Shown here piece by piece: positions 1-41,085 of a stretch of 41,085 nucleotides of DNA (position 1 is the stretch's first letter; the number at the start of each line of letters is the position of its first letter). This stretch comes from Acidobacteriota bacterium (GTDB lineage: Bacteria; Acidobacteriota; Vicinamibacteria; Vicinamibacterales; 2-12-FULL-66-21): positions 18,406 through 59,490 of the forward strand of contig QHWT01000098.1 in assembly GCA_003222675.1 (NCBI GenBank), read 5' to 3'. The notes beneath the pieces were generated by a model. It searched no databases and had not been told where the DNA came from. It saw only the letters and a list, made by a program, of their open reading frames with translations. A program made the position numbers and the translations under genes.

Positions 1-7602: not shown

Positions 7603-9381
7603 TCAGCGCGTCTCGAGCGCAACAGCCATCGGCAAGCGGACGCGAAACGTTGCGCCTTCGCCCACGCCGGCGCTTTGCGCCTGGATGGTGCCACCATGCA
7701 TCTCGACGATGCTGCGGGCGATGGAGAGGCCGAGCCCCAACCCTCCGTGAGCGCGCGTGAACTGCACGTCTGCCTGACGGAACCGTTCGAACACGTGCGG
7801 CAGGAACGCCGGATCGATTCCGCGGCCGTTGTCCGCGACGATCACCTCGACGTCTTCCCCGGCACATTCCGCATGCACCCGCACGTGGCCGCCATTCGGC
7901 GTGAACTTCACCGCGTTCGTGAGCAGGTTCCAGAACACCTGCTGCAGCCGATCGTAATCGCCGTGCAACGTCGCGGTTCCGTCCACGCGGGCTTCGATCC
8001 GGATGTTTTTTCCCTGGGCCGCGGGGGCGACCGTCGCGATCGAATCGGCAATCAGCTGCGGCACGCTGACCGGACCGGGGTTCAAGCGCAGCTTGCCTGA
8101 CACGATGCGCGAGACGTCGAGGATCTCTTCGACAATCTGCGTCAGCGTCGCGCCGTTGCGCTCGATGACCTCCAGCGCGGCCGGTTGACGTTCCGCCGGC
8201 ACGACGCCCGTGCGCAACATGCGCGTGTAGCCGAGCATGGCGTTCAGCGGCGTGCGCAGCTCGTGCGACAACATCGCGAGGAACTGGTCCTTCAAGTGGT
8301 TCGCCGTGCGCGCCTCTTCGTAGGCCCACGCGTTCTCGATCGCCGCCGCCGCGCGATCCGCGACGGTCTCGGCAAACCGAAGATCCGCTTCCGTATATCG
8401 TCGTCCTGATTCGGCGGACACGAACGTGATCGCGCCGACCACGGTGTGGCGGGTGCGCAGCGGCACGATCATGTAAGACGTCACCCCGAGTTTGCGGACG
8501 GCGGCGAGCCGCTGGGGATCCTTGACTCCGGCAACGATCATCTCGTCGGTCAGGTGCGAGAGTCGCTCGGAGCGTCCCGTTCGAATCACGTTCGGGAGTC
8601 CAGTGGGCGCGTCGGGCGCGGGAGGATAGTTCTGCTGATACTCCTCCGCGAGCGCGACGCGCGCCGGATCGACGTGCGCAACGGCGAGGCATTCGATAGC
8701 GCCGCGCGGACTGACGATGTGGACCGCGCACCAGTCGGCGATGTGCGGCACCGCGAGCTGCGCAACCGTCTTCAATGTCTGCTGGTAGTCGAGCGACGCG
8801 GCGAGCGCGGACGCCGCCCGCGCGATGAACAATGCCTGTTGTTCGCTGTGCCGCTGTTCGTCGTGCAGATCGGCCGTGCGCAGCGCCGCGCCCGCCAGGT
8901 TGCCGAGCGCGCGCGCGATCTCGATGTCGTCGGGAGTGAACGTGTGCGGAGTGCGGTAGTAGAACACGAGCGTCGCGGTCGCTTCATCGTGAATGACCAG
9001 CGGGATCGCGAGCATCGATCGAATGCCCTCGCGCGCGTAGGCCTCGCGCCGCGATTCCAGGAGCGGCAGGTCGTCGACGTTCTGGGCTTCAATGGGATCG
9101 CGGGAGCGCACGGGCGCTGCCGGCTGCCCCTGAAACGACGAAATCATCGCCGCAGCGAAATCCGGAGAGACCCCCGCATGCGACGCGACGTGCCAGACCT
9201 TGCGCACGGTGTCGAGACGCCACACCGCGTAGCCGTCCGCAGAGACGAGATCGCTCGAAAGCCTGAGGATCGCGCCAAGGACGTCTTCGAGGCGTGGCGA
9301 TCCGAGGAGAGCGCCCGAACTGGCTATCAATGCGAGCAGCCGCTGTTGCAGCCCGCTCCCGAGCGACGCAGCGTCCGCCAT
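7603..9381 (-). CDS. GAF-GAF sensor histidine kinase
   Basis: This is a cytoplasmic kinase of 592 residues without transmembrane segments. Two GAF domains (about residues 30-175 and 190-345) precede a HisKA dimerisation domain with the phospho-acceptor block MLSHELRTPLNAMLGY near residue 370. The HATPase_c domain shows the N box (WNLLTNAVKF), G1 (DNGRGID) and G2 (HGGLGLGLSI). It has no receiver domain of its own, so the partner is elsewhere. The start ATG at 9381 gives MADAASLGSGLQQ with no long upstream extension. The MEDS protein lies immediately downstream on the same strand. The PHP hydrolase upstream stops only 6 bases before this ATG, so all may share a transcript. Confidence 0.93.
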   Translation of the reverse strand: MADAASLGSGLQQRLLALIASSGALLGSPRLEDVLGAILRLSSDLVSADGYAVWRLDTVRKVWHVASHAGVSPDFAAAMISSFQGQPAAPVRSRDPIEAQNVDDLPLLESRREAYAREGIRSMLAIPLVIHDEATATLVFYYRTPHTFTPDDIEIARALGNLAGAALRTADLHDEQRHSEQQALFIARAASALAASLDYQQTLKTVAQLAVPHIADWCAVHIVSPRGAIECLAVAHVDPARVALAEEYQQNYPPAPDAPTGLPNVIRTGRSERLSHLTDEMIVAGVKDPQRLAAVRKLGVTSYMIVPLRTRHTVVGAITFVSAESGRRYTEADLRFAETVADRAAAAIENAWAYEEARTANHLKDQFLAMLSHELRTPLNAMLGYTRMLRTGVVPAERQPAALEVIERNGATLTQIVEEILDVSRIVSGKLRLNPGPVSVPQLIADSIATVAPAAQGKNIRIEARVDGTATLHGDYDRLQQVFWNLLTNAVKFTPNGGHVRVHAECAGEDVEVIVADNGRGIDPAFLPHVFERFRQADVQFTRAHGGLGLGLSIARSIVEMHGGTIQAQSAGVGEGATFRVRLPMAVALETR

Positions 9382-9387
9382 GCGGCG

Positions 9388-10299
9388 TCATTCTATCGCG
9401 CGGCGAGGGCCGGCCAACGTGAGGCCGAACGCTCCGAGCCACGCGCACAGCACGGCGATACGGTTCAGTTGTCCGTGCAGATTCGGTTTCGCGGTCGCGG
9501 CGGCGCGGCACGCCTCCCCGACAGCAAGCGCGAGGTGCGGATCACCATAGGTCCGACCGCGCCCGTCACATGCCACCGTCCGGCCTGCGTGAATCGCCTC
9601 GAGCACGCTTCTGATCGTCATGTCGCGCGCGAAGATGTACGTGCGACACAGCCCGATCGGTGCGAGATAGTGGAAGTCGGACGAGCCAATCTGTGCGATA
9701 CCGGGGTGCTCGGCGAGCGCGCGCGCAACGGACGCGTCGAGTTCGCGGCTCGACTTGTCGTTCACGTGACGAACCGGGTGCGCCGATTCCACACCGTCGA
9801 TGTCCGCGAACGCGCCATCGATGGCACGCGCGGCTTCGTTATCGGGGTGCGCAGCGATCGCCACACCCCCCGCGGCGTGCACCGCCGCAGCCACCGTCCG
9901 CGCCGATCGGTCCCACCCCACCGTGCGCTGCACGCCGACGGCCCCCATGTGAAATTTCGGCGTGGTCACTTCTTCCCCCGGAAGCAGCAGCACACCCTGC
10001 GAGCGCGACGCGAACCAGTTCGTCAATGTCCACGACAGCATCTGATTGTGATTCGTCAACGCGATGATGTCGAGCCCTCGTCGGCGGGCCTCCGACGCGA
10101 GCGCCCACGGCGGCAGCGCGCCGTCCCCTGGAAAACTATGAACGTGCAGATCCGCGCTCAGCACCTGGAAGCCGTCATAGATCTTCCCTGAGCTTGTCGA
10201 AGGGACGGACCGCGAGGTCGCGATGGAGCGCTCGCTGATCGATCCGAGCACGAGACCCGTGAGCCACAGCGCGGCAAGCGCAAGCCGGACGCGTCTCAT
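9388..10299 (-). CDS. PHP-domain metallohydrolase (CehA/McbA family)
   Basis: This is a predicted exported or membrane-anchored hydrolase of 303 residues. It starts with a signal-like segment (MRRVRLALAALWLTGLVLG). The PHP metal-binding motifs are visible as SADLHVHSFPGDG, ALTNHNQ, IAAHPDNE and GSSDFHY, and these His/Asp residues coordinate the metals in PHP phosphoesterases. CehA/McbA relatives hydrolyse carbamate insecticides, but most members are uncharacterised and a phosphoester substrate is equally possible. The start overlaps the stop of the upstream membrane protein by four bases (ATGA), so the two are translationally coupled. Confidence 0.88.
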   Translation of the reverse strand: MRRVRLALAALWLTGLVLGSISERSIATSRSVPSTSSGKIYDGFQVLSADLHVHSFPGDGALPPWALASEARRRGLDIIALTNHNQMLSWTLTNWFASRSQGVLLLPGEEVTTPKFHMGAVGVQRTVGWDRSARTVAAAVHAAGGVAIAAHPDNEAARAIDGAFADIDGVESAHPVRHVNDKSSRELDASVARALAEHPGIAQIGSSDFHYLAPIGLCRTYIFARDMTIRSVLEAIHAGRTVACDGRGRTYGDPHLALAVGEACRAAATAKPNLHGQLNRIAVLCAWLGAFGLTLAGPRRAIE

Positions 10300-10856
10300 C
10301 GCGCGAACGCTCCGACGATGCGCGGCCAGATCGCAACGGCGGCCCCGAAGATCGCGAGTCCGCTGCCGACGCTGATTACCTGGTGCGCGATCGTCCGCCG
10401 TACGGCGGCATCACGCGGAAGCTGCAGTGCGCTGCGAAAAAATGCGAACACGATCGTCGCGTTCCAGACCAACGGGACGATCATCGATGCAAACAGCCAG
10501 CGTGTGTCCCGTGCGGAGATTGGGAGCGCCAGCGCCCAGACGGCGGCGCCGAGCAGCCACAGGGACCACGGGGCGTGACCCGAAAACAGCAGATCCATTG
10601 CGCGCGCCGTCCCCAACGCGCGTTGGGAGGCCGATGGCATCGTCACCCACGCCGCGGCCACCTGGATGGCGACGAGAAACATCCAGCACGCCGTCACGCT
10701 CGCGACGAGCCCAATGCTGACGTGAGAGGTGGACGAGATCGACGCGGCCGTACCAATCGTGACACCCACAATTGCCGGCCGATAGCACGCGTCGAGAACT
10801 GAGACGGCGTGGGGCTCAGCGCTCAGGCGTGAATACGCGCGCCGCGGAGCGCACAT
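10296..10856 (-). CDS. Unrecognised membrane protein with about four TM segments
   Basis: I do not recognise the family. The translation from ATG 10856 (MCAPRRAYS) is 186 residues with hydrophobic stretches near VGVTIGTAASI, VASVTACWMFLVAIQVAAAW, SLWLLGAAVWALALPI, VPLVWNATIVFAFF and GLAIFGAAVAIWP. An in-frame ATG at 10910 would add a short hydrophilic leader. The overlap (ATGA) with the PHP hydrolase suggests a joint function at the membrane. It is transcribed divergently from the stressosome operon, with 89 bases between the two starts. Confidence 0.7.
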   Translation of the reverse strand: MCAPRRAYSRLSAEPHAVSVLDACYRPAIVGVTIGTAASISSTSHVSIGLVASVTACWMFLVAIQVAAAWVTMPSASQRALGTARAMDLLFSGHAPWSLWLLGAAVWALALPISARDTRWLFASMIVPLVWNATIVFAFFRSALQLPRDAAVRRTIAHQVISVGSGLAIFGAAVAIWPRIVGAFAR

Positions 10857-10945
10857 GATTTCCACTTCGGGAAAGAGGCGGGTACACATCAGGGCTGTCC
10901 CCTGTAACATGCCGACAATGCACTACCTCGCACTTCCAGGCTGAC

Positions 10946-13069
10946 ATGTCTACGGGGCCGGCCTCGCTGCTCACGCTCGTCATCCGCCACGATCAGGATG
11001 TTGTGACCGCGCGACAACGCGCTGGAACCATCGCGGACCTGCTCGGTTTCGATTCCGGCGAACAGACGCGTATCGCCACCGCGGTCTCGGAGATCGTACG
11101 GAACGCCTTTCGATATGCGGGTGCGGGCCAGGTCGAATTCCTCGTCGACCGCGGCGCGCAGCCGCAAACGCTGATCATCCGCGTCGTGGATCGCGGCAAG
11201 GGTATTCCTCAACTCGAGCGCGTGTTGAACGGAAGCTATAAGTCGTCGACGGGGATGGGCCTCGGCATCACCGGCGCGCGGCGGCTGATGGATGAATTCC
11301 AGATTGAGTCGACTCCCGCGCGCGGCACGCGGATCGTCATGCGGAAGGTGCTGCCGCCGCGGGCCCCGGTCCTGACCGAAGCGAGGGTCGTGACAATCCT
11401 GCGCACGATTCGGTCGCATCAGCCGGCGGGCATGGCCGAGGAGTTCCAGCGCCAGAATCAGGAGCTCCTCCGTGCGCTCGACGAGTTGCAGACACGGCAG
11501 GAGGAGCTCGTACGTCTCAACCGCGAGCTCGAAGACACGAATCGCGGCGTCGTCGCGCTGTACGCGGAGCTCGATGAAAAGGCCGACCATCTGCGCCGTG
11601 CCGACGAACTCAAATCGCGGTTCCTCTCCAACATGACCCACGAGTTCCGCACGCCGGTGAACTCGATCATCGGCCTGTGCAACCTGATCGTCGAGGATCG
11701 CCAGCGTGACGGACACGAGGTTGAACAGGAGGTCGTGTACATCCGCAAGGCGGCCGAACAACTCGGGGAGCTCGTCAACGACCTGCTCGATCTGGCGAAG
11801 GTCGAAGCGGGCAAGACACCCGTACGCCCTGCACCGGTGGACGTTTCGAAGCTGTTCGGCGCGCTGCGCGGTATGCTGCGTCCGCTGCTGCTGAACCAGG
11901 CCGTCGCGCTCGCGTTCGACGCGGCAGACGATCTGCCGGCGCTCATCACGGATGAAGCCAAGGTCTCGCAGATCCTGCGGAACCTGATCTCGAACGCGCT
12001 GAAGTTCACGGAGCGCGGCGAGGTCCGCGTCGGCGCCGCGCTCGCGACGAATGGCAAGCATATCGCGTTCACGGTTTCCGACACGGGCATCGGCATCGCA
12101 CCGGAGGACCAGCAGCGCATTTTCGAAGAGTTCACGCAAATCGAGCACCGGCTGCAGCGCGGCGTGCGCGGCACCGGCCTGGGCCTGCCGCTCTCCAAAC
12201 GCCTGGCCGAACTGCTCGGCGGAACGATCAGCGTGTCGAGCGAGGCCGGGATCGGGTCCACGTTCAGCGTCACGCTGCCGGTGCGTCACAGCGCGGCCGA
12301 GGAACCGGCGCTCGAGTTCGACTGGCGCGCGGAGCCGGGAAAACGCCCGGTCCTCGTCGTCGACGATGCAGCCGACGAACACCTCATTTACGAAAAGCTC
12401 CTGAAGGGCACCGCTTTTCAGATCTATCCCGCTACCACGATCGAGCAGGCGGAGCACGCCCTTGGCGTGATTCATCCCGCGCTCGTACTTCTCGACATCC
12501 GGCTGCGCGGCGCCGAATCGTGGGACCTTCTCCTGCGTTTGCGCCGAGACCCCGCAACCGACCAGATTCCCGTAATCGTCGTCTCCGCGCTCGACGAGCG
12601 CGAGCGGGCGCTTGCGCTTGGCGCGCAGGCGTACTTCTCGAAGCCGGTGCCGCGTCGCGCGCTCCTCGACACGATGGACGCGCTCACGACGTCGAGCTCA
12701 GGATCGATGCGCGTGTTGCTCGTCGAGGACGAGGAAATCTCGCGATACCTGATCGCGCAGGCGCTCGACGGCGCGTATCAGCTGACGGCGTGCGCAGACG
12801 CAGAAGCAGGATTGCGCGAAGCGCGCGCGCACGCGGCAGACGTGATCCTGCTGGACCTGATGCTGCCGGGCATCACCGGCTGGGAGATGCTCGACGCGCT
12901 CCGCGAGGATGCGTCGACTCGCGACGTGCCGGTGATCATCGTCAGCGGGAGCGCGCTCGACCACGCCGGCCGCGCGCATTTGCTGAGACACGCGCGCGAT
13001 GTCATCTCGAAAGCCGACCTCACGCGCGAGCGCCTCCTCGGGGCAATCGCGGCGGCAGTTGGGAGATAA
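10946..13069 (+). CDS. Hybrid histidine kinase with N-terminal RsbT-like ATPase domain and two receiver domains
   Basis: The product has 707 residues. Residues 1-130 form an RsbT/RsbW-type ATPase fold with AVSEIVRNAFRYAG, VVDRGKGIP and GMGLGITGARRLMDEF, closely resembling the separate RsbT encoded downstream. A coiled-coil linker (about 165-220) leads to HisKA with NMTHEFRTPVNSIIGL. HATPase_c follows with RNLISNALKFTE and RGTGLGLPLS. Receiver 1 (from about 465) has VLVVDDAADE and LLDIRLRG. Receiver 2 (from about 588) has VLLVEDEEIS, LLDLMLPGITG and a Lys in VISKADL. It is the first gene of the cluster. The domain order suggests that it couples a phosphorelay to the partner-switching proteins, which is an inference. 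Confidence 0.92.
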   Translation: MSTGPASLLTLVIRHDQDVVTARQRAGTIADLLGFDSGEQTRIATAVSEIVRNAFRYAGAGQVEFLVDRGAQPQTLIIRVVDRGKGIPQLERVLNGSYKSSTGMGLGITGARRLMDEFQIESTPARGTRIVMRKVLPPRAPVLTEARVVTILRTIRSHQPAGMAEEFQRQNQELLRALDELQTRQEELVRLNRELEDTNRGVVALYAELDEKADHLRRADELKSRFLSNMTHEFRTPVNSIIGLCNLIVEDRQRDGHEVEQEVVYIRKAAEQLGELVNDLLDLAKVEAGKTPVRPAPVDVSKLFGALRGMLRPLLLNQAVALAFDAADDLPALITDEAKVSQILRNLISNALKFTERGEVRVGAALATNGKHIAFTVSDTGIGIAPEDQQRIFEEFTQIEHRLQRGVRGTGLGLPLSKRLAELLGGTISVSSEAGIGSTFSVTLPVRHSAAEEPALEFDWRAEPGKRPVLVVDDAADEHLIYEKLLKGTAFQIYPATTIEQAEHALGVIHPALVLLDIRLRGAESWDLLLRLRRDPATDQIPVIVVSALDERERALALGAQAYFSKPVPRRALLDTMDALTTSSSGSMRVLLVEDEEISRYLIAQALDGAYQLTACADAEAGLREARAHAADVILLDLMLPGITGWEMLDALREDASTRDVPVIIVSGSALDHAGRAHLLRHARDVISKADLTRERLLGAIAAAVGR

Positions 13070-13078
13070 TCACCGACC

Positions 13079-13972
13079 ATGCTCACGGAACTCTTCGGAC
13101 AGGATGATGCCGCGATCCTCCAGCGGTGGATGGACAACCAGCTGGCCGGGAGCGGTTTCCGGCCGGATCGCATCAGCAGAGCGGAACTACAGGAAAACGC
13201 GACGCAGTTTCTGTCTGCCTTCAGGCGGGCACTTTCCTCCGGCAGCACCGATATCCATGGCGCCGATTGGGCCGCCGTTCGTCACGTGCTCGACGTGCTC
13301 TCGGCGTCCCGCGCCGAACGGGGCTTCTCGCCGTCGGAGACGGCGACGTTCATCTTCTCGCTCAAACAGCCGTTGTTCGACCGCATCCGCGGCCTACACG
13401 AAAAAGATGGCGTCAAGCTCGCGGACACGACGTGGGAGATAAACCAGATCCTCGACAAGCTCGGGTTGTACACCGCGGAGGTCTTTCAGCGCAGCCGCGA
13501 CGCGATCATCGCCCGGCAGCAGCAGGAAGTGCTGGAGTTGTCGACGCCGGTCGTGGCGCTGTGGGACGGGATCCTGGCGCTGCCGCTGATCGGAACGCTC
13601 GACAGTGCGCGCACACAAATCGTCATGGAAACGCTGCTGCAGCGGATCGTCGACAGCGGCGCGGCGATCGCCATCATCGACATCACGGGCGTCCCGACCG
13701 TCGACACGTTGACCGCGCAGCATCTGCTGAAAACCGTGGCTGCGGCGAGGCTGATGGGGGCCGACTGCATCATCAGCGGTATCCGGCCGCAGATCGCGCA
13801 GACGATCGTCCACCTCGGCGTCGAGCTCGGCTCCGTGGTGACAAAGGCGACGCTGGCCGATGCCTTCAGGGTCGCTCTTCAGCGCACCGGCCTCGCCGTT
13901 CAGAAGCAGCTGCCGCACGAGCGCAAGCCTCCGGCTGAGAGGGACCGCACGTCCGGCGGCAGCGAGGCCTGA
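13079..13972 (+). CDS. rsbR: RsbR-type stressosome sensor/scaffold (RsbRD-N plus STAS)
   Basis: This protein of 297 residues has an N-terminal helical RsbRD-like domain (about 1-160, with ISRAELQENATQFLSAF and RGFSPSETATFIFSLK) joined to a C-terminal STAS domain (about 165-275). The STAS part begins ELSTPVVALWDGILALPLIG and contains IIDITGVPTVDT, whose Thr in DITG corresponds to the main phospho-site in RsbR proteins. GIRPQIAQTIVHLGVEL follows. RsbR proteins assemble with RsbS into a large scaffold that holds RsbT until stress releases it. The start ATG 13079 lies 9 bases after the kinase stop. The gene ends one base before the rsbS start codon. The sensed signal is unknown because the RsbRD domain has no evident cofactor site. 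Confidence 0.92.
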   Translation: MLTELFGQDDAAILQRWMDNQLAGSGFRPDRISRAELQENATQFLSAFRRALSSGSTDIHGADWAAVRHVLDVLSASRAERGFSPSETATFIFSLKQPLFDRIRGLHEKDGVKLADTTWEINQILDKLGLYTAEVFQRSRDAIIARQQQEVLELSTPVVALWDGILALPLIGTLDSARTQIVMETLLQRIVDSGAAIAIIDITGVPTVDTLTAQHLLKTVAAARLMGADCIISGIRPQIAQTIVHLGVELGSVVTKATLADAFRVALQRTGLAVQKQLPHERKPPAERDRTSGGSEA

Positions 13973-13973
13973 C

Positions 13974-14360
13974 GTGGAGCGGATTCCCATTCTGAAGATG
14001 GGCGAGTACCTGCTCGTCACCATCCAGGTCGACATGCACGATCGCGTCGCAATGACGCTCCAAGACGACCTGACGGCGCGGATCGTCTCGGCCCACGCAA
14101 AGGGCGTGCTGATCGACATTTCGGCGCTCGAGATCGTCGACTCCTTCATCGGCCGCATGCTCGGGGACCTCGCGGCCATGTCGCGCGTGCTCGCTGCCGA
14201 AACTGTCGTCGTCGGCATGCGTCCCGCCGTCGCGATCACTCTCGTCGAGCTCGGCCTGTCCTTGACCGGCGTACGCACCGCGCTGAATGTTGAGCGCGGC
14301 ATGGAGCTCCTCCGCCGGCGCATTGCCGAACAAGGACGAGACGGTGCCGGTTCTGATTAG
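13974..14360 (+). CDS. rsbS: RsbS-type STAS scaffold protein
   Basis: This is a single STAS domain of 128 residues (IPILKMGEYLLVTIQVDMHD at the N terminus). The phospho-acceptor block reads GVLIDISALEIVDSFIGRML, and the Ser in DIS matches the site phosphorylated by RsbT in RsbS proteins. The start is the GTG at 13974, one base after the rsbR TGA. Its 3' end overlaps the rsbT start by 17 bases, so the pair is coupled. It would form the stressosome core with RsbR in the cytoplasm. Confidence 0.92.
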   Translation: MERIPILKMGEYLLVTIQVDMHDRVAMTLQDDLTARIVSAHAKGVLIDISALEIVDSFIGRMLGDLAAMSRVLAAETVVVGMRPAVAITLVELGLSLTGVRTALNVERGMELLRRRIAEQGRDGAGSD

Positions 14361-14748
14361 CGCTACCCACGGAATCCACACTCCGGAAGATGTCGTGGCG
14401 GTGCGGCAGGCGGTGCGGCAACGCGCTGTCGAACTCGGATTCAACCTCGTCGATCAAACCAAGCTGGTCACGGCGGCGAGCGAGCTGGCGCGAAACACGC
14501 TGCAGTACGGCGGCGGCGGAGCCGTGCTGATTGAAGGCATCGGCGACGGCTTACGACGAGGGCTGCGTCTCACGTTCGAAGACAAGGGGCCGGGCATCGC
14601 GGATATCGATGAGGCATTGCGGGGTGGTTTCAGTACGGCTGGCGGCCTCGGCCTCGGTCTCAGTGGGGCACGGCGTCTGTCGAACGAATTCCAGATCGAA
14701 TCGCGTCCCGGCGAAGGCACGCGCGTGACCATCACACGGTGGCGATGA
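14344..14748 (+). CDS. rsbT: RsbT-type serine/threonine switch kinase
   Basis: This is a GHKL-fold kinase of 134 residues that phosphorylates RsbS and RsbR and is then free to act on an output partner. The ATP-binding motifs are the N box (AASELARNTLQYGGG), FEDKGPGIADID and GGLGLGLSGARRLSNEF. I chose GTG 14344 (VPVLISATHG), which overlaps the rsbS end. An ATG at 14287 would start further inside rsbS and add unrelated residues. No RsbU phosphatase, the classical RsbT target, is encoded in the window. The output may therefore be the downstream GGDEF protein or the hybrid kinase. Confidence 0.92.
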   Translation: MPVLISATHGIHTPEDVVAVRQAVRQRAVELGFNLVDQTKLVTAASELARNTLQYGGGGAVLIEGIGDGLRRGLRLTFEDKGPGIADIDEALRGGFSTAGGLGLGLSGARRLSNEFQIESRPGEGTRVTITRWR

Positions 14749-15767
14749 GCGTGTCGGGCGCAGGATTTCCCGTCGAGGATTCCGCGCAGGTCGCCTCCGT
14801 GCGCCGCGCGGCGCAGCGCGCCGCGGAAGCGCTGGACTTCACCGAGGCGCGCGCTGGCCAGGTGGCGCTCGTGGTGACGGAGCTGGGTACGAACCTCGTC
14901 AAGCACGCGACGCGAGGCGAGATGCTGCTGCGGATGCTGGACGAGCATGTCGCGGACGGAGCGGGCCTCGAAGTACTGGCGCTCGATCGCGGACCCGGCA
15001 TCCCCGACGTCGCGCTCTCGGCGCGGAACGGCTATTCGACGGCGGGCACGCTCGGACATGGGCTCGGCGCAATCGGCCGGCAATCGGATCTCCTGCAGAT
15101 CTACACGCAGCCGTCCGGGACGGGGATCCTGGCGCGCATCGGGCGCGATGAACCCGGAGCAGTCGCGCGCAGTTCGCGGCTGGAGATTGGCGCCGTCCAG
15201 GTCAATGCAACCGGGGAGCAGATCTGCGGCGACGATTGGACGGCCCGCGTGCGGGATGAGCGTCTATCGCTGATCGTCGCGGATGGTCTCGGGCACGGGC
15301 TATCCGCGCACGATGCCGCGCGCCGGGCCGTCTCTGAATTCGACAGAATGCACGAAGAGAATCCGGCGACCATCATCGGCGCTCTGCACGCCTCGCTGCG
15401 GTCGACACGAGGCGCCGCGGTTGCGGTGGCGGCCGTGGATCTCGAGCGGGGCGTCCTGCGATACAGCGGCCTCGGCAACATTGCTGGGGTCATCCTTGGA
15501 CCGGGCACCAGCCGTCATAGTATGGTTTCGCAGAATGGGACCGCGGGACACAGGGCGAGCCGGATCCAAGAGTTTCAGTATCCTTTTCCGCCGCAGTCGA
15601 TCCTCGTCATGCACTCGGACGGTCTCGGGACGCAATGGGATATCGGGGCGTATCCGGGGCTGCGGGCCCGTCACCCCAGCCTGATCGCAGGGGTCCTCTA
15701 TCGAGACTTCAGCCGCCGGCGCGACGATGTGACGATTGTGGTCATCAAGGACCAACCTGAGGTGTAA
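14745..15767 (+). CDS. RsbX-like PP2C phosphatase fused to an RsbT/RsbW-like ATPase domain
   Basis: The protein has 340 residues in two parts. Residues 1-135 form a second GHKL ATPase domain (VVTELGTNLVKHATRGE, LDRGPGIPDV and TLGHGLGAIGRQSD). Residues 145-340 form a SpoIIE/RsbX-type PP2C phosphatase with metal-binding Asp residues in CGDDW, VADGLGHG, HSDGLGTQWD and RRDDVTIVV. In the classical system RsbX dephosphorylates RsbS and RsbR to reset the stressosome. The ATG at 14745 overlaps the rsbT stop as ATGA; a GTG at 14739 is also in frame. Having kinase-fold and phosphatase domains in one chain suggests local control of both arms, which is an inference. Confidence 0.9.
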   Translation: MSVSGAGFPVEDSAQVASVRRAAQRAAEALDFTEARAGQVALVVTELGTNLVKHATRGEMLLRMLDEHVADGAGLEVLALDRGPGIPDVALSARNGYSTAGTLGHGLGAIGRQSDLLQIYTQPSGTGILARIGRDEPGAVARSSRLEIGAVQVNATGEQICGDDWTARVRDERLSLIVADGLGHGLSAHDAARRAVSEFDRMHEENPATIIGALHASLRSTRGAAVAVAAVDLERGVLRYSGLGNIAGVILGPGTSRHSMVSQNGTAGHRASRIQEFQYPFPPQSILVMHSDGLGTQWDIGAYPGLRARHPSLIAGVLYRDFSRRRDDVTIVVIKDQPEV

Positions 15768-15877
15768 CTTTCACCGAGGGCTGCCGAAAAACTGTAGTGG
15801 TCTTCCGCTCGCGGGCCCAAGGGAGCGGTTTGTGGTGTCCTGGCACGGCACAGGGCTTGATTCACGGTGGCGCACTC

Positions 15878-16867
15878 ATGGCAATCGCCCGGATACATCA
15901 GAACGGTTCGGAGCTCGGCAACATCGACGAGGGACCGCGCAGCACGGCGGAACTCCGCGACTGGATCCAGGTGAACCTGGGGCTGCCGCCTGACCGCGAG
16001 GCCCGGCTGCTCCATGTAATCGATCAGGTCGTCGCCCTTCAGCGACAGCTCGTCGAGGAGTCGAAGCACGAGGCCATTCGCGCGCTATCCGAGGGGTTCG
16101 CGAGCAAGATGGACCGCCTCCAGCGGCAGCTCTCCGAGAAGGACGTCACCGTCAGCAACATCGCCCGTTACTTCGAGGACGTCGTCGCCGAGCTGACGGA
16201 GAAATCCCATCGCGATCCGAAGACGAAGCTGCTCAATTTCGACTGGTTCATGGAGCGTGTGGAGTCGTATCTGGCGGTCGAGCAGCGCGTGCGGTGGTGC
16301 GGCGTCGGCGTCGTCGATATCACCAGCTTCAAATGGTACAACGATACGCTTGGCCATGCGCTGGGCGACCGGATCATCGAGACCGTCGCGCGGATTCTCG
16401 CGGATCAGATTCGTTCGGAGGACTTCCTCGCGATGGATCGCGGCAACGAGGCGCGCGACCTGCACGCGCGTTTTGGAGGCGACGAATTCGCGTTCCTGAT
16501 TCCCGACCTTCCCGGGTGCAACGAAGCGCACGAGATCGCCAACCGCTTCAAGCGCTCGGTTGCCGCCCACGACTGGACGCGTGACGATCGTCGGCTCGAA
16601 GCGAGACCCGTGGGCGTCGACGTCGGGATCGTCTGCCTGCGCCTCGGTCCGGTCGGTGAGCGGCGCGGCGTCGCGCGGAAGCTTGCCGCGGAGCTCATTC
16701 AGCGTGCCGACAAGTTGATGTACGCCGCGAAGAGTCAACAGTCCCCTCACGTGCACTCGGCCGCCGTCCGCGTCGTCCACGGCGAGCTGACCGAGATGCC
16801 GACCACCGAGACGATCGTCCGCGAGACCCACGCGCGGCGGCGCGCCACCGATCGCGAGAACATCTGA
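15878..16867 (+). CDS. GGDEF diguanylate cyclase, likely stressosome output
   Basis: This protein of 329 residues has a helical N-terminal region (about 1-120, including coiled-coil ALSEGFASKMDRLQRQLSEK) and a GGDEF domain (about 125-300). The active-site loop ARFGGDEFAFLI is intact, and the substrate block ITSFKWYNDTLGHALGD is present, so synthesis of cyclic di-GMP is expected. The inhibitory I-site RxxD is not conserved: the position holds EARD. I chose ATG 15878 (MAIARIHQ) over an in-frame ATG at 15797, whose extra residues look non-native. It lies 110 bases after the RsbX-like gene on the same strand and has no transmembrane or receiver domain. Control by RsbT release is plausible, as reported for other RsbR-S-T-X clusters that end in GGDEF genes. 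Confidence 0.9.
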   Translation: MAIARIHQNGSELGNIDEGPRSTAELRDWIQVNLGLPPDREARLLHVIDQVVALQRQLVEESKHEAIRALSEGFASKMDRLQRQLSEKDVTVSNIARYFEDVVAELTEKSHRDPKTKLLNFDWFMERVESYLAVEQRVRWCGVGVVDITSFKWYNDTLGHALGDRIIETVARILADQIRSEDFLAMDRGNEARDLHARFGGDEFAFLIPDLPGCNEAHEIANRFKRSVAAHDWTRDDRRLEARPVGVDVGIVCLRLGPVGERRGVARKLAAELIQRADKLMYAAKSQQSPHVHSAAVRVVHGELTEMPTTETIVRETHARRRATDRENI

Positions 16868-16908
16868 GAAGTCTGCTACACTTGTAAGGTTGTATCCCTC
16901 CCAGAGAT

Positions 16909-16984
16909 GGTGGGTGTAGCTCAAAGGTAGAGCACCGGACTGTGGCTCCGGACGCTGCGGGTTCGAGTCCCGTCATCCACCCCA
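16909..16984 (+). tRNA. tRNA-His (anticodon GTG)
   Basis: The cloverleaf is complete. The eight-pair acceptor stem includes the extra 5' G typical of tRNA-His (GGTGGGTG with CATCCACC). The anticodon loop is CTGTGGC with GTG, the T loop is GTTCGAGTC, and CCA is encoded at the 3' end. Confidence 0.95.
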
Positions 16985-17037
16985 GATCACGCAGATTTGT
17001 GACCACGGCTGAGGTTGTGCGAGAATTGCTTATCGCA

Positions 17038-17253
17038 ATGACCGAACAGGATCTCGTGCGGATCGCGAAGGTGGCGCTGCGCGAGCTGGGCGCCGGTGAC
17101 GTGATGTTCAGCGTATCGGCGGAGAGCGGGATCGACCGGTGGGAGATCGCAATCGCCGGCGCGCATCCGCGGCTGCTGCGGATTCGCGCGGGCAAGGGCA
17201 GCAGCGCGCAATTCGTCCGCGATCAGATTTTTGAGCAGTTCGAGCGGCGCTAG
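17038..17253 (+). CDS. Small conserved-looking protein of unknown function (71 aa)
   Basis: ATG 17038 opens a frame reading MTEQDLVRIAKVALRELG and ending QFVRDQIFEQFERR. Its composition is globular, without a signal or membrane segment, and the codon use resembles its neighbours. I recognise no family. It follows tRNA-His by 53 bases and ends 6 bases from the ku remnant on the opposite strand. Confidence 0.6.
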   Translation: MTEQDLVRIAKVALRELGAGDVMFSVSAESGIDRWEIAIAGAHPRLLRIRAGKGSSAQFVRDQIFEQFERR

Positions 17254-17259
17254 GACAGC

Positions 17260-18103
17260 TTACCCGCGCGCGCGCTTTTTCTCCTTGACCGGCGCCGCCT
17301 TCGCGGCCTTTGCGGGTTTTTCTATCTCGGCAACCTTTGCGGCTTTCTTTTTCGTGCTGCTGACGCGATCGAGGCTCTGGCGGAGCGCATCCATCAGGTT
17401 CACCACCTTGGGTGGCGCCTGCTCCTCTGTCGCCACCACTTCCTGGCCGGCGATCTTCGCGTCGATGATCCGCTGCAGTTCTTCCTGATAGGCGTCCTTG
17501 TATTCCGTCAAATCGAGCTGCCCCTCGAAGTTGCCGATCACCTGCTTCGCCATCTTGATCTCTTCGGGCTTCAGCTTCGCAGGCACGTTCTCGAGTTCCT
17601 CTATGGCGTCCATGCTGCGCACTTCATTGGAGCGCCGCATCGTGTACATCACGAGGCCCTTCTCGCGCGGCTGCACGGCGACGAGGTACTCGCGCCCGTA
17701 GAGCGCGAGCTTCCCGATGCCGGCTTTCCCTTTCATCCCTTCGCGAATGACGGCGAATGCTTCGAGCGCCATCTGCCCGTCGGGTGCGAGATAGTACGGC
17801 CGCTCCACGTAAATGGGATCGATCGCCTCCACCTCGGTGAACCGGACGGACCTTCGCGAGATCCTCCTCGTCCATCACGACGTAGCGTCCCTTCTCGAAC
17901 TCGTAGCCTTTCACCACTTCCGAGATCGGCACCTCGCGCTCGCACTTCGGGCACCAGCGCTTCTGTTGAATGCGCGTCTGGCATTCGCCATGAAGCTGGT
18001 TGAAGCTGATGGTCGCGGCGGAGTCCGTCGCGGGGAACACCCTCACGGGGATGTTCACCAGACTGATTTTCAGAAAGCCTTTCCAGGTCGGGCGTGCAGC
18101 CAT
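17260..18103 (-). pseudogene. ku: Non-homologous end-joining protein Ku, broken by a short deletion with frameshift
   Basis: The N-terminal part from ATG 18103 (MAARPTWKGFLKISLVNIPV) is a typical bacterial Ku beta-barrel with RWCPKCEREVP and YVVMDEEDLAKVRP. The frame then shifts at about 17845-17855. The C-terminal part continues in another frame with FTEVEAIDPIYVERPYYLAP, KLALYGREYLVAVQP and a Lys/Ala-rich tail ending EKKRARG. Ku proteins usually have about ten residues between KVRP and FTEVEAIDP (an EST-like start of a strand). These are missing, which matches a deletion of roughly 29 bases. Without repair no full-length Ku can be made, although ligD about 2.4 kb away is intact. An assembly error is the main alternative. 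Confidence 0.87.
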
Positions 18104-18248
18104 AACTCACTCATTATCGGCGGAAGCGTCCAACGGCCACACGCCTGCACGGAACTGCGCAGGCTGGCATCCTGTGGAATCGGTGATCTGGTGATTCAGC
18201 ATTTGGTGGTTGCCATCAAAAGCACGCGCGGTAGTGCCCGCGACGCGA

Positions 18249-18288
18249 AATCACTCAATTACCAAATCATTAAATCACCAATTTCATT
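18249..18288. repeat. Degenerate octamer array
   Basis: Five 8-base units align: AATCACTC, AATTACCA, AATCATTA, AATCACCA, ATTTCATT. The array runs into the stop codon of the DUF4440 gene (TGA at 18286-18284). The unit is related to the larger octamer array at 20339-20456. It is AT-rich against a GC-rich background. Confidence 0.6.
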
Positions 18289-18742
18289 GCGCCGGGACCC
18301 ACGGTCGGACTTCGAGGAACTTCCAGTCGGTCCCTGCCCGCCGAATCACCGACATGACCAGTCCGCCGTTGGCCTGCCCGTCGCTGCCGGAGACCTGCCA
18401 CGACCCCTGGACGACGGCCATGTCCGGCGAGACCCAATGAATGTTGGTGTTCTGGAGGGACACCTTCATACCTTGCAGTGCCTGGGACAGAGCTGTCTCG
18501 ATCTGCGCAGGGCCGGTGATCTTATCCCCTTCGACGGAGTAATAGATGCCATCCTCGTCCCAGAGGGCGCCGGCCTTCTTGAAATTCCCGGTCGAAATCG
18601 CATCGACCAGGGCGGCGTTCAGCTTCTGCAGCGCCGCCTCGTCATCGGCGTGATCCGCCCGTCCCCGGGCGTTCGGTTTGGACTGCGCCGAAAGCGCCGC
18701 CACGGAAAACAGGATGGCGAGAACCGCTGCTGCTCGTCGCAT
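18284..18742 (-). CDS. Exported SnoaL/DUF4440-type (NTF2-like) protein
   Basis: This protein of 152 residues starts with a signal peptide (MRRAAAVLAILFSVAALSAQ). An NTF2-like fold of the SgcJ/DUF4440 group follows: ADDEAALQKLNAALVDAIST, then KKAGALWDEDGIYYSVEGD and the end FLEVRPWVPAQ. Members include small hydrolases, isomerases and ligand binders, so the activity cannot be named. It is on the same strand as the broken ku, separated from it by 180 bases that include the octamer array at its 3' end. Confidence 0.8.
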   Translation of the reverse strand: MRRAAAVLAILFSVAALSAQSKPNARGRADHADDEAALQKLNAALVDAISTGNFKKAGALWDEDGIYYSVEGDKITGPAQIETALSQALQGMKVSLQNTNIHWVSPDMAVVQGSWQVSGSDGQANGGLVMSVIRRAGTDWKFLEVRPWVPAQ

Positions 18743-18955
18743 AACGATGCCTCCTGGGCACTAGACGAAAGCGGCGCGGATCATACTCGATCGGACGTCA
18801 GAACATGTATCTCGCTCAGGGCGATGATGTCTCGCGACAGGTTTTCGTGAGGCCGGTGACACTGACCAGCGGCTGCATGAGACGTGAAAATCTGAGTCTA
18901 TCGGCGCGCAAACTCCTACCAGTCGTCGTACGTGGAAGCGGGCTTTAGCCGGATT

Positions 18956-19909
18956 CTACGGCAAGAACTTCACAGCGGCCTCGATGGCACCGTGCAGAGT
19001 ACGGCCGAACACGGCCGCGCCGACGATCGTCCCGATGATGACAACAACTGTCGCCGCCTGAATGTGAAAGTGCGGCGGTGTCTGTGGCTCTGCTGGATCC
19101 AGCAGGCGTCGTACTCGTGATTCGATGGTGCCGCCTAAATAGAGCGCGCTCGCCGACAGCGGTCGATGCGCGCCGGTCGCGAGGCGCGCGACGGTCACCA
19201 ATGCGTGAGCGAGATCTGTCCGAAGATCCGGGCGCGACCGCGCGGCCGCGGCATCCGCAGCTTCCTCCGTTGCCTGCGCCCACAACGCATCGAGCCCGCG
19301 ATTCGCAGGCAACAGGCCGGGGCACGCGCGCAGCACGACACGCCTGATGTTGTCGCGCGCGGCGATGTGTGCGCACTCGTGCAGGAGCATCGCACGCACC
19401 TCATCCGCCGAGCAGGCGCGCAGCACCCGTTCGGAGACGAAGAGTTCCGGGCGCCGGAATCCTACAACCGCCACCATGGGATATGTCTCGTCGATCGCGA
19501 ACACGGGGACGGGCACGTCGGACATAGTGAGCCGGCGCGCGCGAACGCGCCACTCGCGAGCGAGGGCCCGCGTCGCGCGCCACGCGAGCACGGCCCGCCA
19601 TGCCCCGCGCGCCAGTAACAGCGCGCCCGCTGCACCGACGACCGCGAGCGTCGTCGCCACCGATTCCTGCGTGTCGGACGGTTCGAACCTGAGGAACATG
19701 GGAAGCACGATTACGAATGCGCCGAACAATCCTGCGGCCGACGGTAGCAATCGCAAGCCAAACAACCCCGCGGCGCGCGACGCGGGCGCCCGCTCGTTGA
19801 CGCGCCGCGCGATTGCCCGTGCAGTCAGCGCGAAGACGGCCGTCGCCATGCACACAATCGTGGCGAACGAGGCGAACGTGATCGCCGCTGCGAGCCGCCA
19901 GTAGATCAC
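18956..19909 (-). CDS. M56 family membrane metallopeptidase (BlaR1/MecR1-like)
   Basis: The protein has 317 residues. N-terminal transmembrane segments (near FASFATIVCMATAVFALTA and LLPSAAGLFGAFVIVLPMFL) precede a cytoplasmic zinc protease domain with the motif LLHECAHIAARDN (HExxH) and a later EEAAD. A final hydrophobic segment lies near the C terminus (AATVVVIIGTIVGAAVFG). No penicillin-sensor domain follows. In BlaR1-type systems the protease triggers inactivation of the BlaI repressor, and the blaI-like gene lies just upstream with a four-base overlap. The signal and target genes are unknown, and no beta-lactamase is in the window. Confidence 0.9.
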   Translation of the reverse strand: MIYWRLAAAITFASFATIVCMATAVFALTARAIARRVNERAPASRAAGLFGLRLLPSAAGLFGAFVIVLPMFLRFEPSDTQESVATTLAVVGAAGALLLARGAWRAVLAWRATRALAREWRVRARRLTMSDVPVPVFAIDETYPMVAVVGFRRPELFVSERVLRACSADEVRAMLLHECAHIAARDNIRRVVLRACPGLLPANRGLDALWAQATEEAADAAAARSRPDLRTDLAHALVTVARLATGAHRPLSASALYLGGTIESRVRRLLDPAEPQTPPHFHIQAATVVVIIGTIVGAAVFGRTLHGAIEAAVKFLP

Positions 19910-20319
19910 CGGTCGTGCTCCTTCTCGCGGCGCTTGGCCTGGACGAGCCGTTCTAGTTCATCGAGCAGCCCCGCGTCGTGCTCGCTCACCGTATCCACGA
20001 GCCACGAGAGGATCGGTTGTGCATTGCCATGTCCGAGCAACGTTCCTACCGCACGAGCCGCCGCCCCCGTTTCCAGTTCTTCGCGCGAGTAGCGTGGGCG
20101 ATAGACGAATGCCCGTCCTGTTTTCTCACGATCCAGCACACCCTTCCGGTGCAGCCGGTCCATTGTCGTCATCAGCGTCGTGTACGCGGCGGAAGGAAAA
20201 TCCCCCTGGAGCTCCCGCACGCTGGCGCCATTCGGCCGGCGCCACAGCGCGTCGAGGACGCGCATCTCGAGCCTCCCGAACATGACCTCGAGGCCGGACA
20301 GTTGAAGACGGTGGAACAT
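19906..20319 (-). CDS. BlaI/MecI/CopY family transcriptional repressor
   Basis: This winged-helix repressor has 137 residues. From ATG 20319 (MFHRLQLSGLEVMFG) the HTH block reads LEMRVLDALWRRPNGASVRE and continues with AAYTTLMTTMDRLHRKGVL. The C-terminal dimerisation helices end KRREKEHDR. The frame stays open up to 20667, but those upstream codons come from AT-rich repeats, so the internal ATG is preferred. It is coupled to the M56 protease gene by overlap and probably autoregulates from the region at 20320-20467. Confidence 0.9.
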   Translation of the reverse strand: MFHRLQLSGLEVMFGRLEMRVLDALWRRPNGASVRELQGDFPSAAYTTLMTTMDRLHRKGVLDREKTGRAFVYRPRYSREELETGAAARAVGTLLGHGNAQPILSWLVDTVSEHDAGLLDELERLVQAKRREKEHDR

Positions 20320-20338
20320 TCGGGACAGCTTACTAAAA

Positions 20339-20456
20339 ATTGGGTAATTGAGTAATTGGGTAATTGGGTAATCGGGTGAGCCGATACTTGCCGACGCAAT
20401 CACCACATCACCAAATCCCAAATTTCCCGATTCCCCAATTCCCCAATTACCAAATA
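20339..20456. repeat. Facing octamer arrays in the blaI-ligD divergent promoter region
   Basis: The left array has five units of type ATTGGGTA (20339-20378). The right array has six units of type CCCCAATT (20409-20456), which are near reverse complements of the left ones. About 30 unrelated bases lie between them. The arrangement forms a large imperfect inverted structure between the divergent starts at 20319 and 20468. It is strikingly AT-rich and may contain the promoters of both genes. Confidence 0.85.
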
Positions 20457-20467
20457 GTCTTACCTGC

Positions 20468-22624
20468 ATGGACCTCCGACCGATGCTGGCGACGCTGGCC
20501 GATGCGCCGCATGTCGACAAGAACCTCGTGTACGAACCGAAATACGACGGCATTCGGGCGCTCGTTGAGATCAGCCCGTCACGTGGCGCACCGATCGTGC
20601 ACATCTGGTCTCGCAACGGCAATGACAAGACGATGCAGTTCCCTTCGATTGTGGAGGCCCTCCGCAAGGCGGCGATGAAGCTGAGCGGGAAAGTAATCCT
20701 CGATGGTGAGATCGTCGCCTTGCACCCTGACGGGCGTCCCGCCGGCTTTCAGCGCCTCCAGGGACGCATTCACCTCACGGGTGCGCAGGACGTAGAGCGC
20801 ATCGATCGCGATCAGCCCGTCGCGCTGATCGCTTTCGATCTGCTGCGCGAGGGCAACGACGATCTGTGCAAGCTGCCGCTGACCGAACGTCGCAAGCGAC
20901 TGGAGGCGTTATTTGAAGACATCCGCCTGAAGGCGGAAGGAACACTCAGACTGAGCGAGCAGGTCGCCGGGGACGGGCGCACGTTATATGCGCGCGCGCT
21001 GAAGGAGCAGTGGGAGGGACTGATCGCAAAAGATGCCACGTCCCTCTATCAGCCCGGACGCCGATCGCCGGCATGGCGGAAGATCAAAGTTGTGCAGGAA
21101 CAGGAATTCGTCGTGGGCGGATGGACGGAACCGCGCCAGACACGGTCGTATTTCGGCGCGTTGCTGCTTGGCGTCTACGAAGGTGACGACTTTGTTTATG
21201 TCGGCCACACGGGGACCGGCTTCAATCAAAAGGAGCTCGAACGCGTGTCGCGGTTGCTCAAATCACGCGAAATTCCGGCATCTCCATTTTCAACGGCGAT
21301 CAAGACCAACGAGCCGGCGCACTGGACGCGTCCGGATCTCGTCGCCCAGATTAAATTCACGGAGTGGACCGCGGACGACAAGCTGCGGCATCCGGTCTAT
21401 CTCGGGCTGCGCGATGACAAGAATCCGCGCGAGGTCGTGCGGGAACGCGCAAGCGACCCATCTTCCGCATCAAGGCGGAAGCCACATGAGCCGCACACTG
21501 CCGGGTCACGCGAGCCGCGCGCCTCTGATCCTTTGCCTGTGGCGTCTACCCGCCACTCCAGTCGAGTGACTTCCGCTTCCCATTCCAACCGAGTGGCTTC
21601 CGCTCCCCACTCCAACCCTGTGGCTTCCGCTTTCAGGCGGGAGGATCTGGCCAACCTCGTCAATCAACTCCGCGCGCTCGAAGACGCGCGACGCGATGGC
21701 GAGCTGACCCTCCCGAACGGCGATCGGGTGAAGGTCACCAACCTCGCGAAGCTGTTCTGGCCCGATCTCGAGATCACCAAAGGCGACCTGCTCCGTTACT
21801 ACGTCGAGGTCTCCCCATTCATCCTGCCGGCCGTCGCGGATCGTCCGCTCGTGATGAAGCGATTTCCGAATGGCGTTGGCGGCAAAGCCTTTTACCAGCA
21901 GCGCTCGCGCGAAGAAAGGCCTCCTGCTGGCGTCAGAATCGAGACGCTTCCGGACGAAAGCGATCCAATCAGTGAGCCCGATGCGAAGCGGCTCGTCGGC
22001 GGATCGCTGACGACCCTGTTGTACATGACGCAGATCGCCGCGATCTCGCAGGACCCGTGGTTCTCGCGCGTGCAGTCGCCGCTCGACGCGGATCACGTTG
22101 CCCTCGATCTCGATCCGACCGAGCACGCGACGTTCGCCAAAGTACTCGACGTCGCCCGATGGGTGCGCGACGAGCTCGTTTCGCTCGGCGTCCCTGCCGT
22201 CCCGAAGACATCGGGGTCGAGCGGCTTGCACGTCTACATTCCGTTGCCGCCACACACGACGTACGAGTCCGGCGTGCTCTTCTGCCAGATTGTTGCGACC
22301 GTTGTCGCATCGCGCCATCCGAAAGTCGCGACGGTTGAGCGCATGGTCGCGCGGCGGCCGCGCGGCACCGTTTACATCGACTTCCTGCAGAACATCCTTG
22401 GCAAGACGCTCGCCACTGCTTACAGCGCGCGCGCGAGCGAGTTCGCCGGCGTCTCGACACCGCTGACGTGGAAGGAAATGGATGGAAAGGTCGACCCGCG
22501 CGACTTTACGATCCGCACGGCGCCGGAACGATTTCGAAAAACTGGCGATCTCTGGGAAAGGCTGCGGACCGCGAAGCCCGCGAACCTGGAAGTGGTTTTC
22601 AAGAAGTACGCGAAGCAGCGGTGA
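20468..22624 (+). CDS. ligD: DNA ligase D: ATP-dependent ligase plus primase-polymerase
   Basis: The protein has 718 residues and acts with Ku in double-strand break repair. Residues 1-320 are the ligase. The adenylation motif is YEPKYDGIRA, and other motifs are DGEIVAL, EGLIAKD and WRKIKVV; the C-terminal OB part includes FVYVGHTGTGF. Residues 420-715 are the archaeo-eukaryotic primase-like polymerase with TNLAKLFWP, the metal-binding block DHVALDLDP, and SGSSGLHVYIPL. The phosphoesterase domain found in Pseudomonas LigD is absent. The linker (about 330-400) is a Ser/His/Arg-rich insertion made of in-frame repeats. A palindrome also lies in the ligase domain at residues IRLKAEGT. The 3' end overlaps the convergent dehydrogenase gene by 26 bases. 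It appears intact. Confidence 0.93.
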   Translation: MDLRPMLATLADAPHVDKNLVYEPKYDGIRALVEISPSRGAPIVHIWSRNGNDKTMQFPSIVEALRKAAMKLSGKVILDGEIVALHPDGRPAGFQRLQGRIHLTGAQDVERIDRDQPVALIAFDLLREGNDDLCKLPLTERRKRLEALFEDIRLKAEGTLRLSEQVAGDGRTLYARALKEQWEGLIAKDATSLYQPGRRSPAWRKIKVVQEQEFVVGGWTEPRQTRSYFGALLLGVYEGDDFVYVGHTGTGFNQKELERVSRLLKSREIPASPFSTAIKTNEPAHWTRPDLVAQIKFTEWTADDKLRHPVYLGLRDDKNPREVVRERASDPSSASRRKPHEPHTAGSREPRASDPLPVASTRHSSRVTSASHSNRVASAPHSNPVASAFRREDLANLVNQLRALEDARRDGELTLPNGDRVKVTNLAKLFWPDLEITKGDLLRYYVEVSPFILPAVADRPLVMKRFPNGVGGKAFYQQRSREERPPAGVRIETLPDESDPISEPDAKRLVGGSLTTLLYMTQIAAISQDPWFSRVQSPLDADHVALDLDPTEHATFAKVLDVARWVRDELVSLGVPAVPKTSGSSGLHVYIPLPPHTTYESGVLFCQIVATVVASRHPKVATVERMVARRPRGTVYIDFLQNILGKTLATAYSARASEFAGVSTPLTWKEMDGKVDPRDFTIRTAPERFRKTGDLWERLRTAKPANLEVVFKKYAKQR
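20922..20937. repeat. Perfect 7-bp-stem palindrome in ligD (translates as RLKAE)
   Basis: The sequence TCCGCCTGAAGGCGGA has seven-base arms around GA. In the ligD frame it encodes IRLKAEG at about residue 152. The same palindrome core with flanking CTT/GAAG is the hallmark of the repeat family at 6626-6691 and 21459-21645. The surrounding protein sequence (FEDIRLKAEGTLRLSEQV) is compatible with a short in-frame insertion just before the conserved LRLSEQV block. Confidence 0.7.
21459..21645. repeat. Palindromic and 27-base repeats inserted in frame in the ligD linker
   Basis: A hairpin CTTCCGC-ATCAAG-GCGGAAG lies at about 21462-21481. At 21564-21644 three 27-base direct repeats follow, each built around GTGGCTTCCGC or GTGACTTCCGC. 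They encode nine-residue units beginning VTSASHSN, VASAPHSN and VASAFRRE. The antisense strand reads RLKAEATG and GAEATRLEW. All insertions preserve the ligD reading frame and fall between the ligase and polymerase domains. Confidence 0.82.
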
Positions 22625-23615
22625 TCCCGCGGACGCCCGCGACGAGCGCGATGGCCGCAAACAGGCCGAGCGTTGCGCGGCGGTGCGTCGCGGCCCAGAG
22701 CTGAGGACTGCGGGAGATCGCACGCGCATCGAACGCGCCGTGCGCCCCGCGGTCGGCCTCGCCGTCCACCGGCTGCCAGAGATTGTCCGGACGGTTCGGT
22801 TCTTCGCGTCCACTCATCTGCTGTGAGTCGTATCCCGTGCGCGCGAGGTAGCGATCGCCGACGCCGGGCACGAGCCGGTTCCCGACGATCGCCGCCGCCG
22901 TGGTCGAGCCGACCCACAGCTCGCGACGACGATGATGTGCGGCCCAGTGGATTGCGTCGGCCGCTACTTCCGGTTGGAAGATAGGCGACACGGGCTGCGC
23001 CTTCCGCGGGAGCCGGCTCTTCACCCATTGGAACTGGGGCGTGTTGAGCGCCGGCAGGTGCACCATCGTTACGTGCACGCGGCTGCGATCGTGGATCATC
23101 TCGGCGCGCAGCGAGTCCATGAATCCGTCGATGGCGTGCTTCGCGGCGCAGTACGCGGATTGGAGCGGGATCCCGCGATGCGCGAGCGCGGAACCCACCT
23201 GGACGATGGTGCCGCGATCGCGCGGCAGCATGCGGTGCAAGGCGGCGAGCGTCCCGTGCACCACGCCGTGATAGGTGACGTCGGTAACTCGACGGTACTC
23301 CTCCGGCCGCATCTCGCGAACCGGTGAGAACACCGATGCCATCGCGTTGTTGATCCAGATGTCAATCGGTCCGAGGTCGCGCTCGATCTGTTCGGCGGCG
23401 GCATCGACGTCCTCCCAGTTCGCGACGTCGACCGGGATGGCCAGGGCGCGCCCGCCGGCCGCTTCCACGTCGCGGCGAGCGCCGTCCAGGCCGCCGCGAC
23501 CGCGCGCCAGCAGGCCGATGCGCGCTCCGTCGCGCGCGAAACGCCGCACGACGGCTCGGCCCACACCGGCAGACGCGCCGGTCACGACGACCACTTCAGG
23601 ATGGCTGCGTGTCAG
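22599..23615 (-). CDS. Short-chain dehydrogenase/reductase with C-terminal extension
   Basis: This is a Rossmann-fold oxidoreductase. The cofactor motif VVVTGASAGVGRAVVRRFA is followed by NNAM, the Ser in VQVGSALAHRG and the catalytic SAYCAAKHAIDGF. A C-terminal extension of about 90 residues ends with a hydrophobic segment (LGLFAAIALVAGV), suggesting membrane association. The usual leader TRSHPEVVVVTGA is in frame only if translation starts at the CTG at 23615, which overlaps the upstream stop as CTGA. The first conventional start is GTG 23594, which removes that leader. A GGAAGG ribosome-binding site sits about 5 bases before the CTG. The substrate is unknown. Confidence 0.85.
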   Translation of the reverse strand: MTRSHPEVVVVTGASAGVGRAVVRRFARDGARIGLLARGRGGLDGARRDVEAAGGRALAIPVDVANWEDVDAAAEQIERDLGPIDIWINNAMASVFSPVREMRPEEYRRVTDVTYHGVVHGTLAALHRMLPRDRGTIVQVGSALAHRGIPLQSAYCAAKHAIDGFMDSLRAEMIHDRSRVHVTMVHLPALNTPQFQWVKSRLPRKAQPVSPIFQPEVAADAIHWAAHHRRRELWVGSTTAAAIVGNRLVPGVGDRYLARTGYDSQQMSGREEPNRPDNLWQPVDGEADRGAHGAFDARAISRSPQLWAATHRRATLGLFAAIALVAGVRGITAASRTS

Positions 23616-23773
23616 ATCGTTCCTTCCTCGTCCTCTTCTTCCTCGTCGGGATCTTCGGTGTCTTCGAAGTCCTCGTCTTCCTCGTTCGCCACGCCGCGAA
23701 TCTGCTCGTCGGCGCCGCCACGGGTCATGTCTTCGCCCTGATCATCGCGTTTCGGGTTGCCACGATCCGCCAT
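23612..23773 (-). CDS. Small acidic protein of unknown function (53 aa)
   Basis: ATG 23773 is preceded by a strong AGGAG at good spacing. The product begins MADRGNPKRDDQGEDM. Its last 25 residues are mostly Glu and Asp (DEDFEDTEDPDEEEEDEEGTI is near-uniformly acidic), so it is likely disordered. The stop overlaps the proposed CTG start of the dehydrogenase. I recognise no named family. Confidence 0.72.
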   Translation of the reverse strand: MADRGNPKRDDQGEDMTRGGADEQIRGVANEEDEDFEDTEDPDEEEEDEEGTI

Positions 23774-23859
23774 ACACACTCCTTTTGTTGATCGGCCTCG
23801 TCCACCGGGACATTGAAGCAACCGCAGCAAAGCGGGTGCCGCCGCGCTAAGCTGTCGTA

Positions 23860-24258
23860 GTGGGCAAGAACGCATTCCCGTCACCCGAGCTCGCAGCGGC
23901 GGCATTCGGCGTCGGTAAGCTGACGCGTCACCTTTTTATATGTCTCGGCCCCGATTGCACCGACCTCGAGCGCGGCGAGGAAACGTGGGGCTACCTGAAG
24001 AAGCGGTTGAAAGAGCTCAACCTTGCGGGACCCGACGGGCCATTCTATCGAACGAAATGTCAGTGCCTGCGGATCTGCACGGGCGGGCCGATCTGCGTCG
24101 TGTATCCGGAAGGTACGTGGTATCGCAACGTGACGCCGGAGAATGCGGAACGGATCATTCAGGAACATCTCATCGGCGGGCGGGAGGTCACCGATCTCTG
24201 CTTCGCACGGAATCGGCTGACGGATCTGATAAACTCACAAGGTTGCGCGCGCCCGTAG
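23860..24258 (+). CDS. Thioredoxin-like [2Fe-2S] ferredoxin
   Basis: The protein has 132 residues from GTG 23860. It carries the cysteine pattern of thioredoxin-like ferredoxins: CLGPDC near residue 28, then [13 protein letters not shown], with four or more cysteines able to hold a [2Fe-2S] cluster. [19 protein letters not shown] is the typical C-terminal block of this group (NuoE-like, (2Fe-2S) ferredoxin domain proteins). An electron-transfer role in the cytoplasm is expected; the partner is unknown. The last ten bases overlap the start of tRNA-Arg(TCG). Confidence 0.88.
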
Positions 24259-24325
24259 CTCAGCTGGATAGAGCGCCGGGCTTCGAACCCGTAGGTCGGG
24301 GGTTCAAATCCCTCCGGGCGCGCCA
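24249..24325 (+). tRNA. tRNA-Arg (anticodon TCG)
   Basis: The full cloverleaf has acceptor GCGCCCG paired with CGGGCGC, anticodon loop CTTCGAA (TCG), T loop GTTCAAATC and encoded CCA. The outermost anticodon-stem pair is mismatched (C with T). Confidence 0.93.
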
Positions 24326-24402
24326 GACCGATCAAACAAAAGACCGGAAGGTAGCGCGACTGGACATATTCCATCTGCTTTGGTCTGCCCCCACGTTCAG
24401 AT

Positions 24403-24479
<77 letters not shown>

Positions 24480-25490
24480 GTTTTCGATCCTTCGACTGAC
24501 AAATGACGGACAATCGGTAGCGCCTCATGTTCACTTACGGGCTCCTGCCCCATGATTTTTCGTAGCTGTCGTCTTCGTTCCCACACGCCGGTCATCGCCT
24601 TCCGCAGCTCTTCATCAGTGATGTTCAGGTAGCGCTGCGTCTGTTTGATGTCCGCGTGTCCGAGCATCAGCTGGATGTTTCGGATATCTACCCCATCACG
24701 CAGGAGCCGACATGCGCCTTCGTGCCGGAGGTCGTGCCAGTGCAAGTCGATCGGCCGCAGCTTCGCGCGATCGACAGGCGCCCCAGGTTTAACACGCTTG
24801 GTGGCGTGGCCGTTCGCCACGAGCAGCAATGATTCCCACGCCGTCTTGAAGCTGCTCAGGAACTCTCCTGCGGGTGAACCGAACACGAACGCGTTTGGGC
24901 CAAGTGCCGTACGTCGCTTGAGCACCGGCGCCAGGCGCCCTTGCGGATCGAAAGGGATGCGGCGGTTCTCCGCATCCTTGGCGTTCCTGCCGGGGATGGC
25001 GATCTGGTGAGGGTCCCAATGTGACGGTTCTGAATACGCAGCATCTCGCCCTGGCGGCAGCAGGTTTCGAGCGCCCCAATGAGGCGGTCGCGCATCCCTG
25101 AGCCGACGAACTTGTGTCGGCTCCGCTCATCTCGAGCGCCGCGTTCAGCAGCGCTTGTTATTCCTGCAGCCCGATTCGTCGATCGCGTCTGGTTTCTTCT
25201 TTGGTCTTGATGCTAACGCCGAATCGGTGAAAGGGATTGGTCGTCAGGTACGCCGGATCCTGGAATCGGCCCCAGTTGATCGCCGCCCGAAGCGTGCTCA
25301 ATGCACGGTTGACGGTCGGGATCTCGTGCCCTTTGCGATAGACCGCCTTGAATCGAAGGATCTCCGCCGGCTTCTCGAGCGCGGCGACTGGCGAGACGCC
25401 AATGACGCTCCCGATTGCCTTCAGCCGGGACTTGATCGTCTGCGGATGCTTCAGTCCCTCAGCGTCCACGTACTGAGTGCAGTACCAGCG
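24480..25490 (-). pseudogene. Decayed tyrosine recombinase (integrase) next to tRNA-Arg
   Basis: Pieces of one integrase lie in successive frames. At the right is the core-binding part (AEGLKHPQTIKSRLKAIG to NPFHRFGVSIKTKEETRR), followed by an in-frame TAA at about 25162. Next come LLNAALEMS, then KFVGSGMRDRLIGALETCCR, then IAIPGRNAKDAENRRIPFD in a third frame. The last piece is the C-terminal catalytic block with DLHWHDLRHEGACRLLRD and LMLGHADIKQTQRYLNIT. The catalytic R, HxxR, H and Y motifs are all recognisable. At least one stop and two small deletions with frameshift inactivate it. The N-terminal SAM-like domain is incomplete. The frame reads on antisense through the tRNA, as in tRNA-targeting integrases. 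Confidence 0.88.
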
Positions 25491-25589
25491 AGGATGTGAG
25501 TCGGAGCTGCTGATGCGGCAGCTTCTTAGTCGACCAACGAGCCCGCTTCGGAGGTTCGGTCGTCACCCGCGACAGACCGCACGTCGGCG

Positions 25590-25916
25590 TCAACCGACCG
25601 GGATCTCGACCTCGATCAGGGTACCCGCCACTGCTGTGTCAATGGCCGCGGCAATCTCTGGAACCCTGGTCTTGATCAGCCGCCATCGGCCCGAGCCAAG
25701 TACTACGATCGCAGTCTTGCGTCTGGACAGATTCTGCTGATACCGGATGTTGCGGTCTGTCGTCACGAACACATTGGATCCCTCGGCTTCGGCCGCATCG
25801 AGGAGCTCCCCGTTTCCGAGCGTGTCCCATCCCCGCGAGGGGCCCTCTTCCACCGTGTGTTCGGAAAGAGCTGCGGCGACGCCGCGCGGAACACCGTTGT
25901 CGAACAGGACACGCAT
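25590..25916 (-). CDS. DUF5615 PIN-like toxin
   Basis: This protein of 108 residues has a PIN-like nuclease fold. It starts MRVLFDNGVPRGVAAAL with the first acidic residue in LFDNGV. VFVTTDRNIRYQQNL carries the conserved TTDxN block and is followed by VVLGSGRW. Such proteins are the predicted RNase toxins of the DUF433/DUF5615 toxin-antitoxin modules. The ATG overlaps the stop of the DUF433 gene (TGATG), so the antitoxin is made first. Confidence 0.88.
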   Translation of the reverse strand: MRVLFDNGVPRGVAAALSEHTVEEGPSRGWDTLGNGELLDAAEAEGSNVFVTTDRNIRYQQNLSRRKTAIVVLGSGRWRLIKTRVPEIAAAIDTAVAGTLIEVEIPVG

Positions 25917-26149
25917 CAGCGCCCGGCGACGGGGGCGTCGAGACTTCGAGCGGCGAATCCGAGCACGGCCTTGACCTGTTCCCGCGTCAGCGGAAACTGC
26001 TCGATCACCTCGTCGATGGTCATGCCGTCTTCCAGGTTCTCGAAGACAATCGACACGGGCGTGCGCGTGCCCTTGAACACCCAGGCACCACTGACTTTAC
26101 CGGGGATACTTTCCACGACCGGGCACTGGGACCAATCGAGCGAAGCCAT
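25916..26149 (-). CDS. DUF433 antitoxin
   Basis: This DUF433 protein of 77 residues has the conserved blocks CPVVESIPGKVSGAWVFKGT, RTPVSIVFENLEDG and TIDEVIEQFPLTREQVKAVL, the last being a helix-turn-helix-like segment. DUF433 proteins are paired with PIN-like toxins and are expected to bind both the toxin and their own promoter. It overlaps the toxin gene by one base. The pair appears intact, in contrast to the ParDE pair further right. Confidence 0.88.
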   Translation of the reverse strand: MASLDWSQCPVVESIPGKVSGAWVFKGTRTPVSIVFENLEDGMTIDEVIEQFPLTREQVKAVLGFAARSLDAPVAGR

Positions 26150-26474
26150 AGCCTAGATCTCCCTTCAGGCTGCTTCCAGCTTACGGGATCTGAGCCATTT
26201 GGTCACGCGGCGCGTCGAAGGCCATGATTGGCGCAGCCCACGGCGATCTGGCTCCAATGGCGGGCGGCAAAGCCTCCAACACAGTGCCTCGGGGCGCTTC
26301 AGCCTTGAGGCGCGATAACGCTCCCGCAAAATGGCGTTGCTGAGCGTCGGCTTTCTTCCTCCCAACGCGCCACGCGTGTGGAAGTATTCACACTTTACCG
26401 TTACATCCTGGATCTCTTCTGAGATGCGACGCAAGAACAGCGCCACTTAAGAGCGCGACGGATGGTTTCTCTGA
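26150..26474. other. Stretch without a confident gene
   Basis: A leftward frame at 26165-26446 encodes 93 residues starting MALFLRRISEEIQDVTVKC. It is rich in Arg and Leu, shows no family motif, and its second half looks random. It could be a small protein or a remnant. No repeats or RNA genes were seen. Confidence 0.4.
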
Positions 26475-28673
26475 TTACCGCGTGGTCTTCCGTCGCTTGT
26501 AGATACGAATCAGAGGATTAATCTTAGTCAGATTCGAAAAGGGATCCTGCTCCATTCTCTGGAAGCGCGGCTCAAGCGAGAGTGGAAACCTCGCTTTGGC
26601 ACGGTATTCTCCGACGAGGGAGTACGTCGGTTCATTCCGGAGCATTTCAGGCGCGAGTGTGTCAATGTTCCCCTCGCCTGTGCGTAAGGCATATCCAACG
26701 TTAACGACCAGGAGATCAGGTGCCAGCTGTACAAGTTGCTCAGGCGTCGCTCGGATTGGACTCCATGGTACGACTTCAGGGCGAGTTAAGTACGAGCGCA
26801 ATCCCACCCCGCCAACCGTATCGCCAGGTCTGGATTCACTGCGAAGCCCGCGTTCCGCGACGTATCGTGAGTCACGGAGCATCAGCATGTCCAGCGCAGC
26901 GCAGCGGCCGATCGCATATGCGAACACAATCAGGCCTACAACCAGCCTGATGGTACGGTATGAGCACCCACGCCGGGTAAAATTATCCAACCACCATCCT
27001 GCGGCTGGTGACATCGTGATAACAAGGCCGAGCAAAAATCGATCATATTGATAGAGCACGATCCACAAAAATGTTATGGAGTACGAAAGGCCTGCAATCA
27101 GAAGCAGAATAATCGGAACCTGACGGCACTTTACGGCTATGCCCGCGCCTGCAACTGCGGCCACGAACAGCGGCCAACTCATGATGTTCCCCATCAGACG
27201 GACCGAATCCACCAGCATCTTCGCGGTACCGGCAGGCGTACGGGCATACATCTGAAAGTCTTGGCTGGCCGGGCCAGTGATTAGCTGGAAATGGCGCACA
27301 ACGCCGGATATGTTAAACGGCACGTTCATCAAGATCATGAGTGCCAGAGCGGTCAGACCGCACATTCTAATCAGGACGCGTTTGGTCGGAACATTCGACG
27401 CCCCTTCATGTGCTAGTGCCATACCCGCCAACAGAAGCGCAGGAAGCACGAAAAAGCCGTAAGCTTGATCCTTTGTGCAGATAGCAATAGCACCTGCGAC
27501 AGCGAACCGATAGAAGTCACATGGACCAGCTCGGCTAGCTGTCCGGACGTAGTACCGAAGCGCTAGAGTGACCCAGAACAGATATGGCACGTCCAAATTC
27601 GCGGTCTTGCTGTAATAAGTCAACGGCATTGCGCTGATTAGCACGAGCGCTGCGAAGAGGGCTGCACGTCGACCGTAGAACTCTTCCGTGATTGCATACG
27701 TCAACCAGACGATGCCGAGCGCCATTGCAACGCTGGTCAGACGGCTGATGACGAGAAGGCAGGACGCGACCAGTAGATCACCAGAATCTATCAGGCCCAA
27801 CTGCGCCGCGGCATAATACGGAAAAGATACAGCCCCGAGCAGCCCGAAGTGGACTGGCGGGTATTTTGTCGCCCAACCACTCGAGAATCGAACGCCCCAG
27901 GCGTCTCGAATATCCCCAGGCAAGAGTTCATCCGGCTCCCAGGAGACATATGCTGGCAGCCCCCACCAGACCCCGACCGCGAACATGACTGCGGCGCCGC
28001 CCAATACCGCGTAGATCCGGTGCGAAGTCCCCGAACGGCGAGTGGCTGGCGGTCTGGTCCGTCGGACCGCAACGATTGCAACAAGCACGGTCCAGAAGAG
28101 TGCGACCAGAGGCAGGACACGCCCTGCAATAACCGCAGTCCGGCGTGTCCAAGCTTCTTTGAATGTGATACCCCGAGGCACAAAATAGAGACTGGGGACT
28201 GGCTCAAACACACCTGCGACTTCACGCGACTGGAACATTGATAGACGTGGTGATCGGCTGGACGCCATGTATTTGAGGCGAATGGCGTGCAGACCGGACC
28301 TCAATAGGACTGAAGGCCCCCCTGTTCGCATCCGCTTGTCAGCGACCAGAGCGCCATCTATGGTCAGTTGTGCGGCGCCGTCGGCGTTGACAATGAACCG
28401 GTAAGAATCAGAAGAGGGAATTAACAGATAACCGTCCCACTGGTCCGTAGACGGGGTGAGCGCTGTGTGTATCCTCCTAAGGATCGACGATGACGTTACG
28501 GCAGCATCGACCTGTTCGCGATTAGTTTCGCGTCCGTTACTTATGTAAGAGTACCTAGCATTGAGACCTGACGCCGCCCTAAGAGCCGTTGTGACATGCA
28601 CCAGAGCTGCGAACCCAGCAAGGAGTCCCGCAGTGACCAGCAGAAAGATACCTTTGAATCGAACCGAGTTCAG
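26475..28673 (-). CDS. PA14-domain membrane glycosyltransferase of the GT39/ArnT (GT-C) type
   Basis: The protein has about 732 residues. An N-terminal transmembrane anchor (FKGIFLLVTAGLLAGFAALV) is followed by a PA14-like beta domain (about 40-150, with DQWDGYLLIPSSDSYRFIVN and TIDGALVADKR). A GT-C core with ten or more membrane segments follows. Its first periplasmic loop has the acidic pair SWEPDELLPGD expected of polyprenyl-phosphate-sugar-dependent transferases. The anchor is encoded only if translation begins upstream of GTG 28601. The CTG at 28673, placed 5 bases after GAGGT and overlapping the intact-frame stop of the hydrolase (CTGA), fits best. It probably glycosylates an envelope component, and the carbohydrate-binding PA14 domain supports this. 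Confidence 0.8.
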   Translation of the reverse strand: MNSVRFKGIFLLVTAGLLAGFAALVHVTTALRAASGLNARYSYISNGRETNREQVDAAVTSSSILRRIHTALTPSTDQWDGYLLIPSSDSYRFIVNADGAAQLTIDGALVADKRMRTGGPSVLLRSGLHAIRLKYMASSRSPRLSMFQSREVAGVFEPVPSLYFVPRGITFKEAWTRRTAVIAGRVLPLVALFWTVLVAIVAVRRTRPPATRRSGTSHRIYAVLGGAAVMFAVGVWWGLPAYVSWEPDELLPGDIRDAWGVRFSSGWATKYPPVHFGLLGAVSFPYYAAAQLGLIDSGDLLVASCLLVISRLTSVAMALGIVWLTYAITEEFYGRRAALFAALVLISAMPLTYYSKTANLDVPYLFWVTLALRYYVRTASRAGPCDFYRFAVAGAIAICTKDQAYGFFVLPALLLAGMALAHEGASNVPTKRVLIRMCGLTALALMILMNVPFNISGVVRHFQLITGPASQDFQMYARTPAGTAKMLVDSVRLMGNIMSWPLFVAAVAGAGIAVKCRQVPIILLLIAGLSYSITFLWIVLYQYDRFLLGLVITMSPAAGWWLDNFTRRGCSYRTIRLVVGLIVFAYAIGRCAALDMLMLRDSRYVAERGLRSESRPGDTVGGVGLRSYLTRPEVVPWSPIRATPEQLVQLAPDLLVVNVGYALRTGEGNIDTLAPEMLRNEPTYSLVGEYRAKARFPLSLEPRFQRMEQDPFSNLTKINPLIRIYKRRKTTR

Positions 28674-29240
28674 TTGCGTACCTCAAGAGCGTCGGAGATC
28701 GCCGATTGAAAAATTGTGGCGAGCCGGTCGTAACCTGCTTCTGTTGGATGAAGGCCGTCCTGGCCGATGAGAGAGAGCGAATTGAGGGAACACGTCTACG
28801 AATGCAGCGCCGTTTGCGGCGGCCATCTTCCTCCGCGCGGCATTGTACGCCTGGACGGCGGAAGCGCCTGCGCCGCGGCTCCCTGATGCGCGCTGAGGCG
28901 GGAGACTGGCGACCATGACCGGGATCCCGCGACGAAGCGCATCGCGAACGATGTCTTCCATTGCGTTCGTGGCTGGAGTAATCGCGCGGTCGCCGTCGCC
29001 CAGCAGATCATTCGCCCCATCCATCAGCAGTACGAGCTGTGGTGACGTAACATTTAACGACGCTGAAAACGTTGCCGGTGCAGCGGTCGCGCGTTGACCG
29101 GGCTGTCCCTCATCGAACACCTCAATTGTCTGACTCGTGTAGCGCGTCGCCGACATCGTCTGCAACTTGAACGGGTAAGGGTCGATCCGGCTCGCCGCCG
29201 AATGCTAGTGGACCAGCGTTGCAGCCGGCAGCCAACGATG
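28670..29240 (-). pseudogene. SGNH/GDSL lipase-esterase, broken twice
   Basis: The middle part (YTSQTIEVFDEGQPGQRAT, SPQLVLLMDGANDLLGDGD and GIPVMVASLPPQRASGSRG) is a clear SGNH hydrolase with the GAND block. Lesion one: the N-terminal piece LAAGCNAGPLAFG stops where GDSL and about 20 residues should follow, and the frame changes before RIDPYPFKLQTM. The nucleophile Ser is therefore lost. Lesion two: at about 28766-28776 a CT dinucleotide run is one unit short. Restoring it gives LSLIGQDGLHPTEAGYDRLA with the catalytic DxxH and a stop at 28670. With the second lesion alone the protein would end early at 28683. It lies just upstream of the glycosyltransferase and may once have deacylated its product. 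Confidence 0.85.
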
Positions 29241-29255
29241 CTACACGCGAACGAG

Positions 29256-30752
29256 CTACGGTTTCACCTGGCGCAGGTTGCGATCCTGCGCAAGGATCGC
29301 GGCCGCGGTCGGGAATGTGACGACGAATGTGGCGCCTTGGCCGGGACCGGCGCTCTCGGCGCGGATGGCGCCGCCGTGCAGTTCGACGAGATGCCGCGCG
29401 AGCGCGAGTCCAAGCCCCAGGCCGCTGAACTCGCGCGAGACGCCCGTATCGGCTTGCCAGAAACGCTGAAACACAAGCGGAAGATGCTCGCGCGTGATCC
29501 CTATGCCGGTATCTCGCACTTCCAGCCGCACCGATGATCCATTGCGGCGCAGATCCACGGTGATCCGCCCGGCCGGCGGCGTGAACTTCGTCGCGTTCGA
29601 TACCAGGTTCCACACGACCTGACGCAGCCGATCGCGATCGCCAATCATCCTGACGTTGTCTTCGATGTGCGTGTGCACGTTCAGGCCCTTCGCCTGCACC
29701 GCATGCCGCTGAGTATCGAGAGCCTCGCGAACGATCTGGCCAACATCGAACGTGGCATGATCGAGGCGGAGCTTGCCGGTCACGATCCGTGACGTGTCGA
29801 GCACATCGCTCACGAGCTTGATGAGTGTGTCGGCATTGCGGGCGAGCGCCTCGACGGCCTTGCCGCGCAGGTCTGGCGTGACGATCATGTCCTCGCGCTG
29901 CAGCATTCGTGCGTAGCCGACGACCGTGTTCAGCGGCGTGCGCAACTCGTGCGAGAGCACCGCGAGAAACTCGTCCTTCGCCCGGCTCGCTTCTTCCGCG
30001 ATCCGCCTGAGCCGCTGCGACATCGTGACGTCGCGCGCGATCTTGGACGCGCCAATCACCTGCCCTGAGGCATTCCGGATTGGCGAAACGGTCAGCGAAA
30101 TGTCCAGCAGCTGCCCATCCTTGCGTCGCCTCTTCGTCTCGAAATGCTCGACCGACTGCCCCGCACGAATCTGAGAGAGGACCGTTGCCTCTTCACTCGC
30201 GCGGTCTTCCGGAATGATGATGGTGATCGAACGGCCGATCGCTTCCTCGGCGGTATAACCGAACATCCGCTCCGCGGCGGGATTCCAGGTCTGAATGACG
30301 CCGTCGAGGTCCTTGCTGACGATCGCATCGTGAGACCATTCAACGATGGCGGCAAGGCGGAACGCCTCGCGTTCCATCCGCTTCAGAGCCGAGACGTCGC
30401 GCGCGATCTTGGACACACCGATGACGGTCCCATCCTCTGCGCGAATGGGAGAGACGGTCAGCGAGACGTCGAGCAGAGTGCCGTCTTTCCGACGCCGCAC
30501 CGTTTCAAAGTGATCGACATCAAAGCCGGCACGGAGGCGCGAGAGCAGGAAATCCTCTTCATGCAGCCGGTCTTCCGGAATGATGAGCGTGATGGACCTG
30601 CCGATCGCCTCGGCCGCGGTGTACCCGAACGTACGCTGGGCCGCCGCATTCCAGCTCCTGACGATCCCCGTCAGATCTTCGCTGACGATGGCGTCGTCAC
30701 AAAATGTCACGATGGCAGCCAGCCGAGCGTCGGGAGGAATCTCGTGGGTCAT
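29256..30752 (-). CDS. PAS-PAS histidine kinase
   Basis: The protein has 498 residues from ATG 30752 (MTHEIPPDARLAAIVTFC). Two very similar PAS domains (about 10-130 and 135-255) each carry GIVRSWNAAAQRTFGYTAAE-like cores, and their duplication is recent enough to be obvious. HisKA has the acceptor block LSHELRTPLNTVVGY. HATPase_c shows WNLVSNATKFT, DTGIGI and GLGLGLALARHL. It is soluble, without membrane segments. The frame stays open to 31286, but that part overlaps the divergent response regulator and is antisense noise. The adjacent divergent regulator is the likely partner. The gene ends 15 bases before the SGNH remnant. Confidence 0.92.
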   Translation of the reverse strand: MTHEIPPDARLAAIVTFCDDAIVSEDLTGIVRSWNAAAQRTFGYTAAEAIGRSITLIIPEDRLHEEDFLLSRLRAGFDVDHFETVRRRKDGTLLDVSLTVSPIRAEDGTVIGVSKIARDVSALKRMEREAFRLAAIVEWSHDAIVSKDLDGVIQTWNPAAERMFGYTAEEAIGRSITIIIPEDRASEEATVLSQIRAGQSVEHFETKRRRKDGQLLDISLTVSPIRNASGQVIGASKIARDVTMSQRLRRIAEEASRAKDEFLAVLSHELRTPLNTVVGYARMLQREDMIVTPDLRGKAVEALARNADTLIKLVSDVLDTSRIVTGKLRLDHATFDVGQIVREALDTQRHAVQAKGLNVHTHIEDNVRMIGDRDRLRQVVWNLVSNATKFTPPAGRITVDLRRNGSSVRLEVRDTGIGITREHLPLVFQRFWQADTGVSREFSGLGLGLALARHLVELHGGAIRAESAGPGQGATFVVTFPTAAAILAQDRNLRQVKP

Positions 30753-30857
30753 GCGACGGCCATTGTAGCGAAGTTCAACCAAGTCGCCATCGGCAGTTGA
30801 GGTTCGCATCCTCAATTGGAGGTACAATGAACAGCCCCGAGCTATGGAGGAGCCACT

Positions 30858-31574
30858 TTGATTGTCAATGTCGATGACCACGATTCCACACGATTTCTGA
30901 GGACGCGCGTGCTGACGCAGGAGGGCTATCGCGTAGTCGAAGCGGCAACGGCCGCAGGCGCGCGCGAGCACGGCGCAGCTCACGAGACGGAACTGACGCT
31001 CCTCGATATCAACCTTCCCGATGGCAGCGGATTCGACGTCTGCCGCACGCTGAAAGAAGATCGTCCGTTCACTCCTGTCATCATCATCTCGTCGACCCAC
31101 CGGACGACGCAGGCGCGCCTTGATGGGCTCGCGGCTGGCGCGGATGCCTACCTGATTGAGCCGGTGCCGCCGAAGCAGCTCGTCGGCGTCATTCGCGGAT
31201 TTCTCGGTCACGTCTCGGATGCCGAGCGACACGACTCGGGCTGGGTGATCACCGATCCCGGCGGGCTCATCGAAGCCGCGAGTCACGGCATGAAACGCGT
31301 TCTGAACCTGACCGTGCGCAACCTCACGGCGCGGCGGCTGACGGACTATTTCGAGGATCGCGACGTCGCGAGCGCGCTATTGCGAGGGGCGGTCGCCGGC
31401 CAGGGCAGTCTCCGCACCTTGCGGGTGCGGCCACGCGAGCGCGCGCCGCTGTCCTCAATCGTGCAGACCTCTCCCGTCACCGTGCCTGGCGATTCGCTGC
31501 ATCACGTCCGCTGGGCGTTCACCGTCGAGGGCCGCTGGCGGCGCACCCTGGGCCAGGCAGCCGAGCGCAACTAA
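30858..31574 (+). CDS. Response regulator with non-standard Lys site and PAS-like C-terminal domain
   Basis: The protein has 238 residues. The start is TTG 30858, supported by GGAGG about 8 bases upstream; no ATG is near. The receiver domain has NVDDHDSTRFL, the phospho-Asp in LLDINLPDGSG and ISSTHRT. The Lys normally found in the KP motif is replaced: the text is DAYLIEPVPPKQL. This substitution occurs in a known class of receivers linked to PAS kinases. Residues 130-238 (WVITDPGGLIEAASHGMKRV) look like a degenerate PAS domain and carry no DNA-binding motif. It is divergent from the PAS kinase, with 105 bases between starts. Confidence 0.85.
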   Translation: MIVNVDDHDSTRFLRTRVLTQEGYRVVEAATAAGAREHGAAHETELTLLDINLPDGSGFDVCRTLKEDRPFTPVIIISSTHRTTQARLDGLAAGADAYLIEPVPPKQLVGVIRGFLGHVSDAERHDSGWVITDPGGLIEAASHGMKRVLNLTVRNLTARRLTDYFEDRDVASALLRGAVAGQGSLRTLRVRPRERAPLSSIVQTSPVTVPGDSLHHVRWAFTVEGRWRRTLGQAAERN

Positions 31575-32303
31575 TCAATCGAGGAGCGCGCCACGCGCGT
31601 CGTCACCGTCCTGCGCACAAGCGACGACACGGTCAACTCCGCATCTATCTCGAGAACGAGATCTGGGCCAATCGCAGGAGAACCGATCTACGAAATCATC
31701 GGGAAGGGCGCACGACCTGCAGTAGATCGTCACCGCTGTGAGGAAGGCACTCGACTGGCGATGATCACAGCGCGCTCGCCACTCTGATCCGTCCACGCTG
31801 TGACCAGGTTCTCTCCTGCTTGCGCGATCGGCCGGATAGCTGCCAGCGCGACCCGTGCTGATCGCCCGCACCGGATCGCCTCCATGACGGACCGCAATTT
31901 GCCGGCGGCCCTCCGTCAACTCGTCCCAGGCAAACACCGGCTCGCCATCGGCGTCGATGATCATTCTCGGATGCGCGGGGTCGGTGCCACGTGCGCCGTC
32001 GATGCGCTCGCGTGCAGAGAAGGCACATCACCAGTCATTGGATTGTCGCGCAGATCTCGCTATGCTTGATGTGCGGGAAGTCACGCAAGCGGAAGACATT
32101 CTGCAGGCGCTGCGCGACGCACGGCGCCGGATGGAGTCCCGACCGGCAGAGACATGTGACAGGGATTTACGACGCGCGCAAGCACTTACGCGGTCCGTAA
32201 AGGCCGGCATGCCGTCCGGTTCCAGATCCTCCGGCCTATTCCGGAAATCTGGCGGTATGCCGGCGGCCCACGCGCGTCGTAAACGTAACTGCAGGATCTA
32301 TGC
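31575..32303. pseudogene. Gene-free stretch with a decayed leftward gene of unknown family
   Basis: No intact gene is seen in these 729 bases. On the minus strand, protein-like segments appear in different frames: ARERIDGARGTDPAHPRMII continuing into DADGEPVFAWDELTEGRRQI (about 32010-31890), and IGPDLVLEIDAELTVSSLVR (about 31670-31600). They look like the start and end of one decayed protein, but I cannot name the family. The right part (32060-32303) has a rightward frame MLDVREVTQAEDILQAL without recognisable motifs. Confidence 0.45.
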
Positions 32304-32708
32304 TCAACGGGCGTCCTCGATTCTGAGAGGCGGTACCACGACGATTTCACAGGTGGCCGACGCGATTCCGATCCCGGCCTTGTCCAACTCCTGCAGGATG
32401 TGCCGGCTCATACGATCTTCGATCTCGCGGACGTCATGGGTGTCGGCCACGAAGGGCACTGTGAGCTGTAGCCGGGCAGCGTCGAGGAGGATTTCCTCCG
32501 CGCGACCGCGATCGTCCTTGAAACTGATCGGCAGGCGCATCTCCTCGAAGATGAACGGGAAGTCGCGCGTGTAGTTGTAAACGGGTTCATCGAAAATCTG
32601 CGCGCTCGAGACGCTGACGAGGCGTCCGCTGTACTGCCGCGACTCGACCCACATCCCCGGGGATTCCTGCCGCTCCTCCGGCGGCTGCCCCATTTCCATG
32701 ATGGTGGT
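32304..32708 (-). pseudogene. Mechanosensitive channel (MscS family) C-terminal remnant
   Basis: The translation begins TTIMEMGQPPEERQESPGMW and continues SRQYSGRLVSVSSAQIFDEP and VYNYTRDFPFIFEEMRLPI, the beta domain of MscS-like channels. It then passes directly to LLDAARLQLTVPFVADTHDV and ends PPLRIEDAR. All membrane helices are missing upstream. Between LLDAA and LTVPFV about 50 residues usual for this subgroup are also absent, here without loss of frame. An upstream frame extension to 32966 is not MscS-like. The fragment cannot form a channel. Confidence 0.75.
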
Positions 32709-32990
32709 CTGGTGCCGTGACATCGCGGGCCGCCTGCAAATACGAGGGCGATGCGACCAACTCAGTTCGCTGGCCGAACGTCTTTCGACGCGCGCCCGCG
32801 GTCGGGCTGTGCAAGATCTTGCCGCCGCGCTACTGGCGTAGTGGACGAATCTTCGGCGAGCCGTCCTTCCGCAGCCGAGCAGTTGCGAAAATGTGATGCA
32901 CGCTTCGCGATCGACTGTGACAGACTTGTTGATCGCTGCCCTTTCGCGAGTGTTCTTCAATTTCACCTGTTGCGACTCAGGAGGTATGCG

Positions 32991-33776
32991 ATGGCAACGG
33001 CCGTTTCACGTTTGCTCGGACGCCCAGTCTGGTACGAATTGATGACGACGGACACTGCAGCCGCCGAGATGTTCTACAAGAATGTGGTTGGTTGGACGTC
33101 TGCGCCATTTGAAGGCTCGCCCACTCCCTACACGGTATTCAAGCGGGGCGGTCAGGTGCAGGTGGCGGGGCTGATGTCAAGGCCCGCCGGCATGAACATG
33201 CCTCCATTTTGGGCCATGTATGTCGGCGTCCCGAAGCTCGAGGATGCCGTGACTCAGATCAAGCGACTCGGCGGAGGCGAGCTGTCGCCCGTCATCGACG
33301 TGCCGACGGTAGGCCGCATGCAGATGATGAAGGACCCGCAAGGCGCCGCGTTCTACATCATTCAGCCATCGTCGAATGAGGAGCGCCCCGAGACGGCGCC
33401 GGAAGTGGGCGAAGCTTCGTGGCACGAGCTGATGACCACCGACGCACCCGCGGCGATGAAGTTCTATAGCCAGATCTTCCAGTGGCAGCCCAGCGAAACG
33501 ATGGATATGGGCCCGTTGGGCAAGTACTACATGTTCAATCGGCCTCACGGAATGATCGGCGGCATGATGAACAAGCCTCCCGCAATGGCGCAAGTCCCCC
33601 CTCACTGGATGATCTATTTTCGCGTGCCCGACATCAACGCAGCGGTCGAACGCGTCAAAAAGAACGGCGGCAACATCCTCAATGGACCGATGGAAGTTCC
33701 CGGCGGCGACTGGGTGGTGAATGCGATGGATCCCCAGGGCGCCGCCTTCTCATTGCACACAAAAAAGGCGCAGTAG
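32991..33776 (+). CDS. Two-domain VOC family protein (glyoxalase/dioxygenase-like)
   Basis: The protein has 261 residues with two tandem VOC units. Unit one begins RPVWYELMTTDTAAAEMFYK and unit two EASWHELMTTDAPAAMKFYS. Each ends with a DPQGAAF block. Conserved His/Glu positions at the start of unit two (WHEL) are partly replaced in unit one (WYEL), so metal binding may be confined to one site. A strong AGGAGG lies 8 bases before ATG 32991. An upstream in-frame ATG at 32751 is rejected because the extension is not protein-like. The gene is followed by another VOC gene after 16 bases. Confidence 0.9.
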   Translation: MATAVSRLLGRPVWYELMTTDTAAAEMFYKNVVGWTSAPFEGSPTPYTVFKRGGQVQVAGLMSRPAGMNMPPFWAMYVGVPKLEDAVTQIKRLGGGELSPVIDVPTVGRMQMMKDPQGAAFYIIQPSSNEERPETAPEVGEASWHELMTTDAPAAMKFYSQIFQWQPSETMDMGPLGKYYMFNRPHGMIGGMMNKPPAMAQVPPHWMIYFRVPDINAAVERVKKNGGNILNGPMEVPGGDWVVNAMDPQGAAFSLHTKKAQ

Positions 33777-33792
33777 CGCAGGAGGCGGGATC

Positions 33793-34191
33793 ATGGCGAC
33801 AACCCTCGACACTCGTCTGAAGGCGAAGACCGTCTCGCCGACCTTCACCGTCGACAACCTTCAGCAGAGCGTCACCTTTTTCGAGAGGCTGGGCTTTGGG
33901 ATCGAAGAACGATGGGAAGAGAATGGGGTCCTGCTTGGCGTGATGTTGCGAGCAGGCGAGGCGACAATCAATCTCAGTCAGGACGACTGGAAGAAGGGTC
34001 GTGACCGGCAGAAAGGTGTGGGCGTGCGCCTCGTCATCGGAACGACCCAGAACATCGATCAGCTCGCAGCTGAAGCCAGGAAGGCGGGGATCGCGCCCGA
34101 CGCGGAGCCGCACGACACTCCATGGGGCAGCCGTGCGTTCGAGGTGACCGAGCCGAGCGGATTCAAACTCACGATCGCTTCCGAAAAATGA
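33793..34191 (+). CDS. Single-domain VOC family protein
   Basis: The protein has 132 residues from ATG 33793, with GGAGG 8 bases upstream. It reads SPTFTVDNLQQSVTFFERLG, then VLLGVMLRAGEATINLSQDD and WGSRAFEVTEPSGFKLTIA, the layout of bleomycin-resistance/glyoxalase-like folds. It probably forms an operon with the preceding two-domain VOC gene. The substrate is unknown. Confidence 0.88.
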   Translation: MATTLDTRLKAKTVSPTFTVDNLQQSVTFFERLGFGIEERWEENGVLLGVMLRAGEATINLSQDDWKKGRDRQKGVGVRLVIGTTQNIDQLAAEARKAGIAPDAEPHDTPWGSRAFEVTEPSGFKLTIASEK

Positions 34192-34322
34192 TGCTCAGCG
34201 AACGCACGACGTGAAAGGCGGTCGCCGACACCGCGTGTAACAGGAGCTGCTGCAACGTCGGAGCCTCTGTTCGGCGCGTAGAGGCGCTGACAGGATCGAT
34301 CCGCGCCGCCCGGGTAACCACG

Positions 34323-34817
34323 CTACTCGTGACCTAGCGCGATCAGCGGATCGACACGCCGTGCGGCGAGCCAGCCGGCGACCGTCGCCGCCATCGCGAG
34401 CACCAGTGCCGCGACGAGGAATACGCGCGGCTCGGCGGCCAGGTCGAACAGGATGTTGCGGGCAATGCCGGTCACCAGAAGCGCACCGCCTCCGACCATA
34501 GGTTGCCAGCGTTGCCGAGAGAGCCCGGCGCGAAAGCGCGTGAGGTACGCGTCCGTCCGTCCGATCCATTCAGGATGTAGCAGGAAATTCAGGTAGAGCG
34601 CGTGGAACGATGGCGTCTGATTCCGCGCGGTGATCGTGTCGAGTACCAGCCGTTCACGCGCGCGAAGATGGTCCGTCCAGAAAATGTCTCCGAGAATCCG
34701 CGTCATCGCGACGCGCGCGATCAGCTCATCGTGTTGCGCGAACTTCTCGGCGCGGTAGTCGTCGATGATCGCGAACAGCAGCCCATCGAACCCATCGACA
34801 ACGGGGTACTCGAACAC
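34323..34817 (-). pseudogene. Chimeric remnant: unknown domain joined to the tail of an ADOP permease
   Basis: The last 50 residues (ARNILFDLAAEPRVFLVAAL and GWLAARRVDPLIALGHE) are the C-terminal helix and conserved tail of an ADOP/MacB-type ABC permease. The first 110 residues (FEYPVVDGFDGLLFAIIDDY, GDIFWTDHLRARERLVLDTI and HPEWIGRTDAYLTRF) belong to a different soluble protein that I do not recognise. No start with a ribosome-binding site is evident; the first possible codon is GTG 34817 and a TAA lies about ten codons upstream. The joint suggests that a large deletion removed most of the permease and fused its end to a neighbour. Confidence 0.65.
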
Positions 34818-35047
34818 GCGTCGAAAGTCGTTCGGGTGTTAGCCCGGTATTATCCCGAAATTGTTGGGTGGTTTCCGAGACGATCCGGATCGCAAAAATA
34901 GGCGCGGTTTTATTGATAAAAAATGGTGAGCCTAACGTTCGCCGGTTGGAACCAAGTCACGACCCTGCTGCTCCGGATCCAAGCGCTGCGACAGGCTGGG
35001 TAGATCGGGCGGAGGCGCTCCGGTCGGTCACTTGCCTGGACGCAGAT

Positions 35048-36025
35048 TCATTGCCGAGGGCGGCTGCGTTCAACGTTCGCGCGCGTAGCGCAAAGAGGGA
35101 CATCGTGTCCTCTGGCTGTCTCCACGACAGTCCGGATCGCGTCCACCACGACCTCTGGTTGGTCGATCGACACGACGTGACCGGACTCTTGAGCGAGCAT
35201 CAGACATCCTCGTTCTGACAGCGAGGCTTGATCTCGTTGCAATTGTCGCCAATTCTCGTCGGCTCCTCGGCCACCGGTGATGACGAGAACAGGGATGGTG
35301 AGCTTGCGGCGCGAGCTCCTGACTTCCGAGGCGCTCTGCCGAATATGAATGATTTCGTCAGCCGCCGTCTGGTATCCGGCTGCGCGGAAACTCGTCGCCC
35401 GCGCGAATTGCCGCACTGATGGAGCCAGCGATTCGATTCTCTGGCCGAACGATACGCCGAACAGCCGGAGGACGCCGATCGTCGACAGCAGAGGAACAAA
35501 TCGCGCCATCTGGGGCACTTCATGTGCCTGGTCTTCGTGGGAGGCATCCACGAGCACGAGACCTGCGGCGCGCTCAGGGTGATCGGAAGCGAACACGCGG
35601 ACGTCGAAACCCGCGATGGAGGCCCCCACGAGCACCACACGTCCGCCAATTCCGCTGCGGACGAGGAGTTCGGCCAGCTCGCTCGCGATGCGGCGTGCTG
35701 TCCGCGGCGACGGGCCGGGATCGCTGTAACCCATACCTGCCCGGTCGTAGGAGCAGACACGCGTGAATCGAGCAACATCAGGTTGGACGAAGCCCCAGTC
35801 AGCACTCGAGCCGCCGAGTCCCGTGTCGAGGATGACAGCAGGCGCGCCGTCCCCGGTGCACCACAGATGCAGCCTGTACCCTCCGATGTCGACGAGATGT
35901 CCGGGAGGCGGAGTCGCCGCCAGCTCCTTTCGAGTCGCAAGCCATTGGTACGTGGCGCCGGAGAGTGCGGCAACGATGAGGAACGCGCCCAGCACGACGA
36001 AAATGCGCATCGTCCAGCGCCACAT
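35048..36025 (-). CDS. Membrane-anchored alpha/beta hydrolase
   Basis: The protein has 325 residues from ATG 36025 (MWRWTMRIFVVLGAFL), preceded by GGGAG at good spacing. An N-terminal membrane anchor is followed by a hydrolase fold with IDIGGYRLHLWCTG, GLGGSSADWGFVQ, CSYDRAGMGYSDPG and the nucleophile elbow LVGASIAGFDVRVF. The late catalytic His lies in ESGHVVSIDQPE. An in-frame ATG at 36064 is less likely. It is intact. The substrate is unknown; related proteins are annotated as lactonase- or haloperoxidase-like. Confidence 0.88.
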   Translation of the reverse strand: MWRWTMRIFVVLGAFLIVAALSGATYQWLATRKELAATPPPGHLVDIGGYRLHLWCTGDGAPAVILDTGLGGSSADWGFVQPDVARFTRVCSYDRAGMGYSDPGPSPRTARRIASELAELLVRSGIGGRVVLVGASIAGFDVRVFASDHPERAAGLVLVDASHEDQAHEVPQMARFVPLLSTIGVLRLFGVSFGQRIESLAPSVRQFARATSFRAAGYQTAADEIIHIRQSASEVRSSRRKLTIPVLVITGGRGADENWRQLQRDQASLSERGCLMLAQESGHVVSIDQPEVVVDAIRTVVETARGHDVPLCATRANVERSRPRQ

Positions 36026-36308
36026 GTCGACACTCCCGTCAAATCGTGCGCTCAGCCGGCTCACTCACGTGATGAGTGGATTTCCAATTTGCACTGGGCG
36101 GACCAAAGCGTCAACCTGCGCGGTCGCGAGCGTACGAATCGCTCAATCCCGCTGGTTCGATTACTGTCTGCGGTCGCCGCGTTCGTGGACGTAAGGTATT
36201 GAGGACACAAAGGGCTGATATGGTGACCCTCAAAATTTCGGCAGTTGGAACCGCGTCGTCCCCTGGTTGCGAGCCGTGGATGGACTCAGGCGTGCGGCTT
36301 GAGTGGAC

Positions 36309-36628
36309 TCACCGGTCCCTGTCAGGCCCGGCGTCAGCTTCGAGGTGACGCTGGTAGTCCATCCTGTCGTGGAGCACACGGACGACAAGGATGCGTGACT
36401 GGTCGGCTTCGAAGAACACGCAGTGGCGGCCACTGGTAGCCATCTGCAGGCCAGGTCGGAGGTCGTCGCGGTTGCGGCTGGCGACGGTGCCCGGCGAGGA
36501 GTCCTTTCATGGTATCGCGCAGAGCCGACGTGTACTGAGCCGTGATCGGGACCCCACGTCCTTTGGGAATAGCGGCGTATCGATTTCAGATCCGCGCGGA
36601 CGATCTCTGTGAGATCGAGGTGCCTCAC
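36309..36628 (-). pseudogene. ParE/RelE-type toxin, frameshifted twice
   Basis: GTG 36628 overlaps the antitoxin stop. The frame gives LTEIVRADLKSIRRYSQRTWG, a typical ParE start. It is then lost near 36540; QYTSALRDTMKGLLAG continues in a second frame and TVASRNRDDLRPGLQMATSG in a third. The last piece ends RILVVRVLHDRMDYQRHLEA. Joined together these make a normal ParE of about 100 residues. The toxin therefore appears inactivated while its antitoxin stays intact, a common outcome when the module decays. Confidence 0.85.
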
Positions 36629-36873
36629 AGGTCGGCGAGGAGAGCGTCGATCTCGTCGTTGTTCTCCAGTCGAATCACTTTGCCGGCTGCAGCGTCTTCG
36701 TATCCCCGCTCGATAGCGTCCGTCAGGCGGGCGCGCTTGATCTCTGCGACATCGTCGCGCGCCTGCATCAGGCGGAGAGCGTCCGCGACAACCTCATCCT
36801 CGGTGCTGTAGTGGCCCTCGTCGACCTTTCGGCGGACCAGCGCCTCGAGACTCTTCGGAATGGTTACATCCAT
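36625..36873 (-). CDS. ParD-type ribbon-helix-helix antitoxin
   Basis: The protein has 82 residues from ATG 36873 (MDVTIPKSLEALVRRKVDEG), with the ParD blocks YSTEDEVVADALRLMQARD and IERGYEDAAAGKVIRLEN. The N-terminal strand-helix-helix would bind operator DNA and the C-terminal part would bind ParE. A longer frame to 36933 lacks support. It overlaps the broken toxin by four bases (GTGA). Confidence 0.87.
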   Translation of the reverse strand: MDVTIPKSLEALVRRKVDEGHYSTEDEVVADALRLMQARDDVAEIKRARLTDAIERGYEDAAAGKVIRLENNDEIDALLADL

Positions 36874-36929
36874 GCGTAGCGCTCCACTGACGACGGTAGC
36901 ACGCCTCAATTGTGCCCTTGACCCAGCCC

Positions 36930-39541
36930 TCACTCCATCCGAAGCGCAACGAGGGGATCAACGGATGACGCACGACGAGCTGGGCCGAACGCAGCGGCAA
37001 GCCCTGCGATCGAAAGCACCAGCACAACGCCTCCGTAGACCCTTGGATCGTGCGGTTGTACTTCGAAAAGGAATGCGCGCACCAGCCCGGAAAGACCCCA
37101 CGCGCCGATCAATCCGATGGCAAGGCCCACCATCATCGTAAGCAACGCGCTTCCGAGGACGGACCTGAGGATCGTCCAGGGCAGAGCACCCAACGCCATT
37201 CGAATCCCGATCTCCTGTGTTCGCTGGCTCACGACGTAAGCCATCACGCCGTAAATCCCCACACTCGCAATGCTCAACCCGAGAACCCCGAAGAGCGCGA
37301 GGAGCATCATGTTGAACCGCCGCTGTGCCACCAACGCATCGAAGTAGTAACTGAGGGAGTGTTCGTCAAGCCGCGTCGGCAACGCATCGGGGAACTCGGA
37401 CCAGATAGCCTGCCTGACCGCGGGAAAGATTCCCTCGGCGCCTGAGGCTGTCCGAATAACCAGCGTCGCGCCGAAGACTCGACTCTGCGCAATTGGGACG
37501 AACGCCTGCGTTCGCCAGCCGCTTTCGGGGCCGTCCTGGCGGATGTCTCCAACCACGCCGACGACTGTACGATTGCCAGCGAGCCGGACGACTCTTCCGA
37601 CAGCGTCCTCTCCCGGGAAATACCGTGCGGCGGCTGCCTGGTTGAGAATGACGACTGGTTCGCTGTTCTGGCTACCGGGGAAATCTGATTCAGGGCGATA
37701 TCTGTGTTCCGTGGCAGGTCGCGGCCCGGAATCCCGAATTCTACTGTCCGGAGATCGCCGCGTAGTGGCAATCCGCCGCCAGTAAGTGAGGCAACCTCCA
37801 CACCGGGGAGTGCACGCACACGGCCGAGAACATTTATCAGCAACTGACGATTCCGCTGCGCAGCTTGCTGGATGTCAGCCGGCAACTCGAGAACGCGCAC
37901 CTGGACGGTCAGCACGTCGTCAGGATCGAGACCGAGATCTACGTTCATCACTCGAGCAAAGCTTGCCAGAAACAGTCCCGATCCGACGAGAAGCACGACG
38001 GCGAGCGCGACCTCTGCGATCACGAGGGTCGACCGAAGAACTTTGGTGCGGAGACTCGCGGTGCTCAAGCGCTCTGCCTGATTCAGCACACGTGCGACGG
38101 TCGGCCGCGAGAACTTCACGACCGGCGCCATGCCGAACGCGACGCCTGTCACCAGAGCCAAGATCCCCGTGGTTGCAAGGACCCGGAGATCTACGGCAAT
38201 AGTGGCCGCGCGGGGCACCTCGGCCGGAATAGTCGATCGAAGGATCTCTACTCCCCACCAGGCCACGGCGGCACCCAGCGCAGCTCCCGCCAGAGAGAGA
38301 ATGATGCTCTCGAGCAGCAGGACACGCGACAAGTCCCAGCGCGACGCACCGAGAGCCGACCGAATTCCGAGCTCGCGGATGCGATGAGTCGCCCGCACCA
38401 GCATGAGATTGGCAAGATTGACGCAGGCGATCAGAAGGACGAACGACACCGCAGCCAATAGCATGATCATCCAGGTGCGCACGCCACGAGTTACGAGCTC
38501 TTGCAGCGGTTCGACCTTGGCCACCCGGTCCGTAAACCAGCGCGGCGTCTCGGCCGCAAGGTTCGCGGTGATCTGATTCATCCGAGCCTGAGCGCGCTCG
38601 ATCGACACGCCATCGCGGAGCCGGCCGATGACGTGAAGGTTGTAGCCGTAGCTATTGCCGCGAACGCGGTCGCCGCTGCTGAATATGTACGGAACCCACA
38701 CATCGGCGGGTTCTTTGACGCCAAGGACATACGTATCCACAGGGTACGAAAAGCCTGGCGGCATCACGCCCACGACTTCGAACGACGCTAGCTGCCCGGG
38801 AAGCCGGGCGCCGATGACATCGGGACTTCCACCAAATCTTCGTTGCCATAAGGCGTAGCTGATCACGGCGACGCGCCCTCCGCGGTCAACTTCATCTTCG
38901 CTGGCGAACCCACGCCCAAGAACCGGTTGGGTTCGCAGCACCGAAAAGAAGTCTGCGGTGACGCGTTGGGCTCGAAGGTTCTCCGGAAGGACGTCCCCCT
39001 GCCGCCTTAGGCCGATCTCGGCGTAGCCCACGGCCGCCAGACCTGTAAAGACGTCCTGTTGATCCCTCCAATCCAGGAAATTCTGAGGAGCGGCGAGGTT
39101 CAACGACGACGGTGAGCTGCCTTTGACGTTGAACTCGCCGACGGCGACAAGCCGGTCGCTCTCGGGGAACGGCAGCCCGCGGAGAATTACCGCGTCCACC
39201 ACGGAGAAGATCGCGGTTGTTGCACCGATGCTCAGCGTCAGCACCGCGAGCGCCACGCTCGTGAACGCCGGTGTCCGTCGCAGCGAACGGACGGCATGGC
39301 GAGCGTCGCGCCAAAGCAGGTCGAGCCAGATCGTGCGGACTTCATGCACCGACTGTGTCACCTGTGTCAGACCACCGAGATCGCGCAGCGCCGTCCGTCT
39401 CGCCTCGACGGGAGATACCCCACGGCTTACGTGCGCCTCGATATCCTGATCGATGTGAAATCGGAGTTCGTCGTCTACTTCGGCACTGATTCTGCGGCGT
39501 CCAGCGATTCCCCGAACACAGGCGACGAGTCGTGCGAACAT
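36930..39541 (-). pseudogene. ADOP/MacB-type ABC transporter permease, broken by internal deletion with frameshift
   Basis: The N-terminal part from ATG 39541 (MFARLVACVRGIAGRRRISA) shows the prefix domain of ADOP permeases (DDELRFHIDQDIEAHVSRGV) and a first FtsX core (AFTSVALAVLTLSIGATTAI). A MacB-like periplasmic domain and a second core (LIACVNLANLMLVRATHRIR) follow. The frame is lost after DIALNQISP at about 37685. It resumes in another frame with NSEPVVILNQAAAARYFPG and runs to the final core and the tail VDPLVALRME. About 22 residues usual after NQISP (a YF..GIPL..GR block) are missing. Such permeases often work with PadR regulators; none is seen here. Confidence 0.88.
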
Positions 39542-39555
39542 GCTGGAAACTCCAT

Positions 39556-39572
39556 GCTGACGAACGGTCAGC
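39556..39572. promoter_or_regulatory. Inverted repeat just upstream of the ADOP permease start
   Basis: GCTGAC-GAACG-GTCAGC has perfect six-base arms around a five-base centre. It lies 15 bases before the permease ATG, close to or inside the ribosome-binding region. Its position suits an operator or a small RNA hairpin that blocks translation. No regulator can be assigned. Confidence 0.5.
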
Positions 39573-39921
39573 CTGCCTGCAGAATCCTTTTCATGGAAAG
39601 AAATATGGAAGTCTTTCTCTCGGAGGTCAAGAGGAATGTTTCGCGTTTGGCTCCGAGGGGCCGGCTCGAATCAGTCTGGGAACGCGCTGCGGCATGGCGA
39701 TGTGAGGCGGACACTTGCCGGCCTCAAGAGTTGGGCGTATGAGATCCGAAGCAGTCATCGGTCGGCTGCGGCCCCGTGCGTCGTATCAGTACGCGGACTG
39801 AACCCACCGTTCGGCTCGAATAGGTCGAGCGCGCAGCACATGTCGTCACGAAAGCCAACGGCATGCCGTCGACCAGTGCGGTGCGCGTGTGTTAATATCG
39901 GGAGTTGCGCATTCCTGACGT
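39573..39921. other. Gene-free stretch between the permease promoter and tRNA-Lys
   Basis: No convincing gene is present. Short rightward frames at 39636-39959 and 39296-39742 are antisense or composition-driven. The upstream promoter of the permease should lie in the AT-richer part around 39585-39620. No PadR gene was found. Confidence 0.5.
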
Positions 39922-39997
39922 GGGCCGCTAGCTCAATTGGCAGAGCAGCAGACTCTTAATCTGCGGGTTATAGGTTCGATTCCTATGCGGCTCACCA
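39922..39997 (+). tRNA. tRNA-Lys (anticodon CTT)
   Basis: The full cloverleaf has acceptor GGGCCGC with GCGGCTC (one G-T pair), anticodon loop CTCTTAA (CTT), T loop GTTCGATTC and encoded CCA. The convergent integrase reading frame runs antisense into it, marking it as the attachment site. Confidence 0.95.
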
Positions 39998-40908
39998 ACA
40001 CTTTTCTGCACTTTCACCCTCTCATTTTCGGCGTCCGGTTGCGCGGGGGTTGCGTTCGGTTGCGCCGCGTCGTCGAGCGCATCGACCGCTGACCGATTCC
40101 CCGCAGGAATGAACCGGCCGTAGACGTCCGCCGTGACCTGGATCGACTTGTGGCCCATCTGATCACGGACGTAGGTGAGCGTCGCGCCGCTCCCGAGCAT
40201 CAGCGCCGCGTATGTGTGGCGCAGGCCGTGGAACTTCAGATGCCGGAGGCCTGCGGCGGTCAGGATGCGGCCGTAGACGTGCCGGACGTTCGCCTCGTCG
40301 AGCATGGTGCCGCTCTCAGACGCGAAGACGACCTCCGGCACCGATTCGCCCTTCTTCAGCCACGCGGCTCGCTCCCGTCGGCGCACCTCGAGCAGTTCCG
40401 TCAGCAACTGCGCGCTCATGTCCACGCGGCGCCGCTGATGATTCTTCGGGCTCGTGAGCTTCCCGCGCACGAGATTCCGCTCCACGCGAATAAACCGGCC
40501 GGCGAAATCGAGGTCGCACCAGCGGAGCGCCAGTAGTTCGCCCTGACGCATCCCCGTCCGCAGCGCGCAGAGGAGCAGCGGATACCAGCGCGGGAACTTC
40601 TCGCGCGCGGTCGTGAGCAGTGTCGTCACTTCGTCGCGGCTGAACGGCTCAACATCGGCGATCGGCTCGTCGCCGCGCCGGAGATATCGGCCCATGCGCA
40701 GCGCAGGATTCGCCGGCAGGTGTTCGTCCTCGACTGCGGCCGACAGAATGGTGCTCAGCGTCCGCAGGATGCCCTTGACGGTCGCGAGCTGCAGGGCCTT
40801 CGCGCGACATGCCGCGACGAAATCGCGGCAGTCGCGGCGCCGAATTGACGACACCAGCCGATCGCCGAGCGCCGGCAGCACGTGCGTGTCTAGACACTTT
40901 CTAAGCAT
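39928..40908 (-). CDS. Tyrosine recombinase (integrase) lacking the N-terminal domain, at tRNA-Lys
   Basis: The frame has 326 residues. The core-binding part begins abruptly with LDTHVLPALGDRLVSSIRRR. The catalytic domain has the Arg in ALRTGMRQGELLAL, the HxxR block FHGLRHTYAALML, the later His in MGHKSIQVTADVYG and the Tyr in that block. Relatives carry about 60-70 further N-terminal residues (arm/SAM-like region). Here a TAA lies three codons upstream of ATG 40908, and the tail of another gene ends 27 bases away. The N terminus therefore appears cut off, perhaps by insertion. The C-terminal codons overlap tRNA-Lys. The element it served would extend to the right, beyond the window. Confidence 0.87.
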   Translation of the reverse strand: MLRKCLDTHVLPALGDRLVSSIRRRDCRDFVAACRAKALQLATVKGILRTLSTILSAAVEDEHLPANPALRMGRYLRRGDEPIADVEPFSRDEVTTLLTTAREKFPRWYPLLLCALRTGMRQGELLALRWCDLDFAGRFIRVERNLVRGKLTSPKNHQRRRVDMSAQLLTELLEVRRRERAAWLKKGESVPEVVFASESGTMLDEANVRHVYGRILTAAGLRHLKFHGLRHTYAALMLGSGATLTYVRDQMGHKSIQVTADVYGRFIPAGNRSAVDALDDAAQPNATPAQPDAENERVKVQKSVGEPHRNRTYNPQIKSLLLCQLS

Positions 40909-40935
40909 GAGATCTTACGGGTTGAAGCAAGTTTT

Positions 40936-41085
40936 TTAGGCAGCAAGCGCGGCCTCCGCGTGGAGTTTCTGGATTTCGGCGTCGAGTTGATCGAGGACGA
41001 TGCGAAGGGAGCGCGGCAACGAATCGGTGTCTGGGAGCAGTGCGGACCAGTTCGGCCGGAGGATCCGTAGATAGAGCTTGGCATA
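40936..41085 (-). CDS. C-terminal fragment of an unidentified protein (continues past the window)
   Basis: The minus-strand frame open at the window edge reads YAKLYLRILRPNWSALLPDT, then PRSLRIVLDQLDAEIQKLHA, and stops at TAA 40938. It is clearly protein-like and differs from the competing frame starting at 41084. It resembles ends of some transposases that I remember, but the identification is weak. It lies directly upstream of the truncated integrase, so it may belong to an insertion sequence that removed the integrase N terminus. Confidence 0.55.
   Translation of the reverse strand, partial: YAKLYLRILRPNWSALLPDTDSLPRSLRIVLDQLDAEIQKLHAEAALAA

Follow-up and report, generated by a model that had tools for sequence, protein, structure and literature searches.

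In-frame copies of a GTGG-tagged REP hairpin family in LigD and other proteins of an acidobacterial genome

The gene for LigD carried by the DNA stretch analysed here (the window: 41,085 nucleotides, C141:18406-59490 of a 7.16 Mb, 152-contig genome that is 99.9% complete) contains palindromes that are translated as part of the protein. The question raised by this locus is what these palindromes are and how a coding sequence came to contain them. An earlier note, made from the DNA letters, had likened them to the Rickettsia palindromic elements and had placed all copies lying inside genes at domain borders. Neither proposal agrees with the results described below: the LigD palindromes are copies of an element with the consensus GTGG-CTTCCGCC-TTCA-GGCGGAAG, which constitutes a GTGG-tagged REP family within the GTAG superfamily rather than a Rickettsia-type element.

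The features of the locus are collected in Table 1. In LigD the Pfam domains DNA_ligase_A_M, DNA_ligase_A_C and LigD_Prim-Pol span residues 5-207, 226-318 and 437-696, respectively. The sequence TCCGCCTGAAGGCGGA at 20922-20937, which had been described as a perfect palindrome, is indeed translated in the ligD frame as I-R-L-K-A-E-G, but it consists of two 7-base arms and two unpaired bases. It belongs to REP copy 1, whose in-frame peptide DIRLKAEGT (about residues 151-159) is located in a loop within the adenylation domain rather than at a domain border. Copies inside domains were also found in TruA, a Na/H antiporter, an ABC ATPase (presumably between the signature motif and Walker B) and an AMP-ligase. 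Both the hairpin and the three 27-base repeats expected in the interdomain linker are present, together with a further hairpin. The repeats are 70-75% alike and run into this further hairpin; repeats 2 and 3 start with GTG(A/G)CTTCCGC, the 5' half of the REP. The 27-nt unit had no other match at up to five mismatches in the 1.18 Mb sampled (see below). Outside ligD, the 66-base palindrome claimed for positions 6626-6691 does contain the same core and does lie between called genes, but it proved to consist of two hairpin units that form an imperfect inverted pair, with a DNA folding energy of -19.5 kcal/mol (z -5.5).

Table 1. Position of ligD and of the REP-related features in the window
Feature	Position	Strand	Basis or remark
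Intergenic head-to-head REP pair	6630..6687	units 6630-6653 + and 6664-6687 -	between called genes
ligD, ATP-dependent DNA ligase + primase-polymerase (LIG-POL order), host gene	20468..22624	+	Pfam; orthologues in same order
REP copy 1, degenerate tag	20920..20943	-	16-nt core exact; 3 mismatches to tagged consensus
LigD linker insert, one tail-to-tail REP pair	21462..21643		spacing 158 nt
REP copy 2, left arm of the pair	21462..21485	-	peptide SSASRRKPH
Three 27-nt direct repeats, 9-residue units, in the pair spacer	21539..21619	+	starts 21539/21566/21593
REP copy 3, right arm of the pair with copy 2	21620..21643	+	peptide VASAFRRE

The palindromes of LigD belong to a family of 24-base hairpins with well over a hundred members throughout the genome. 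A search of the whole genome for the tagged element (up to two mismatches, two stem pairs left free in the pattern) gave 81 + 93 matches on the forward and reverse strands versus 0 + 1 for the reversed control, and the 16-nt core was matched 123 + 121 times at up to one mismatch versus 5 + 3 times for its reversed control. These counts bear out the earlier proposal of a palindromic family that is spread over the genome, has in-frame copies in genes and is present well above background. The window itself has 22 core matches at up to three mismatches, some of them counted on both strands, compared with a mean of 6.5 (sd 2.9) in 100 shuffles. For a census, 60 stretches (about 1.14 Mb) picked around 84 exact-core sites, of which 83 were covered and one (C38:12320) was omitted, were combined with the window to a sample of 1.18 Mb; because the stretches were picked in this way, degenerate copies elsewhere are under-sampled. 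This sample contained 131 sites at up to six mismatches, whereas the control had none at up to five and three at six. With another pattern, 118 unique copies were obtained after removal of palindromes counted on both strands. When 113 copies (up to four mismatches) were aligned, a sharp 24-nt unit, GTGGCTTCCGCC-TTCA-GGCGGAAG, was obtained, with sharp edges, low conservation outside them and a weak TCTC before the tag. The tag is GTGG in 91 and GTAG in three of the 118 copies. On the basis of the reversed-pattern and shuffle controls, a chance origin was ruled out. A known structured RNA was likewise ruled out, as Rfam gathering scores detected only four tRNAs in the window.

Each hairpin is made up of the 4-base tag, a 9-bp stem and a short centre, and occurs singly or as an inverted pair. 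Two stem pairs vary among the 118 copies. Pair 9/18 is GC in 105 copies, AT in nine, a GT wobble in one and unpaired in three; pair 10/17 is CG in 103, GC in nine, a TG wobble in three and unpaired in three. Compensatory changes (GC to AT and CG to GC) were thus found in nine copies at each pair, which points to selection on the hairpin rather than on the peptide. Of 36 neighbouring REPs within 250 bp of each other 34 were inverted: 23 were tail-to-tail (tags inside), 11 head-to-head, and two were in tandem. The head-to-head spacers were 19-20 nt long and similar in three of the 11 pairs (L125, L135 and L159), in which a GCC-stem unit is joined to a GGC-stem unit.

The copies were then assigned to genes with a home-made gene caller whose starts are approximate, a copy being regarded as internal if at least 20 codons from either gene end. 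By this definition 78 of the 118 copies are intergenic, 27 are internal (in 21 genes), five lie at the N-end, four at the C-end and four at an edge of a gene; copies called at the gene start in L146, L148 and L157 are probably upstream of the gene. At 82% coding density of the 1.18 Mb sample, 97 copies would be expected in coding sequence, and 36 were observed. By the pattern that gave 131 sites (up to six mismatches), 40 of these are inside genes. Genes hosting a REP include uvrA, truA and those for an AMP-ligase/acyltransferase, a Na/H antiporter, an ABC ATPase, a penicillin-binding protein and an IMS-family polymerase. Four genes besides ligD (L119, L160, L166 and L171) have a pair with both units read through.

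The internal copies are distributed over the six possible frames as 8, 5, 5, 4, 4 and 1. The frame used only once is closed by a stop in 104 of the 118 copies; its user is the LigD copy at 21462, where the usual TGA or TAA is changed to TCA; one further frame has a stop in 29 of the 118. Depending on frame and strand, the element encodes LPPEGGSH, FRLKAEAT, GFRLQAE, VASAFRRK or WLPPSGGR. FRLKAEAT and its kin recur in several proteins, as the note had proposed for RLKAEAT-like peptides. One could suppose that such peptides are useful motifs, for instance flexible linkers or binding sites, and that their DNA is alike through codon choice. Related peptides (VRLKPDTT, SSLSRT) in the LigD linkers of other genera (G116, G413) would fit this explanation. 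It appears extremely improbable, however, when it is considered that the five peptides listed above are unrelated to each other and come from several frames and both strands, that two thirds of the sampled copies are intergenic, and that what is conserved is the DNA hairpin.

The intergenic copies are not evenly placed: they occupy 21 convergent and six divergent gaps, whereas all gaps of at least 40 bases comprise 106 convergent and 116 divergent ones (p 0.004). Moreover, the 3' ends of some genes are formed by a copy. Both observations could be taken to mean that the hairpins act in RNA, as terminators or as stabilisers of mRNA, that they spread for this function and that they fell into genes by accident. 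We consider this very unlikely, since it leaves whole pairs inside genes and the flanks of transposase genes (see below) unexplained, and a like bias in intergenic position has been reported for REPs (PMC3733652). A secondary role of the REPs in the host is nevertheless compatible with the mobile-element explanation that we prefer.

If the internal copies are insertions, the corresponding segments should be missing from relatives. Comparison with 11 other genomes of the same family showed that the TruA segment is missing in all eight relatives (66 residues in the compared part versus 57-62), the antiporter segment in both full relatives (66 versus 54 and 55) and the UvrA segment in five of eight (66 versus 54-58); L330, aligned over 11 residues only, was left out of these counts. 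The UvrA site varies anyway, because the relatives L343, L348 and L349 have their own inserts there (65, 70 and 79 residues). Compared with solved structures, TruA has nine extra residues at the REP segment (1dj0) and UvrA about 13 (2r6f). In an AlphaFold model of TruA (8-row alignment, mean pLDDT 85) the segment is placed in the turn of a beta-hairpin formed by strands 167-176 and 189-198, and residues 181-190 have a mean pLDDT of 63. The AMP-ligase was not counted among the proteins with a missing segment, as the length at the site ranges from 47 to 77 residues in relatives. Its gene in G397 (L350) contains a perfect in-frame REP pair (IFRLKAEAT...GFRLQAED) where the window's own genome has a single copy, and the gene of G348 has a possible decayed copy at the same site. 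The spacer of the L350 pair is itself a tandem repeat and seems to have been expanded in frame, as in LigD.

The expectation of clean in-frame insertions, supported by TruA, the antiporter and most UvrA relatives, was not borne out for LigD copy 1: a clean insertion is not demonstrated there, since the loop in question varies among relatives and is in this protein only about three residues longer than is typical. Of 50 ligD loci taken, own included, 49 were aligned (L091, without a usable frame, was left out), and the linker differs in every one of them, often being made of other repeats. The linker is therefore anything but conserved among orthologues, and its length proves little by itself; the REP in it is recognised by its DNA. 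The linker of G116 contains an exact GTCCGGCTGAAGCCGGAC palindrome (VRLKPDTT), which is another stem of the same kind as GTGG-CTTCCGCC, as well as decayed ones, and the linker of G413 contains decayed palindromes of the GTCCGGCTGAAGCCGGAC type. Taking into account these other stems and the variation throughout, the LigD linker looks like a free landing zone. Further relatives (L075, L092, L095) have linkers with EPGTRN-like, GAKGAKG and GSKGSKG repeats. It may be that the LigD linkers of this order generally collect repeat DNA.

Outside the window's own genome the family is patchy. The core TCCGCCTNAAGGCGGA was found in 57 of 162 genomes of the order, with up to 201 copies, whereas the control gave at most one match per genome. 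GGCTTCCGCCTNNAGGCGGA reaches high numbers in only two of 396 genomes across the phylum, the own genome (62 + 74) and G355 (10 + 15, with one mismatch in the places listed). The exact element was present in at least 95 stretches (genome contigs); 79 of the 80 loci listed (L172-L251) are in three MAGs titled Acidobacteria (QHWR, JACQTH and JABFWM). The window's genome is accordingly probably that of an acidobacterium, and the Vicinamibacteria named in the note are a plausible placement.

Genes for Y1_Tnp transposases are common in the order (104 of 162 genomes). They include a RAYT-like clade with DHVH (HUH), WQ and Y...NP motifs, which is flanked by GTAG/GTGG-tagged CT..AG palindromes at 20 of 30 loci (the best matches, one per genome), with two or more palindromes at 15 and none at the other ten. 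Such palindromes were found at one of 33 loci of other Y1 transposases. These 33 are the loci, out of 52 Y1_Tnp loci, with an ORF found by motif; the 19 left out are nine clade members with tagged hairpins (L294 and L305, which are the same gene, L297, L299, L306, L307, L310, L313 and L315), the clade loci L281 and L290, and eight loci without an ORF by motif (L267-L274). The clade (E <= 1e-20) occurs in 18 of 22 REP-rich genomes versus 35 of 140 others (p 4.7e-7, uncorrected for relatedness; REP-rich means ten or more copies, a threshold chosen after the counts had been seen). The genomes of this comparison (22, 140 and 53) were counted by hand.

In G415 a clade transposase has exact TCCGCCTTCAGGCGGA copies on both sides, and in G404, which is of the same genus as the window's genome, the clade gene lies beside tagged palindromes with a different stem. 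A RAYT-like gene flanked by REPs is present in relatives, in G415 with the same core. In the own genome none was found, and the REP-flanked clade gave no match at E <= 1e-6 there or in G397, both of which are core-rich. The own Y1 transposases L031 and L032 were considered as cognate enzymes and rejected: both fall into other clades, and the surrounding DNA (within about 1.5 kb) contains no element at up to six mismatches. This distinguishes the genome from known systems in which TnpAREP/RAYT lies beside the REP, although a cognate RAYT, while frequent, may be missing (PMC3733652).

The assignment to the GTAG superfamily follows from the tagged hairpin, the inverted pairs and the RAYT-like transposases associated with palindromes of the same centre. 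As in GTAG REPs, including GTAG-20 of O. terrae (Di Nocera et al. 2013, PMC3733652), the element is a short, tagged, high-copy hairpin with a maintained stem, it forms head-to-head and tail-to-tail dimers, it is mostly extragenic and it is biased to gene 3' ends. GTGG, a variant tag, has been reported as the majority form in one known family; O. terrae belongs to another phylum (Verrucomicrobia). Stems of GTAG REPs are mostly 6-9 bp long in that paper, and here 9 bp; the comparison with its 24 listed families covers tag and structure. The inverted pairs with short spacers also resemble REPINs, which are inverted REP doublets (PMC3116915). REPINs, however, have been described in extragenic space, whereas here whole pairs are also read in frame, in LigD, the four further genes mentioned above and the AMP-ligase of G397. 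The motifs of the transposase clade and its flanking tagged palindromes in relatives are those of TnpAREP/RAYT (PMC8266576, PMC6006769), and by motif the clade resembles subclasses 2.5 and 2.7.

The resemblance to the Rickettsia elements, a lineage-specific selfish palindrome specialised in coding genes, lies in the many proteins that carry palindromes in frame and in the tolerant loops in which these are located. Nevertheless, such an origin has very little probability here. Two thirds of the sampled copies are intergenic (see above), and the tag, the short hairpin, the dimer types and the transposase flanks are traits of GTAG REPs. The intragenic RPE-4 and RPE-6 of R. conorii have been assigned to the CGTC repeats, which that study found to lack a transposase partner, the longer RPE-1 not being assigned there (PMC3733652). 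Membership among the RPEs was rejected because the tag is mostly GTGG and not CGTC and because transposase flanks are present.

In kind, the phenomenon is already known: in-frame intragenic GTAG REPs, single and paired, were described in 2013, among other places in genes for UvrA, a DNA ligase and a tRNA pseudouridine synthase, which match hosts found here, and a GTGG-tagged family was reported as well (PMC3733652). Thousands of REPs have been predicted in three Acidobacteriota genomes (RepRanger paper, PMC12306157). In the available literature on REPIN/RAYT in Acidobacteriota no description of a GTGG-CTTCCGCC family was found, and the peptide strings and a 20-mer of the element had no match in the literature searched. 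New here are the occurrence of such a family in this order, the extent to which it has entered genes, and the LigD linker as a site that has been used repeatedly.

These results make it very likely that GTAG-superfamily REPs were spread by a RAYT-type transposase and that the copies inside genes are the tolerated remainder, their peptides being passengers. The transposase, now lost or unrecognised in the own genome, would copy or move the hairpin as single-stranded DNA, as work on TnpAREP suggests (PMC8266576). Hairpins would have been inserted in many places and, inside genes, would have survived only where the frame was kept and the site was a loop or linker. The in-frame copies are best seen as such survivors because of the depletion in genes (36 versus 97), the loop or linker position wherever this was tested and the near absence of the stop-containing frame. 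In LigD, a REP pair may have landed in the free linker, its spacer being subsequently expanded by tandem duplication of the 27-nt unit built on the 5' half of the REP, and copy 1 would be a lone REP tolerated by a loop of the ligase domain. The encoded peptides are most likely without function of their own.

A more far-reaching version can be considered, in which several REP stem families keep supplying, across the order, new peptides to the loops and linkers of housekeeping and repair proteins, with the LigD linker struck independently in different genera, the REPs as main driver of linker evolution and some of the inserts selected. Two sites speak in its favour: the LigD linker, which has GTGG-CTTCCGCC here, GTCCGGCTGAAGCCGGAC in G116 and a decayed form of the latter in G413, and the loop of the AMP-ligase, which has a single copy in one genus and an in-frame pair in another. 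We nevertheless regard this version as rather unlikely.

If the peptides are indeed passengers of the spread hairpins, recurrent strings such as FRLKAEAT, VASAFRRK, LPPEGGSH and their kin in the predicted proteins of this order are translated mobile hairpins, which bears on annotation, domain finding and homology searches. The natural in-frame insertions, several of them missing from relatives, provide a map of insertion-tolerant loops in TruA, UvrA, the antiporter and LigD. To the known REP/transposase systems, the genome adds a REP-rich case without a recognisable cognate enzyme.

Four DHVH-clade transposases (L399, L383, L387 and L372) are accompanied by stems that differ by genome but share a CTTYAG-type centre and a GTAG or GTGG tag; they constitute a natural series for the study of co-evolution between enzyme and hairpin. 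The exact element was also detected in L215 (VFYY01000047.1), a MAG titled Acidimicrobiia, whose transposase places are those of G476, a genome of the window's order; the title of this MAG is probably wrong. The IMS-family polymerase gene (L163:316-2088) has, in addition to a REP, a C-terminal region that is long and repetitive and in which peptides (PQATEPGC) are duplicated; this may be a repeat expansion of its own. Finally, the intergenic DNA upstream of ligD (20338-20460) contains a repeat other than the REP, AATTGGGTAATTGGGTAA, whose inverted arm is some tens of bases off and which has 12 + 8 matches in the genome at up to one mismatch versus none for the control.
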